This document shows positions 1-57,736 of a stretch of 57,736 nt of DNA, piece after piece (the first letter of the stretch is position 1; each line of letters begins with the position of its first letter). Position numbers and translations under genes: made by a program. The notes under the pieces are model-generated. The model made no database searches and had not been told where the DNA came from. It was given only the letters and a program-made list of their open reading frames with translations. The DNA is from Bdellovibrionales bacterium (GTDB taxonomy: Bacteria; Bdellovibrionota; Bdellovibrionia; Bdellovibrionales; UBA1609), in the NCBI GenBank assembly GCA_020630675.1, contig JAHDIR010000016.1, positions 1-57,736 on the forward strand. The letters are read 5' to 3'.

Positions 1-2
1 GT

Positions 3-572
3 AATAACACTTCAGACAGTGATGGCAATATTTGTGTTGATGATGAAATCACATTAGGTGCGGGGCCAAGGCCTACAAAGCCTGTTGTTAGTTATGATGA
101 TTTACCGTTAGCGGCACGACCTGTTGCTAACCCATATTTCCAGTACCGCGTGTATATGGAAGCAGATGACAACACAGCTTGTGATGGTAGCCCTTGCTTA
201 CCAGAACTTACTTCTGTGAACCTAAACCCTAGCGGTAATGAGAGATATTACGGCAGTGCTAGGGAAGTTAAACCGACTAAACCTCTGGCTTACAAAAGCA
301 TTGAATCCATTAAAATAAATGCAGATGACTGTGCAACTTATCAATTAAGCCCGGACGGAACTAATTATTTTTATGTGAGTGGGGGAGCTTGGGTGCCAGT
401 AACTAATGAAACTCATCGATCTACAAAGCTTGAGCTTGAAAACCATATAGTTGATTTTTCAAATGATCATGGCCCAGGGTTTTTACATATAAAAGTATTT
501 TTACAAACAAACTCTAGCCAAACTTCATCATGTAGTATTCGTGAGATTGATGTTGTATCGACGAACAAGTAA
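3..572 (+). CDS. C-terminal part of a probable exported protein (5' end outside window)
   Basis: The reading frame is open from the window edge (first full codon at position 3) to TAA at 570-572, so the gene starts upstream and only its last 189 residues are visible. An internal ATG at 150 is not a convincing start because coding continues before it and no Shine-Dalgarno precedes it. The visible part is polar and rich in Asn, Asp, Ser and Thr, with several Cys (for example in DDNTACDGSPCLPEL), as in secreted or surface proteins. I recognise no family and see no membrane segment. Export is inferred from composition only. Confidence 0.6.
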   Translation, partial: NNTSDSDGNICVDDEITLGAGPRPTKPVVSYDDLPLAARPVANPYFQYRVYMEADDNTACDGSPCLPELTSVNLNPSGNERYYGSAREVKPTKPLAYKSIESIKINADDCATYQLSPDGTNYFYVSGGAWVPVTNETHRSTKLELENHIVDFSNDHGPGFLHIKVFLQTNSSQTSSCSIREIDVVSTNK

Positions 573-1055
573 TTTAATTTGCAATTAGAAAGTTTTGCAT
601 TTTCAGTGATGCTGTTTTGTTAAGCTCATGGTTAGTTGTGTGGCTGTACATTTCGGCCTAGGCTTTTTCTGCCGCAACGGCAAAGAAATAAAAGTAATCG
701 AATTAATAAAATACAAAGGTTCGCTTAATATCAAGGGTGGTGGAGGCGAGTCAGGCTTTGTAAGTGCTTGATATTACTCGCGCCATTTGGGTGTTTATTA
801 CGGGTTATAACAAAGGCTATTTTTTGGTTATTAGCGCCATTTTTTGAAGGGAGCTTATTAAAAGTTGTCAATTAACCTAATAAAATCAGTACTTTAATAG
901 GCTCTCAAGCCTCTGTAATGTATTAACAACAGTTTCTACACCTATAGGAACTTTTGCAAAGTAAAGTACAATTTCCATCAATGAAGGGTTTCCTATGATA
1001 GGCTAGGTGTGTATAGATACTATAATACATAAACCAATTATTTAGGAGACCCTTC
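573..1055. other. Intergenic region with hairpins, no gene seen
   Basis: No convincing coding frame on either strand. It holds a perfect 10-bp inverted repeat (726-735 with 767-776, 31-nt loop), a short GC-rich hairpin at 670-682 (TGCCG-CAA-CGGCA), two copies of GCGCCATTT (780-788 and 834-842), and the left arm of the stem described at 981-1057. A TATAAT at 1021-1026 is a candidate -10 box for the gene at 1056, with no clear -35. Confidence 0.4.
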
Positions 1056-1057
1056 AT
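981..1057 (+). promoter_or_regulatory. Inverted repeat able to sequester the RBS and start codon of the next gene
   Basis: Positions 981-994 (ATGAAGGGTTTCCT) pair with 1044-1057 (AGGAGACCCTTCAT): 14 bp including one G-U wobble, plus an extra A-T at 995/1043. The right arm contains the Shine-Dalgarno (AGGAG, 1044-1048) and the first two bases of the ATG at 1056. If transcription begins upstream of 981 the stem would mask initiation. If it starts after the TATAAT at 1021-1026 the left arm is not transcribed and the repeat would act, if at all, in DNA. Confidence 0.5.
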
Positions 1058-1643
1058 GAAACAAATCATATTAACATTAAGTTCATTGTTATTTCTAAGC
1101 TCGTCTTTTGCTAACGATTTTAGCCCAAAAGACATTGCGACGGCCTACACTAAAATTAGTGAGAACTCTCAAAGTGATGATGCTCAAAACAGACTATCGT
1201 GTTTGGATCAAGTTAAAGAGCTTGCTACCAAAGTTGATAAACCGCTATTGGTAGTAACAGATCATTATGTTCAACTTTTGAAGGATATGCAAAATGACAA
1301 AGGCACCCGTATTATTGTTGATGCAATTATTAAAACAGAAAGCGATTCAAATAAAATTGACTTATTATATGACGCAAAAGACCTATTACCTGAGATCAAT
1401 AAATACAGTAGTTTTAAATCATCAGTTTTAGCTGATACATTTCCTACTATAGTTAAAGCTGTTGAGGTTAGTGATTCAGCTGAAACTGCACTTGATATTT
1501 TTGTACAAATTGCTGCCGTTGAGCTTAAAAACTTTCCAAATGACTACACTTATGACATTCCTACTGACAATAACGATACTAGAGCTAGTGTTATTGAACT
1601 TTTAAAAGCTTACCGAGCAATCTTTGGGTTACCAGCTGAATAA
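1056..1643 (+). CDS. Small exported protein of unknown function
   Basis: 195 residues. The N-terminus is a typical Sec signal peptide: MKQ, hydrophobic ILTLSSLLFLSSS, probable cleavage after SFA before NDFSP. The mature part is helical-looking and acidic with a single Cys near residue 50 and no family I recognise. The start has a strong Shine-Dalgarno (TTTAGGAGACCCTTC-ATG), which lies inside an inverted repeat with a segment about 60 bases upstream. A terminator hairpin follows directly, so it is probably a single-gene transcript. Periplasmic or secreted location is inferred from the signal peptide. Confidence 0.75.
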   Translation: MKQIILTLSSLLFLSSSFANDFSPKDIATAYTKISENSQSDDAQNRLSCLDQVKELATKVDKPLLVVTDHYVQLLKDMQNDKGTRIIVDAIIKTESDSNKIDLLYDAKDLLPEINKYSSFKSSVLADTFPTIVKAVEVSDSAETALDIFVQIAAVELKNFPNDYTYDIPTDNNDTRASVIELLKAYRAIFGLPAE

Positions 1644-1670
1644 ATTTTATCGACTAGATAAAAGAATAAG

Positions 1671-1701
1671 CGCCTCTTATATTTAGGAGGTGTTTTTTTT
1701 T
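1671..1701 (+). terminator. Rho-independent terminator after the exported protein gene
   Basis: CGCCTCTT (1671-1678) pairs with AGGAGGTG (1685-1692), eight pairs with two G-U wobbles and a six-base loop, followed by a run of T to 1701. It begins 28 bases after the stop codon at 1643. Confidence 0.8.
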
Positions 1702-1864
1702 GGAAACTTCTAAAATTGTCCGTTAGCTTTTCATTTAAAGACTAACTCATAGAACTCTGTAGATATAACGGGGGACGGACTGAGGGAATAGCACCTGTTG
1801 CTTCTATTGCTATTTAAATCGCTTTTGAAGCCAATATATTACTCACTATTTGTTATATTTTTTT

Positions 1865-1978
1865 GCGTCGATAGCGTCGGTATTTTTTACTTCTTTGAGT
1901 ATTAGAAGATAAAGAAAATAATATAGAACTTATTAAATATTATAATAATTGTTCACTTTTTATCGACGCAACCGACGC
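1865..1978. repeat. AT-rich segment bounded by imperfect 18-bp inverted repeats
   Basis: 1865-1882 (GCGTCGATAGCGTCGGTA) and the reverse complement of 1961-1978 (GCGTCGGTTGCGTCGATA) match at 15 of 18 positions. Each arm is itself two tandem GCGTCGRT units, so four similar units flank about 78 bases of very AT-rich DNA. It lies 5 bases beyond the stop of the minus-strand epimerase gene, in the gap between convergent genes. The rest of 1644-1983 holds only the terminator and no coding frame. Possible natures: bidirectional terminator-like structure, paired binding sites, or a tiny non-autonomous element. Confidence 0.5.
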
Positions 1979-1983
1979 ACTAT

Positions 1984-2964
1984 TTAGGTAGAAGATAAAA
2001 TTTTAGCTTCTTTAGAGCGACTTAGAGCTTCATTAGCAAACTCTGCTTTATATATATCCTTACTCCATTTGAATGTCTCAAGAATAGTGTTCTCAATCGG
2101 CCGAAAGGTTAATCCTTGTTTGATAGCTAAACTTGAATCAACTTTTAGAAACCCTTGGATTTCTTTATAGACCCAAAGTGGTAGCATTTTCCAGCAGGTG
2201 ACGTCATTATCCCTTAGCTTTTTTTCAGACACCCACTTTAATTTTGCATTTGGATTAATTGTCTTAACGGTCAAATTTAGAAATTTTTCTAGGTTTAAAT
2301 TCTGGTGCGGAGTGGTCAAATTATATGTGCCAGTCAAATCCTCTTCGGCGACCCTCAAAGTCCATTCAACTAAATCTCGGACGTCAATAAACTGCAAAGG
2401 AGCATCTTTTTCCCCAGGAGCTAAAACATCACCACCCTCACTAACTCTATCTGCCCAGTATGGAAAACGATAAGTCGGGTCGAAGGGTCCAACTATTAAG
2501 CCAGGTCTCAGTATCAAATGTTTTCCAGGAAATACTTTCTTTACCTCTTGTTCACACAAATACTTTCTTGCTCCATAGGTTTCAGGGGTATCATCTGTAT
2601 GATCAATATTAAGATTTACCAGTGTACCGTCACTTTCTGTAAAACTCTCTAAATCCTGGTTGGTATGATCATAAACAGAACAGGAGGAAATAAAAATATA
2701 TTTACCAACTTTATTTTTTAAATGGCTAGTAACGTATTTTAAGTTTTCAGGGAAATAACCAGAGGTATCCAAAACAATATCATAATTATCTGTAATTTTA
2801 TCAATCTCTTTAAGCCGATCACCTTTGATTTTACTTACTTCTGGAAACAAATCTAAATTGGTATTGCCTCTGTTAAATAAAGTAACATCATGTCCACACT
2901 TAATAGCAATTTCGACAAAATGACGACCAACAAACTTTGTTCCGCCTAAGACAAGTATTTTCAT
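1984..2964 (-). CDS. NAD-dependent epimerase/dehydratase family protein (extended SDR)
   Basis: 326 residues, usual length for an extended short-chain dehydrogenase. The N-terminus MKILVLGGTKFVGRH is the glycine-rich dinucleotide-binding turn (GGTxFVG) after the first strand. SSCSVYD near residue 95 is the active-site serine region, and YGARK near residue 130 is the catalytic YxxxK. The GGTKFVGRH form is typical of the CSP41/NAD-epimerase subgroup, so the substrate is probably a nucleotide sugar or similar, but it cannot be named. It starts one base after the tautomerase stop and ends a minus-strand run of four tightly packed genes. The AT-rich inverted-repeat element lies immediately downstream. 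Confidence 0.85.
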   Translation of the reverse strand: MKILVLGGTKFVGRHFVEIAIKCGHDVTLFNRGNTNLDLFPEVSKIKGDRLKEIDKITDNYDIVLDTSGYFPENLKYVTSHLKNKVGKYIFISSCSVYDHTNQDLESFTESDGTLVNLNIDHTDDTPETYGARKYLCEQEVKKVFPGKHLILRPGLIVGPFDPTYRFPYWADRVSEGGDVLAPGEKDAPLQFIDVRDLVEWTLRVAEEDLTGTYNLTTPHQNLNLEKFLNLTVKTINPNAKLKWVSEKKLRDNDVTCWKMLPLWVYKEIQGFLKVDSSLAIKQGLTFRPIENTILETFKWSKDIYKAEFANEALSRSKEAKILSST

Positions 2965-2965
2965 T

Positions 2966-3349
2966 TCAGCTCCTTCTTACGATTCCGTTGCCAGCAATAA
3001 CCTCACCAGATTTAGCTTCTCTGTATGTGATAAAAATATTATTTGGTATCTCTAAACCAGAGCTTAATGTAGATGCCGCAATTTTAAGAACACTTTCAAT
3101 TTGATCTTTGCTTTTCCCTTCAAAACAAACGAGTTCACATATTGGTGGATGAGATTTATCTGTCTGGATATCACTTGAGTTACTTCCTTCACAATAGAAT
3201 CCTGGCTGTATTTCATTCCAAGTTGCCCAGACTTGGCTCTGTTCACATCCGTAAGCCTCAGAAATCTTAATGCAGACTTTCTTTAAAGTAGATTTTATTT
3301 TTTCATCACTTACCTTCTGAGGAAGTGCTCTTATACTTAGGATTGGCAA
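2966..3349 (-). CDS. Tautomerase-superfamily protein with N-terminal catalytic proline (TTG start)
   Basis: Choosing the TTG at 3349-3347 gives a 127-residue protein beginning MPILSIRALPQK. The first ATG in frame (3361) would add MGGN and bury the proline. The TTG follows GGGAGG with a four-base spacer, and that GGGAGG is what the ATG-started frame would translate. Tautomerases of the 4-oxalocrotonate tautomerase/MIF superfamily use Pro1 as general base once Met is removed, and a hydrophobic beta strand right after the Pro fits. It is longer than the roughly 60-residue monomers, so may be a two-unit or tautomerase-2-like form. It overlaps the end of the upstream GNAT gene by 13 bases, implying translational coupling. 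Substrate unknown. Confidence 0.6.
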   Translation of the reverse strand: MPILSIRALPQKVSDEKIKSTLKKVCIKISEAYGCEQSQVWATWNEIQPGFYCEGSNSSDIQTDKSHPPICELVCFEGKSKDQIESVLKIAASTLSSGLEIPNNIFITYREAKSGEVIAGNGIVRRS

Positions 3350-3876
3350 ATTTCCTCCCACTCATTACGTAACAAACCATAAACAGCTTCATCTACTGGT
3401 TTATCATTTATTATATAATGCTCCCTTAAGAGACCTTCTTTAACAAAGCCTAGCTTCTCAAGAACTCGGCAAGAAGCAATATTATCAATATGAACATATG
3501 CAATAATTTTCCTCAGAGGTGAATTATCGAAAGTGAGTTGAAGTACTTTTTTAACAGACTGCGTAGCAATACCTTTTCCATAGTGGTTTTCATCCACAGC
3601 ATATCCAATATCTGCCGTAAGGATCATTCTATTCACATTTTTAATCGATACATTGGCGACGACCTCATCACTAATTTTTATAAACCAGCGATAGTTATTA
3701 TTCTTTTCAAAGTCACTCCATTCAGAACTCTCTTTAGACAAAATGCTATTTAACTTATCAATATCAACCCTATCTAAAGGGTTATGCTTTATCATCATTT
3801 CTTGGCTACGTAGAGACATTGCAAAGCCAGAAAGGGATTTATCATAAGGGACTAAGTCAATTACTAACTCTTTCAC
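3337..3876 (-). CDS. GNAT-family N-acetyltransferase, RimJ/RimL-like
   Basis: 179 residues. The acetyl-CoA binding region is recognisable around residues 110-150 (GYAVDENHYGKGIATQSVKK), followed by CRVLEKLGFVKEGLLREHY, the usual C-terminal signature of RimJ/RimL-type acetyltransferases that modify protein N-termini, spermidine or antibiotics. The start overlaps the stop of the upstream GNAT by four bases (ATGA) and its own end overlaps the tautomerase start, so the four minus-strand genes from 4358 to 1984 look co-transcribed. The acceptor substrate cannot be inferred. Confidence 0.88.
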   Translation of the reverse strand: MKELVIDLVPYDKSLSGFAMSLRSQEMMIKHNPLDRVDIDKLNSILSKESSEWSDFEKNNNYRWFIKISDEVVANVSIKNVNRMILTADIGYAVDENHYGKGIATQSVKKVLQLTFDNSPLRKIIAYVHIDNIASCRVLEKLGFVKEGLLREHYIINDKPVDEAVYGLLRNEWEEICQS

Positions 3877-4358
3877 AAATACATTTCCATACTATAACAG
3901 ATTAACTCAGCACCTCTAATATTGAGCACTTTCTTGTCCATACAAGAGAACCCCATCTTTTCATAAAAAGGTTTCGCCGTTTTTGTTCCTGTTATTATTA
4001 TTTTTTTACATTCATTTTCTTTAAAAAAACTAAGAGATTTTTCAAATGCTTTTCTACCATAACCTTGGCCAGAAATTTCTTTGGTAAAATACAAGCCTTT
4101 GATTTCTCCAATGCCATCTTTATGGACACATGAATGACAAAACCCTTCAATCTTTCCATTCTTTTCAATAGCAAGATGGTATTCATTTTCAATCGAGTTT
4201 CTCCAAATCTCATCACTATATTTTACAGATGACCAGCATCTAATTTGTTCTTCATTATAGTCTTTAGAGCAAAGCTCAACGATTGAGCGATGATGGGCAT
4301 CCATTACCGCTTCCATATCTTGAATTATTGATTTTCTGATGGTGACTTCACTCATCAT
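3873..4358 (-). CDS. GNAT-family N-acetyltransferase
   Basis: 161 residues from the chosen start (MMSEVTIRKS). An upstream ATG at 4409 would add 17 residues without a ribosome site, whereas AAAAGGGGTGAG sits just before the ATG pair at 4358/4355; either of those two may be used. The acetyl-CoA motif reads EISGQGYGRKAFEKS, after GEIKGLYFT, and the C-terminal half has KPFYEKMGFSCMDKK, both typical of GNAT proteins. This is a different subfamily from its neighbour. It is the first gene of the four-gene minus-strand run. Substrate unknown. Confidence 0.85.
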   Translation of the reverse strand: MMSEVTIRKSIIQDMEAVMDAHHRSIVELCSKDYNEEQIRCWSSVKYSDEIWRNSIENEYHLAIEKNGKIEGFCHSCVHKDGIGEIKGLYFTKEISGQGYGRKAFEKSLSFFKENECKKIIITGTKTAKPFYEKMGFSCMDKKVLNIRGAELICYSMEMYL

Positions 4359-4504
4359 CTCACCCCTTTTTGATAAACATACCACCCAAAAACATCTCAG
4401 TAAATTCAAATAGAATACCCTAGGATATGACAGGATTAGAAGGTTCTTACCTTATTTTGATATTCTATATGTAATTACAAAGCTCTTTTTTAAGGGCCTA
4501 AACT

Positions 4505-5287
4505 CTACGTAGAAAAGTCACTGTTGGACAGCACACTTTCAAACTGGCCACGACTATTTCTGTATCTGTAAATTTTCTGAGTATTCGCCCCACATCCAAG
4601 CTGGCAGGAATGCTCTGACATGACGTGTATGGCCTTATTCAAGATAAAAACAAAAGGCTTACCTAGGCTAAAGGTGCCCGACACGGTATCAACCTTACCC
4701 CCTTTTACGGCGAACAAGGTTCCTTCTGACGAACCAGCCCCTAACTTGTGGGTTATAATATCCATAACTGTTTTTACACCATCTTTGTAGCGGTGCCCTA
4801 TAGGTGGAGTTTTCTTTAGCTGCTTGAGGGTATAGGTACCGAATTTGTCACCTTTTTTTTGGGTGTAGTCGTAAACCTGTTCACCTTCATAATTTGAGTT
4901 AAATTCTGAGGACGCATTTACTTTTGCAGCAACACGAGAAAGTTCTTTTCCAGAAAGGGTTTGTTCTTTTGGTACTGTGTAATTAATCTTCTTGTTAGTA
5001 AAGACAGCTAGGAAGTATTTTGAAGCATCACAACCTTTTTCTTTTACCAATGTTGTCGCATTAAACCTTAGCATTTCATCTTCCACGGTAAATGCTTTGC
5101 CAACCTTTGCGGTGCAAGTTTTCCCATCTTTACTTAAGAGTGTTACAGTAGTGCCAGCCTCATGGGAGCCATGCAGGCAAAACGAAGTTTTGCAAAGTCC
5201 GCTTACACTATAAACAAACTCCATCTTTTCCTGTGCCTGAATGCCAAATGAAAACAGCAAAACAAGTAATATTAAAAGGTGCTTCAT
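4505..5287 (-). CDS. Exported Cys-containing protein of unknown function
   Basis: 260 residues with a clear Sec signal peptide (MKHLLILLVLLFSFGIQAQ, probable cleavage after QAQ). The mature protein has cysteine pairs near the start (GLCKTSFCLHG) and near the end (SCQLGCG), which suggests disulfides in the periplasm or outside the cell. I recognise no family. A Shine-Dalgarno GGAGG lies four bases before the ATG. The gene stands alone between the GNAT run and an integrase remnant. Confidence 0.75.
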   Translation of the reverse strand: MKHLLILLVLLFSFGIQAQEKMEFVYSVSGLCKTSFCLHGSHEAGTTVTLLSKDGKTCTAKVGKAFTVEDEMLRFNATTLVKEKGCDASKYFLAVFTNKKINYTVPKEQTLSGKELSRVAAKVNASSEFNSNYEGEQVYDYTQKKGDKFGTYTLKQLKKTPPIGHRYKDGVKTVMDIITHKLGAGSSEGTLFAVKGGKVDTVSGTFSLGKPFVFILNKAIHVMSEHSCQLGCGANTQKIYRYRNSRGQFESVLSNSDFST

Positions 5288-5385
5288 AATGCCTCCGAAT
5301 TACCCAAAAATTATCACGTGGCGCGGGCTATGACACTCCCTTATTCTTTTTAATGCATCCCTTCAGAAAAGCGGCAGGAGTAAAA

Positions 5386-5667
5386 CTAGATATTTATGGG
5401 CACTACGTTGGATTTGGTCGCCTGTGGGTTGTAGAAGTTTAATACATGGCTGGCACCCTCAACATTTAGGCCTGCCTTTCGCATGTATATCATCATCGTC
5501 TTCATGTCCTTCCAACCACCCATGGCCATTACCTGTGCCGGGGCAACATTTTTACCGAATAGTAATGTGTCCCAAGTCGCTCTAAGGTCATGGAAGCGCA
5601 CCTCTGGTAAGCTACAAGACTTTAAAAACATTCGCAACTCACGGGCCTGTTCGCCTTTCTTCCATTT
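5386..5667 (-). pseudogene. Remnant of a tyrosine recombinase (phage-type integrase), C-terminal part only
   Basis: The frame reads KWKKGEQARELRMF, then FHDLRATWDTLL, GGWKDMKTMMIYMRKAG and a short tail. This is the C-terminal catalytic part of a tyrosine recombinase: HDLR is the HxxR box, GGW stands where many members have LGH, and the Tyr in IYMRKAG is the likely nucleophile. The frame is stopped by TAG at 5668-5670, and the N-terminal half, with the first catalytic Arg, is absent. A TTG at 5637 could start an 83-residue product, but such a fragment would lack the N-terminal DNA-binding domain. It is probably a decayed mobile element. Confidence 0.75.
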
Positions 5668-5759
5668 CTATAGTCTCACCCTGAAGGGCATGGAAAGGGC
5701 CTGCTGAAAACTTTCTACTTAAAACTTCTATACAATAAGGCCCTTCTTCAATTTCAATT

Positions 5760-5918
5760 ATGGGAGGCTACACGTGTTTAGTTTTGTTAAGTACAATTGC
5801 CCCATTAACTTCGGCCGGTAACTACAAGTGTTTGATAAAAGACGGGCAGAAGTTGGCCTGCCAACACTTGAAGAATACAAAAAATCGTTCGTTGGCTTAT
5901 GTAAGTAGTGGTTATTGA
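5760..5918 (+). CDS. Possible 52-residue small exported peptide or gene remnant
   Basis: ATG at 5760 opens a frame reading MGGYTCLVLLSTIAPLTSAG followed by a short polar tail with two Cys, ending with TGA at 5916-5918, seven bases into the 3' end of the opposite-strand GNAT gene. The N-terminus looks like a signal peptide but lacks a positively charged start, and no Shine-Dalgarno precedes it. It sits beside the integrase remnant, so decay debris is an equal explanation. Confidence 0.25.
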   Translation: MGGYTCLVLLSTIAPLTSAGNYKCLIKDGQKLACQHLKNTKNRSLAYVSSGY

Positions 5919-6439
5919 CTCGAAAGTATCTCGTATCGATAGCTGTCGAGGATAACGCCGTCGATTTTTCTATCACCAATCATGTGTCCAACACGCTTCA
6001 TCCCTAGCTTATCCATCACTTTGTAAGAAGCGATGTTTCGGGTGTCACAAGTGGCGTATATCAAGGCTAGATTCAACTCATTAAAACCAAAATCAATGGA
6101 CGCTTTCGCTGCTTCAGTAGCAAAACCTTTGCCTTGATACTTAGGATTAATCGCCCAACCTAGGTTGGCGATATTGCTCTCTTGGGTGACTCTGCGAATA
6201 CCACAGCCGCCAATCAAGTAGTCTTCACTTTTAAGATGAACAGCAAAATTAAACTGGTATTGTGGTGTAGCTTGAGACTGGGTTATAGTTTCAGCGATGA
6301 AGCTCTTCGTGTCTTCTAAGGTATTTGGTCCCCACATTTCATACTGTGAAAACTCAGGTACAGATCCGTAGACATGAACAGCCTCCCAGTCTTCTGGGAC
6401 ATACTCACGAAGGATTAATCTCTGAGTTTCGAGTTTCAT
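5912..6439 (-). CDS. GNAT-family N-acetyltransferase (paralogue of the gene at 49535-50065)
   Basis: 175 residues from MKLETQRLILREY, chosen over an ATG at 6484 because GAGGT lies suitably upstream and MKLETxRLxLRE is the normal start of RimJ/RimL-type GNATs. The acetyl-CoA motif is NPKYQGKGFATEAAK, followed by IYATCDTRNIASYKVMDKLGM. It shares FSQxxxWGPN, YQFN and IYATCDxRNxAS with the GNAT at 49535-50065, so the two are paralogues. Substrate unknown. Confidence 0.87.
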   Translation of the reverse strand: MKLETQRLILREYVPEDWEAVHVYGSVPEFSQYEMWGPNTLEDTKSFIAETITQSQATPQYQFNFAVHLKSEDYLIGGCGIRRVTQESNIANLGWAINPKYQGKGFATEAAKASIDFGFNELNLALIYATCDTRNIASYKVMDKLGMKRVGHMIGDRKIDGVILDSYRYEILSSQ

Positions 6440-6559
6440 TGAACAGACCTCGTAGTATTTGAGGTTTACTACTAATTGTTGCAAGAGGGATTATCTCGGC
6501 TGATTTACAGTGATTTGAGAAAGACGAGCTGAGAAGATTCCTTCGGGCTAAGTTATTAA

Positions 6560-6601
6560 AATTAAAAAATAAAATGCCATTTCAACCCATTTGAAATGGC
6601 A
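6560..6601 (-). terminator. Rho-independent terminator for the minus-strand gene at 6746-8347
   Basis: A perfect 11-bp stem (6575-6585 TGCCATTTCAA with 6591-6601) with a five-base loop, followed in the minus direction by TTTTATTTTTT. It lies about 145 bases after the stop of the exported-protein gene. The remaining intergenic bases 6440-6745 show no coding frame. Confidence 0.75.
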
Positions 6602-6745
6602 AGTCCATCGTTTGGTGGAAGTGGATGTTCTACCGTAATGGGTTGATATTACTTAGGTGAAATTGGTTTGTCCAATATTCTAAACTTTTTTTAATTACTT
6701 TAGATATGATAAATAATGAAATGAAATGAAAATTTGAAAGTAATC

Positions 6746-8347
6746 CTAATAGCCACATGCTCTTTTGCCTTCTCTTTTTAAATTAACTTGATAGGCTTTT
6801 ATTAAGTTATGAAACTCTAGGCAGTCATAACTTCTCAATTCACTGTTATTACTATTTTGGCAGTTGCACCTTAGAGAGCGTAATTTTCCATTTTTTTCTC
6901 CATCGTAATTACGACACACAGTTCTTTCATCTCTTGGTTTTGTTGTAACAATGTATGGTTCTAGCTCCGGGTCATACGCTTTCCAATTTCTTGAGCCTGG
7001 CCTACATAAACCTAATTTTTTTCTTTTTGAAAAGTAAACACTTGAATTAATAGTTTCAGAGGGCTTACTAGTTACATCTTTTTTTACAGCTCGATTAAAA
7101 TCTCTGCCCATTTGGTCAAAGAAATTATCTCTTTGTATATCTACTTCGCGCCTAGGGGTTTTTGAGTAATGTTCAAAATCAAACTCATCTGCTCCTCCCT
7201 CCTCTAAAGGGGTTGCTCCCAGATGTAGACTTGTAAATAAGTTTCTTATTTTAGGCCCCATTTTTTGTCTTTTCTTTCTTTGCCAAGAGAGGGTGCCAGT
7301 AAGTTTCTCACCGAGTATTGTAGTTGCTAAATTATAGCCAAAAAAGTGTTGAGCAGCATCATAACGATTACCGTTTATCATTGAGGTTTCTTCCCCATCA
7401 AAAATTCCTCTTGGTGTGATCTTGCCTCTTTTACCGTAAATTGCGCCACATGGCCCTCTACTTCTTAAGTCAGTAGTAATCATTGACACTAAGGTTGCTG
7501 TAATTTCTTGTCCAGGAAATAAGCTCCTTGCTTTTTCATGTATAATATCAAATTGCTCACTGTATTTTTTATTTTTTCTTGCTTCTATAAACTTTGGATC
7601 ATTTAAAATATCATACATTTGGGGTGGTATTCTTAAACTGTGATTATCTATATAGTCTGATAAATTTTTTGGACTGGGAGGGTTCTCTTTAACAAAGTTA
7701 TTAATTGTTTCGACAGGCTTATATTCAAGACTAAAGTTACCAGAAGCCCCCTTTAACATTCCTTTATCAAACTCCAATTCTTCAATTTTAACTCCGTCAG
7801 TATTTACACCTTTTCTTTTTAATGCAAGAGCCTTTAAGGCCTGTTGGTTAAAGTCAGCTGGTGCAAGTTCTGATAAACCTGAGATACTAGGTTTAAATTT
7901 TTTTATCCCTCCTTTATTATAAATTATTTTCCAACCACTATCATCTTCAACTATCAATGCTCTTTTAGTTTTTGCACCTCTTGAGCCTAACTGATTAACT
8001 TCATAAATTGCTTTTGGAACACCATTAAAAGACTGATCAAATAGTGGTGTTAAACTCTCTATATCACTGAACCTTACAGGTTCTATTTTTGCTTTCATCA
8101 CTTCAGAGTTATTTGTAAAATCAAATATTCCGCTCAAGCTTGAACAAGAGACCTCATCACCCTGAAAGTTTTTATTAAACTTTTCAACATATGCCCTAAC
8201 TAATTCTTGCCTTAATTCAATATTTATTTCCGATAAAATATCAATTTGTCGACTATTGTTATCATATTGTTTGCAATCATATTGACCTGATTCAGCGGTA
8301 CTGAGTTGTAAATAAAAAAATAATATTAGAATTGTAACTTTAGGCAT
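6746..8347 (-). CDS. Large exported protein of unknown function
   Basis: 533 residues with an N-terminal hydrophobic signal (MPKVTILILFFYLQLSTAES). The middle part has D330-AAQ-H334 followed by an aromatic-rich helix, acidic residues (DEFDFEH) near 387-393, and D403...DN408...GR415. This order resembles the D-x-x-x-H ... E ... D-x-x-N-x-x-x-G pattern of DUF6973-type proteins, but the likeness is weak and found by eye. The C-terminus is Cys-rich (at least seven Cys after residue 450), suggesting disulfides outside the cytoplasm. Codon use is very AT-rich. It is isolated, with its own terminator and a long non-coding upstream region. Confidence 0.7.
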   Translation of the reverse strand: MPKVTILILFFYLQLSTAESGQYDCKQYDNNSRQIDILSEINIELRQELVRAYVEKFNKNFQGDEVSCSSLSGIFDFTNNSEVMKAKIEPVRFSDIESLTPLFDQSFNGVPKAIYEVNQLGSRGAKTKRALIVEDDSGWKIIYNKGGIKKFKPSISGLSELAPADFNQQALKALALKRKGVNTDGVKIEELEFDKGMLKGASGNFSLEYKPVETINNFVKENPPSPKNLSDYIDNHSLRIPPQMYDILNDPKFIEARKNKKYSEQFDIIHEKARSLFPGQEITATLVSMITTDLRSRGPCGAIYGKRGKITPRGIFDGEETSMINGNRYDAAQHFFGYNLATTILGEKLTGTLSWQRKKRQKMGPKIRNLFTSLHLGATPLEEGGADEFDFEHYSKTPRREVDIQRDNFFDQMGRDFNRAVKKDVTSKPSETINSSVYFSKRKKLGLCRPGSRNWKAYDPELEPYIVTTKPRDERTVCRNYDGEKNGKLRSLRCNCQNSNNSELRSYDCLEFHNLIKAYQVNLKREGKRACGY

Positions 8348-8930
8348 GAAGTATATTTTATCAAAAAAATTAAATACTTAAAGTAAAGATCATTAAAGCT
8401 AGCCTTTCAGCAAAGCAATATATGTCTTATCTTTAACTTTCTTGTTAAATTTTATAGTGCCCTTTAGGCTTCCATTTTACAATTATATATGTTGGTAGAC
8501 TAAAGTACTACCATATTTATAAAATAAATTGTACTCGGTGCTATTCTAATTACGTGACAGGGGAATGAGTAAATTTAGCCTAAAACATTGTGAGTAAACT
8601 ATAGCAAAAGTTTAAAAATTAGTAGTTGTGAGGCATTAATGGCTAAGTTTTGGAGATATTAAGAATATACTTTAGCTAATTTTAGATAAAATTTATAAAA
8701 AAAAGCTCATAATTACTGTTAGATCACAAATATTTGATATTATTAGTAAAGAGTGTAAATCGGTGTGCAATGTGTTTTCTCTTTTGGGGTCTTTCTCGAT
8801 GATATTACATTATGTTCAAAAAGGTACTTTAGCTTCTGAGTACACCATATATGCTGAGGGACTAAAGGCATATAATCATTAAGGAAAGTGGATGCCCCCC
8901 CATATACTTTAAGTGAGTTAAAGTACTATT
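8348..8930. other. AT-rich intergenic region, no gene seen
   Basis: About 580 bases without a credible coding frame. It contains two short perfect hairpins: TGGTAG/CTACCA at 8493-8513, and TACTTTAA/TTAAAGTA at 8905-8925 just beyond the stop of the RHH-like gene. Neither has a clear T-run. The region marks the left edge of the recombinase-containing segment. Confidence 0.4.
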
Positions 8931-9149
8931 TTAATTCTTTCGACGTTTTAGTTCTTTAAAACCGATGACAAGAGCCTTTAGGAAGATATCTTTTTTACTA
9001 TATTTCTTTTCGTACTTATCAAGATCACCGTTATAAATATCTAAGATGTCAATGAGGTCATTCGAGAGATCTTCTTTCTGATCAGGATCTAACCTAAAGC
9101 CAAATAAAGGGTAATCATTTCCTGTTTTCTTTTTAGTCTTTTTTTTCAT
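8931..9149 (-). CDS. Small ribbon-helix-helix-like protein
   Basis: 72 residues with a lysine-rich start (MKKKTKKKTGN), then a possible beta ribbon FGFRLDPDQ, a helix (KEDLSNDLIDILDIYN) and a second helix (SKKDIFLKALVIGFKELKRR). The strand-helix-helix layout with xFRLDPDxKE is like CopG/Arc-type DNA-binding proteins, for example antitoxins or plasmid and element regulators. The middle insert is longer than in most. It is transcribed away from the serine recombinase gene, with a shared 123-bp promoter region that it may regulate. No toxin partner is visible beside it. Confidence 0.5.
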   Translation of the reverse strand: MKKKTKKKTGNDYPLFGFRLDPDQKEDLSNDLIDILDIYNGDLDKYEKKYSKKDIFLKALVIGFKELKRRKN

Positions 9150-9151
9150 AT

Positions 9152-9203
9152 TGATATAATCCTTAAAAAAAGAATATAAGTTATATATAAATTATGATAT
9201 AAT
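9152..9203. promoter_or_regulatory. Divergent promoter region with repeated TGATATAAT
   Basis: TGATATAAT occurs at 9152-9160 and 9195-9203. The second copy is an extended -10 box (TGnTATAAT) oriented toward the serine recombinase at 9273, leaving a leader of about 60 bases; no good -35 is seen. The DNA between the copies is AT-rich and partly palindromic. The repeated motif could be an operator for the RHH-like protein encoded on the other side. Confidence 0.4.
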
Positions 9204-9272
9204 ACTTAAATAGTAAAGGCATCTTGTATAAACTCCACTAATGAACTGAAAATAAGCTCTAGGAGGCTGTAT

Positions 9273-9875
9273 ATGAGACAGGTTGCAATATATGTAAGGT
9301 CGAGCACAAAGATGCAAGATAAAGGCCTAGATAGCCAGTATAGGGCTTTAGAAGCCTATTTGAAAGTTAATGATATATCTACAGATAAAGTAATTAAATT
9401 TGAAGATAAAGGTTACTCAGGTAAGAATACTAAACGTCCTGGTTTGAATGAATTATTTGAAATGGTAAGGAGTAACAAGGTTGAGTCAGTCATTTGCTAT
9501 TCTTTTAGCCGGATATCTAGGTCCATTAAAGACTTAATTGAAATCGTTGAAGAGTTAGAGGATCATAAGGTTAAGTTCCACTCATTATCTGAAAATGTAG
9601 ACACGTCTACTCCAATGGGCCGTTGCTTTCTAAATATAATTGCTAGCCTTAATCAAGCTGAAAGAGAAATACTTCAGGAGAGGACTAAGAATGGTTTACG
9701 AGCAGCTGTAGCAAGAGGTGTAAAACTAGGTAGGCCAAAAACAAGAAAATCAGAGCTGATTAGGGAGCTGAGAAGTAAAGGCTATAACTACAAAGAGATT
9801 GCTCGCTTGGCATCTTGTGGAGTTGGGACAGTATCTAGAGAATTAAATCAAAAATTTCCATTAAGTGTAGGCTAG
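9273..9875 (+). CDS. Serine recombinase (resolvase/invertase family)
   Basis: 200 residues. The catalytic domain begins IYVRSSTKMQ, where Ser11 is the expected nucleophile of the Y-x-R-x-S-T motif. It continues with YSGKNTKRPG, SRISRSIKDL and the long helix LNQAEREILQERTKNGL, all standard for small resolvase/invertase enzymes. The C-terminal 40 residues form a helix-turn-helix (IRELRSKGYNYKEIARLASCG). Length fits the resolvase/invertase group rather than large phage integrases. An excellent Shine-Dalgarno (CTAGGAGGCTGTAT-ATG) sets the start. It catalyses site-specific inversion or resolution; the target site is not identified. Confidence 0.92.
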   Translation: MRQVAIYVRSSTKMQDKGLDSQYRALEAYLKVNDISTDKVIKFEDKGYSGKNTKRPGLNELFEMVRSNKVESVICYSFSRISRSIKDLIEIVEELEDHKVKFHSLSENVDTSTPMGRCFLNIIASLNQAEREILQERTKNGLRAAVARGVKLGRPKTRKSELIRELRSKGYNYKEIARLASCGVGTVSRELNQKFPLSVG

Positions 9876-10019
9876 CTATTTTGGAAAGTTCCATAGACGA
9901 ATGTTTATGGAAATCAATTTTACATATTAATTTCATCAATTGACCCATCTTGCAGAATATTTCACCAGGAATACAAAACCACTAAATAAATTATATTTTA
10001 TAGGCGATGGATAAGTCAG

Positions 10020-10949
10020 ATGGAACTTAACTTTACAAAAATATTAAATGAAAAGCTTAGGGGAGTTAGCTGGCGTTTAACTGATAAGGGGAGAAAGTCA
10101 ATTGTATCGGCAAAGCCTTTGGAGCAATATTTGGCTGAGAGAATTAATTCTAAAAAGAAAGTAATTGATGACTTAAATAAACTTAGTGTCGAGGATGGGT
10201 ACAGGCAAATAATTGGACCTTTAGGTCAACTTCCTGGAGCTTATGAGAAGTTAGCAAGTTCGCATGATGAGTTGGGTTGGCTTGAAGAGGATGGGATTTC
10301 ATCGGAATATGGTTTAAGTGATGTTAACGATTCTGGTTTTGCTACAGAGATTGATAAGACTAAATGTAAAGAACTGCAAGCTGTAGTGAGAAGAGATAAT
10401 CAACTTTGGTATGATAAAGACATCTTTAATAAGTTTGATAATGCAGGGAAAGTGTTGATTCAATTGCATGAAGAAATTTATCATTGGGGAAAATGGCAGG
10501 ATGAGATCTCGAGGTTTTCTAGGTATCATTTGACCTCAGTTAAAACTCGCCGCTTAATCTTAAAATTAATTGATGATAATATTCCAGTAAACACTTTAAA
10601 TACACATCTTAAAAAACTAAATTTTTCAGTATTTTATAGGACTGATAGGTTTAATATACCGACCTCGCTGGGTTACTGTATGACCTCAAAGTCTTGTAAA
10701 GATGAAAAGCAGGTACTTTTAGATGCTGTTAATAGAATTCAGGGTGATTTTAAGTTGGGCTTGATAAACTTTTTTTCAGAAAGGTATATTCAGGATCACA
10801 CAGACCAACCTCAATTAGAGTTAAGGTATAATTACCCTGAGAAGTTAAGTAATATGATTGGCTTTGTATTTCAGAGCCATCCGGACTACGTGAGAGTATT
10901 TAGGGAGTTATTAAATAATTTTGACCCTGAGACTAGTTGTAACTACTAA
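10020..10949 (+). CDS. Cytoplasmic protein of unknown function, possible cargo gene
   Basis: 309 residues, no signal peptide or membrane segment. The only motif-like feature is LHEEIYHWG at 149-157: His150, Glu151 and His155 form H-E-x-x-x-H, one residue longer than the HExxH of zinc metallopeptidases, so peptidase activity is possible but unproven. The start has no strong Shine-Dalgarno. The gap from the recombinase (9876-10019) holds a 7-bp hairpin TTCCATA/TATGGAA. Position between a serine recombinase and an XRE regulator suggests a mobile-element passenger. Confidence 0.65.
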   Translation: MELNFTKILNEKLRGVSWRLTDKGRKSIVSAKPLEQYLAERINSKKKVIDDLNKLSVEDGYRQIIGPLGQLPGAYEKLASSHDELGWLEEDGISSEYGLSDVNDSGFATEIDKTKCKELQAVVRRDNQLWYDKDIFNKFDNAGKVLIQLHEEIYHWGKWQDEISRFSRYHLTSVKTRRLILKLIDDNIPVNTLNTHLKKLNFSVFYRTDRFNIPTSLGYCMTSKSCKDEKQVLLDAVNRIQGDFKLGLINFFSERYIQDHTDQPQLELRYNYPEKLSNMIGFVFQSHPDYVRVFRELLNNFDPETSCNY

Positions 10950-10973
10950 AGGTGCTTGTAGAAGAGTTTTCTC

Positions 10974-11321
10974 CTAACTTTTCAAAACCTGCTCAATCAT
11001 AGTTCTGATCATTTGCATCTGAGTTTTGTTAAGTTTAGGGAGAAGCTCAGTGATAACTTCTTGATCTGTGCTTTTAGCAGTCCACCTTCGACATCGTTCT
11101 TTAAATGCTTTTTCAGAATAACCACCATATATCTTTAAAAATGCCTTAAGTGCCCTTCCTTTTGGTGGATTTTCTCTGCCATTTTCAATTTGGCTTATAT
11201 AAGAGTCAGAATAGCCCATTAAGGCTCCTGCTGCTCTCATTGATAGTTTGGCCTTAGTTCTGAGCTCTCTCAGTATAGAGGCTTCTGGGCTTAATATGAT
11301 CTTATTGGTTCTACGAGACAT
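10974..11321 (-). CDS. XRE-family helix-turn-helix transcriptional regulator
   Basis: 115 residues from the chosen ATG (MSRRTNKIILSPEAS). The HTH is plain: ILRELRTKAKLSMRAAGALMG, then YSDSYISQIENGRENPP, the classic XRE/Cro recognition-helix pattern. The open frame runs upstream through the intergenic DNA into the 3' end of the tmRNA gene, so the long frame is not real. An alternative start is the ATG at 11372 (MTKHVVIF), just past the TGTCCAA repeats. Neither has a clear Shine-Dalgarno. The C-terminal 50 residues are predicted helical. It is the last gene before ssrA and probably regulates the neighbouring element or itself. Confidence 0.8.
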   Translation of the reverse strand: MSRRTNKIILSPEASILRELRTKAKLSMRAAGALMGYSDSYISQIENGRENPPKGRALKAFLKIYGGYSEKAFKERCRRWTAKSTDQEVITELLPKLNKTQMQMIRTMIEQVLKS

Positions 11322-11380
11322 AACTAGTAATTTAATGCCATCGACCTTAAAAATCACTACATGCTTAGTCATGAAAGCTT

Positions 11381-11416
11381 TGTCCAATATCCTGTCCAAT
11401 ACTTTGTCCAACAAGC
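11381..11416 (-). repeat. Three tandem 12-bp repeats (TGTCCAA core) upstream of the XRE gene
   Basis: TGTCCAATATCC, TGTCCAATACTT and TGTCCAACAAGC lie end to end at 11381, 11393 and 11405, with an invariant seven-base core. In the gene's direction the core reads TTGGACA. The phasing (just over one helical turn) and position immediately upstream of the regulator's possible starts suggest an autoregulatory operator array. If the frame is coding here, the repeat would instead give LDKV-LDRI-LDKA. Confidence 0.5.
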
Positions 11417-11564
11417 TATGGGATAATATAGGGTAATTCAGGAAACCAAGTAGGAGTATAAAAATACTTAATATACCAATATCACTAAATAAAATTAATA
11501 TTTGGGAAAAGAAATTAAGAAAAGTGATAATCTGGTAAGTTATTGAAATTAGGTGTGGGGAAAA

Positions 11565-11915
11565 TGGTGGAGGCGGCGGGAGTTGAACCCGCGTCCGCAA
11601 GAAATCCACTTTAAGGCGCTACATGCTTAGTCTGTGTTTTTAGGCGATATAAAAACCTCCACAAACAAAGTTTTTTAAATCCCTCCCTCAATAAATTTAA
11701 ATGTTAAACCTTGAAGAAATCAATTCAACATCGAGAGATCTAAGGTGACGACTTACCAAGCCCGATCTCACGGCAAGGTTTGTCGTAGCGGCACTTAGGC
11801 TGCTAAAGCATATTCGCTATCAGCAAATATAAAGTTGCCCGTTTTTAACGAGGCCCTCGGGCGCCCCGGCATGCTCCTTAAGCTTCATGACCCACGTCGA
11901 AGCCATTTCGCCCCC
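11565..11915 (-). ncRNA. ssrA: Transfer-messenger RNA (tmRNA)
   Basis: The 5' end (11915 downwards) begins GGGGGCGAAATGGCTTCGAC, close to the conserved tmRNA start. The 3' end, upstream of 11565, gives GGGTTCAACTCCCG (T arm), then CGCCTCCACCA. GGGGGCG pairs with CGCCTCC as a seven-base acceptor stem with one G-U, and CCA is encoded. A tag reading frame ends in ALAA-stop as expected. tmRNA rescues stalled ribosomes and marks nascent proteins for degradation with SmpB. The 3' end faces the recombinase/XRE segment, a known preferred site for integrating elements. Confidence 0.95.
11795..11839 (-). other. tmRNA-encoded proteolysis tag
   Basis: Reading in the minus direction from GGC at 11839 gives GNFIFADSEYALAA and TAA (11797-11795). 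The ALAA end matches ClpXP-recognised tags. The resume codon is inferred from the preceding GTTAAAAACG context and tag lengths in other bacteria, so the first residue could be one codon off. Confidence 0.7.
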
Positions 11916-11925
11916 AATTTTCAAA

Positions 11926-12269
11926 GAACTTTTCCCTAATTTTTTTTTAAAAAAATTAAAGGAGATAAATTAGTATCATGGTTGTCTTATAAAAAGCTAT
12001 AAACATTTTCAAGAATCAACAGCTGGCTTTCAAGTAACTTGAATTCTTCTAAAAATAAAATGGGCCTTTGTTTTGAAAAAGAGATGTGACTATCTCAAAC
12101 AGTAATTTCTTCTCCAGGCCGTTTTTGACCCGAAATTAAGTATTTTTAAGGTAAATCAGTCACTTAATGATGTTACTTTGAATGAAATCAATATTTTTTC
12201 AATAAATACTATAGAGAATGGCCCATGTTTTTTAAAATCAACAGTCATTTATGCCACAAGGAGAACTCT
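11926..12269. other. Intergenic region between ssrA and the DUF885 gene
   Basis: No coding frame is convincing; an ATG at 12225 is in frame with the next gene but lacks a Shine-Dalgarno. The palindromic AATTTTTTTTTAAAAAAATT near 11939-11958 and general AT-richness are all I see. It must contain the divergent promoters for ssrA (leftward) and the DUF885 gene (rightward), but no box is clear enough to place. Confidence 0.35.
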
Positions 12270-14105
12270 ATGACCCCTTATTTTCAACGCTTAACTCTTT
12301 TTGTTTTTACCTTATTACTTTCTACATCTTGCTCTCATTTTTCTAAAAAAAGTTACACACCTGAGCAAATAAAAGCAGAGAGCGCTAAGTTAAACGCATT
12401 TTTTGCAAACTCATTTGATAAATCTGTCCAGCGCTATCCTACTTTTATAACTTATCTTGGTGGGCGAGAAAGATATGATGAATTAAATGATATTAGTTAT
12501 GAGTATGCAAAAAAAGATTTAGAGTTCACTCGTCAAGATTTGAAAACACTAGCAACGTTTAACTTTGATGCCCTCGATGAGCAAAGCCAGTTGAGCTATC
12601 GTCTCTTCAAAAAAAATGCGCAAAGAGAAATTGAAGAATTCAAATATTTTTATCATGGTTACTTTGTTTCTCAGATGTTTGGTCATCATTCACGCCTGCC
12701 TAGTTTCATGATAAATATGCATCAAATAGCCAATGAAACTGAAGCTCAGGCTTATGTTTCAAGGTTAAATGCTTTTAACCACAGTTTTAATCAGTTGATC
12801 GTAAATTTAAAAGAACAAGAAAAACGAGGCATTAAAATGCCTAATTTTTCTTTTGATAAAGTCATAAGAGATTCGCAAAATATTATATCTGGATACCCCT
12901 TCGAGTCGGTGAAAACTAAAAGTACACTTTATAGCGATTTTTCTACAAAAATAGAAAAGTTAAAACTATCTAAAAAGAAAAAACAAGAAATGTTAAAAGA
13001 AGCTGAGCGGGCTTTGTTGGTTTCTGTAAAGCCTGCCTACACTAAACTTATTCAACACCTAACAGCTTTAAAGAAAAGAAGCCCTGAAAACTTAGGAGCT
13101 TGGGCTCACCCTGACGGGGAAAGCTATTACAAAGATCGTTTATCTAAAATGACGACAACAACAATGTCTGCGCCAGAGATTCATAAAGTTGGTTTGAAGG
13201 AGGTGGCAAGAATTCAAACAGAGATGAAAAAAATTATGAAAACAGTTGGCTTTAAGGGGAGTTTGCAAGATTTTTTCCGCTTTATCAAAGAAGACCAACA
13301 GTTTTACTATCAAAACACAAAGGCTGGGCGAGCTGCTTATTTGCAGAAAACAAATGAGCTGATTGCTAATATGAAGTCAAAGTTAGACACCTTATTTATT
13401 ACAAAACCAAAAGCAAAAATTAAAGTGAGGCCTGTAGAGGCTTTTCGTGAAAAGTCGGCGGGAATGGCTTTTTACCAAGGCCCAGCGTTAGATGGTTCAC
13501 GCCCAGGAATTTATTATGTAAATTTACATGATATGAAAGGTGTAGCTAAATATGAAATGGAAGCTTTAGCCTATCATGAAGCTATTCCAGGGCACCATAT
13601 GCAAATTTCAATGGCTATGGAAATTCAAAATTTACCTAAGTTTAGAAAGCTAGCGCGCTACACAGCTTATACCGAAGGGTGGGGGCTTTATTCTGAGTTA
13701 ATTCCAAAAGAGATAGGCTTTTATCAAGACCCTTACTCTGATTTTGGTCGTTTAAGTATGGAAATTTGGAGGGCTTGTCGTCTTGTCGTAGATACAGGTA
13801 TTCATCATTACAAATGGTCGCGAGAAAAAGCTATAGATTACCTTATGGCCAACTCGCCGAGCTCTAGAGAGACAAGTGCGAAAGGAATTGAGCGTTATTT
13901 TGTTATGCCTGGGCAGGCAACATCCTACAAAATTGGGCAGCTTAAAATTCTTGAACTGCGAGAAAAAGCAAAGGCTAGATTGGGGCCCCAATTTGATATC
14001 AGAGAGTTTCATGATGAGGTGCTAGGGCAGGGGGGCATACCTCTTGATGTGCTTGAAAATAAAATTATGTCTTATGTTTCTAAGAAAAAAAGTGGCCAGC
14101 TTTAA
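12270..14105 (+). CDS. DUF885-family lipoprotein, putative zinc metallopeptidase
   Basis: 611 residues from the ATG at 12270, which follows AAGGAG; an in-frame ATG at 12225 would bury the signal peptide. The start MTPYFQRLTLFVFTLLLSTSC is a lipoprotein signal with lipid-modified Cys21, although Ser at -3 is not ideal. HEAIPGHHMQ at residues 436-445 is the DUF885 hallmark (HExxPGHH), with TEGWGLYSE shortly after; these form the metal site in this carboxypeptidase-like family. Length about 600 is normal. Probably an envelope-anchored peptidase; substrate unknown. Confidence 0.85.
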   Translation: MTPYFQRLTLFVFTLLLSTSCSHFSKKSYTPEQIKAESAKLNAFFANSFDKSVQRYPTFITYLGGRERYDELNDISYEYAKKDLEFTRQDLKTLATFNFDALDEQSQLSYRLFKKNAQREIEEFKYFYHGYFVSQMFGHHSRLPSFMINMHQIANETEAQAYVSRLNAFNHSFNQLIVNLKEQEKRGIKMPNFSFDKVIRDSQNIISGYPFESVKTKSTLYSDFSTKIEKLKLSKKKKQEMLKEAERALLVSVKPAYTKLIQHLTALKKRSPENLGAWAHPDGESYYKDRLSKMTTTTMSAPEIHKVGLKEVARIQTEMKKIMKTVGFKGSLQDFFRFIKEDQQFYYQNTKAGRAAYLQKTNELIANMKSKLDTLFITKPKAKIKVRPVEAFREKSAGMAFYQGPALDGSRPGIYYVNLHDMKGVAKYEMEALAYHEAIPGHHMQISMAMEIQNLPKFRKLARYTAYTEGWGLYSELIPKEIGFYQDPYSDFGRLSMEIWRACRLVVDTGIHHYKWSREKAIDYLMANSPSSRETSAKGIERYFVMPGQATSYKIGQLKILELREKAKARLGPQFDIREFHDEVLGQGGIPLDVLENKIMSYVSKKKSGQL

Positions 14106-14395
14106 CAGGCAACTGGCCTAAGGCTTTTGAAGTTTTGGGCCCCATTAATTAAAAAATAGAATTCTAAACTATAAAAATTTAGGGCCGCTCATTGTAAATT
14201 TAAGTAACAATTTGGGCCTGACTAAGTAAAAATTACTTATTGCGTAAAAGACACGCTAGCAATAATTCCTGCTGAAAGAGCCATAGATTCCTTCTGCTTA
14301 AAATTTAACATAAATTTAAGGACAAGATAAGTTGGTCTACGTTTTGCTTAAGTAATAAGTATCGTTGTACGTTGGTTGGAGTTGTATGTAAGTTG
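14106..14395. other. Intergenic region upstream of the structured RNA candidate
   Basis: No gene seen. The DUF885 stop is overlapped by GGCCAG/CTGGCC (14094-14099 with 14113-14118) and followed by TAAGTAA/TTACTTA (14223-14239), neither with a good T-run. A promoter for the RNA candidate would lie in the last 60 bases; I cannot name a convincing -35/-10 pair. Confidence 0.3.
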
Positions 14396-14527
14396 AGCTT
14401 TTTTGATCTTAGTGATGGGTAAATAGTCTTTCTTCCCCCTCCCCCCCTGAAAGTTTATTAAGAGCCGATAGGTTCTTTCTCACCCATCGCTAAGGTCGAA
14501 AAGCTGTTTTTTTAAGCAGCTTTTCTT
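14396..14527 (+). ncRNA. Candidate structured RNA: long stem followed by a competing terminator hairpin
   Basis: 14396-14420 pairs with 14482-14505 over 24 base pairs with one bulged U. Three pairs are G-U when read on the plus strand and would be A-C mismatches on the minus strand, which points to plus-strand RNA. The loop has a small hairpin (AGAGCC-GATA-GGTTCT, 14461-14476) and a C-rich run (TTCCCCCTCCCCCC). A second hairpin, 14499-14509 with 14514-14524 and a four-T loop, is followed by CTTTGT and looks like a terminator. Its left arm shares 14499-14505 with the long stem's right arm, so the two structures compete. It could also terminate the minus-strand gene at 14549. Confidence 0.5.
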
Positions 14528-14548
14528 TGTATGGGGAACCTTTCTTTT

Positions 14549-15466
14549 TTAAGACTTATTTGTGACAGGAAACAGCTGAATATTTAGCTGAAAAACTTTA
14601 TCTCCCTTAGAAATCTCTCTTTTTACCGAAATATCCTTATAGATTCTCTTTTTTAGCTGTCGTAGCTCAAATTTTACTTTTTCAAACTCACGCTCAGTGA
14701 GTGAGAGGGTGATAGCACCAAACTCACGCTCGCTGGGAAGGTCTTGGTACAGAGACTCTAAGCCTAAATATATAAGCTCGGACTGTAGCTTTCTTACAAG
14801 CTCTACGGGGATAGACTCACCATTGGGGCCACCCACCATTAACGCTCGCCCTTTTCTAACGGCTCCTGTTTCAGAGTCTCGAACCAGCTCACCTGTGCTA
14901 AATAAGCGATCTAAAGCTTTTTTAATTTCCTCTTGATTAGCTCTTCCTTTCATAGTTTGCATAAGAGAGCCAAGTTCAAAGTTCACATCTTTTTGGTCAG
15001 CTAATGTATATAAAACCCATGTCACCCAATTAGGAACGGCCTCTAAAGCTTGAGTATTAATGGTTCCGTTGCGCATTTGTTTATGCATTCTGAATTCACT
15101 CAATTTTTTCAAGCGTTGGTTTCGATCGAGAGGATCTTTGGCCTGGCAATACTGAACTAAGCACTTAAACTCATCAGTTTCCTCTTTGGATAGTTGAAGG
15201 GCTTTAGAAAACTTTAAAACCATTTCGTTGGAGAGGTTTCTTTTTCCCTCAATAATCAGCTTTAAATAATTAGGTGATTTAATGTTGGCCGAGGCGCTAA
15301 ACATGGAGTAGGTGTAAGGACGCAATTCACCAGCCGATTCCGCCTTTTTAAATTCAAAGTAGTCTCCAAGAAACTGTCGGTAGTCGGTGTAAGTCCCTAA
15401 TACAGGCTTTTCGATGGCATTTGTGGCGGACTGCTGTGGCTTTGTTTCATTAGTAATTGTTTCCAA
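14549..15466 (-). CDS. TIGR02147-family protein, probable regulator
   Basis: 305 residues. The region YTDYRQFLGDYFEFKK followed by YTYSMFSASANIKSPNYLKLI, GKRNLS and ALQLSKEETDEF is the signature of TIGR02147 (DUF4423-like) proteins, a family expanded in Bdellovibrio and Fibrobacter. The N-terminal part resembles an HTH, so a regulatory role is assumed, but function is not established. The start is TTG at 15466: GGAGGG lies five bases upstream and no ATG nearby fits. A hairpin pair just beyond its stop (14499-14524) may terminate it. It faces the large lipoprotein gene in the same direction, but a terminator separates them. Confidence 0.85.
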   Translation of the reverse strand: METITNETKPQQSATNAIEKPVLGTYTDYRQFLGDYFEFKKAESAGELRPYTYSMFSASANIKSPNYLKLIIEGKRNLSNEMVLKFSKALQLSKEETDEFKCLVQYCQAKDPLDRNQRLKKLSEFRMHKQMRNGTINTQALEAVPNWVTWVLYTLADQKDVNFELGSLMQTMKGRANQEEIKKALDRLFSTGELVRDSETGAVRKGRALMVGGPNGESIPVELVRKLQSELIYLGLESLYQDLPSEREFGAITLSLTEREFEKVKFELRQLKKRIYKDISVKREISKGDKVFQLNIQLFPVTNKS

Positions 15467-15791
15467 TTAAACCCTCCCATGGTCACTAGGGTTGCTTTTT
15501 ATACCTGCTGAAACCACAACAACCCCCAGTTATTCTGGATTAAACTATCGATATTGTTAATAAAATAATTAACTTAACGCAGCCCTTAAGCTGTTTCGGG
15601 GCAAATATTGCTATATAAAAAAGCTTTATAAAGGGTTTTTAGCCATGAAATGTAAATTGTGGATGGAAAAAAAATGCGAAAAAGAGGTCTTATCTTAAGT
15701 AGGGAAGAGTAATGGTAAAAAAACAACCCCGACAGTATTGGTGGTCTTGCCGGGGTCATTAGGGGGAACTTATATAAATTAAAATACTTTA
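15467..15791. other. Intergenic region between the TIGR02147 and lipoprotein genes
   Basis: About 325 bases with no coding frame. It holds the terminator at 15717-15756 for the lipoprotein gene and, nearer 15467, presumably the promoter of the TIGR02147 gene. No other structure noted. Confidence 0.4.
15717..15756 (-). terminator. Rho-independent terminator for the large lipoprotein gene
   Basis: In the minus direction CGGGGT's complement pairs ACCCCG (15726-15731) with CGGGGT (15751-15756), a GC-rich stem extended by one further pair after a mismatch, then TTG and seven T (15723-15717). It lies 36 bases after the stop at 15792. Confidence 0.75.
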
Positions 15792-18065
15792 TTAGTTTTG
15801 CTTAACTCCAACTCCTGGGGTTTCGTTGTCTATTTCACCATTTCGGTATGTATGGCGACGTTTTTCAATGAGGTCTCTTGCGTAGTTGGCCATGCAATTA
15901 GTGACATTAGACTTGTTAGAGCACTTGTCTAGAAGGTAGGGGATATCATCTTGGCTGATATATTTTTCGTAGTAATGCTGACTCACCGTGATGGTGTACT
16001 TATTGTCATCTGTATTTGATTCGCTAAGCTCGTCCTCTTCTTGCTCATTATCTTTTGTTTCAACTGAGCAATCTTGATCTGTTTCAAATTGAACTTGAGG
16101 AAAATTTGTAATTACGTTACCAAGCTCATCACGGCCACCACTTTGCTCAAGCTTTGTTTGCAAAAATTGGTTGGCTCTATTGTTTAAGCAACGAGTATTG
16201 TTTACAGTGCCACTGTCACTTTCAGCAGCACACTGTTCTCTAATTTTATTGATTTGGAAGTCGGTTAATAAATTTCGGTATTTTTCTTCACTAATCCAAA
16301 AACTATTTGTCATTTCGCTGTTGTTGTTAGTAGAGCAATGAGCAGCTTGACTATCATCACCTGCATGGAAAGATCTAGAAGAGTCTTCTGCGCTAGGTAG
16401 GCTATCATAGTAACGATTTTCTAAACGCCCTTTGCTGGCCGTAGGAAATCTAGGAACTACTTCAAAGAATAGTTCAGGCTCATTACTTTCAACTTTATTT
16501 AGCCTAAGTTTAAACTGTAAAGTTGAATCTCTGTCAATTCCATTCAGGTAAGCAAATTTAATATTTTTTAGTAATACAGAAGCGTCTCCGAAGTTGTAGT
16601 CATACCTTAGGCTTTCATGGTTTAAGCTTAAAGCCACATCAGAGCTTGAAAGAAGTTTGCCACGTAGGCTTAAGTACTTTTGATGGCTATCTTTGATTGA
16701 TAGTAGCAAGCCAGCTTCTCCATGGGCGACAGCGTATGTATGCAAGCGAACTTCTTCGGCACGAAGGCCATGAGGTTTTACAATATGTTGTGTGCACTCA
16801 GGTTGGTTGTGGTTAGTTCTTCGGTTAGCCTCTTTTGTGCAAGATTTGTATTGGCTCATTTTAAAGCTGTTATAAATAAGAGCTGAATAACAAGTGATCG
16901 CATTTTCTGGGAGATTGGCATTTGGACCTTCGCATACGTCAATATTATCTAGATGTTTTCTAACAACATCATGGTCGATGTTAAGAGTAGCGTTTCCAGC
17001 TCGGCTGACTAAATAGGCTTTTTTACATAACTTGCCAGCAACTCCGGCCTCCTGATTGTCATTGTTGTCTTCAAAGTAATTTGAAATAGTAATTTGTTGG
17101 GTTTGGCAGGTCTCGCGCTGATCTAAACATTTTATTTCAGCCACATAATTTTTAGCTTCAGGGTGGGTACTCTCACCTATATAAACTGGAAGAACGGCAT
17201 AACCTTTATTATTTAATTTTCCTGAAAATTGTAATCGTACGTCATTGTTTTCTTCATCTATTAGGTCAACGGTAAGTTCAACTTTTCCGTTCTCATAAAT
17301 ATAAGGTACCACGAGAGCAATAGAACCAGCCAAAGCAAGACTGTTTTGTTTAAAGTCGACGATAGTTTCATTTTTAATAATGTCTTTCTTGAAAATATCT
17401 TTTAAACCTGACATAACGCCGTCGTTACTTTTTAAGTCAGTGAACTTTAGTTCAGGCCTAGGTGCTTGTGTTGAGTAGCCAGTAAGAGCTTTTGGGTTCA
17501 CCAGACTGCTTTTAAAAAAGGGAGTGGCCTTATAATACTTTAAAAAATAGTCAACCTCAGTTATTTGCTGGGTAGTGTTTGTAGACCCACCTTGAGATGT
17601 TGAATCGTTTTGTGGAGAACTAGGCTGAGCAGGGGATAAAACTCCTCCTGAACGTCCACTTTGCCTATCATTGGAACCTTCGGCCCCAGCTGGGTCATGG
17701 TTTGTATTGTTATGGTCGCGATGATGATTGTCGTTATTAGATCTTTGATTAGGAGTTGTTGTATTTGTTTCTCCGTCATCATTTTGTTGATTGTTATGTC
17801 CGTCATCGGCATTTGGTAAGTCTATATTAACGTTTGAATCTTGATCAGAGTTTTCTTGACGTGATTTTTCTCTTTCGTTTTGAAGTCTTTCTTCTTCGGC
17901 GCGCAAGCGTTGTCTTTCGCTTTCTCTGAGTTTACTTTGTTCGTTGGCAGCTTGTCCTCCGCGAACACGGGCTTTAGAGCGCTTACTATCGCTTTTTCCA
18001 CAAGCCGTCATCATGGTTAGGCACAGGCCAAAAATAATTATTTGTAAAAGTTTTTGTTTTTTCAC
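15792..18065 (-). CDS. Large lipoprotein with low-complexity N-terminal linker, unknown function
   Basis: 757 residues from GTG at 18065, preceded by GGAGGG seven bases upstream; an upstream ATG (18101) would add MCCEVFSMEGIF before the signal. The start reads MKKQKLLQIIIFGLCLTMMTAC, a lipoprotein signal ending in TAC. Next is a charged coiled-coil-like stretch (RESERQRLRAEEERLQNERE), then an Asn/Asp/His/Ser-rich disordered linker to about residue 165. The remaining 590 residues look globular with many Cys, including C-rich sites near the end, and match no family I know. Probably outer-membrane anchored with the linker reaching out. Confidence 0.75.
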   Translation of the reverse strand: MKKQKLLQIIIFGLCLTMMTACGKSDSKRSKARVRGGQAANEQSKLRESERQRLRAEEERLQNEREKSRQENSDQDSNVNIDLPNADDGHNNQQNDDGETNTTTPNQRSNNDNHHRDHNNTNHDPAGAEGSNDRQSGRSGGVLSPAQPSSPQNDSTSQGGSTNTTQQITEVDYFLKYYKATPFFKSSLVNPKALTGYSTQAPRPELKFTDLKSNDGVMSGLKDIFKKDIIKNETIVDFKQNSLALAGSIALVVPYIYENGKVELTVDLIDEENNDVRLQFSGKLNNKGYAVLPVYIGESTHPEAKNYVAEIKCLDQRETCQTQQITISNYFEDNNDNQEAGVAGKLCKKAYLVSRAGNATLNIDHDVVRKHLDNIDVCEGPNANLPENAITCYSALIYNSFKMSQYKSCTKEANRRTNHNQPECTQHIVKPHGLRAEEVRLHTYAVAHGEAGLLLSIKDSHQKYLSLRGKLLSSSDVALSLNHESLRYDYNFGDASVLLKNIKFAYLNGIDRDSTLQFKLRLNKVESNEPELFFEVVPRFPTASKGRLENRYYDSLPSAEDSSRSFHAGDDSQAAHCSTNNNSEMTNSFWISEEKYRNLLTDFQINKIREQCAAESDSGTVNNTRCLNNRANQFLQTKLEQSGGRDELGNVITNFPQVQFETDQDCSVETKDNEQEEDELSESNTDDNKYTITVSQHYYEKYISQDDIPYLLDKCSNKSNVTNCMANYARDLIEKRRHTYRNGEIDNETPGVGVKQN

Positions 18066-18612
18066 GAAAATTCCCTCCATCGAAAATACTTCACAACACA
18101 AAGAAGCAAGGCTTGAGCCAAAAAAAGAGGGGTCTATGCCAATTAATTTTGATTTGAATAGATTATTTTAGGAGATTTTAAAGTCAGGACAAAAATTGTC
18201 AGGGGTTTTATAATTTTTTTACGCTTTTAAAAAAGGCAAAAAAAAACCGCGGGATCTCATGAATCTATAAACCCAAGTTATTTAAGGTGGGTGACTATTT
18301 AACAACTTTAGGCTTCTCAATACGAGTTGAGCTTGCTCACCATTGTCAGTGACGGTCCCCAAAGTTTTACTTGTAGGGTTTATTATTTCAAGTCCCACGG
18401 ACAATTCAATATAGCAAAGGTTCGCCGCAAATTACAACTGGCTATTTGGTGGTTTTTTCATGGGGCTATAAGTCCTCTAAATGACTACTGATTATATGTG
18501 CCAAAAAGAGACAAAATATAAATCTCGACCAATAGGAATAAACTCAAAAAAGAAGTAAAAAATATTTGTATTTCTTTAAACTTTTAAGACCGATTATCCG
18601 ATATGTCTCATT
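18066..18612. other. Long divergent intergenic region
   Basis: About 550 bases between divergent genes, no coding frame supported. It contains GACAA-TTT-TTGTC (inverted repeat near 18195) and a TGAGC-TT-GCTCA hairpin near 18330. The lipoprotein promoter should be in the left 150 bases. I looked for GEMM, TPP and cobalamin riboswitch cores and did not find them. Confidence 0.35.
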
Positions 18613-18831
18613 ATGACACATGAAGCGCTTGATAAAATTTTTCCGTTCGTCGTCTTTTACTACGGCTTAATTATGACCTTGGCATTAAATTTACCAATGA
18701 CGCAAAAATTAGCCGAAAAGTATCTCATGCCTGACTTGCTTCGCCAAATGAATGCACATAGAGGCCTAGCTTTGGTTTGCTTATTTGTCGGTAGCTTTTG
18801 GACTCTACAAAATATTTGGTATTACAATTAA
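18613..18831 (+). CDS. Small inner-membrane protein of unknown function
   Basis: 72 residues with two probable membrane helices: FPFVVFYYGLIMTLALNL (about 10-27) and GLALVCLFVGSFWTLQNIW (about 51-69), linked by a charged loop (QKLAEKYLMPDLLRQMNAHR). No family recognised. No clear Shine-Dalgarno before the ATG. It stands 67 bases upstream of xseA and could be co-transcribed. Coding status rests on the membrane-protein character of the frame. Confidence 0.6.
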   Translation: MTHEALDKIFPFVVFYYGLIMTLALNLPMTQKLAEKYLMPDLLRQMNAHRGLALVCLFVGSFWTLQNIWYYN

Positions 18832-18898
18832 GGAGAGTTTGTTTAACCCAGCCTAAGGGTTTGACTTGTTAAGGCCTTGTCATTAGTCTTTGCAGGCT

Positions 18899-20293
18899 AT
18901 GAGCCAGTTAAATTTTGGAATAGACAAGCCTACTGCGCCCTCGTCTAAAAATGAAAAACCTGAAAAAAATGAGCCGACGGTATTATCTGTTTCTCAAGTT
19001 AATCGTTTAATTAAACGGCAATTAGAAGGGCAGTTTTCTTCGGTTTGGTTGCAAGGTGAAATTTCTAATTTTACAGCTCATAGTTCTGGTCATTTTTATT
19101 TTAGTTTAAAAGATAAAAACTCACAAATCAGTGCGGTCATGTTTCGTGGGCATAATTCTAAATTAAAGTTTAAACCTAAAGCCGGTATGGAAGTTATTGT
19201 TAAAGGCAAACTGAGTGTTTATGAGCCTAGAGGCAATTATCAAATGTTTTGTGAGACGATGGAGCCTTTGGGGGCTGGGGCTTTACAGCAAGCCTTCGAG
19301 CAGTTAAAGCAAAAATTAAGACAAGAAGGATTGTTTGAAACCAATCATAAAAAACAGTTGCCTCTCCTACCTAAGCATATTGCCTTAGTGACTTCTCCGA
19401 CAGGAGCAGCTGTTCAAGACATGCTTAATGTTTTAAGTCGTCGTAGCAAGTCGGTGAGAGTGACTGTTGTTCCTTGCGTGGTGCAAGGGGAGAGTGCTCC
19501 GGCCTCTATTGTAAAAGGTCTTATTCAGGCCAATCAAATGAATGATGTTGATGTAATTATTGTTGGCCGTGGTGGTGGCTCCATTGAAGATTTATGGGGC
19601 TTTAACAGTGAATTAGTGGCTAGAACCATCCACTCCTGTCAAAAGCCGGTGATCTCTGCCGTTGGACATGAAATTGACTTTACTATTGCCGACTTTGTTT
19701 CTGACCTTAGGGCGCCAACGCCTTCTGCGGCTGCAGAGCTTGTTGTTAAGAATGCCGCTCATTTAACGGACTCTATTTTGTTATTAAAACAAAGATTAGT
19801 GCGAGCTTTTGAGGTTAAAGTGGCACAGGATAAAAAAACTATTTTGAGTTTTGAAAAACGTTTAACTGACCCTCGTCGCAGGTTACAAGATCTCAGCATT
19901 CGATGTGATGAGCTCATTCAACGTTTACAGCAAAGTACAAAAAATTACTTTCTTGATAAAAAAATGAAATTAAAGGTTTTACGTCAATCTTTGAAAGATC
20001 CAGCGGATAGCATTGATCAAAAAAAATCTAAATTGAAAATGTTAAAACTTAAGTTAGATCAGCAGGTGCAAGAAAAACTATCTGCGTCTCGGTCGCAACT
20101 GTCTCAATCCTCTTTAGTGTTAGATAGCCTTAGCCCTTTGAAAGTTGTTGATAGAGGCTACGCAATAGTGACAAGTCGAGAGGGGCTAGTGATTAAAAAT
20201 GCAAAAGATGTAAAAGAAAAGCAAACATTAGATGTTAAATTAGCAAAAGGTCAATTGACCGTTCAAGCTATTGAAATCAATAGAGAGGTATAA
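18899..20293 (+). CDS. xseA: Exodeoxyribonuclease VII large subunit
   Basis: 464 residues from the ATG at 18899 (an in-frame TTG nine bases earlier is possible). An N-terminal OB-fold domain (VSQVNRLIKRQLEG, VWLQGEISNF, HFYFSLKD) is followed by the catalytic domain with ALVTSPTGAAVQDML, the DVIIVGRGGGSIEDLW motif and VGHEIDFTIADFVSD, then a helical coiled-coil C-terminal region. ExoVII degrades single-stranded DNA to oligonucleotides in repair. xseB follows two bases after the stop, then ispA and tlyA: a compact four-gene operon. Confidence 0.97.
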   Translation: MSQLNFGIDKPTAPSSKNEKPEKNEPTVLSVSQVNRLIKRQLEGQFSSVWLQGEISNFTAHSSGHFYFSLKDKNSQISAVMFRGHNSKLKFKPKAGMEVIVKGKLSVYEPRGNYQMFCETMEPLGAGALQQAFEQLKQKLRQEGLFETNHKKQLPLLPKHIALVTSPTGAAVQDMLNVLSRRSKSVRVTVVPCVVQGESAPASIVKGLIQANQMNDVDVIIVGRGGGSIEDLWGFNSELVARTIHSCQKPVISAVGHEIDFTIADFVSDLRAPTPSAAAELVVKNAAHLTDSILLLKQRLVRAFEVKVAQDKKTILSFEKRLTDPRRRLQDLSIRCDELIQRLQQSTKNYFLDKKMKLKVLRQSLKDPADSIDQKKSKLKMLKLKLDQQVQEKLSASRSQLSQSSLVLDSLSPLKVVDRGYAIVTSREGLVIKNAKDVKEKQTLDVKLAKGQLTVQAIEINREV

Positions 20294-20295
20294 TT

Positions 20296-20511
20296 ATGGA
20301 CTTTGAAAAAAAACTCAAAAGTTTAGAGCAAATTGTAACTAAAATGGAATCTGGCGATTTGAGTCTTGATGAATCCTTAAAAAGTTTTGAGAAAGGAGTG
20401 TCTTTGGCAAGAGAATGTCATAGCCAGCTCGACGAGGCCGAAAAAAAAGTGCAACAACTAATGAGTATCGATGCTGATGGCAATGCTAAAACGAAAGACT
20501 TTAAGGAATGA
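20296..20511 (+). CDS. xseB: Exodeoxyribonuclease VII small subunit
   Basis: 71 residues, normal for XseB. DFEKKLKSLEQIVTKMESGDLSLDESLKSFEKG is close to the family consensus (FEexlxxLExIVxxLExGdlsLeesl), rendered here in pieces: LEQIVTKMESG and LSLDESLKSFEKG. The remainder forms the second helix of the two-helix fold that coats the large subunit's coiled coil. The ATG lies just after the xseA stop, and its own stop overlaps the ispA start (ATGA), indicating coupled translation. Confidence 0.96.
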   Translation: MDFEKKLKSLEQIVTKMESGDLSLDESLKSFEKGVSLARECHSQLDEAEKKVQQLMSIDADGNAKTKDFKE

Positions 20512-21365
20512 TTAAGTACAAAAAAGAATTAGATGGTTTTGAATCGTTTTTAAAAAATTATTTTAGCGAACAAAAATTTCAATATAATAAAAATCGAAAC
20601 GGTCAAAATGAACTTTACTCGGCAATAAAATATAGTCTTTTTAGTGGTGGAAAACGTTTTCGTCCTCTGTTGTCTTTATTAACAGGTCAGGCCTTAGGGC
20701 TTTCTGCTTACCAGGTGTATCCTTTTGCAGCCAGTGTGGAGTGTATTCACACCTATTCTCTCATTCATGACGATCTACCTTGTATGGATAACGATGATTT
20801 TCGTAGAGGGCAGCCGACAAACCATAAGGTTTTTGGTGAAGATATTGCTCTTTTAGCTGGCGATGCATTAATTTCTGAAGCTTTTGTTATCTTATCTCAA
20901 CATTACCAGCATCAACCTTACGTTGCTTTAAATTTAATTCAATGTTTAGGGCATGGCATTGGCCCTTTTGGAATGGTTGCCGGACAAGCTTTAGATTTAA
21001 GGTCCAGACAAGCTGATGAAGATTTAATGAAGACCATTCACTCCTTAAAAACAGGTGCCTTAATTGAAACTTCAATTTTGGGGGTGGCAAAAATTGCAAA
21101 GGCATCTGAAGAGCAAACTCATCACTTAAAAAAATATGGTCAGTATTTAGGGCAGGCTTTTCAGTTAGCCGATGATATTCATGATGCGGCCTCGGCCTCA
21201 CAAAAAGACGAGGCATCAATGTTATCGGTTTATAATCTTGAAACAGTAAAAAAGATGTTAAAAACAGTCACTGAAAAAGCCATAGATTCTTTGAGTGTTT
21301 TTTCAAAAAACTCTGCTATGGGCTTAGTAGATATAGCTCAATTTAATTTAAATCGAAAAAAATGA
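20508..21365 (+). CDS. ispA: Polyprenyl diphosphate synthase (farnesyl/geranylgeranyl type)
   Basis: 285 residues, typical of IspA. GGKRFRPLL near 47-55 binds isopentenyl diphosphate. The first Asp-rich motif is DDLPCMDND at 88-96, and the second is DDIHD at 222-226; these hold the Mg ions and the allylic diphosphate. It makes the C15 or C20 isoprenoid precursor for undecaprenyl phosphate and quinones. The residues before the first Asp motif (CIHTYSLIH) fit short-chain products. Its start overlaps xseB by four bases. dxs, often next in this cluster, is absent; tlyA follows. Confidence 0.95.
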   Translation: MIKYKKELDGFESFLKNYFSEQKFQYNKNRNGQNELYSAIKYSLFSGGKRFRPLLSLLTGQALGLSAYQVYPFAASVECIHTYSLIHDDLPCMDNDDFRRGQPTNHKVFGEDIALLAGDALISEAFVILSQHYQHQPYVALNLIQCLGHGIGPFGMVAGQALDLRSRQADEDLMKTIHSLKTGALIETSILGVAKIAKASEEQTHHLKKYGQYLGQAFQLADDIHDAASASQKDEASMLSVYNLETVKKMLKTVTEKAIDSLSVFSKNSAMGLVDIAQFNLNRKK

Positions 21366-21375
21366 GGCCTGTGTT

Positions 21376-22143
21376 TTGCGTTTAGACCTTTACTTAGTAA
21401 AACATAATTTTTGCGACAGTCGGTCAAAAGCACAAGATTTAATACAATCTGGGAGTGTCGAAGTTTATAAAGATGATTCTTTTGTGGTTGTTACTTCGGC
21501 AAGCTTAAAAATTAAAGAAAATACAGAAGTAAGGTTAGTGAGTACAGAGCTACTTAAGTATGTGGCTCGTTCTGGTTTAAAGCTAGAGAAAGCCTTAAAA
21601 AAAGTGAAGCTAACTCTGCAAGATAAAGCGGTGTTAGATGTGGGGCAGTCAACGGGGGGCTTTACAGACTGTGTGCTGCAGTTAGGTGCTCAAAAAGTTG
21701 TTGGCGTTGATGTTGGGCATGGGCAATTAGATCAAAAAATAAAAAGCAACACTTGTGTTGAAGCTTATGAAGGAGTGAACGCTAAAAACTTATTGTCTGT
21801 TCGTGATAAAAACGGCCAAGTTTTTAGTTTGAGTTTTGCCGGCTTTTTTGATTTTTGCTGTATAGATGTCTCTTTTATTTCGTTACGTCATATTATAAAA
21901 GAAGTGTTTCCATTGTTGCGTCATCAAGGCCACCTTTTAGCCTTAGTTAAGCCACAGTTTGAAGTCGGGCAAAAGTATTTAAAAAATGGCGTGGTGAATC
22001 AGCCAGAAGTTTATGATATTTTAAAAAGCGAAATGCTATTGTTAGCAAAAAATAATGGCTTTCAGGTTTTAGACTACATGAGCTCAGAGCTCATTGGAAA
22101 AAAAGGCAACAAAGAATTTTTTCTTTATGCAACTAAGCCTTAA
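21376..22143 (+). CDS. tlyA: TlyA-family RNA 2'-O-methyltransferase / hemolysin-like protein
   Basis: 255 residues. An N-terminal S4 RNA-binding domain (RLDLYLVKHNFCDSRSKAQ, then DLIQSGSV) is joined to an FtsJ-like methyltransferase domain with the SAM site LDVGQSTGGFTDCVLQ (87-102) and VGVDVGHGQLD. ALVKPQFEVG near 200 is the catalytic-region motif of the family. TlyA methylates the ribose of rRNA cytidines; some members were described as hemolysins. The start is TTG at 21376 with GAGG eight bases before; no ATG fits. It lies 10 bases after ispA in the same operon. Confidence 0.93.
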   Translation: MRLDLYLVKHNFCDSRSKAQDLIQSGSVEVYKDDSFVVVTSASLKIKENTEVRLVSTELLKYVARSGLKLEKALKKVKLTLQDKAVLDVGQSTGGFTDCVLQLGAQKVVGVDVGHGQLDQKIKSNTCVEAYEGVNAKNLLSVRDKNGQVFSLSFAGFFDFCCIDVSFISLRHIIKEVFPLLRHQGHLLALVKPQFEVGQKYLKNGVVNQPEVYDILKSEMLLLAKNNGFQVLDYMSSELIGKKGNKEFFLYATKP

Positions 22144-22152
22144 GGGGAATTT

Positions 22153-23079
22153 ATGTTTCGTACTTTTATTTTTTTATTTTTAATTCAAGCTTCTTGTGTT
22201 CAGCTTCCCATTAAAATGGCAGATCGCCAAGGTGAAGCTGCTGATGTTGCTAGTGATAACCATGAGCTGGACCCATCTTCATCACAAAATGAATTACCTG
22301 GAGCCACAAAAAACATAAGGGATAAGAGTGTGGCAGTGATTGTCGGGCCCTCTTCGCCATCGTCCATTGCTGCAGCCTCTGGTTTGTTAAAGTATTTACA
22401 TGCCAATGAAATTAAAATTTCCTATATCGTAGGTTTAGGTTTGGGCAGTTTACCAGCCGCTTTTTATGCTCATAAAGCTAAGCCTCATGAGGGAGACTGG
22501 CATTTTTTTAAATTAGAAAAAATGAATTTTAAGAAAACATTTTTTTTCAACAATAGCCGTGCAACTTTTGATGAAGAAAAGTTAAGCCAGCAATTAGAAA
22601 AAGTTTTTAAACAAAAAAAAATAGAAAACTTTCAAGTGCCATTTGTATGTGCTCAATCTGGGTTATCTAGGGGAAGCTTTCGCTTACAAACGCAAGGGCG
22701 GGTTGTTGACGGCTTTGAGGCTTGCCTTAAACAGGAGCAAGCGCAAAACTATTCTGATAGCTTGAACTCTTATAAAGAACTGATAGCTTTTTTGTATAAT
22801 CAAGGAGCTGACTTTGTTGTTTACTTAAATACCGCTGTTGATAATGATTCGAATGTTTTCGAAAGTTCTTCGTTGTCTGGCAAGCAATTAAAGCAATATA
22901 ATTTTTTAGCCGAGCTAAACTCCAGCTTTGCCGGTTTGACAGATTTTACATTCACCGTGAAAGACTTAAATCTGAACCCGTATTCTTTTAGTGAAACCCG
23001 TTCGACCATAATGAAGGGGAGTGTTGCCGCCAAAAAGCAGATGAACTCATTTTTAAAAGCGCTAAAGCAGCATCAGTAG
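22153..23079 (+). CDS. Patatin-like lipoprotein lacking catalytic motifs (probable pseudoenzyme)
   Basis: 308 residues. MFRTFIFLFLIQASC is a lipoprotein signal with Cys15, though Gln at -3 is unusual. After a Ser/Asn-rich linker the fold-order resembles patatins: VAVIVGPSS...AAASGLLKYLH where patatins have LxxGGGxxGxxHxGVLxxL, and YIVGLGLGSLPAAFYA where they have xxGTSxGAxxxxxYA. The oxyanion glycines (now GPSSPSS) and nucleophile Ser (now Gly96) are both replaced. If homologous, it cannot work as a patatin lipase and may be structural or binding. Likeness is by eye. It follows tlyA by nine bases with good spacing for co-transcription. Confidence 0.55.
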   Translation: MFRTFIFLFLIQASCVQLPIKMADRQGEAADVASDNHELDPSSSQNELPGATKNIRDKSVAVIVGPSSPSSIAAASGLLKYLHANEIKISYIVGLGLGSLPAAFYAHKAKPHEGDWHFFKLEKMNFKKTFFFNNSRATFDEEKLSQQLEKVFKQKKIENFQVPFVCAQSGLSRGSFRLQTQGRVVDGFEACLKQEQAQNYSDSLNSYKELIAFLYNQGADFVVYLNTAVDNDSNVFESSSLSGKQLKQYNFLAELNSSFAGLTDFTFTVKDLNLNPYSFSETRSTIMKGSVAAKKQMNSFLKALKQHQ

Positions 23080-23242
23080 TGGGGGCTTTTTGAGCTCTTT
23101 GTTTCATTGTGTGCTCATGCTTTTTTCGCTGTTTTTTTGAAAATACTCGTACTTAAGACCTTCATCTTAACTATTATCTGTGCTACTTTGCTAGGGCGTC
23201 TTACAGGTATTTTAAAATTAAAAACTGAAAAGGAATAAAAAT

Positions 23243-24562
23243 ATGAGAAAGCCATTGGTTGATATATCGATTTTTAAACAAAGAAGAGACACTTTATCTT
23301 CTCATTTTGGTGATGGTGCCTTGGTTTTATTTTCCAGCCCTGAATATATTCGTAATAACGACGTTCATCACCCTTACCGTCAAGACTCTAACTTTTTTTA
23401 TATGACGGGCTTTGAAGAGCCGGGGGCTATTTTTATATTTCGTCCTGGTAAGTCTCCTGAAACCACATTATTTGTAAGGCCAAAAGATCAGCTCATGGAA
23501 ACTTGGGAGGGCTTTCGTTTTGGTGTTCAAATGGCGGGCGAAGCTTTTGGTATTGATGCTTGTTATGAAGTTGATCAATTTGAAGATGAAGCTCCTAAGC
23601 TTTTACAAGAAGTGGAAACCGTTTATCATAATTTATTTGTAAACTCTAATATTGATCAGCAAATGCAGTCGGTTCTTAAAACAACTCGCTCCCTACAAGG
23701 AAGAAGTGGTAGAGGCTTATTGTCTGTGAAAGACCCTTATTCAATTATTGGTGAGGCTAGGCTTGTTAAAAGTGATTTTGAAATTGAAACTATGAAGAAA
23801 GCCTGTGAAATCTCTGCGGATGGGCATATTGCTATGATGAGAGCTATGAAGCCAGGAATTAATGAAAGAGCCATCCAGGGCGTTTTTATTGGTGAAATTA
23901 TGTCCCAAGGCTCAGCTCGTGAAGGCTATGGCACTATCGTTGCCTCTGGCTCCAGCGCAACCACTCTACACTATGTTTTTAATGATCAGCCTTGCCGCAG
24001 TGGTGATTTAGTACTCATCGATGCCGGCGCCGAATATAATTATTATAGTGGAGATATAACTAGAACTTTTCCTGTGAATGGTCGTTTTAGCGACTTACAA
24101 AAAAGAGTGTACAATAAAGTTTTAAAGGCTCAGAAAAAACTGATTTCTATGATTAAACCGGGAGTTACCCAGGCTGCTGTTCACGACAGTTCTGTTCAAA
24201 TGCTCACTGAAATAATGATTGAAGAGGGATTACTGCAAGGTACCGTTCAAGAAAATATAAATAATTTAAATTTTAAAAAGTATTACCCTCACGGCATTGG
24301 GCATTGGCTGGGTATGGATGTGCACGATAGTGGTTTGTACACTATTGATGGTAAGCCAAGGCCCTTTGAAGCGGGCATGTGCTTAACTATCGAGCCGGGC
24401 CTTTATGTTCCTGCTGATGATATGTCGGCTCCTCAAGAATTGAGAGGGCTTGGAATACGTATTGAAGACAATATTTTAATCACACCAATGGGACATGAAA
24501 ACCTCACTAAAAAAGCTCCTAAAGAAGTGGAAGAAATTGAGTCCTTAATGGCTCAACTATAA
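23243..24562 (+). CDS. pepP: Xaa-Pro aminopeptidase (M24B, aminopeptidase P)
   Basis: 439 residues, typical of PepP. The N-terminal domain has QDSNFFYMTGFEEPGA. The catalytic pita-bread domain carries the five metal ligands: Asp260 and Asp271 (DAGAEYNYYSGDITRTF), His354 (HGIGHWLG), Glu384 (TIEPGLYVP) and Glu408 (IRIEDNILIT). It removes N-terminal residues preceding proline, in the cytoplasm. AAAAGGAAT precedes the ATG. A hairpin between it and the convergent HAD gene may end both. Confidence 0.95.
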   Translation: MRKPLVDISIFKQRRDTLSSHFGDGALVLFSSPEYIRNNDVHHPYRQDSNFFYMTGFEEPGAIFIFRPGKSPETTLFVRPKDQLMETWEGFRFGVQMAGEAFGIDACYEVDQFEDEAPKLLQEVETVYHNLFVNSNIDQQMQSVLKTTRSLQGRSGRGLLSVKDPYSIIGEARLVKSDFEIETMKKACEISADGHIAMMRAMKPGINERAIQGVFIGEIMSQGSAREGYGTIVASGSSATTLHYVFNDQPCRSGDLVLIDAGAEYNYYSGDITRTFPVNGRFSDLQKRVYNKVLKAQKKLISMIKPGVTQAAVHDSSVQMLTEIMIEEGLLQGTVQENINNLNFKKYYPHGIGHWLGMDVHDSGLYTIDGKPRPFEAGMCLTIEPGLYVPADDMSAPQELRGLGIRIEDNILITPMGHENLTKKAPKEVEEIESLMAQL

Positions 24563-24585
24563 GATACAGGCATTACAATGAACAA

Positions 24586-24610
24586 GGCCAACCGTTAATT
24601 CGGCTTGGCC
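24586..24610. terminator. Hairpin between convergent genes, possible bidirectional terminator
   Basis: GGCCAA-C-CG (24586-24594) pairs with CGG-C-TTGGCC (24601-24610) with one bulge and a six-base loop TTAATT. No long T-run follows on either side, so termination strength is uncertain. Confidence 0.45.
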
Positions 24611-24638
24611 ATAATTACTGGGTGTTTAATGTAAGGGT

Positions 24639-25385
24639 TTATTTAAGTAGGTAATTTAAATTAAACCAATTATTTTCAAGAGAGTGTTTATAAATTATTT
24701 GTTCAGTTTCGTAGTTACTGTCGCCTTCTGGGGCTGAGGTTATGCTTAGCTTTATATGGGAAGAACTCTCTAAAAGTTTGAAGTCTCCCATAGTATTTCC
24801 GCTGACAAAAAAAGGTTTTTGTTGGTTTGTTTTTTCTAACAAGGCCTCCACTTTTCCTTCTCGGTAGGTGATGGGGCCAGCTTGAATGTCGGTTACAAGG
24901 CCCTGTTCTGTTTTAGTTTCAATTCCAATAACTCTTTCTGCCGGTATATTAAATTTTTCAGCGGCAGGTTCAACAGCCCACTTGACCGAGGCGGTGACAA
25001 CATAAACAGCGACATTTTGTTCGTGTAAAAAATCAATGATTTCTTTTTGCTCATCAAAGATGGAAAAGTTATCCGCGTTTTGTAATGCCTCATGAGCCCA
25101 AGACCTTACTGTCTCAAGGGGGTAGCCTTTGTTGATTTGTGCGAGCCATAGATAGGCTTTTTGAGGAATTTCTTTTCTTAAGTTTTGATAATCTTGCCAT
25201 GGGTCTTTGGTGAGGTCTTTCACCAGTTGGTTTTTTATTTGATAATCAAAAAATGTTTCCCCCATATCAATGGGCCAAAGTGTGCCGTCAGCATCAAAAG
25301 CAGCGATGGGGTTGTTCACCTCTTGTAATGCTTTGGTGATGGAGTCTTTGATTTTATTCAATTTTTGATGGAAAGGGGAGCTCAT
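24639..25385 (-). CDS. HAD-superfamily phosphatase, phosphoserine-phosphatase-like
   Basis: 248 residues from the ATG at 25385, chosen because GAGG precedes it; an ATG at 25400 has no ribosome site. Motif I is FDADGTLW (nucleophile Asp plus acid/base Asp), motif II is VVTASVKWAVEP, and motifs III/IV are SGNTMGDFKLLE. The helical cap between motifs I and II (TFFDYQIKNQL, then a run of helices) is that of HAD subfamily IB, which includes phosphoserine phosphatase. Substrate cannot be fixed. It is a lone gene, convergent with pepP. Confidence 0.85.
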   Translation of the reverse strand: MSSPFHQKLNKIKDSITKALQEVNNPIAAFDADGTLWPIDMGETFFDYQIKNQLVKDLTKDPWQDYQNLRKEIPQKAYLWLAQINKGYPLETVRSWAHEALQNADNFSIFDEQKEIIDFLHEQNVAVYVVTASVKWAVEPAAEKFNIPAERVIGIETKTEQGLVTDIQAGPITYREGKVEALLEKTNQQKPFFVSGNTMGDFKLLESSSHIKLSITSAPEGDSNYETEQIIYKHSLENNWFNLNYLLK

Positions 25386-25677
25386 TTTAACCTCACTCAT
25401 TTTTTAAAAATTGGTAGATAGATTCAGAACTACCATCTTAACCAAGAGGCGACAATAAATAATGAAATGAATAAAATTGGACTATTTACATACTTTAAAT
25501 CAAGCCTTAACTTTTTAAGTTTTAAAGAGTAATATAAGGGCATAAATTTGTTTTAATTTTTAGGCTTTATGATCTGCCTAAACCCTATGAAGAGTAGTTA
25601 GCTAATTTATAGCTTTTTTCTTCCTAGACTCAAGTCTCGTAGTCTGCATCTCGACAGCTGGCAACAAGGAGAGGGCG

Positions 25678-27324
25678 TTGAAGTTATTTAACCAATCCAT
25701 TCGACAAAAAAATATTAAAAAACTTTCAACTGAAGCCTTTGATGTCTTAGTCATAGGGGGCGGCATAACTGGTGCTGGTGTGGCAAGAGATGCTGCCAGC
25801 CGAGGAATGAAAGTGGCGTTAATTAATGCAAATGATTTTGCCTTTGGTACGAGTTCTCGTTCCAGTAAATTAGTTCATGGTGGGGTCAGATATTTAGAAA
25901 ATTACGAATTTTCCTTGGTTTTTGAAGCCCTGTCAGAAAGGGCTAAACTTTTTACCATAGCTCCTCATTTGGTTCACCCTTTAAGGTTTATGATCCCAGT
26001 TTTTAAAGATAGTCGTGTGGGTATGTTTTTAATGGGAGTAGGAATGTGGCTTTATGATGCCCTTTCTTTATTTGAGGCTCCTGAACTTCATGAAAGACTT
26101 TCTGCGAAGGAGTCTCTGGCTAGTATTCCTAGTTTAAGGTCTTCCAATCTATCAGGCTCTTATGTTTACTCTGATGCTTATATGGATGATGACCGCTTGG
26201 TTCATGAAACATTAAGAGCTGCCAATGAAGATGGTGCCGTGTGTGTTAACTATGTAAAAGCAAGTGAAGTCGGTACGAAGGAAGGCTTGGTTCAGTCGGT
26301 CAATTGTAAGGATGAGATTTCTGGGCAAACATTTTCAATTCAGGCTAAGCACTTTATTAGCACTGTCGGCCCTTGGACAGATCAATTAGGAAATAACTTT
26401 TTTGAGAATTGGAAAAAAATTCTTAGGCCTTCCAAAGGGGTTCACTTAACATTAAGAAAAGAAAGGCTACCCTTGAATAGTGCTGTTGTTATGGGCGCTG
26501 AAAAAGGAGCTCGAATTGTCTTTGCTATCCCTAGACATGAAATGGTAATTATTGGCACCACTGATACAGATTACTCAGGAGACCCATCCCAAGTCAGTAC
26601 TCAAGTAGAAGATGTTGAGTATATACTTAAAGTCGCCAACGAGTACTTTCCTAACGCTCATTTAACTGCAAATGATATTGTCGCTAGTTATGCAGGTATT
26701 CGTCCTTTGGTGAACGATGGTGCTGAAACAGAAGGCAAAACGAGTCGTGAACACACTATCATAAATGACCCTAGAAATATTACCTTTGTTGCAGGGGGGA
26801 AATACACCACATACCGTAAAATTTCTGAAGATTGTTTGCGGTCGGTTTTAAAATACTTTTCTTTAGAAGAACAGGTTAAGTACAATAGAAATAAAACAGT
26901 GGCCCCTTTAAATCCAAATGTAAGCGATGACTTGCTTTTAAAAACTAAACTGCAAAAACCATCCATAGCTCTTGAGATGGGCTTAAAAGAGTCCGATGTG
27001 GAGTTGTTGATTGAGAGGCATGGGGCAGAAGTTTTTGATATGATTGAAAAATGGCCGCACTTAAAGGGCCGATCTGTATGGTGCTTTGAGGCCATGCAAG
27101 CCATAGAGACAACAATGTGTTTACACTTAGTTGATTTTTACTTACGAAGAACTCCTTTGTTTTTGTCTTTACCTGATCACGGACAAAAATTTCGTGATGA
27201 GGTCTTAGATGTGTTTGCCAGTTATTACAGTTGGTCAGCAGAGCAAATCAAAGAAGAAACACAACGGCTGAATGATCATATAAATACCGAGTTATCTTGG
27301 AAGAAAGAACTATCTGTTACATAA
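25678..27324 (+). CDS. glpD: Aerobic glycerol-3-phosphate dehydrogenase, FAD-dependent
   Basis: 548 residues. The FAD-binding turn is VIGGGITGAGVARDAASRG (26-44), followed by the GlpD signature FGTSSRSSKLVHGGVRYLE. FAIPRHEMVIIGTTDTDY and YAGIRPL complete the family pattern, and the C-terminal 120 residues match the GlpD helical cap. It oxidises sn-glycerol 3-phosphate to dihydroxyacetone phosphate at the inner membrane and passes electrons to quinone. The start is TTG at 25678 after AAGGAGAGGGCG. No glpK or glpF is nearby. The preceding 290 bases hold no gene. Convergent with the SCP2-like gene. Confidence 0.96.
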   Translation: MKLFNQSIRQKNIKKLSTEAFDVLVIGGGITGAGVARDAASRGMKVALINANDFAFGTSSRSSKLVHGGVRYLENYEFSLVFEALSERAKLFTIAPHLVHPLRFMIPVFKDSRVGMFLMGVGMWLYDALSLFEAPELHERLSAKESLASIPSLRSSNLSGSYVYSDAYMDDDRLVHETLRAANEDGAVCVNYVKASEVGTKEGLVQSVNCKDEISGQTFSIQAKHFISTVGPWTDQLGNNFFENWKKILRPSKGVHLTLRKERLPLNSAVVMGAEKGARIVFAIPRHEMVIIGTTDTDYSGDPSQVSTQVEDVEYILKVANEYFPNAHLTANDIVASYAGIRPLVNDGAETEGKTSREHTIINDPRNITFVAGGKYTTYRKISEDCLRSVLKYFSLEEQVKYNRNKTVAPLNPNVSDDLLLKTKLQKPSIALEMGLKESDVELLIERHGAEVFDMIEKWPHLKGRSVWCFEAMQAIETTMCLHLVDFYLRRTPLFLSLPDHGQKFRDEVLDVFASYYSWSAEQIKEETQRLNDHINTELSWKKELSVT

Positions 27325-27338
27325 ATCACGACAAACTT

Positions 27339-27803
27339 TTACATTTTGCGTATAAATGAAATAATTTTTTGCAAGCTACTTAGGCCGTGTGTGGCTAAAA
27401 AAGAAAGAAACTCAGGGCCTGCAATACGTATAATTTTGATGTAGCCATTTTTGAGTAGGTTTAAAATAGACCCATGCTTTTTTATTTCGATATGCCCCAT
27501 TAAAATTTCTTTTACGACCTCAATACCCACTTCAGATAAAGGGAGCTTGCAAAGGGTAGATAGGCGCCTAAGAGCTTCATTTTTTATAACAAATTCAACA
27601 TCAAAATTTTTAGCTTTTTGCTTCACAAAGTGAAGCTTATTGTTTTTAGCCGATAAGCTATACCCTTGATGGTTCTCAAGTGTGATGAGTATTTCTACCC
27701 CGGGTTTGATTTGTTCAAGAGCTTGAAGGCAGGAGGGGTTTTGCTCAAAAAATAGCTGAGCCTGGTCGAAATAGTAGCTTGAGTCCATAGTTCTATTTTG
27801 CAT
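27339..27803 (-). CDS. SCP2-like sterol/lipid-carrier domain protein
   Basis: 154 residues from ATG at 27803 (AGAGG ten bases before; a TTG at 27824 and an ATG at 27788 are alternatives). The pattern of short beta strands (VEILITLENHQGYSLSAKNNKLHFV, seen in parts as EILITLE and YSLSAKNNKL), then DVEFVIKNEALRRLSTL, GHIEIKKHGSILNLLKNG and a C-terminal helix, is like SCP2 or UbiJ-type lipid-binding domains. Such domains carry hydrophobic ligands in the cytoplasm. Assignment is tentative. It ends 14 bases from the glpD stop, on the opposite strand. Confidence 0.5.
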   Translation of the reverse strand: MQNRTMDSSYYFDQAQLFFEQNPSCLQALEQIKPGVEILITLENHQGYSLSAKNNKLHFVKQKAKNFDVEFVIKNEALRRLSTLCKLPLSEVGIEVVKEILMGHIEIKKHGSILNLLKNGYIKIIRIAGPEFLSFLATHGLSSLQKIISFIRKM

Positions 27804-27952
27804 GGCCGCAGAACCTCTTGTCAACGCCGCTTGTCAAAAAAAATCCTCATCTAAACCACAGTTTACAGGGCTTGATTTATTCTAAGGCATAGCATTAGCG
27901 AGTTATTGTCAGTTGATTTAACCTTCACGAACTTATAAACATTATGGGTTAA

Positions 27953-29017
<1,065 letters not shown>

Positions 29018-29039
29018 ATATTAATTAAGCGACTCTATT

Positions 29040-29477
29040 ATGTTATCTCAGCAAAGTTACAGCTCTATTAGCTTGTTTCTTTTTTTTAATACACTGAATT
29101 CAAAATCTTTTGTCAGTTATTTCCAAAAGTTAATTATTGCTCGTTATAAATTAAAAGAAGTCAGCTCAGAATCACATCATCATAATCAGCTATTAAAATC
29201 TTTAGCTTCGAAAGTGATAAATCACCAAGCTACGCTCAATTACGAAGAGTTTAAAAAACAATGTGATTTGTCCGTAAAAAATATATCTGAATCTCATTTA
29301 AGGAGTTGGTTTGAGGTTTACCCTCGACTCAGTGGAGCCGAAAGGGTGACTTTAATTCTTTCCTTATTTTTAAAAAAAACTGATGCCGAGGTCGCATTTA
29401 TTTTATCTGTCTCTGAAGGAACAGTTCGTTACCGGGTGTCTAATAGCTTATTAAAACTATCTAAGGGTCAAAAATGA
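29040..29477 (+). CDS. Sigma-factor-like protein with region-4 HTH
   Basis: 145 residues. The C-terminal half reads LSGAERVTLILSLFLKK, then TDAEVAFILSVSEGTVRYRVS and NSLLKL, the layout of sigma-70 region 4 (LPxxERxxLxLxxxxxxSxxEIAxxLxxSxGTVxxRLxxALxxL). The N-terminal half (SFVSYFQKLIIARYKL) has the place and size of region 2 in ECF sigmas but is not clearly recognisable. It overlaps the next gene, a membrane protein placed like an anti-sigma factor, by four bases. So a divergent ECF sigma or a DNA-binding relative. No strong Shine-Dalgarno. Confidence 0.6.
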   Translation: MLSQQSYSSISLFLFFNTLNSKSFVSYFQKLIIARYKLKEVSSESHHHNQLLKSLASKVINHQATLNYEEFKKQCDLSVKNISESHLRSWFEVYPRLSGAERVTLILSLFLKKTDAEVAFILSVSEGTVRYRVSNSLLKLSKGQK

Positions 29478-30484
29478 AAAGTAAAAAATTAAGCCCTTTT
29501 GTTTTTGCTCAACAAACCTATGATTACCTGACGAACCAACTGAGTACCAATGATCAGGAAAAATATGAAAATAAACTAAAAGTAGAAAAAGATTGCCAAG
29601 ACCACTTGGCCTCTATGAAGAAAGCTTATCAATTTTGTAACAGCCTTAGCGAAGGGCAAGCTCAAGATATAGCTATTGAAAATTTAAAAAGCTACAACAA
29701 AAGTTTGTTATTTTATATTGTAAATCCCAGCTATATAAAATGGCCTATAAGCTTGTTTGCTTTCAAAAAAGTAATGCTTGCTTTAATCGTTGCTGTTATT
29801 AGTTATACTATTGTACCCTGGTCCAAACTGTCCCAATCTATAAAACAAAAAAACAGTCAGCAAAGTTATAAGTTATTAGCTATTGAAACAAAAAAAACTT
29901 TCGCCAACAAAGAGCTAATGGCTGTTCGTAAAAAACCAGAAGGGGTGAGTAAAGAAGTTCAAGAGCTTGCCTCTTCTTCTTGGGCTAAAAAGAAAAAACT
30001 AGTCGTTTTGAAAAAAGATATACCAATAGATGATGTTGCAAAAAAACCGACTAAAATTATAAAACCGAAAGATTTAGCTTTAAGTAAACCCATTGTTCAA
30101 AAACAAGAAACTCAATCACCCCATCTCCAAAAAGAAAAAATAGAGACTCAGACCAATTCTGTGCAAAAGCGAAAAAGATTTCGTTTTTATATGTCCCTTC
30201 ATGATCTTGATAAACTGACGCCAAAAATAGTAAAAATTATACAAGACCTTGGTGGAGTGAAGGGGGGCTCTGTTAAGTTGGGGCATGTAAAGCCCAAGGG
30301 TCGTTATTTTCATATTAAATTACCAGTAGATAACAGAAATAAACTAAGGCTAGCCTTACTAGACTATGGTGTTGTGCGTGTGGAGCAAGAGCCTTATCAA
30401 GTTAAAGGGGATGAGAATTCAGACCGTGTTATTTTATGGGTAGAAGACCTTGACCTTAAAGTAAAGCGATTGCAAAACCGATAA
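29474..30484 (+). CDS. Membrane-anchored anti-sigma-like protein
   Basis: 336 residues. A cytoplasmic N-terminal 95 residues (YDYLTNQLSTNDQEKYENKL, with C41 and C55) corresponds in place to an anti-sigma domain, followed by one membrane helix VMLALIVAVISYTIVPW (about 100-116). Then comes a Lys/Gln-rich linker and a periplasmic domain (FRFYMSLHDLDKLTPKIVKI, then GGVKGGSV and LPVDNRNKLRLAL) that resembles the DUF4349-type repeat of some anti-sigma proteins. The ATG overlaps the sigma-like gene by four bases. Role inferred from topology and pairing, not sequence identity. Confidence 0.5.
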   Translation: MKSKKLSPFVFAQQTYDYLTNQLSTNDQEKYENKLKVEKDCQDHLASMKKAYQFCNSLSEGQAQDIAIENLKSYNKSLLFYIVNPSYIKWPISLFAFKKVMLALIVAVISYTIVPWSKLSQSIKQKNSQQSYKLLAIETKKTFANKELMAVRKKPEGVSKEVQELASSSWAKKKKLVVLKKDIPIDDVAKKPTKIIKPKDLALSKPIVQKQETQSPHLQKEKIETQTNSVQKRKRFRFYMSLHDLDKLTPKIVKIIQDLGGVKGGSVKLGHVKPKGRYFHIKLPVDNRNKLRLALLDYGVVRVEQEPYQVKGDENSDRVILWVEDLDLKVKRLQNR

Positions 30485-30520
30485 AGATTTTCAACTGTTA
30501 GAAGTTTTGGAGTTGTTAAA

Positions 30521-32446
30521 TTGAAAAAAAAATCTCTGGGGCGGTCGCACCGCTCCCTGCGCACACTTCTTATTCTCTGGTTTTTGCTTTTATCGATTGC
30601 ACCGTTATCTTTCATGACTTGGTATTCGTTAAACAAGTTTGAAGTTGCGATTAATGAAGAAATTGAACAAAAAACTAAGTTTAATCAAATAGAAATTATA
30701 AATCGCTTTGAAAGTTTTTATAACGAACTTGGTGCTAAGTTAAACAGGCACCTGAGTGATAATTCACTATTATTTTATCTGACAAGAAGTGATACGGAAT
30801 CTCTTCTTAACTTAACAAAAAAATGGATTCTTCAAGATAATATAAATAAAGTCTCGCTTTACGACCAGGACGGAAAACTACTTCTCTCTAGCTATCGCTC
30901 CCGTGATAATACAATCAATGAAATTGTTAATGAAGACAGAGAGCCTGTTTTTATTTCCCCAGAATTTATGGAAAGCTTGGGCGATAAGAAAATTTCATTT
31001 GTTGTAGATATTAAACAAAATCAAAACCTTGAGTTTGTTGTTTTTTCTAAAGTTTTTAGCCCTCAAAAAAAGGTGGCCGGTTATTTACAAGAAACTCTTC
31101 TGGTCAAGGGAGGGGTGCTTTCTGAAATTTCAAAAGCTATGGGCGGAGCTAAAATAATAATTCACAAACCTGGCTTAGAAAATCGCTTGGTCAGCGATAG
31201 AAGTCTATATAAAATAAATATTGATAAATGGAAAGATGACAAAGTTGATATTCTTTTAAAGTCTGAAGAGTATACCTTTACCCGCTTTAAATTAAGGTGG
31301 GGAGACGATTGGGTTTATGCATTTTTAGGTTTATCTAAAAAAAGTTATGAGCAAGTTTTGAAAAATGTTCTTACTTCTTTTATGACGGTTCTTGCCGGTA
31401 TAGTTTTCATACTTGTTGTTTTAGCTTTTTTAATCTCCGTTATTTTATTAAAACCATTAAAAACTCTTTTGCATACACTGAGAAATAACGATCCTGGTGA
31501 AAAATTAATTGAATTACCTATTGAAACCTCAACAGAACTAGGGCTACTTACTGAAAGTTTTAATCAAATGTTTAAACGTATTTATTCAGCTCAAAAGCAA
31601 ATGAAAAAAAATATTGTTAATTTAGAAGGAGTGAATACAGAAATTAAAGATACTCAAACTATGCTTGTACATAATGAAAAAATGGCTTCATTGGGGCAGT
31701 TAGTAGCTGGTGTCGCTCATGAGCTTAATAATCCCATCGGTTTTATTCATAGTAATATGGGGCACCTCAGAGAATATGCCAATGCTTTGGTCAATATTAT
31801 CGAAGAGGGGGCTGCATCTCCTAAAGTGATGACTGAGCTTAAAGATAAGCATGACTATGACTTTATTGTTAAAGATTTGCCAAAGTTAATTCAATCTTGT
31901 GAAGATGGTGCTCAAAGAACAAGAGACATTGTTTTAGGTTTAAGAAACTTTTCTCGTATAGAAGAAGCTAAGCTTAAAGAAGTAGATATCACCGAGGGTA
32001 TCGAGCGAACTTTAGATTTGTTGAAAGGTGAATTAAAATCAAAAGTGACGGTAAAAAAAGTTTTTGCCAAAGCTCCGCTCATTAATTGCTATCCAAGTCA
32101 GCTCAATCAAGTGTTTATGAATATAATTGTAAATGCGATTCATGCCATACCTGATAGGGGAGAGTTGCTCATAAAAACACAAATTGTAAATAAAAAAAAT
32201 ATTGAGATTACTTTCAAAGATAGTGGGCAGGGCATTGATGAAAAAACGAAAGAAAAAATATTTGACCCATTTTTTACAACGAAAGATATAGGCAAGGGCA
32301 CGGGGTTAGGTCTGAGTATTTCCTATGGTATTATTCAAAAGCACAACGGTGATATTAAAGTGAATTCAAAGCTTGGAGAGGGGACAGAGTTTATTGTGAC
32401 ACTCCCCATAGCTGGCCCAGAAAATGACGATGCAAAAGAGTCTTAA
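30521..32446 (+). CDS. Sensor histidine kinase with periplasmic domain
   Basis: 641 residues. TM1 is [19 protein letters not shown] (16-34), a periplasmic sensory domain spans about 38-280 with Cache-like features ([14 protein letters not shown]), TM2 is about 284-310, then a HAMP-like linker. HisKA motif [17 protein letters not shown] has phospho-acceptor His400; the HATPase has [11 protein letters not shown] (N box), DSGQGID (G1) and GTGLGLSIS (G2). Start is TTG at 30521 with GGAG nine bases before. It sits 36 bases after the anti-sigma-like gene and has no receiver partner beside it. Ligand unknown. Confidence 0.9.
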
Positions 32447-32453
32447 GAAGGAG

Positions 32454-32906
32454 CTAGCGGTTAATATCCCGGGCTTCAACATCTACAACATTATAGTCCT
32501 GTTTGGGGTTTGAAGGGCTTTCTAAGTCAGGAAGCACAAAGTGAAGAACTAAATATATCAAGATTGTAACTCCAAAAGAAGGAACTATAGAAAGAAGTAA
32601 GCACGACACAAAAATAAACCGAACGATTCCCACTTCCCAATTATATTTAACAGAAAGTCTGTAACACACTCCTAAAAATTTAGCTTGATAGGCTTCTTGC
32701 ACAAACTTGTCTTGTGGTAACGTGAAAACAAGAATTAAATATAAAATAGGCCCTAGAAAAAACAAAGGAAAGGCAACTAAAAACAAAACTCGAAGGATCC
32801 AACTTTCTAAGCCAATTTTTTGGCCAATTCCCCCACAGACTCCGGCTAAAACACACTCTTTTTCAGAGCGAACTAGGTCATTACTGATGTTGCGAGTTTG
32901 GGTCAT
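32454..32906 (-). CDS. Double PspC-domain membrane protein
   Basis: 150 residues. Two PspC-like units in tandem: the first has LAGVCGGIGQKIGLESWILRVLF and LYLILVFTLPQ, and the second has FLGVCYRLSVKYNWEVGIVRFIF and LIYLVLHFVLPD. Each PspC unit has a short cytoplasmic start then two hydrophobic segments. In the phage-shock system PspC senses inner-membrane stress; no pspA or pspF is near, so the role here is unknown. It is convergent with the kinase gene, separated by seven bases. Confidence 0.85.
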   Translation of the reverse strand: MTQTRNISNDLVRSEKECVLAGVCGGIGQKIGLESWILRVLFLVAFPLFFLGPILYLILVFTLPQDKFVQEAYQAKFLGVCYRLSVKYNWEVGIVRFIFVSCLLLSIVPSFGVTILIYLVLHFVLPDLESPSNPKQDYNVVDVEARDINR

Positions 32907-33059
32907 AAAAAGGCTCCTGATTAGGGTTGAACATCGACATACTAAGGAAAGTCGAGTTATATATCAATATTAATTTGTTATTGTGTTAATATGTAAAAAC
33001 AGCCGATAATTTAATGTAAAGGCTTAATTTTTTTATTAAATTTATAGAAAGGTATTCAT

Positions 33060-33569
33060 ATGAATTTAAAATATTTATCCTATTTGTGCATTGGAAGTGC
33101 TGCCGTTCTTGGTGCTTATTCTTATTTAGTGCCGGGGAAAAATACTTATTTGACTAAAATTAATCGGGCTTCCTCTGATGATAATATTAACTTTAGATTA
33201 CAACACATTGATAAAAAGCAAAGGCTTCAAGAGTTACAAATGAAGAGTTTATCTGATCAAAGTCAAATTCGTGGCACAATTGAAGAGAGCTTGCGACAGC
33301 ATAAAGTCAAAGCTCTTAATGGTTTTGATGATAGGCAAGAAATGACTTTAGAAAATATATATAAGCACCTCAATGAGGGTAAAATGAACGAAGCACAAGA
33401 CCTTTTGGATGATCAAGTCGTTGAAAGGTTGCGCGACATTGAAGATGAACAAGAGTATATGGAGGCTTACCGAAAAGCTTACGTAGAGGCTTTTATCGAA
33501 AACGCTAAAAAGCACGGTGTAAAGCTTAGAGTCGATGAAAACCTAAATGTTTATGATGGCGAAAACTAA
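33060..33569 (+). CDS. Membrane-anchored or exported protein of unknown function
   Basis: 169 residues. MNLKYLSYLCIGSAAVLGAYSYLVPG is a hydrophobic N-terminus that may be an uncleaved anchor. The rest is highly charged and helical (RQHKVKALNGFDDRQEMTLE and DLLDDQVVERLRDIEDEQEY), suggesting a coiled coil projecting into the periplasm. No family recognised. Shine-Dalgarno AGAAAGG lies seven bases before the ATG. Isolated transcription is likely; the next gene starts 184 bases on. Confidence 0.65.
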   Translation: MNLKYLSYLCIGSAAVLGAYSYLVPGKNTYLTKINRASSDDNINFRLQHIDKKQRLQELQMKSLSDQSQIRGTIEESLRQHKVKALNGFDDRQEMTLENIYKHLNEGKMNEAQDLLDDQVVERLRDIEDEQEYMEAYRKAYVEAFIENAKKHGVKLRVDENLNVYDGEN

Positions 33570-33753
33570 GTTTTTTGCGAGCCACATTACTGACACGGTG
33601 TATATTTTTGTGGCATAGGCTTCAATGTATTTAAGAAGAAACATCCCCGAACAATAAATTCTTTGTATCTATCAGTCGAAGCTTGCTTGTTCTCTCAGGA
33701 GCAGACTATTATTCGGCTTTAATACTGCAATTTATGTTAATAGGAGTTTATTC

Positions 33754-34353
33754 ATGCAAATTATTTTAATGACAACAATCGCCGTAATAACAGGTTTTTT
33801 TGTATCTTCATGTGGCCCTAAAGCTTTCGTTAAAGGCGCTTATGATCAAGATATTAACCGTGCGAACTTACTCACTGACAAATGGTCTGAGTCAGATATG
33901 CAAAAAGCTGTGACAGACTTAGTTCAAAGCCTCAAAAATCATCGCTCCATTGCACAGGCTAAGCGTCCACCAATTTTAATGGTCACTCGCTTACAAAATA
34001 GAACCTCTGAGCATATTGACACTAAAAGCATCATGGATATGTTGAGTGACGAGTTAATGAGAGGCGGAGAAGTTGTTTTTGTTGATAAATCGGCGCGAGA
34101 AGATATGGCGGCTGAATACGAATACCAAAAGGATAATGCTAGCCGAGAAACTAGAAAATCAAGTGGTGGGCAAACAGGTACTGATTTTATTTTAAATGGT
34201 CGGCTCACATCTATTGTTCAAACAGCTGGTCGTGATAAAACTGTTTACTATAAGTTAAACCTAAGTATGACAAATTTAAAAACAGGTTTAAAAGCTTGGT
34301 CTGATTATAAACAAATTCGAAAAATTTATAAAAAAAGTAGATTAGGCTTATAA
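33754..34353 (+). CDS. LpoB-like penicillin-binding-protein activator lipoprotein
   Basis: 199 residues. The signal MQIILMTTIAVITGFFVSSC gives lipid-modified Cys20. The rest matches LpoB: LLTDKWSESDMQKAVTDLVQ, then RPPILMVTRLQNRTSEHIDT, FVDKSAREDM and TDFILNGRLTSIVQ. LpoB spans from the outer membrane to activate PBP1b in peptidoglycan synthesis. Whether it activates a PBP here is inferred from family only. AGGAG lies before the ATG. The following gene, 16 bases away, is the TPR lipoprotein often found beside lpoB (COG3014 type). Confidence 0.82.
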   Translation: MQIILMTTIAVITGFFVSSCGPKAFVKGAYDQDINRANLLTDKWSESDMQKAVTDLVQSLKNHRSIAQAKRPPILMVTRLQNRTSEHIDTKSIMDMLSDELMRGGEVVFVDKSAREDMAAEYEYQKDNASRETRKSSGGQTGTDFILNGRLTSIVQTAGRDKTVYYKLNLSMTNLKTGLKAWSDYKQIRKIYKKSRLGL

Positions 34354-34369
34354 GTTTTAGGGCTTAATT

Positions 34370-35593
34370 TTGAAAACTTTAATTTATTTGAAAAAAGCGA
34401 GTGCCTATCTAGCATTCGCTTTTTTGTTGGCATCATGTGCTACTTATCAAGCTCAAGTAGATCAAGCCCGTCGCTTAGTAAGCAGCGGACAATACACTGC
34501 GGCCGCAGAGCGCTTAAAGCTTTTAGCTGATAAGCCTGGAAAAGATCGCCTTGTTCATGTTTTAGACTACGCTTTAACTGAGCAAATTGCTGGTCGTTAT
34601 GAGCAAAGTAATAAATACTTTTTATTAGCTGACACCCTTGCTGATAGAAATGACTATCATAGTGTCTCCAAAGTCGTTTCTTCCATTTTTGTGAATGAAG
34701 AAATGATTCAATACAAAGGAGATGACTTTGAAAACCTATTAATTAACACTATGTTGGCCGTGAACTTTTCTGTTTTGGGCGACTTTGAAAGTGCTCGTGT
34801 AGAAACCAAAAAATCCTCAGAAAAAATTAATAAATACCAAGCTGATGGTAAAAAACACAACACACTCAACCCTTTTGTGATTTATTTAAATGCTATTATC
34901 TGGGAAGCCAACAAAGATTGGGATGATGCCTATATTGATTATAAAAAGGTATATGAACTCTCTCCTGGGTTTAGTTTTGTAAAAAAAGATTTAATTCGAA
35001 TAGCCAGACTTTCTCGAAGGTACAATGAACTTAAAAAATGGAAAAAAGAATTTGGCTTAAAAGAAGAAAAATCAAAAGCAAAAAGTGAAGTCATTTTAAT
35101 TTACCAACAAGGTTGGGGGCCAAGAAAGCAGCCAGGTTATTCAGATCCGATTGTACCGCAGTTAGTGCCTGTTTCTTCGTACTTTACGGGGGGAGCTATT
35201 GAGGTTAATGGTGGCTCCAAAATATATTCACAAGTTGTTTTTGATGTTGGCCGTGCAGCTATTGCATCATTGAATCGTCAAATGGCACCATTAGTTGCCA
35301 AGCGCTTGGCAGCCATTGCAGCTAAAAAAGTTTTATCTCACCAGTTGTCTAAAAAAGATCAAGGTTTAGGTTTTTTGGCAGACATTGCTATGTCAGTGGC
35401 AGAGCGAGCTGATTTACGCCAATGGTCTTTGCTTCCTAGTACCTTTCAGGTGGCACGTACTCAAGTTGCCCCGGGCGAGCACAATGTGACTGTGTATGGA
35501 ACAAGAGGGGAAAGTGAGCAAGTGATTTGTCGTTTTGAAAAGTTAATTGTAAAGCCCAATGAAAAGAAAATTATTAATTGCCGTGGTTTTTAA
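34370..35593 (+). CDS. TPR-like lipoprotein next to the LpoB-like gene
   Basis: 407 residues. The signal MKTLIYLKKASAYLAFAFLLASC ends in LASC with Cys23. A helical N-terminal half looks like tetratricopeptide repeats (ARRLVSSGQYTAAAERLKLL, ALTEQIAGRYEQSNKYF, WEANKDWDDAYIDYKKV). The C-terminal part (VILIYQQGWGPRKQPGYSDP) is typical of the COG3014 family paired with LpoB and YcfL. Starts at TTG 34370, seven bases after AGGG. Likely envelope-located with its neighbour; exact function unknown. Confidence 0.75.
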   Translation: MKTLIYLKKASAYLAFAFLLASCATYQAQVDQARRLVSSGQYTAAAERLKLLADKPGKDRLVHVLDYALTEQIAGRYEQSNKYFLLADTLADRNDYHSVSKVVSSIFVNEEMIQYKGDDFENLLINTMLAVNFSVLGDFESARVETKKSSEKINKYQADGKKHNTLNPFVIYLNAIIWEANKDWDDAYIDYKKVYELSPGFSFVKKDLIRIARLSRRYNELKKWKKEFGLKEEKSKAKSEVILIYQQGWGPRKQPGYSDPIVPQLVPVSSYFTGGAIEVNGGSKIYSQVVFDVGRAAIASLNRQMAPLVAKRLAAIAAKKVLSHQLSKKDQGLGFLADIAMSVAERADLRQWSLLPSTFQVARTQVAPGEHNVTVYGTRGESEQVICRFEKLIVKPNEKKIINCRGF

Positions 35594-35631
35594 TAGGATT
35601 TAGCTATTACTTTTTGTTTTAGGTAAAAAAA

Positions 35632-35656
35632 ATCCCCAAAGCATAACTTTGGGGAT
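35632..35656. terminator. Strong hairpin terminator between convergent genes
   Basis: A perfect 10-bp stem ATCCCCAAAG (35632-35641) with CTTTGGGGAT (35647-35656), loop CATAA. In the minus direction it is followed by a run of T (the A-run ending at 35632), so it is a strong terminator for phaR. In the plus direction the tail is only ATATT, a weaker site for the TPR lipoprotein. Confidence 0.85.
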
Positions 35657-35679
35657 ATATTACTCGACATTTAAGCGTC

Positions 35680-36261
35680 TTAGATAGAGTTCAAGCTTTT
35701 ATTGGAGTTAGGAAGGCTTGGTGTAGCAGGGGCCTCATCCACGGGCTTGTTGGCAGAAGCAAAACCAGGGTTGTTGCTTTCTAGCTTAGGGATCTCTGGA
35801 GCCGCATTGGCTGCTGACGCCACTCTTTCTTCAAGAGTTTGTTTAATATCTTCAAAAGAAGACTTTTTCACTTCAACAGCAACAGCTCTGTTGGCAGCTT
35901 CAGCTTCAGCTTTAGCCTTGGCTTGCTTTTCAACGTAGTCAGCAGGAAAGGCACCTAGTTTAGCTAAGTAACTAGAAATACTTCCGTTTCCATTTTGAAT
36001 AACTTCTCTAAGTGTGAAAAGAGGAGCGTATTGAGAGGCTTTCTTTTCAGCTTCAAAAATGATTTGTGTTAAAGTCGCAGCAGTGATGTCATTTTTGGTT
36101 TTATTGTCGATCACAGTTACGTCTTCATTGGCTCGAATCATTTTGGCGATATCGTCCAAAGTCACATAGCAACTTTGTTGTGTGTCGTACAATTTTCGGT
36201 TTTGATAGCGTTTGATGATCTTAGATCTTACATTCGCTTTTTTAATTACTTCTTGGTTCAC
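35680..36261 (-). CDS. phaR: Polyhydroxyalkanoate synthesis repressor PhaR-like
   Basis: 193 residues from GTG at 36261, seven bases after GGAGG; an in-frame ATG 60 bases upstream has no ribosome site. The N-terminal DNA-binding domain KIIKRYQNRKLYDTQQSCYV, then LDDIAKMIRANEDVTVID and the accumulation-domain stretch TLTQIIFEAEKK are the PHB_acc signature. The C-terminal third is Ala/Glu/Pro-rich and disordered. PhaR represses phasin and polymer genes and binds PHB granules. No phaC or phasin is in the window, so target genes lie elsewhere. Confidence 0.9.
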   Translation of the reverse strand: MNQEVIKKANVRSKIIKRYQNRKLYDTQQSCYVTLDDIAKMIRANEDVTVIDNKTKNDITAATLTQIIFEAEKKASQYAPLFTLREVIQNGNGSISSYLAKLGAFPADYVEKQAKAKAEAEAANRAVAVEVKKSSFEDIKQTLEERVASAANAAPEIPKLESNNPGFASANKPVDEAPATPSLPNSNKSLNSI

Positions 36262-36725
36262 CAGCCTGCCTCCTCTGGAAATTTTAATTCTATCTTGCTT
36301 TCTAGGGCATCCCCTCTGCAAAGACTCTGCGTATCATGGGCGGAACATAACTAGTATCGTCACAGCTTGTCAAGGGCTGTTGGCGACTTTCACGACAAAT
36401 TAAAATCCCGTCAGTACGTTATGACACCCTCTATTAAGCATTGAGTGACTAAACGCATCACTAGGTTAGTTTTTTTTTCTAACCCTGTCGAAGTAAAAAA
36501 GTGGGGTTATAAAAAAGTTAAATATAAACAATATCTTATGTATTTTTTTCTTATGAAAGTATTTCTGGGTGAGGGGGCTGTGGAAGGTATAATTTTCAAA
36601 TTCAAGCCTTCTGAAATAAATCCCTTTGATCTCGACCATGGTGCAGTTTTGCGGGCAGTTCCGGCTTAGCAATCAAGATCTCTTTGGCTCTCTCCGATGA
36701 ATAGTCACTAGCCAGAGAGGAGTTT
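36262..36725. other. Intergenic region between divergent phaR and TPR-lipoprotein genes
   Basis: About 460 bases. Two opposing frames of about 70 codons (36445-36669 plus, 36466-36672 minus) have no Shine-Dalgarno, no recognisable product and odd composition; I do not call them genes. GGTTAG/CTAACC (36464-36469 with 36479-36484) around a T-run is the only hairpin seen. The promoters of both flanking genes must be here. Confidence 0.35.
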
Positions 36726-38528
36726 ATGAAAATATACGGAGTTGTTGTTATATCACTTTTTACACTCTCTTGTGCTCACACAGGAGACATCTTTAGAAAC
36801 TCAGTTTTGTCGAATCAAAACCAAGCCCCTGAAAAAGTTTTTTCTGCCAAAGAAGTGAGCAACAACACGATAGATGAAGTTCACCTCAGAACAAAAGCCG
36901 ATTATCACTACTCTCTCGCCGAATCATTAAGCTTAGAGGGAAATTCAAAACGGGCCATAGAAGAGTTTAAAATGACATTAGTTTATGACCCGAAATCATC
37001 GGCTGTGATGACACGTTTAGCTGCTGAATATCTGCGCAGTGGTTTAGTTAATGAAGCCTTGGAGCATGCACAAGATGCTCTGAAGATTACACCTGACCAC
37101 AAAGAGGCTCGAATTTTACTAGGAGGCATTTATACTTCTTTAAAAATGTATGACTCTGCTGAAAATCAATATCGCTATATGCTAAAATTAGACAGTCAAA
37201 ACCAAGAGGCTCATATTTATTTGGGGGCCCTTTTAGCTGAACAGAAAAAGTTTAAAGAATCTAAAAAAGTATTTCGCGAGTTAGCCAGAAACTCTACAGA
37301 TGAGTACACATATTTAGCTCATTATTATTTAGCAAGAGTTTACCAAGAGGAGGGGGGCAAGAAGGGCTTACAAAATGCCATACGCTCTTTGGAGAAATGT
37401 TTGGATTTAAAGCCAAGCTATGGAGAAGCTGTTGTTCAGTTGGCACGTATTTATCAGCAAAAAGATAATCTAGATAAAGTCATAGAAGTGTTTTTGTCTC
37501 ATCAAGATAATTACGGCCCATTAGCTGAGGGAGCTGAGTTTTTAAGTCAGTTTTATTTGCAAAGTAATCAACTAGATAAAGCCTATGAGCAGTTACAGTT
37601 TATGGAAGGGTTTCAGCCACAAGATTTAAATATAAAAACAAAAATGGCACTTATACTCGTTCAAAATAAAGATTTTAATCCTGCTGCTGATAAATTAGAG
37701 GCTATTTTAGCCATAGACCCAACTTTAGATAAAATTCGTTTTTACTTAGGGGCTGTTTACGAAGAGCTTAAGCTGTCTGAAAAAGCATTGAAGCAATATG
37801 CACAAGTTGCCTCTGCCAGTGATTTTTATACGGATTCTATCATTCATTCGGTGTTAATTAATAAAAAGAAAAAACGATCTCAACAAGCTTTAGATGTGGC
37901 CTCTTTGGGCTTAAAAAAACGAAAAGATGTTCCAGAGCTTTACACGTTAAAGGCAAGCTTGCTTAATGAAATTCAAGCTTATACCGATTCTAAGACAGTT
38001 TTGTCTCAAGCACAGCAGTTGTTTCCTAAAAACAGCGAAATTTTATTTATGTTTGGTTCAGTTTTAGGAAAGCTAGGTTTAAAAGGAGAAGCTATTTCTC
38101 AAATGGAAAACGTTTTAAATTTAAACTCAGAGCATGTACAGGCATTAAATTACCTGGCCTATATGTACGCTGATGCCGGTGAAGAACTGGACCGAGCCAT
38201 GAAATTTGCAAAAAAAGCAATTTCTTTAAAACCAGAAGATGCTTATATACTAGATACCATAGGTTGGATTTATTTTAAGAAAGGCGATTTGAAAATGGCC
38301 ATTCAGTTTTTAGAAAAAGCTCACCGTGTTAAGCCAAATGAAAGTATTGTTGCTGAACACCTCGGAGACGCTTATTATAAGTACCAGTTAGCTGAAAAAG
38401 CACGTAAGATGTATAAACTAGCGCTGGAGCTCACAAATGAAGATGCTAAATTGGATCGAATTCAAACCAAACTGTCCTCGGTTAAAAAGCAATTGGTTAA
38501 CCCGGGCCGGGTTCCTGCTTCTAACTAA
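36726..38528 (+). CDS. Large TPR-repeat lipoprotein
   Basis: 600 residues. MKIYGVVVISLFTLSC is a short lipoprotein signal with Cys16. From about residue 55 to 590 there are a dozen or more tetratricopeptide-like helix pairs, for example YHYSLAESLSLEGNSKRAIE, ARILLGGIYTSLKMYDSAEN and YILDTIGWIYFKKGDLKMAI. TPR proteins act as scaffolds. Probably outer-membrane anchored facing the periplasm. AGAGAGGAG lies before the ATG. Its last 92 bases overlap the next gene in another frame. Confidence 0.85.
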   Translation: MKIYGVVVISLFTLSCAHTGDIFRNSVLSNQNQAPEKVFSAKEVSNNTIDEVHLRTKADYHYSLAESLSLEGNSKRAIEEFKMTLVYDPKSSAVMTRLAAEYLRSGLVNEALEHAQDALKITPDHKEARILLGGIYTSLKMYDSAENQYRYMLKLDSQNQEAHIYLGALLAEQKKFKESKKVFRELARNSTDEYTYLAHYYLARVYQEEGGKKGLQNAIRSLEKCLDLKPSYGEAVVQLARIYQQKDNLDKVIEVFLSHQDNYGPLAEGAEFLSQFYLQSNQLDKAYEQLQFMEGFQPQDLNIKTKMALILVQNKDFNPAADKLEAILAIDPTLDKIRFYLGAVYEELKLSEKALKQYAQVASASDFYTDSIIHSVLINKKKKRSQQALDVASLGLKKRKDVPELYTLKASLLNEIQAYTDSKTVLSQAQQLFPKNSEILFMFGSVLGKLGLKGEAISQMENVLNLNSEHVQALNYLAYMYADAGEELDRAMKFAKKAISLKPEDAYILDTIGWIYFKKGDLKMAIQFLEKAHRVKPNESIVAEHLGDAYYKYQLAEKARKMYKLALELTNEDAKLDRIQTKLSSVKKQLVNPGRVPASN

Positions 38529-39093
38529 CCTTATACTTTCTTGTCAAACCACTCCAGTGGTGGGCCCTCAGCAAAATATGCAGTCAGGAACTTGGCAAGG
38601 CATAGTTTTTATTAAAGACGTGGCCAAGGACAAAAACTATACATTAAAGTTTAAAACTATTTCAGAAAAACCCTCAAAGCTTCGTTTAGATGTGACCTCT
38701 TCCCTGATAGGTCATATCGCAAGCTTTAGTGTAATGGATCAAACTTTACAATATATTATTCCCAGTGAAAAAAGTTACTTTAGTGGTCCTGTAGCCTCGC
38801 AACAAATGAAAAAAATGCTACCTTTTGAGTTTAGCCCTAAAATTTTGATGAATGCTTTTTGGAATCAGTCATTAACTGACGGTGACTGGCTGTGTTCAAA
38901 AGACAAAACTAAACAACGAAAGTGTATGTCAAAAAAAATGGGGCTGAAAATGTCTTGGGCAAAGGTTGAAGGTGTTCCTTATGTTTCTTTACTTCATAAA
39001 AGAGGGCTTGTTCGTTTTAAAATAAAATCTTTTAAAGCTGGTTTAAGTGCTCAAGAAAAAAATAGATTTAAAATCAAAAACCCTGGCTGGTAA
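38437..39093 (+). CDS. LolB-like outer-membrane lipoprotein (92-bp overlap with upstream gene)
   Basis: 218 residues. GGAG lies seven bases before the ATG at 38437, inside the upstream TPR gene. The N-terminal MKMLNWIEFKPNC region is followed by AGFLLLTNLILSC, a lipoprotein signal with Cys36, so the n-region is unusually long. A start inside the upstream gene is forced, because no ATG, GTG or TTG lies between the overlap and the signal. The mature part (WQGIVFIKDVAKDKNYTLKF, SKLRLDVTSSLIGHIASFSV) has the beta-rich pattern of LolB/LolA-type lipid-binding folds. Function in lipoprotein or lipid transfer is inferred. Confidence 0.6.
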   Translation: MKMLNWIEFKPNCPRLKSNWLTRAGFLLLTNLILSCQTTPVVGPQQNMQSGTWQGIVFIKDVAKDKNYTLKFKTISEKPSKLRLDVTSSLIGHIASFSVMDQTLQYIIPSEKSYFSGPVASQQMKKMLPFEFSPKILMNAFWNQSLTDGDWLCSKDKTKQRKCMSKKMGLKMSWAKVEGVPYVSLLHKRGLVRFKIKSFKAGLSAQEKNRFKIKNPGW

Positions 39094-39558
39094 ATAAAAT
39101 AAATTTACTTTTTTTGTCGGCTTTAATTGCTCTTTTGTTGTTTTCATTAATTAAGGCTAAGTTATCTATTTTTATGAATTAAAGTATTGGCTGTATGACT
39201 AAGGTCTGGCTCATTTTTAGAAAACTTCTAAATTAAAAAAGTCACAAAAAGCCTCTTAATAATCTCATAATATTACATTTTGATTTGTAAATAGACCTTA
39301 AGAAGCTTCAAACTCTATTTATTTATATATGAGGTGAAAATGTTTGAAGTTAATTCGGTTAAATAAAAATAAAAATTAATATTTATAATCAGAATAAAAA
39401 AAATCATTACCTATTCGTATTTGTAAAGTTGGACTTTATTTCTGAAAAACCGCATAATATCAATAGAGAGAAATGGATGGTCTCTCAAGCTAAATAAAAG
39501 TATTCATTCTTACTTTTTGTGTTTCTGAATCAAAATAATTAATCAAGGAGGATTTTCT
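39094..39558. other. AT-rich intergenic region before the prkA operon
   Basis: About 465 bases with no gene. The first 25 after the stop (TTTACTTTTTTTGTC) include a T-run but only a weak AT stem. I searched for a sigma-54 type GG-N10-GC element and found none convincing. A long leader before prkA is likely. Confidence 0.35.
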
Positions 39559-41646
39559 ATGTCTAATGAAAACAGCGGTTCAAATTACACCGAAATGTTC
39601 AAAACGTGGAACAATGTTCGGGAGTATCAAGATTTAAATTGGACGGGCAACTTCACGGACTATCTAAATCTAGTAAAGAAAAATCCGAAAGTAACAAGAA
39701 ATGCATTCCAAAGAATGTATGACATGATTATGGAAAAAGGAACTAAAGACTACGTTGATGTAAAAAAACAGATGGTTCATTATAATTTTTTTGATGATGA
39801 AGCTCATGGTGGTAAAGACGCTGTGTTTGGTATGGACATATCTTTAATGAAACTTGTAAATGTTTTGAGAGCTGCGGCTTTAGGTTACGGTACAGAAAAG
39901 CGTGTGATACTTTTGCACGGTCCTGTCGGTAGTGCAAAGTCGACAGTTTGCCGAATGTTAAAAAAGGGATTAGAGGCATACTCAAAAACAGACAACGGTA
40001 TAATGTATACCTTTGAGTGGATTGATGAAAAAGGTGAGCACGAAGAAATTTTTGGAAAAGGTGTACGTGTCTTTCCTTCCCCAATGCACGAAGAGCCGTT
40101 GTTATTAATTCCAGAAGATATGCGTAGTAAGCTTTGCGAGGAAATGAATCGTGGCTCTAAAGAAGATTTTAGAATAAATATTAAAGGGGAGCTATGCCCT
40201 CCAAGTCGTTTTATATTTTCTAAACTACTAGAAAAGTTTCACGGTGATGTTACAAAAGTGTTCGAGTTAGTGCGAGTGAAAAGACTTGTGTTGAGCGAGG
40301 CCGATCGAATCGGCATAGGGACCTTTCAGCCTAAAGATGAAAAAAACCAAGATAGTACTGAGCTAACAGGTGACATTAACTATCGAAAAATTGCTGAGTA
40401 TGGTTCTGATTCAGACCCTAGAGCTTTTAATTTTGATGGTGAATTTAATGTAGCTAACAGAGGTTTAGTTGAGTTTGTTGAGGTACTTAAGCTTGATGTC
40501 GCCTTCTTGTATGACTTACTTGGGGCTTCACAGGAGCATATGGTTAAACCTAAAAAGTTTGCTCAAACTTATATTGATGAAGTTATTATTGGACATACCA
40601 ATGAGCCAGAGTACAGGAAGTTACAAGACAATGAGTTTATGGAGGCCTTAAGAGATAGAACGGTTAAAATTGATATTCCGTACATCACTAAGCTGGAAAA
40701 AGAAATTCAAATTTATGAAAAAGACTTTAACTCAAGACGACTTAGAGGCGTGAGTATTGCACCTCATACTATCGAGATGGCTGCAATGTGGGCTATACTA
40801 ACACGTTTAGAAAAGCCTAAAAAAGCGAACCTCACTCGCATTCAAAAACTAAAACTATATGACGGGCGGACTTTGCCAGGTTACACCGAAGATAATATTA
40901 AAGAACTAAGAAAAGAGTCCAAGCGTGAAGGGTTAGACGGAATGTCGCCAAGGTACATTCAAGATAAAATTTCAAATGCTATTGTCATGGCTCAACAAAG
41001 TAACAGAGGTTCTGTGAATCCATTTATGGTGTTAAATGAGCTTGAATCGGGCTTAAAGCATCATTCTCTTTTATCGAATGAAGATCAAAAAGGTGATTAC
41101 CGAGAGCTTCTTGGGACGGTAAGACAAGAGTATGAAGAAATTATTAAAGCAGAGGTACAAAGAGCAATTAGCGCTGACGAAGGGGCTATGACCAGGCTTT
41201 GCGGCAACTATATTGATAATTTAAGGGCTTATACGCAAAAAGAAAAAGTAAAAAATCAGTTTACTGGCAAGGATGAAGAGCCAGATGAGCGTTTAATGAG
41301 AAGTATAGAAGAAAAAATTGAAATTCCAGAGTCAAGAAAAGATGATTTTCGTCGCGAAATTATGAACTACATTGGAGCCTTATCCTTAGATGGTAAAAAG
41401 TTTGATTACAAAACAAATGAGCGTTTACATAAAGCTTTAGAGAGAAAATTATTTGAAGACCAAAAAGATAGTATCAAATTAACTTCTTTAGTTTCCTCAG
41501 TTGCCGATAAAGATACTCAAGAAAAAATTGATATTGTTAAAACTCGGTTAATTAAAGATTTCGGTTATGATGAAGTTTCTGCCACAGACGTTCTACATTA
41601 CGTAGCTAGTGTTTTTGCTAGAGGTGATGTGAAAGAGAAAAAATAA
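39559..41646 (+). CDS. prkA: PrkA-type serine protein kinase (YeaG family)
   Basis: 695 residues. The Walker A motif is GPVGSAKST (121-129) in an AAA+ fold, with [20 protein letters not shown] and [21 protein letters not shown] in the conserved PrkA core; the C-terminal third is the kinase-like domain. PrkA/YeaG act in stationary phase, nitrogen stress or sporulation; some members have been reported as Ser kinases or AAA proteases. AAGGAGG lies before the ATG. yeaH starts two bases after the stop and spoVR directly after that: the classic three-gene operon. Confidence 0.95.
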
Positions 41647-41647
41647 T

Positions 41648-42745
41648 ATGTCTATTTTAAAGGACCAAAATCGATTTAAAGATATTATCCGTGGTAAAAT
41701 CAAGGATAACTTCAAGAAGTATGTTACTCACGGTGAAATGATTGGTAAACGGGAAAAAGAATATGTGAAAATTCCTGTGCCGTCTGTGGATATCCCTCGC
41801 TTTAAGTATGGTAAAAAACAACAAGGTGGAGTTGGTCAGGGGCAAGGACAACCTGGTGACAGTGTTGATGGCCCGGGTGAGCCTGGAAAAGGAGAGGCCG
41901 GTGACAAGCCAGGAGAGCATAACTTAGAAGTCGAAGTCACAATGGAAGAGTTGGCAGATATTTTAGGTGAGGCGCTAGAGCTACCTCGTATTGAGCCCAA
42001 GGGAAACAACAATATTGATGTTCAAAAAAATAAATACACCAGTCGTAACTTTGTGGGGCCCGATAGCTTACGCATGTTTAAGAGCTCTTATAAAGAGGCA
42101 TTAAAGCGGAGTATTGCTTGTGGTGATTATGACCCTGACAACCCAGTTATAGTTCCCATTCGCAGAGACATGAGGTTTCTTTCATCTAAACCTGTTAAAA
42201 AGCCACAGACAAAAGCTGTTGTTATTTATATGATGGATGTGTCTGGTTCGATGGGAGAAGAGCAAAAAGAAATTGTTCGCCTTGAGAGTTTTTGGATAAA
42301 TACATGGTTAACAAAAAACTATAAAGGCCTTGAAACAAGGTTTATTATCCACGATGCAGCGGCCAGAGAAGTAGATGAAAAAACTTTTTTTTCAACCAGT
42401 GAATCAGGTGGAACCTTAATAAGTTCAGCTTATAAATATTGTAAAAAAATAATTGATCAAGATTACCCTTTGAATGAATGGAACATATACCCATTTCATT
42501 TTAGTGATGGGGATAATTGGAGCGGTGACGACACTAGGTTTTGCATTAATTTATTGAAAGAATTTTTCTTACCGAATGTAAATATGTTTGGGTATGGGCA
42601 AGTTGAAAGTAAATATGGAAGTGGTCAATTTTACCGTGACCTAGAAAAACAGCTACCCAATGATGAAAGAATTGTTCTAAGCCGAATTGAATCAAAAGAT
42701 AAAATTATTGATTCGATCAAAGATTTTTTAGGAAAAGGAAAGTAG
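41648..42745 (+). CDS. yeaH: YeaH/YhbH family protein (DUF444)
   Basis: 365 residues. A conserved N-terminal segment ([20 protein letters not shown]), a Gly/Pro/Gln-rich linker about 58-92, and a von Willebrand A-like domain with the MIDAS motif MDVSGSMGE (Asp197, Ser199, Ser201). In other bacteria it forms a set with PrkA and SpoVR, possibly as substrate or partner. It begins two bases after prkA and its TAG is directly followed by the spoVR ATG, so translation is tightly coupled. Confidence 0.95.
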
Positions 42746-44260
42746 ATGGGAAATTTAACACCAGAATTAGAAGCGGAAAGAAAAAAAATTTGTAAAATAG
42801 CTGCTGAGGCTGGTTTAGATTTTTTTGACACTATTTTTGAACTGGTGAGTTACAAAGAGCTTAATGCTGTTGCCGCTAGGGGAGGGTTTCCTGTGCGTTA
42901 CCCTCACTGGAAGTTCGGAATGGAGTACGAAAAACTATCTAAAGGTTATGAATTTGGATTATCAAAAATATATGAGCTCGTTATTAACACCGACCCTTGT
43001 TACGCTTATTTAATGGAAGGCAATGAGTTCATTGATCAAAAGCTAGTCATGGCCCATGTTTTTGGTCATTGTGATTTTTTTAAAAACAATATGTGGTTTT
43101 CCAAAACCAACAGAAAAATGGTTGATGCAATGGCTAATCATGCTACTCGTGTGCGTCGATATGTAGATCGCTACGGAGTAGACACGGTTGAAGACTTTAT
43201 TGATAAGTGTTTAAGTTTAGAAAATTTAATCGACCGTTATGCTCCATATACAAGTAGTGCTCAGGTTGTAGAAAAAGTAAACGCTGTAAATGGTTTGAAT
43301 TTACCAGTAGAAGACAGTAAAAAATTTACTGTAAATAAAGAGTATATGGAGTCTTTCATAAACCCTGTTGGTAGCTCTTCTCAAAGAGAAAGCCAGCCAC
43401 GCATTGAAACGGCCCCAAGTTTTCCGGCCAAGCCTGAAAAAGATATTTTATTATTTCTTATGCACAACGCTCCTCTAGAAGAGTGGCAGCAAGATGTTTT
43501 ATCTATTATTAGAGAAGAATCCTATTATTTTGTACCTCAAGGTATGACAAAAATAATGAATGAAGGATGGGCGTCTTATTGGCATTCAAAACTAATGACT
43601 GAAAAAATAATGGATGACAGTGAGATTATCGACTTTGCAGATAGGCACAGTGGAACTATGGCGATGGCTCCTGGTGGGTTTAATCCATATAAAATAGGTA
43701 TTGAGTTAATGAGAAATATTGAGGAAAGGTGGAATAAGGGTCAACATGGTCTTGAGTGGGCAGAATGCAAAGACCTTGATGCTAAAAAAAATTGGAACAC
43801 CAAAGCGGGGAAAGGCCGTGAAAAAATATTTCAAGTCAGACGAGATTATAATGATGTTACATTTATTGATGAATTTTTGACTGAAGAGTTTTGTGTTGAA
43901 AATAAACTGTTTGTTTATCAGTTTAATAAACAAAAAAATAAATTTGAAATCAACACGAGAGACTTTCCTTTAATTAAAAAGCAGCTTTTATTTCAATTAA
44001 CAAATTTTGGCCAACCTATTATTAATGTTGTTGATGCTAACTTTGAGAATAGAGGTGAGCTTTTGCTTGCTCATTTATTTGAAGGCGTTGAGTTACAACC
44101 AGATTATATGTATGAAACTTTAAAAAACCTTCAGTATATATGGAAGCGCCCGGTTAACATTGCTACAGTTATGGATAATGAGGGAAGATTTTTTAGGTTT
44201 GATGGAAAAGAGGTGAGTAGTATTGCCTTCAACGATTTACCAAAAAACGAAAGTGCTTAA
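42746..44260 (+). CDS. spoVR: SpoVR family protein (YcgB)
   Basis: 504 residues, normal length. YPHWKFGMEYEKLSKGYEFG, ELVINTDPCYAYLMEGN and VMAHVFGHCDFFKNN are typical SpoVR segments, with NEGWASYWHSKLM and APGGFNPYKIGIELMRNIEE later. SpoVR takes part in spore cortex formation in Bacillus; its biochemical activity is unknown. The ATG starts immediately after the yeaH stop. A two-component pair follows 107 bases on. Confidence 0.95.
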   Translation: MGNLTPELEAERKKICKIAAEAGLDFFDTIFELVSYKELNAVAARGGFPVRYPHWKFGMEYEKLSKGYEFGLSKIYELVINTDPCYAYLMEGNEFIDQKLVMAHVFGHCDFFKNNMWFSKTNRKMVDAMANHATRVRRYVDRYGVDTVEDFIDKCLSLENLIDRYAPYTSSAQVVEKVNAVNGLNLPVEDSKKFTVNKEYMESFINPVGSSSQRESQPRIETAPSFPAKPEKDILLFLMHNAPLEEWQQDVLSIIREESYYFVPQGMTKIMNEGWASYWHSKLMTEKIMDDSEIIDFADRHSGTMAMAPGGFNPYKIGIELMRNIEERWNKGQHGLEWAECKDLDAKKNWNTKAGKGREKIFQVRRDYNDVTFIDEFLTEEFCVENKLFVYQFNKQKNKFEINTRDFPLIKKQLLFQLTNFGQPIINVVDANFENRGELLLAHLFEGVELQPDYMYETLKNLQYIWKRPVNIATVMDNEGRFFRFDGKEVSSIAFNDLPKNESA

Positions 44261-44373
44261 CATTAATTAAAATAAATATAAATATTTTTAGTTTTCTTAC
44301 AAATTTCTAATTTTATATCAAGGACCGTCCGATACCCTATAAAAGTAAGTGATACTTTTAGGAGGTAATGAAT

Positions 44374-45528
44374 TTGTCTGATCAAAATGTTAATATAAAA
44401 CCTTTGAGTGTTTTGATTGCTGATGATAGTCATTTAGATCGTAAACAAATATTAAGGTGTATAAAAAAGTCAGAAAAATTATCACAGTTTGATTGTGACC
44501 AAGTTAAATCAGCAGCAGAAACAATTAGCAAGCTCTATGAAAAAGAATACGACTGTTTGTTACTTGATTATAATTTGCCAGACGGTAGTGCCATTGATGT
44601 TATTACTAAAATACGCACAGAAACCAAATTTTTACCCATTGTTGTTATTACAGGTTTTAATAATCAAAAAGTAACCATTGAAGTAATGAAAGCTGGAGCT
44701 TCTGATTATTTATCAAAAGAAAATGTAAACTCATATAGCCTTGAACGCATCGTTACCAATGCCATCGAAAAGTCTCAGTTAAAATTAAATGCTTATAAAA
44801 ACAAACAAAAAGCATTACAAAACTCAAAATTAGCCTCGTTGGGTATAATGGCCGGAGGAATTGCTCATGAAATAAATAACCCCTTAGCTATACTTGCTGG
44901 GCAAGCTGAGGTTTATAAAATTCTTAAAAGCAGGGATCTCATAACTGAAGAAAAGGTAGATGGCTTATTTGATCAAATTGAGAAAACAGTGAAGCGTATG
45001 GCTCACATTGTTGATGGTCTTAAATCTTTTTGTTCTGACTTAAGAAATGAAGAGGTTTCTTTAGTTTCTACCAACGAAATTATTGAAAAAGTATACACGT
45101 TTACAGCGGCAAAGTTAGAGTCTCAAAAAATACCATTTGAAATTATTAATTCTTGTGATTCAAGAGTTTCTTGTAATAGTACACAGGTTGCACAGGTGAT
45201 ATTAAATTTAATTAATAATTCTATAGATGCTATTTCTGAACAAGAAAAACCTTGGATTCGTTTAGAGGTTTCTCAATTCAAAAATAAGGTTATTATTTCA
45301 GTGATTGATTCCGGTCCTAAAATTCCGAAGCAGGTTCAGGATAATTTATTTACCCCCTTTTTCTCAACAAAGGGGGTGGATAAAGGTACGGGGCTAGGTT
45401 TAAGTATTTCAAAAGGTGTTTTGGGAACTTTTGGTGGTAGCCTTGAGTTTGATGCTCAATTTAAGAACACTCGCTTTACAGTTTCATTACTTGCTGAGGA
45501 GGTTGTAAAGCAAGGGCGGGCAGCGTGA
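44374..45528 (+). CDS. Receiver-histidine kinase hybrid (soluble)
   Basis: 384 residues from TTG at 44374, eight bases after GGAGG; the ATG two codons earlier lies only two bases from it. The N-terminal receiver (VLIADDSHLD, LLLDYNLPDG with Asp65, DYLSKE) is followed by HisKA ASLGIMAGGIAHEINNPL (His165) and a HATPase with LINNSIDAIS, DSGP and GTGLGLSIS. No membrane segment: a cytoplasmic kinase controlled by its own receiver. It overlaps the following receiver gene (GTGA). Position behind spoVR suggests a joint role. Confidence 0.88.
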   Translation: MSDQNVNIKPLSVLIADDSHLDRKQILRCIKKSEKLSQFDCDQVKSAAETISKLYEKEYDCLLLDYNLPDGSAIDVITKIRTETKFLPIVVITGFNNQKVTIEVMKAGASDYLSKENVNSYSLERIVTNAIEKSQLKLNAYKNKQKALQNSKLASLGIMAGGIAHEINNPLAILAGQAEVYKILKSRDLITEEKVDGLFDQIEKTVKRMAHIVDGLKSFCSDLRNEEVSLVSTNEIIEKVYTFTAAKLESQKIPFEIINSCDSRVSCNSTQVAQVILNLINNSIDAISEQEKPWIRLEVSQFKNKVIISVIDSGPKIPKQVQDNLFTPFFSTKGVDKGTGLGLSISKGVLGTFGGSLEFDAQFKNTRFTVSLLAEEVVKQGRAA

Positions 45529-45923
45529 GTCAGGTATCAGGCAAAAAAGTTTTAATAGTTGATGATGAAGAAAAGCTTCGCAGTATGATTGCAATGGTGA
45601 TTGAATATAATGGCGCCATTGTCAGTCAGGCAAGCAATGGAGTTAATGCTTTTGAAATGTTAAAAAAACAGAGCTTTGACATCGTTGTCACTGATATTAG
45701 AATGCCAAATGGAGACGGAATTTCATTGATCGACTCCATTCAAAATCACTTTAAAAGCTCTAAAAAGCCACATATAGTTGTTATGACGGCTTTTTCTTTC
45801 ATTGAAGATAAGGCCTTACTAAATAAGGGAGCCTCCTTAGTTATGAAAAAGCCTTTTTTATTTGATCAATTAGTGGGTGATATAGATTGTTTATTAAGTT
45901 TTGGTTGTAAAGAGTCTGCCTAG
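45525..45923 (+). CDS. Single-domain response regulator
   Basis: 132 residues, one CheY-like receiver: KVLIVDDEEKLRSM with Asp13 and Asp14, phospho-acceptor Asp57 in VTDIRMPNGDG, and MKKPFLF carrying the conserved Lys. No output domain. The GTG start overlaps the kinase stop by four bases, so the two are coupled and this receiver is the probable phosphoryl target. As in other stand-alone receivers it may relay to a partner encoded elsewhere, or bind one directly. Confidence 0.9.
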   Translation: MSQVSGKKVLIVDDEEKLRSMIAMVIEYNGAIVSQASNGVNAFEMLKKQSFDIVVTDIRMPNGDGISLIDSIQNHFKSSKKPHIVVMTAFSFIEDKALLNKGASLVMKKPFLFDQLVGDIDCLLSFGCKESA

Positions 45924-45959
45924 CTATTTATGTTACCATTTTGAATTACTTTACAAAAA

Positions 45960-46493
45960 TTATTGGCAACTTGGGATTTGATAATTAGCACTTTCAATGA
46001 AAATAAAATTTTCACCATCTTCTTGAGCCACTTTCTTCTTAAACAACTCTGGTAACCTTGGATCAGTATCATCTCGTTTGTAAAAAGTTCTAGTTGATGG
46101 GTCGTTTTGACCTATATGTAAAAGTAATGAAATATTTATTTTACGTGGAATAGGTTCGTCTATTTTGCTACCTGGTCTACAAGTACCCACCCATTCACCA
46201 TCTTTTTTAATGAATTCATACTCAGTACATATTTTAAAAGAGTTTGGAATAACATCATCTTCATTACCTTCAGGCATTAAATGCTTCAGTTTTTCACCGT
46301 CATCGCAAACATCAAATATAGTTGCCGTTTTCGTCAACTTGAAAAAATAAAAACTTTCAATAAAAGTATTGTCCGGAAGGTTTAAAATGTCATCTCTGGT
46401 GAGATTTCTAGGTTCATGGTATTGATGACCCAAAGAAATTGATGAGTTTAAAAAAGTTGAAAATAATAATATTAAAAAAAATAATTGCTTCAC
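45960..46493 (-). CDS. Small exported protein of unknown function
   Basis: 177 residues starting with GTG at 46493 after GGAGG (four-base spacer). MKQLFFLILLFSTFLNSSISLG is a signal peptide, then HQYHEPRNLT. The mature part has four Cys (ATIFDVCDDGEKLKH, KICTEYEFI, GTCRPGSK, PSCQ at the end), compatible with disulfides. No family recognised. A 7-bp palindrome lies immediately upstream of its Shine-Dalgarno. Convergent with the receiver gene. Confidence 0.7.
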   Translation of the reverse strand: MKQLFFLILLFSTFLNSSISLGHQYHEPRNLTRDDILNLPDNTFIESFYFFKLTKTATIFDVCDDGEKLKHLMPEGNEDDVIPNSFKICTEYEFIKKDGEWVGTCRPGSKIDEPIPRKINISLLLHIGQNDPSTRTFYKRDDTDPRLPELFKKKVAQEDGENFIFIESANYQIPSCQ

Positions 46494-46506
46494 AAAGCCT
46501 CCAGTC

Positions 46507-46525
46507 GTTCCATGTTAGATGGAAC
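46507..46525. promoter_or_regulatory. Palindrome GTTCCAT-N5-ATGGAAC upstream of the exported protein gene
   Basis: A perfect 7-bp inverted repeat 46507-46513 with 46519-46525, loop GTTAG. It lies 14 bases before the start codon of the minus-strand gene, next to the Shine-Dalgarno, and about 100 bases from the divergent aminotransferase gene. It may be an operator or an RNA hairpin in the leader. Confidence 0.4.
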
Positions 46526-46627
46526 ATAGCTATATAATCATTTTATTAGAAGGTTTGTTTTAGACAATTGTAATAAATTCTTGAATAAGTGATTTTAATT
46601 CATTTCATGTTCCTGTAATATTTTTTT

Positions 46628-47806
46628 ATGGATATTAATAAAATTCGTCAAGAAACACCTGGTGTAAAAAACTGTGTGCACTTTAATAATGCAGGAGCCT
46701 CCTTTAGCCCTCAAATCGTTTTAAAAACAGTTTTGCAACATTTACAACACGAGCAACTCATTGGTGGTTATGAGGCCGCCGAAGCCGCCCACTTACAAAT
46801 TCAAGATTTTTACATTCATGCGGCAAAAGTGATTGGTGCCGAGGCATCAGAAATTGCCTTTGCTGAGAGTGCAACGCGAGCTTGGCAGATCATCTTTTAC
46901 AGTATTGACTTTAATGAAGGTGATGAAATTTTAACAACACGTTCTGAGTATGTGAGTAACTATTTAGCGATGCTAGATTTACAAAATAAAAGAGGAGTAA
47001 CAATTAAAGTCATTCCTGATGACCAAAATGGTTTAGTTGACCTTGAGGCTCTTGAAAAAAGCATTTCGTCTAAAACTAAACTAGTAACAATCACTCATAT
47101 ACCAACAAGTAATGGTTTAATTCATCCAATTGAAGAGGTCGGCAGAATCACGCAAAAACATGGTGTTTTGTATTTTCTCGATGCTTGTCAGTCTTTAGGA
47201 CAAATAGAGGTGGATGTAAAAAAAGTAAAATGTGACTTCTTGTGTGCAACTGGGCGTAAATATTTACGAGGCCCAAGAGGAACTGGTTTTTTGTACATTA
47301 AAAAAAATCATATAGAAAAGATGAACCCAGTGTTTATTTCTTACCCTGCCGCCAGTTGGCCATCAATCAATAGCTTTAAACTCGATTCCAGCGCTAAACG
47401 TTTTGAAAACTGGGAAAGAAGCTATGCCAATCAATTAGGGTTATCGCAAGCTTTGGCTTATTATTTACAAGTTGGGCCTAAGGCCATCCAAGATCGCGTA
47501 ACCCAACTAGGAGCTTTTTTACGAACTGAATTAGATAACTTACCACAAGTAAAAGTTTACGATCGAGGACGTATTAAGTCTGGATTAGTTACTTTTACCG
47601 GAAGCTTCGATAATGCTAAAATGAACAAATACCTTAGGCATCATCAAATAAATATTTCTGTTTCTCATATTGGTCATGCTCGCTTAGATTTACAGCCTTT
47701 AAAGCTGATGAGTGTTTGTCGGGCTTCTGTGCATTATTATAATACTGAAGAGGAAATTGATCAGTTCATAAGTCGCTTAAAAGCTGGGCTTTTGGAGTTG
47801 GGATAA
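46628..47806 (+). CDS. Class V aminotransferase, cysteine-desulfurase-like
   Basis: 392 residues. VHFNNAGASFSP is the N-terminal signature, and ITHIPTSNGLIHPIEEVGRI with FLDACQSLGQIEVDV forms the PLP-binding region. Lys in ATGRKYLRGPRGTGFLYI is the expected Schiff-base lysine. Length about 390 fits. The group includes desulfurases, isopenicillin epimerases and kynureninase-like enzymes. I see no clear loop Cys as in IscS/SufS, so desulfurase activity is uncertain. It heads a cluster with an alpha/beta hydrolase 56 bases on. Confidence 0.85.
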   Translation: MDINKIRQETPGVKNCVHFNNAGASFSPQIVLKTVLQHLQHEQLIGGYEAAEAAHLQIQDFYIHAAKVIGAEASEIAFAESATRAWQIIFYSIDFNEGDEILTTRSEYVSNYLAMLDLQNKRGVTIKVIPDDQNGLVDLEALEKSISSKTKLVTITHIPTSNGLIHPIEEVGRITQKHGVLYFLDACQSLGQIEVDVKKVKCDFLCATGRKYLRGPRGTGFLYIKKNHIEKMNPVFISYPAASWPSINSFKLDSSAKRFENWERSYANQLGLSQALAYYLQVGPKAIQDRVTQLGAFLRTELDNLPQVKVYDRGRIKSGLVTFTGSFDNAKMNKYLRHHQINISVSHIGHARLDLQPLKLMSVCRASVHYYNTEEEIDQFISRLKAGLLELG

Positions 47807-47862
47807 ACTGTTTATTTCCTTTTCTAGACAATAAAATAGAGAGCATATATAGTGCCCAAACT

Positions 47863-48687
47863 ATGAATTCTTTGGTTAAAAAATTGATTCCTTTTTTTAT
47901 AAATAAATTATCGGTGCTCAGCCCTTACCTAGCTTCTCGTTGTGCTTTTGAGCTATTTTGCCGTCCTGTGAAAACTAATCGTGCTCCTCAAGAAAAAGAT
48001 TTTTGGCAAAGTGGTGTAGATTTAAATTTACCTTCGGGCCGAGCTGCGAAATCTTGGGGGGAAGGCCCTATGGTTTGGTTGTTGCATGGGTGGGGATCTC
48101 GTGGTTCCACATTTTACAAAATAGTCCCTGATTTTGTAAAAGCAGGTTTTCAGGTCGTGGCTTGGGATGGTCCGGCTCATGGTGACTCCCCAGAAAAAAA
48201 AGTGAATATCATTAAGTATGCCCAGGCAGTGGCCGATGATCTAAAGTTTGCAACCAGTGAAAAAAAATTAGTGGCTGTGGTAGGACACTCTTTTGGAGGA
48301 GCTTCATTAGCTGTTTTAAATCGCTTCATGACTTTGCCAACTCATTTAGTTATTATTGGTTCGCCCACAGAAATTCCGATTGTTTTTAGTAACTTTAAAA
48401 GGCTTATTCGTTTGGGAGATAGAGCATTTGAGTTAATGGTGGCAAAAGCCGAAAAAATTATTGGCGGTTCTATCTCTAGTACCAGCCTTTTAGGAAATGA
48501 CCTCTCCAAGCAAACCAAGGTTTTAATTATACATGATGAAAAAGATAAAGAAGTGCCTTTTCAACGTTTTGAAAAATTAAAAAATACTTGGTCTGGCGGT
48601 GAATTTTATTCCACCCAAGGCCTTGGCCATCGACGAATTATTAAAAGCTCATTAGTGGCAAAAAAGATTATTGGGTTTATTCAATGA
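47863..48687 (+). CDS. Alpha/beta hydrolase
   Basis: 274 residues. The oxyanion region is LLHGWGSRGSTF (73-84), the nucleophile elbow is GHSFGG with Ser143, an acid DEKDKEVPF lies near 230 and His is in LGHRR near 250, in the right order for a hydrolase triad. WDGPAHGDS follows the second strand as in esterases. No signal peptide. Substrate unknown. Its stop overlaps the ATP-grasp gene by four bases (ATGA), so the two enzymes may act in sequence or together. Confidence 0.88.
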   Translation: MNSLVKKLIPFFINKLSVLSPYLASRCAFELFCRPVKTNRAPQEKDFWQSGVDLNLPSGRAAKSWGEGPMVWLLHGWGSRGSTFYKIVPDFVKAGFQVVAWDGPAHGDSPEKKVNIIKYAQAVADDLKFATSEKKLVAVVGHSFGGASLAVLNRFMTLPTHLVIIGSPTEIPIVFSNFKRLIRLGDRAFELMVAKAEKIIGGSISSTSLLGNDLSKQTKVLIIHDEKDKEVPFQRFEKLKNTWSGGEFYSTQGLGHRRIIKSSLVAKKIIGFIQ

Positions 48688-49538
48688 AAATTAGCTTAGT
48701 CACATGTAACAAATTGTTGTTAGGCACTAACGATGATCAACTGCTAGCCGCTGAACTTTGTCGTCGCGGACACCATGTTGAATTTAAAGTTTGGTCCGAT
48801 AATAGTATTAATTGGAAACATTTTGACGTCATTGTATTGCGCTCAACTTGGGATTACTGTGAGCATTTATCTGATTTTTTAAAATGGGCAAAGTCTGTTG
48901 AGAGTCACTCGTTACTTTTAAACTCTTCTCAAACGTTATCATGGAATCATGAAAAAAAATATTTATTAGAGCTTGCTGAAAAAAACATATCAGTGGTGCC
49001 GACTAAAATATTTTCAAGTTCTGAAAGTAAAGATCCCTTTGATTTACTTAAGTTATATCCGCAAATTGTTTTAAAGCCTGAGGTTTCGGCTTCGGCCAAA
49101 AATACTTTTAAAGTGCAAAGTGAAGAACAGGTGCGCAGTGCGGTTAAAAGTATTACAGCTCACTCTCGTGTTATAGCTCAGCCCTTTATTTCCTCTGTAG
49201 CTAAAGAAGGGGAGGTTTCTCTAGTTTTTGTATATGATAAAAGTTGGTCTTACTCCCATGCCGTTCAAAAAATACCTAAGGCCAATGATTTTCGTGTGCA
49301 GTCTGAACATGGTGGTTCGGTGCAAGACTTTATTCCTTCTGTAGAATTGATAAATTTTAGCTATCAAGCCCTCAGCTGTGTTCCTGGACGTTGTTTGTTA
49401 GCTCGCGTTGATATAGTCAATTGGTGGCAACAGCCTCTGATTATGGAAATAGAGCTGATAGAGCCAGAGCTATTTTTTAGGTGTTCAAAAAAGGGAACTC
49501 AAAAAGTAGTTCAAGCTATAGAAAACAGTTTAAGTTAA
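48684..49538 (+). CDS. ATP-grasp domain protein (RimK/DcsG-like)
   Basis: 284 residues. DVIVLRSTWDYCEHLSDFL is typical of ATP-grasp enzymes of the DcsG type, with IVLKPEVSASAKNTF (phosphate-loop region), then RVIAQPFISSVAKEGEVSLVF and ARVDIVN and IEIELIEPELFF in the metal-binding end (EIELIEPELF). These enzymes join a carboxylate to an amine or similar nucleophile using ATP. DcsG acts in D-cycloserine synthesis, but nothing here shows that product. Coupled to the alpha/beta hydrolase; its stop overlaps the convergent GNAT stop. Confidence 0.8.
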   Translation: MKISLVTCNKLLLGTNDDQLLAAELCRRGHHVEFKVWSDNSINWKHFDVIVLRSTWDYCEHLSDFLKWAKSVESHSLLLNSSQTLSWNHEKKYLLELAEKNISVVPTKIFSSSESKDPFDLLKLYPQIVLKPEVSASAKNTFKVQSEEQVRSAVKSITAHSRVIAQPFISSVAKEGEVSLVFVYDKSWSYSHAVQKIPKANDFRVQSEHGGSVQDFIPSVELINFSYQALSCVPGRCLLARVDIVNWWQQPLIMEIELIEPELFFRCSKKGTQKVVQAIENSLS

Positions 49539-50065
49539 TCTTCGTAGTTGTATATTTCGTACCGGTAACAGTCTCTGAGTTCGCCGCCAATGTTTAAGTG
49601 TTTTTCTATAACACCTGTTTTGGTCATACCAATGTTTTCTAAGACTTTAATGGAGGCTTTGTTGCGAACATCACAAGTAGCATAAATAACCGTAAGATCT
49701 AAATGATGAAAACCAAAATAAATTAAAGCTAAAGAGGCCTCAGTGGCATAGCCTAACTTTTGATGGTCAGGGTGAACTGAGTAACCTAAAGAACCCACTC
49801 GGCTTCTGCGAGCCTCTTTTTTTAAAGAACAACATCCCACCATAAGCTCATTACTTTCTTGTAAACAGATAGCTAAGTTAAATTGATAGCGTGGGTCTTT
49901 TTTTGATTGATTAATACAAAGTTGAATAAAATCAGTGGTGTCTTTTTCACTATTAGGACCCCAAACATCAAACTGAGAAAAGTCAGGTAGGGAAGCATAA
50001 GAGTGAACGCTTTTAAAGTCAGATTTTTTTAAATTTCTTAGTAAAAGTCTTTCAGTTTCTAACAT
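49535..50065 (-). CDS. GNAT-family N-acetyltransferase (paralogue of the gene at 5912-6439)
   Basis: 176 residues. MLETERLLLRNLKKSDF is a RimJ/RimL-type start. The acetyl-CoA site is HPDHQKLGYATEASLAL, followed by IYATCDVRNKASIKVLENIGM. It shares FSQFDVWGPN, RYQFNLA and IYATCDxRNxAS with the GNAT near 6 kb, so a duplication or a repeated transfer. Substrate unknown. Convergent with the ATP-grasp gene: the two stops overlap by four bases. Confidence 0.87.
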   Translation of the reverse strand: MLETERLLLRNLKKSDFKSVHSYASLPDFSQFDVWGPNSEKDTTDFIQLCINQSKKDPRYQFNLAICLQESNELMVGCCSLKKEARRSRVGSLGYSVHPDHQKLGYATEASLALIYFGFHHLDLTVIYATCDVRNKASIKVLENIGMTKTGVIEKHLNIGGELRDCYRYEIYNYED

Positions 50066-50361
50066 AAATTAAAACCTTGTGGTTGCAATATTTACAATGT
50101 TTATAGCAAAGCCATCTATAAAAAGAAACAGGTAATATGTTCTGGTGGGGCTGTGTCGCAGGTCATGAAGCTTTATGAATTGATGTTCATATTAAATTGA
50201 AAGGGGCTTGTTTTGAAGTTGTGATTTTATAATTTTTTTTATAGTTTTGGGCTCGCTGAAGTTTCGCAGACAAAAGTCTGTTTATAGTCTCTGGTCTAGT
50301 GAAAGTCGAGAGAGCTTTAAATTAATATTATTAACTTTAAAATAAATATACACTGGTTTTT
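50066..50361. other. Intergenic region before the methyltransferase gene
   Basis: About 295 bases with no gene. A short hairpin CAGAC-AAAA-GTCTG (50267-50280) is followed by TTTAT. It must hold the divergent promoters of the GNAT and methyltransferase genes. No other structure. Confidence 0.35.
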
Positions 50362-51168
50362 ATGAGCAATTATTTACATGGCTATTCATCAGAAGAACAA
50401 AAGAGACTGCTATATCAAGCAAAAATGACAGAAAATACCATTTATCAAGACGTTGATTTTTCTAATATCAAAGATGTTCTAGAGGTGGGTTGTGGTGTAG
50501 GAGCTCAAAGCGAAATTCTACTCAGAAGATATCCTGAGTTGAAGTTAACCTCTATTGATTTAAATGAAGCGCAAATTTCAGTGGCCAAAGAATATTTAAA
50601 AGGAAAGTCCTATTGTGATGGACGTTATGAAATTTCTAAAATGAACGCTGAATTTTTAGATTTTGGGGAGACTGAATTTGGTGGTGCATTTCTATGTTGG
50701 GTTTTGGAGCATGTTCCTTCACCTAAAAAAGTTTTATCTGAAGTTAGGCGAGTGCTTAGGCCTGGGTCTCCAGTATATATCACTGAAGTTATGAACTCCT
50801 CATTTTTTCTAGACCCTTACTCTCCTCATGTTTGGAAATATTGGATGGCTTTTAACGACTTTCAGTTAGAGCAAGCTGGTGACCCTTTTGTAGGTGCTAA
50901 ATTAGGCAACTTGTTACTTTCACAGGGTTATAAAAATATTCACACCAAAGTAAAGAATTGGCATTTTGATAAAAGAAATCCTCAAAACAGAACGCGATTT
51001 GTATCTTATTGGAAAGATCTAATGTTAAGTGCTTCGGATATTTTACTAAAGCACGGTTGTGTCAGTGAGGAAGATGTAGAGATGGTTAATAAAGAACTTA
51101 ACGACGTCAGTAGAAACCCAGACGCCGTATTCTCGTACTCATTTATGCAGGCACAAGCTGAAACTTAA
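50362..51168 (+). CDS. Class I SAM-dependent methyltransferase
   Basis: 268 residues. Motif I is VLEVGCGVGAQSEIL (near 38-52), with SIDLNEAQISVAKEYL (motif II) and GGAFLCWVLEHVPSPKKVLSEVRRVLRPG (here quoted as CWVLEHVPSP and VLRPG), the post-II region of the Methyltransf_11/UbiE type. The C-terminal 100 residues are a helical cap. Acceptor unknown. The ATG has no strong Shine-Dalgarno. Convergent with the GcvH-like gene. Confidence 0.87.
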   Translation: MSNYLHGYSSEEQKRLLYQAKMTENTIYQDVDFSNIKDVLEVGCGVGAQSEILLRRYPELKLTSIDLNEAQISVAKEYLKGKSYCDGRYEISKMNAEFLDFGETEFGGAFLCWVLEHVPSPKKVLSEVRRVLRPGSPVYITEVMNSSFFLDPYSPHVWKYWMAFNDFQLEQAGDPFVGAKLGNLLLSQGYKNIHTKVKNWHFDKRNPQNRTRFVSYWKDLMLSASDILLKHGCVSEEDVEMVNKELNDVSRNPDAVFSYSFMQAQAET

Positions 51169-51177
51169 ATATATGAT

Positions 51178-51537
51178 TTAATCGTCAGTTTCGAGCTCGT
51201 CTTCAAGGTTTCTGATATCTTCAACATTGTCGACTTCCATTTTGTAAAGCCAACCATCATTGTAACAGTCTTCTTTGATGAGTTGTGGGTCTTCAATAAC
51301 GGCTTCATTCACTTCTACAATATGCCCATCTAAAGGTGTGTAAAGGTTAATTGAGCCTTGCTCAGTTACAAGTTCACCACAAACCTCACCAGGTACGACG
51401 ATAGCTCCATCATCAGGAAGCTCAACGGTAAAATCGTCAAGCTCATCCACACCTGTTTCGTTTATGCCAACTGTGATAACGTCTTCGTTAATTTGTAACC
51501 ACAGGTAATCCATATAAGTTATTAAATCTTCGTTCAT
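51178..51537 (-). CDS. GcvH-like protein without the lipoyl lysine, in a gln cluster
   Basis: 119 residues from ATG at 51537 (GAGG six bases before; an ATG at 51549 is weaker). It aligns with glycine cleavage H protein: YLWLQINEDVITVGINETG, ELPDDGAIVVPGE, LYTPLDGHIVEVNEA, then DPQLIKEDCYNDGWLYKM. At the position of the lipoylated Lys (ESVKAASxxYxP in other GcvH) it has TEQGSINLYTP, with Gln60 in place of Lys and no nearby Lys, so it should not carry lipoate. It lies 40 bases downstream of glnA in the same direction. A role as a non-catalytic adaptor in nitrogen metabolism is possible but unproven. Confidence 0.7.
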   Translation of the reverse strand: MNEDLITYMDYLWLQINEDVITVGINETGVDELDDFTVELPDDGAIVVPGEVCGELVTEQGSINLYTPLDGHIVEVNEAVIEDPQLIKEDCYNDGWLYKMEVDNVEDIRNLEDELETDD

Positions 51538-51577
51538 TCTAAGCCTCATGTTTTCTCAGCCAGGAGAGTTCAAAATA

Positions 51578-52993
51578 TTATAAGTCGTAGTATAAATAAA
51601 ACTCATAAGGAGTAGGGCGTTGTTGTAGAGGTAAAATTTCACTTTCAAACTTATAAGTGATCCATGCTTCAATTAGTTCCTCAGTAAACACATCACCTTT
51701 TAGTAGGTAAGCATGACTTTGACGTAAATTGTTCAAGGCCTCCTCGAGGGTTGCGGGCACAGAAGGTACTTTGGCTGCTTCCTGAGGTGATAACCCGTAG
51801 ATGTCTTTTTCTAAAGGGTCGCCAGGGTTAATTTTATTTTGTACGCCATCAATTCCTGCCATTAAAAGAGCGGCAAAAGAAAGGTAGCCATTGGCGCTAG
51901 GGTCTGGTGTACGAAACTCAATGCGTTTAGCTTTTGGGCTTGGTCCAGAGTTAGGGATGCGAATGGCCGCAGAACGGTTACGGTAACTATAAGCTAATTT
52001 AACAGGGGCTTCAAAGCCTGGTACTAAACGCTTGTAACTGTTTGTCGATGGGTTGGTGAAGGCACAATTAGAGGGAGCATGTTTTAAAACTCCACCAATG
52101 TAGTTAATGGCCATTTCAGATAAGCCGGCGTATTTGTCTCCAGCAAAAAGAGGCTTTCCATCTTTCCACAAAGACATATGTGTATGCATACCAGAGCCAT
52201 TGTCACCAAAAATAGGCTTAGGCATAAAGGTCGCTGTTTTGTTGTGACGTCGAGCTACATTTTTTACAATGTACTTAAACCACATAAGTTCATCGGCCAT
52301 TAAAAGCATTGAGTTAAAGCGAACACCAATTTCACACTGGCCCGCTGTGCTGACCTCATGGTGCTGGCGCTCAACAACGATACCTACTTTTTCAAGTTCT
52401 AAACAAATTTCAGTTCTAATATCATGCAGGCTATCCGAAGGAAGAGTGGGAAAGTACCCTTCTTTGTGTCTTGGTTTATAGCCTAGGTTGTTGCCACCTT
52501 CGTGGCGCCCGGAATTCCAAGAGGCCTCATCGGAATCAACTTGGTAAAAACCTCCAGAAGCAGTTTGTTCATAACGAACATCATCAAATATAAAAAACTC
52601 AGCCTCGGGTCCAAAGTAGGCTGTGTCGGCAATGCCTGTTGATTTTAAGTAATTAATAGCTTTTTGGGCCACTTGCCTTGGATCTCTATTGTAAGGGGCT
52701 AGGGTATCGGGTTGAGCAATATCGCAAATCAAGCTCAAGGTAGGAACTTCCATGAAGGGATCAATTTTGGCAGTATTGGGGTCTGGAATTACGAGCATAT
52801 CGGACTCGCTTATACCTTTCCAGCCTCTAAGGGATGAGCCATCAAAGCCCAGGCCTTCCTCAAAAGTTTCTTCTGTAAGTTGATGTAGGGGGATAGCAAA
52901 ATGTTGCCACATGCCGGGTAGATCAATAAATTTCATATCGACCATTTTAACATTTTTTTCTTTAGCAAATTCTATGACTTGGGTTGGGGTCAT
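51578..52993 (-). CDS. glnA: Type I glutamine synthetase
   Basis: 471 residues, typical GlnA. Key motifs: [23 protein letters not shown] near 50, [20 protein letters not shown] (here as [13 protein letters not shown]), [17 protein letters not shown] and [10 protein letters not shown]. The loop IYGLSPQ near residue 397 contains the Tyr corresponding to the adenylylation site, so activity is likely regulated by GlnE. It condenses glutamate and ammonia using ATP. Preceded by a PII gene (43 bases) and followed by the GcvH-like gene. Confidence 0.97.
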
Positions 52994-53036
52994 AAGTTAT
53001 AGCTCCTTTTTTTTAGAAAGCGGGTTAAAAATAAAA

Positions 53037-53459
<423 letters not shown>

Positions 53460-53576
53460 TTACTAAAGAATTCATGGGCGGTTCAACATTCTTTATTTTA
53501 CAAACCTAAGCTAGGTTGGTAGACAAATTGAATCTGTCTTTACTAACGCATCTGGGCGCCTTTTCTGGGAGTTATT

Positions 53577-54047
53577 TTGAACCGAGATACTTTTTTTAAT
53601 ATTGTTTTGATTGAGCCGGAAATCCCTCAAAATACTGGTAATATTGGCCGGGTCTGTGTGGGGTTTAACTGTCATTTGCATCTTATTGGACCCTTAGGCT
53701 TTGAACTGACTGATAAAAACGTAAAACGAGCAGGTTTAGATTACTGGCCGCACCTTTCTTTGACCCAGTACGAAAATTGGCAAGAGTTTTTACCTACTGT
53801 GAATAAAAATATTTCAAATATGTACTTCATGACCACCAAGTCTCAAACCTCTCTGTATCATAAAAATTTCAAAAAGGGAGATTGGTTTCTTTTTGGGAAG
53901 GAAACCAAGGGGATTGATGAGGGAGTCCTTGCTGAATATTCCAGCCAAAACCTAACAATCCCTTTTCCGGGGCAGGTCCGAAGCTTTAACCTCGCCAACT
54001 CTGTTTCCATCGTGGCCTCTGAGGCCGTGAGACAACTAGACTTATAG
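53577..54047 (+). CDS. trmL: tRNA (cytidine/uridine-34 2'-O)-methyltransferase
   Basis: 156 residues, correct size for TrmL (YibK). SPOUT motifs: EPEIPQNTGNIGRVCVGF (motif 1), WFLFGKETKGIDEGVL (motif 2) and SFNLANSVSIVASEAVRQ (motif 3, trefoil knot). It methylates the wobble-base ribose of tRNA-Leu. Start is TTG at 53577 after GGGAG. It is divergent from glnB and 58 bases before secA, so it may be co-transcribed with it. Confidence 0.93.
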   Translation: MNRDTFFNIVLIEPEIPQNTGNIGRVCVGFNCHLHLIGPLGFELTDKNVKRAGLDYWPHLSLTQYENWQEFLPTVNKNISNMYFMTTKSQTSLYHKNFKKGDWFLFGKETKGIDEGVLAEYSSQNLTIPFPGQVRSFNLANSVSIVASEAVRQLDL

Positions 54048-54105
54048 AAAAAAGGTCAAAATTCAGAATTGAATCCCCTTTGGATAAGGAGTAGACTAGT
54101 TCACT

Positions 54106-56784
54106 ATGGATTTAAATGTACTTAAAAAATTATTCGGAACCAAACACGAACGCGACTTAAAATTAATGCGTCCAATGGTTAATGCTGTCAACGACCTTGA
54201 GTCTAAAATAAAACCTTTAACAGATGCCCAATTACAGGCTAAAACGGCTTACTTCAGAGAAAAGCTCGACCAAGGAGCTTCGCTGGATGATATTCAAGTA
54301 GAAGCCTTTGCTGTTTGTCGTGAAGCGGCCTGGAGGCAACTGGGCATGCGTCACTATGATGTTCAGTTAATTGGTGGCTATTGTCTTCATCAAGGAAAAA
54401 TTGCCGAAATGAGAACGGGGGAAGGTAAAACTCTCGTGGCGACTTTACCCACATATCTCAATGGTATTTCCGGAAAAGGTGTTCATGTAGTTACTGTAAA
54501 TGATTACTTAGCTAAACGTGATTGTGAGTGGATGGGGCAGGTTTATCGCTGGTTGGGTTTAACTACGGGAACCATCAGTAACGACCTTACCGACCAGCAA
54601 CGAAAAATCGCATATGGAGCCGATATTACTTATGCGACAAATAACGAGCTGGGTTTTGATTATTTGCGCGATAATATGAAGTTTGATTTGGCAGACTACG
54701 TTCAGCGCCCCCTAAACTACGCACTTATTGATGAATGTGATTCTATTTTAATCGATGAGGCCAGAACACCTTTGATTATTTCAGGCCCCTCTGAAGACTC
54801 CACAGAAAAGTACTATGAAATTAATAAAATTATTCCTCACTTAAAGTTAGAAGAGCACTTTACCATGGAAGAGAAATCCAAAACGGTTTCTTTAACAGAA
54901 GAAGGCAACCACAAGGCTGAAGAACTTTTAGGTGTAAATAACCTTTATGATCCAGAGCATATCGCCACGGTTCATCAAATTTATCAGGGTTTAAAAGCTT
55001 ACCATCTTTTTCATGTTGATAAAGACTATATGGTTAAAGATGGCGAGATTGTTATTGTTGATGAGTTCACAGGCCGTTTAATGTCGGGGCGTCGCTGGAG
55101 CGAAGGTTTGCACCAAGCTATTGAAGCCAAAGAAGGAATCACCATTAAAGGTGAAAACCAAACCCTTGCTTCTATTACTTTTCAAAATTATTTCCGTATG
55201 TACAATAAGCTTTCTGGAATGACTGGAACTGCCGAAACCGAAGCTGTCGAATTTAAAAAGATTTATGACTTAGATGTTTTAGTGATTCCCACAAATAAGC
55301 CGATTCAAAGAAAAGACAACGAAGACGTAATTTACAAAACAGATAATGCCAAATATATGGCTATTGCAAAAGATATCAAAGAGCGCTCTAAAACTGGCCA
55401 ACCTGTTTTGGTTGGAACCGTAAGTATTGAACGTTCAGAAAGAATTAGCCAATTGTTAAAAAAAGAAGGTGTGACTCATAATATTCTAAATGCCAAACAC
55501 CATGAAAGAGAAGCTGAAATTGTGTCTCAAGCAGGTGCAAAGGGTTCGATAACCATAGCTACCAATATGGCCGGGCGAGGAACTGATATTGTTTTAGGTG
55601 GAAACCCTGAATTTTTGGCCAAACGTGAGTTTAAAGAAGACTGGACTGAAGAGCAAAAAAATGAGTGCTTAGCTAAATATGAAAAGCTTTGTCAGGAAGG
55701 TAAGGATCACGTCTTAAAAGCAGGCGGGTTATGTATTATTGGTACCGAACGTCATGAGTCTCGTCGTATTGATAATCAGTTACGTGGACGTGCTGGTCGT
55801 CAAGGTGACCCCGGTGAATCTTCTTTTTATTTATCTCTCGAAGATGATCTTATGAGAATTTTCAACGGCGAACGCTTACAAAAAATTATGACGACCTTAA
55901 ATGTTCCTGAAGATGAGCCAATTACGGCCAAGATGGTGAGTAGAGCTATCGAAGGGGCTCAGAAAAAAGTGGAAGGTCATCACTTCGACGTTAGAAAGCA
56001 TCTGTTAGAGTATGACGATATCATGAATCAACAACGTAAAAATGTTTATTCTATGAGAAGAATGGCTCTGGAAGATGGGAATATGGACCGTCTTATTTTA
56101 GATATGCTTGGCGATGTCACATCAGATATTCTTGACCGTTACGCCAACCCTGAGGTGAAAACGTCTCAGTGGGATATTTCGGGAATGAATACGGCTTTGG
56201 TGGCCCAGTTTGGTGTTCAGTTTGATGTCGAAAAAGCAAAAACTTTGGAAACAACAGAGCTAACCTCTTATGTGAGTGAGTTAGTTAAAGTTGCTTTTGA
56301 ACAACAAAAAGAAGCTTTGGGTGAGTACTTTGATCAAGTTCAAAAAATGGTTTTATTACAAACCATTGATCAGCGTTGGAAAGAGCATTTATCATTAATT
56401 GATCACTTAAAAGAAGGAATTAACCTACGAGCTTATGCGCAAAAAGATCCTTTGATTGAATACAAAAAAGAAGCCTTTAAAGCCTATGATCGACTCAATG
56501 ATTTAATGAAAGCCGAAACCATTGAAAAATTATTTAAAATTCAATTGGTTGAAAGGGATGAAAACTTATCTGAGAGAATGTTAGGAGATAATAACTTAGA
56601 TAACCTAGATTATGAGGGCGGAGATGAGCCAGAGCAGTTTTCTGGTCAAATGTCTTCGGCACAACAATCTTCTTCTCAAGGTTCGCAAATGCAGTTTAAC
56701 CGAGGGGAGCGAGGGCGACCTGAGGAAAAGTTAAATCGTGCCGAGCGCCGACGACGTGAAAAGGCCGCCAAAAGACGCCGCTGA
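54106..56784 (+). CDS. secA: Preprotein translocase ATPase subunit
   Basis: 892 residues. NBD1 has Walker A MRTGEGKTLVATLPT (102-116) and ALIDECDSILIDEARTPLI (Walker B/DEAD). NBD2 has ATNMAGRGTDIVLGG and RGRAGRQGDPGESSFYLS. The helical scaffold and wing domains are complete. The C-terminus ends in a basic tail (RAERRRREKAAKRRR) and lacks the CxCxSGxxxxxCH zinc motif that binds SecB in many SecA proteins. It drives Sec-dependent export of the many exported proteins here. Confidence 0.98.
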   Translation: MDLNVLKKLFGTKHERDLKLMRPMVNAVNDLESKIKPLTDAQLQAKTAYFREKLDQGASLDDIQVEAFAVCREAAWRQLGMRHYDVQLIGGYCLHQGKIAEMRTGEGKTLVATLPTYLNGISGKGVHVVTVNDYLAKRDCEWMGQVYRWLGLTTGTISNDLTDQQRKIAYGADITYATNNELGFDYLRDNMKFDLADYVQRPLNYALIDECDSILIDEARTPLIISGPSEDSTEKYYEINKIIPHLKLEEHFTMEEKSKTVSLTEEGNHKAEELLGVNNLYDPEHIATVHQIYQGLKAYHLFHVDKDYMVKDGEIVIVDEFTGRLMSGRRWSEGLHQAIEAKEGITIKGENQTLASITFQNYFRMYNKLSGMTGTAETEAVEFKKIYDLDVLVIPTNKPIQRKDNEDVIYKTDNAKYMAIAKDIKERSKTGQPVLVGTVSIERSERISQLLKKEGVTHNILNAKHHEREAEIVSQAGAKGSITIATNMAGRGTDIVLGGNPEFLAKREFKEDWTEEQKNECLAKYEKLCQEGKDHVLKAGGLCIIGTERHESRRIDNQLRGRAGRQGDPGESSFYLSLEDDLMRIFNGERLQKIMTTLNVPEDEPITAKMVSRAIEGAQKKVEGHHFDVRKHLLEYDDIMNQQRKNVYSMRRMALEDGNMDRLILDMLGDVTSDILDRYANPEVKTSQWDISGMNTALVAQFGVQFDVEKAKTLETTELTSYVSELVKVAFEQQKEALGEYFDQVQKMVLLQTIDQRWKEHLSLIDHLKEGINLRAYAQKDPLIEYKKEAFKAYDRLNDLMKAETIEKLFKIQLVERDENLSERMLGDNNLDNLDYEGGDEPEQFSGQMSSAQQSSSQGSQMQFNRGERGRPEEKLNRAERRRREKAAKRRR

Positions 56785-56801
56785 ATAAATCACTCATTTA
56801 A

Positions 56802-56833
56802 TCACCGGTAGTTTGCTCTTTAATTACCGGTGA
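56802..56833. terminator. Hairpin after secA, possible bidirectional terminator
   Basis: A perfect 9-bp stem TCACCGGTA (56802-56810) with TACCGGTGA (56825-56833), 14-base loop. It is followed by GTTCTGTT, only partly T-rich, so it may be a weak terminator or act in both directions with the convergent gene at 56891. Confidence 0.5.
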
Positions 56834-56890
56834 GTTCTGTTAAAATATCAGATAATTTTTCTGTTCAAGGTTTTTTGGTATGAATTATTT

Positions 56891-57607
56891 TTATTTAATA
56901 CTTAAAATTTCACCATTAATAAAATCGTAAGTTACGATCTCTTCGGAAGATGAAACCACTAAGGCTTGGGTGGTCAAATTGGTTGGAGTTCCTGTCAATT
57001 GATCTAAGACAACTTCACTCACTTGATAACTTTCAATAGTACCATTAATGATGAGATTTCTTAAAGGAATAAAAAAACCAAATTTATCAAATGTGAATAG
57101 ACTAATCGTGCTGTCTTGTTGAATAACTAATAATGGTTTAACAGACGTATGCCCCCATAGCAATGGGTTCCAATTGCGAAAAGTTTCAAGAGCAAATGGG
57201 TCTTTGCCAGGCTTTTGGTAAGTTAAGACCTTCATGGAAAAAGAATCAGGGGTTTCGTTTATCAGTCCATTATTATTAAGTACTATTTCTTCCTTTATGC
57301 CTCTTACGGTTTTTGAAGTAAGAATGGTTTCACCGCTATCGTTTGTTTCTACCTGAAGTTCAAGCGTTGTTATTTCTATTCCTGAGTTTTCTGATATGAA
57401 TGTAAAGCCTTTAATTTTTAAATTGTCATTGATGACACCTCCGAGGTCATCAAGGGAAACCCTGCTGTTTAAGTAGTCTCCAGCGGGCACTGCATCGAGG
57501 CATATTAGGGGTTCAGGGTTTAATGTAAGAGGTTCGCTATGAGTGACTGTGTGACAAAAAAAGGCACCAATAACGAGTGCGAATGTTATGAAATGCTTTT
57601 TAATCAT
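56891..57607 (-). CDS. Exported protein of unknown function
   Basis: 238 residues. MIKKHFITFALVIGAFFCHTVTHSEPL is a signal peptide: Lys-rich start and hydrophobic core, probably cleaved after HS. The mature protein is mostly beta-like (IKGFTFISENSGIEITTLEL in part, LVIQQDSTISLFTF) with a single Cys near the N-terminus (LICLDAV). No family recognised. AAGGATTTAAAG before the ATG is a good Shine-Dalgarno. The final 129 bases beyond it hold no gene. Confidence 0.7.
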   Translation of the reverse strand: MIKKHFITFALVIGAFFCHTVTHSEPLTLNPEPLICLDAVPAGDYLNSRVSLDDLGGVINDNLKIKGFTFISENSGIEITTLELQVETNDSGETILTSKTVRGIKEEIVLNNNGLINETPDSFSMKVLTYQKPGKDPFALETFRNWNPLLWGHTSVKPLLVIQQDSTISLFTFDKFGFFIPLRNLIINGTIESYQVSEVVLDQLTGTPTNLTTQALVVSSSEEIVTYDFINGEILSIK

Positions 57608-57736
57608 CTTTAAATCCTTTTTTTAATTTTTTTATAATTAAAGAGCAATTTTAATGCCGAAATGACGTCTTTTTTTTAAGCTCGCATTTACTCATAGGTA
57701 ATCGTACCGAAAGGAGTAGTTTCCTCATAATGAGGC

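Follow-up and report, generated by a model that had tools for sequence, protein, structure and literature searches.

Several paralogues of the glycine cleavage H protein (GcvH) are already known outside glycine cleavage. GcvH-L of Streptococcus pyogenes is lipoylated and is linked to a macrodomain-sirtuin operon. LbpA of the sulfur oxidisers lies in a gene cluster of its own, and the lipoyl lysine is kept in all 95 LbpAs (PMC6067878). Simiate/Abitram (FAM206A), a eukaryotic protein about 20% identical to GcvH, is also placed outside glycine cleavage (PMC3859600). Two further GcvH-like families have been named, the chlamydial not_gcvH (TIGR03077) and GcvH_rel_desulf (NF045810). The gene reported here, designated h, adds to this known fold family a fixed loss of the lipoyl lysine. 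It lies in the window, i.e. the whole stretch of 57,736 nucleotides of Bdellovibrionales DNA that was analysed, with the following features:

51178..51549, minus strand: h, GcvH-fold protein without the lipoyl lysine; 123 aa, or 119 aa if translated from ATG 51537, the likelier start
51358..51360, minus strand: CAA, coding for Gln where GcvH has the lipoyl lysine, in h (from sequence and alignment)
51578..52993, minus strand: glnA, type I glutamine synthetase (GS), directly upstream of h (TIGR00653, 657 bits)
53037..53375, minus strand: PII signal protein (glnB/glnK type), upstream of glnA (profile matches)
53577..54047, plus strand: TrmL/SpoU-type RNA methyltransferase, divergent, conserved neighbour of the slot
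54106..56784, plus strand: secA, conserved neighbour of the slot
39559..44260, plus strand: PrkA-DUF444 (YeaH)-SpoVR cluster, conserved in many relatives, where it flanks h on the side away from secA

Two candidate starts are available to h, ATG at 51549 and a second ATG at 51537, which is favoured by the family alignment and has GAGG six bases upstream. As glnA ends at 51578, the gap between the two genes is 28 nt from the first ATG and 40 nt from the second, the latter being the distance given in the preliminary description; PII, glnA and h indeed form one run on the minus strand, the cluster recognised there. A scan round the h locus gave 7 promoter-like sites against 5.3 expected and no terminator-like sites, and thus no evidence that h is transcribed separately. 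A PADLOC defence search gave no match. Elsewhere in the window, a tmRNA gene with the tag ADSEYALAA was noted at 11565-11915.

Fold and family assignment

The GcvH fold pattern read earlier from the sequence was borne out. The h protein matched Pfam GCV_H (PF01597) with an E value of 1.3e-23 (83.6 bits, cut-off 22.2), and its AlphaFold model, built on a 41-sequence alignment (pLDDT 89.8, pTM 0.80), had GcvH 3mxu as its best PDB match (Z 17.4, rmsd 1.9, 116 residues). GcvH-L (PDB 5a35) is also alike in fold (Z 13.4, 19% identity), and biotinyl/lipoyl domains ranked below the GcvH group, at Z of about 7.5. The core motifs W, G, P, G, E-V-N and G-W-L are common to h and GcvH. The two proteins differ in median net charge, -32.5 for h vs -16 for canonical GcvH, and many Bdellovibrionaceae copies of h end in a C-terminal run of Asp/Glu.

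Although alike in fold to GcvH (PF01597, TIGR00527) over its whole length, h has neither gcvT nor gcvP as neighbour, lacks the Lys, and scores below both NCBIfam GcvH equivalog cut-offs (79.8 vs 117 and 71.9 vs 115.85). It is not a member of the chlamydial family (44 bits vs a cut-off of 144) or of GcvH_rel_desulf (36 bits vs 150), and its relatives likewise fall below these two curated cut-offs. We found no curated model for h or its relatives, and a search of the literature on Bdellovibrio gcvH/glnA and on Lys-less GcvH paralogues found no paper on the h family. Annotation based on fold alone would name h gcvH, though the usual lipoylation site is absent in every member.

The lipoyl-lysine site and glycine cleavage

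When h was aligned to 3mxu with phmmer, the ESVKAA Lys lay opposite a Gln of h, numbered Gln64 from ATG 51549 and Gln60 from ATG 51537; the preliminary description has the latter number. We found Lys at this site in 0/68 h proteins examined vs 34/34 gcvT-linked GcvH proteins, and none of the homologues beside glnA keeps it. The residue is Asp in 33 of the 68, Gln in 15, Glu in 10, Ser in 5 and Asn, Thr or Gly in the remainder. As Lys is absent from all 68 and the residue in its place varies, it is the loss of Lys that is fixed and not the Gln, on which the earlier emphasis was misplaced; a new functional role for Gln was ruled out, the site being mostly Asp across the class. The next residue is Gly in 93% of h, followed by Pro in 57%, and the hairpin tip that bears the lipoyl-lysine arm in GcvH has, to judge from the sequence, probably been replaced by an ordinary turn. 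Modification of another Lys or Cys was considered and appears to be excluded, since no other Lys is conserved and the Cys of VCGE is Ile, Leu or Val in many Bdellovibrionaceae copies. To judge from these sequences, h is for good beyond lipoylation at the usual site with its fold retained, whereas the lipoyl Lys is strictly conserved in LbpA.

Presence of h and of the other genes was called from profile scores in a search covering genomes within the phylum, with a class set of 120 Bdellovibrionia genomes, each at least 85% complete and several of them draft assemblies; h was found in 102 of the 120. The loci read fall into two clean sets, gcvT-linked GcvH, which always has the Lys, and h by glnA and/or secA, which never has it. 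The genome of the window has GcvP and, on another contig directly behind gcvT, a separate canonical Lys-bearing gcvH, its sole further GCV_H gene; it was thus ruled out that h is the main GcvH, mis-annotated. A scan of genome contigs returned a single relative, a 74% identical copy. In addition, h is present in one genome (G101) from which GcvP and a second GcvH match are both absent and in another (G059) from which GcvP is absent. These data support the conclusion that h is not a glycine-cleavage carrier, and in this respect the earlier interpretation holds.

It could also be supposed that h acts as a decoy in glycine cleavage or lipoylation, or regulates them, competing with GcvH for the P, T or L protein, LipB/LplA or LipA while accepting no lipoate. 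The GcvH fold and the Glu three residues before the lost Lys, kept in 71% of h, would suit such a role, as would the presence of GcvP in nearly all h-bearing genomes. However, nearly every genome of the class has GcvP (116/120), so that its co-occurrence with h tells little, and the two exceptional genomes above have h without it. Moreover, most positions conserved in canonical GcvH alone, outside the core, are gone from h, and no gcv gene adjoins h in the loci read. We consider a decoy of this kind unlikely.

Gene order and glutamine synthetase

The link with glnA, noted first in this one genome, is conserved across families: of the 62 genomes having both genes, 60 have h directly after glnA. 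Neither of the two outcomes named in the preliminary description as refuting it was observed. The two exceptions, G054 and G113, carry the genes on separate contigs. The gap, measured in 59 cases (in G025 the locus is at a contig end), has a median of 105 nt, with 48 cases within 200 nt and 7 with 0.9-2.9 kb between the genes. The wider order in the class is secA-trmL-GGACT, PII-glnA-h, SpoVR-DUF444-PrkA, and the last cluster (39559-44260 in the window) stays close to secA in much of the class.

Such close linkage on the same strand would be expected if h were a regulator or subunit of GS (or of PII), made from one transcript with GlnA and binding and tuning the enzyme. Co-occurrence of h with type I glnA, which was found in 67/120 genomes, is also slightly above expectation (62/67 genomes with type I glnA vs 40/53 without; p 0.02 in a 2x2 test that ignores kinship). 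However, those 40 genomes have h and no type I glnA, and among 41 genomes that carry h but lack type I glnA, P-II was absent from 35 and weak in 6. The slot is kept without glnA, h lying by trmL/GGACT in 27/29 such loci (exceptions, L167 and L178). Conversely, five genomes (G039, G046, G055, G005 and G028) have PII-glnA by trmL or secA and no h. These data suggest that h and PII-glnA entered or left the slot independently of each other, which makes a functional tie of h to type I GS in particular unlikely. The GS adenylyltransferase GlnE, of the usual type, is present in the genome of the window and also counts against regulation of GS by h, which we regard as improbable. Nitrogen control, the new role proposed in the preliminary description, is probably not the role of h, which persists in the same slot and under similar selection (see below) without type I GlnA and mostly without PII.

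A GSIII-length frame was found in 25 of 27 checked h-bearing genomes without type I glnA (one of the 27 being less than 85% complete). The presence of GSIII domains was confirmed for L165, and BLAST confirmed it for L207-L211. Type III GS is thus present in all but a few of these genomes, and in one of them (G081, locus L165) h precedes GSIII by 104 nt, which hints at a tie of h to type III GS. If the Lys-less fold had been re-used as a cofactor-free regulator binding GS of either type, type I by glnA and type III elsewhere, this would represent a previously undescribed form of GS control, but GSIII lies away from h in the other 24 genomes with a GSIII-length frame and we think this idea very doubtful. 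As a separate observation, about 40 of the 120 genomes combine h with a lack of type I GS and, mostly, of PII, and those checked have type III GS; type I GS and PII therefore appear to have been lost or gained together.

The genes that remain round h when PII-glnA is absent, i.e. PrkA-DUF444-SpoVR, GGACT, TrmL and SecA, raise the question of whether h serves the PrkA-DUF444-SpoVR stress cluster or one of the others. However, SpoVR is out of reach of h in the Bdellovibrionaceae loci, GGACT is absent from several h-bearing loci including that of the window, and the f5 genomes retain all these neighbours without h, leaving little likelihood that h works for any of them.

Origin, selection and a proposed role

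A first search covered 59 genomes from the taxonomic family and order, of which 58 gave matches. In a tree of 93 rows, canonical GcvH, together with the third copies described below, was supported at 100/99, as was an outlying group of GcvH paralogues from other classes of the phylum, and all h rows fell on one side of a branch, though its support was low (57/27). A single origin of h is likely from this topology. The h protein of L179, from a genome that lacks type I GS, is 78% identical to that of L163, from a Bdellovibrio with h beside glnA, vs 73% for two glnA-side copies (L163 and L170). The dN/dS of h was about 0.03-0.04 next to glnA and about 0.02-0.15 in lineages lacking type I GS, and purifying selection on h is similar with or without type I glnA. 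Class-wide conservation and dN/dS rule out a chance or degenerate ORF.

From fold and charge together we infer an adaptor role. With a probability of about 0.55, h is a Bdellovibrionia-specific, cofactor-free, very acidic adaptor of GcvH fold, predicted to bind a partner protein. It would be a paralogue of GcvH in which lipoylation was lost for good and the fold kept, and which works without cofactor; the small acidic protein may bind its partner non-covalently, as apo-carrier domains can. Its position behind glnA would reflect an inherited gene order, secA-trmL-GGACT-(PII-glnA)-h-SpoVR-DUF444-PrkA, rather than a common task, though the two genes are probably co-transcribed where glnA is present. 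The close spacing of glnA and h, which would also fit a functional link, was counted against the adaptor reading. The pair offers a clean case of tight, conserved gene linkage without implied common function. As h is kept under selection in a whole class of predatory bacteria, its deletion could reveal a role for a carrier fold that has no cofactor.

Other GcvH copies were encountered in the phylum. Another Lys-less paralogue is present in other classes (L191-L194 and L198-L200), with Asn, Ser, Gln or Asp at the site. In L191, L192, L193, L198 and L200 there is an overlap between its gene and the start of the following frame, and a HisKA domain was confirmed in that frame in L193, L198 and L200; a coupling of the GcvH fold to a histidine kinase would merit a look of its own. 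MiaB or an Mrp/NUBPL ATPase lies near this paralogue in some loci. In family f20, a sister paralogue (L188-L190, L196 and L197) keeps the Lys (EGEKQNFEL) and lies near cytidine deaminase and pyrimidine phosphorylase genes. Bdellovibrio also has a third GcvH copy (L087:4986-5393 and L091), in one case with the lipoyl Lys replaced by Arg (ESVRQIHDL), although this copy scores above the NCBIfam GcvH cut-off.
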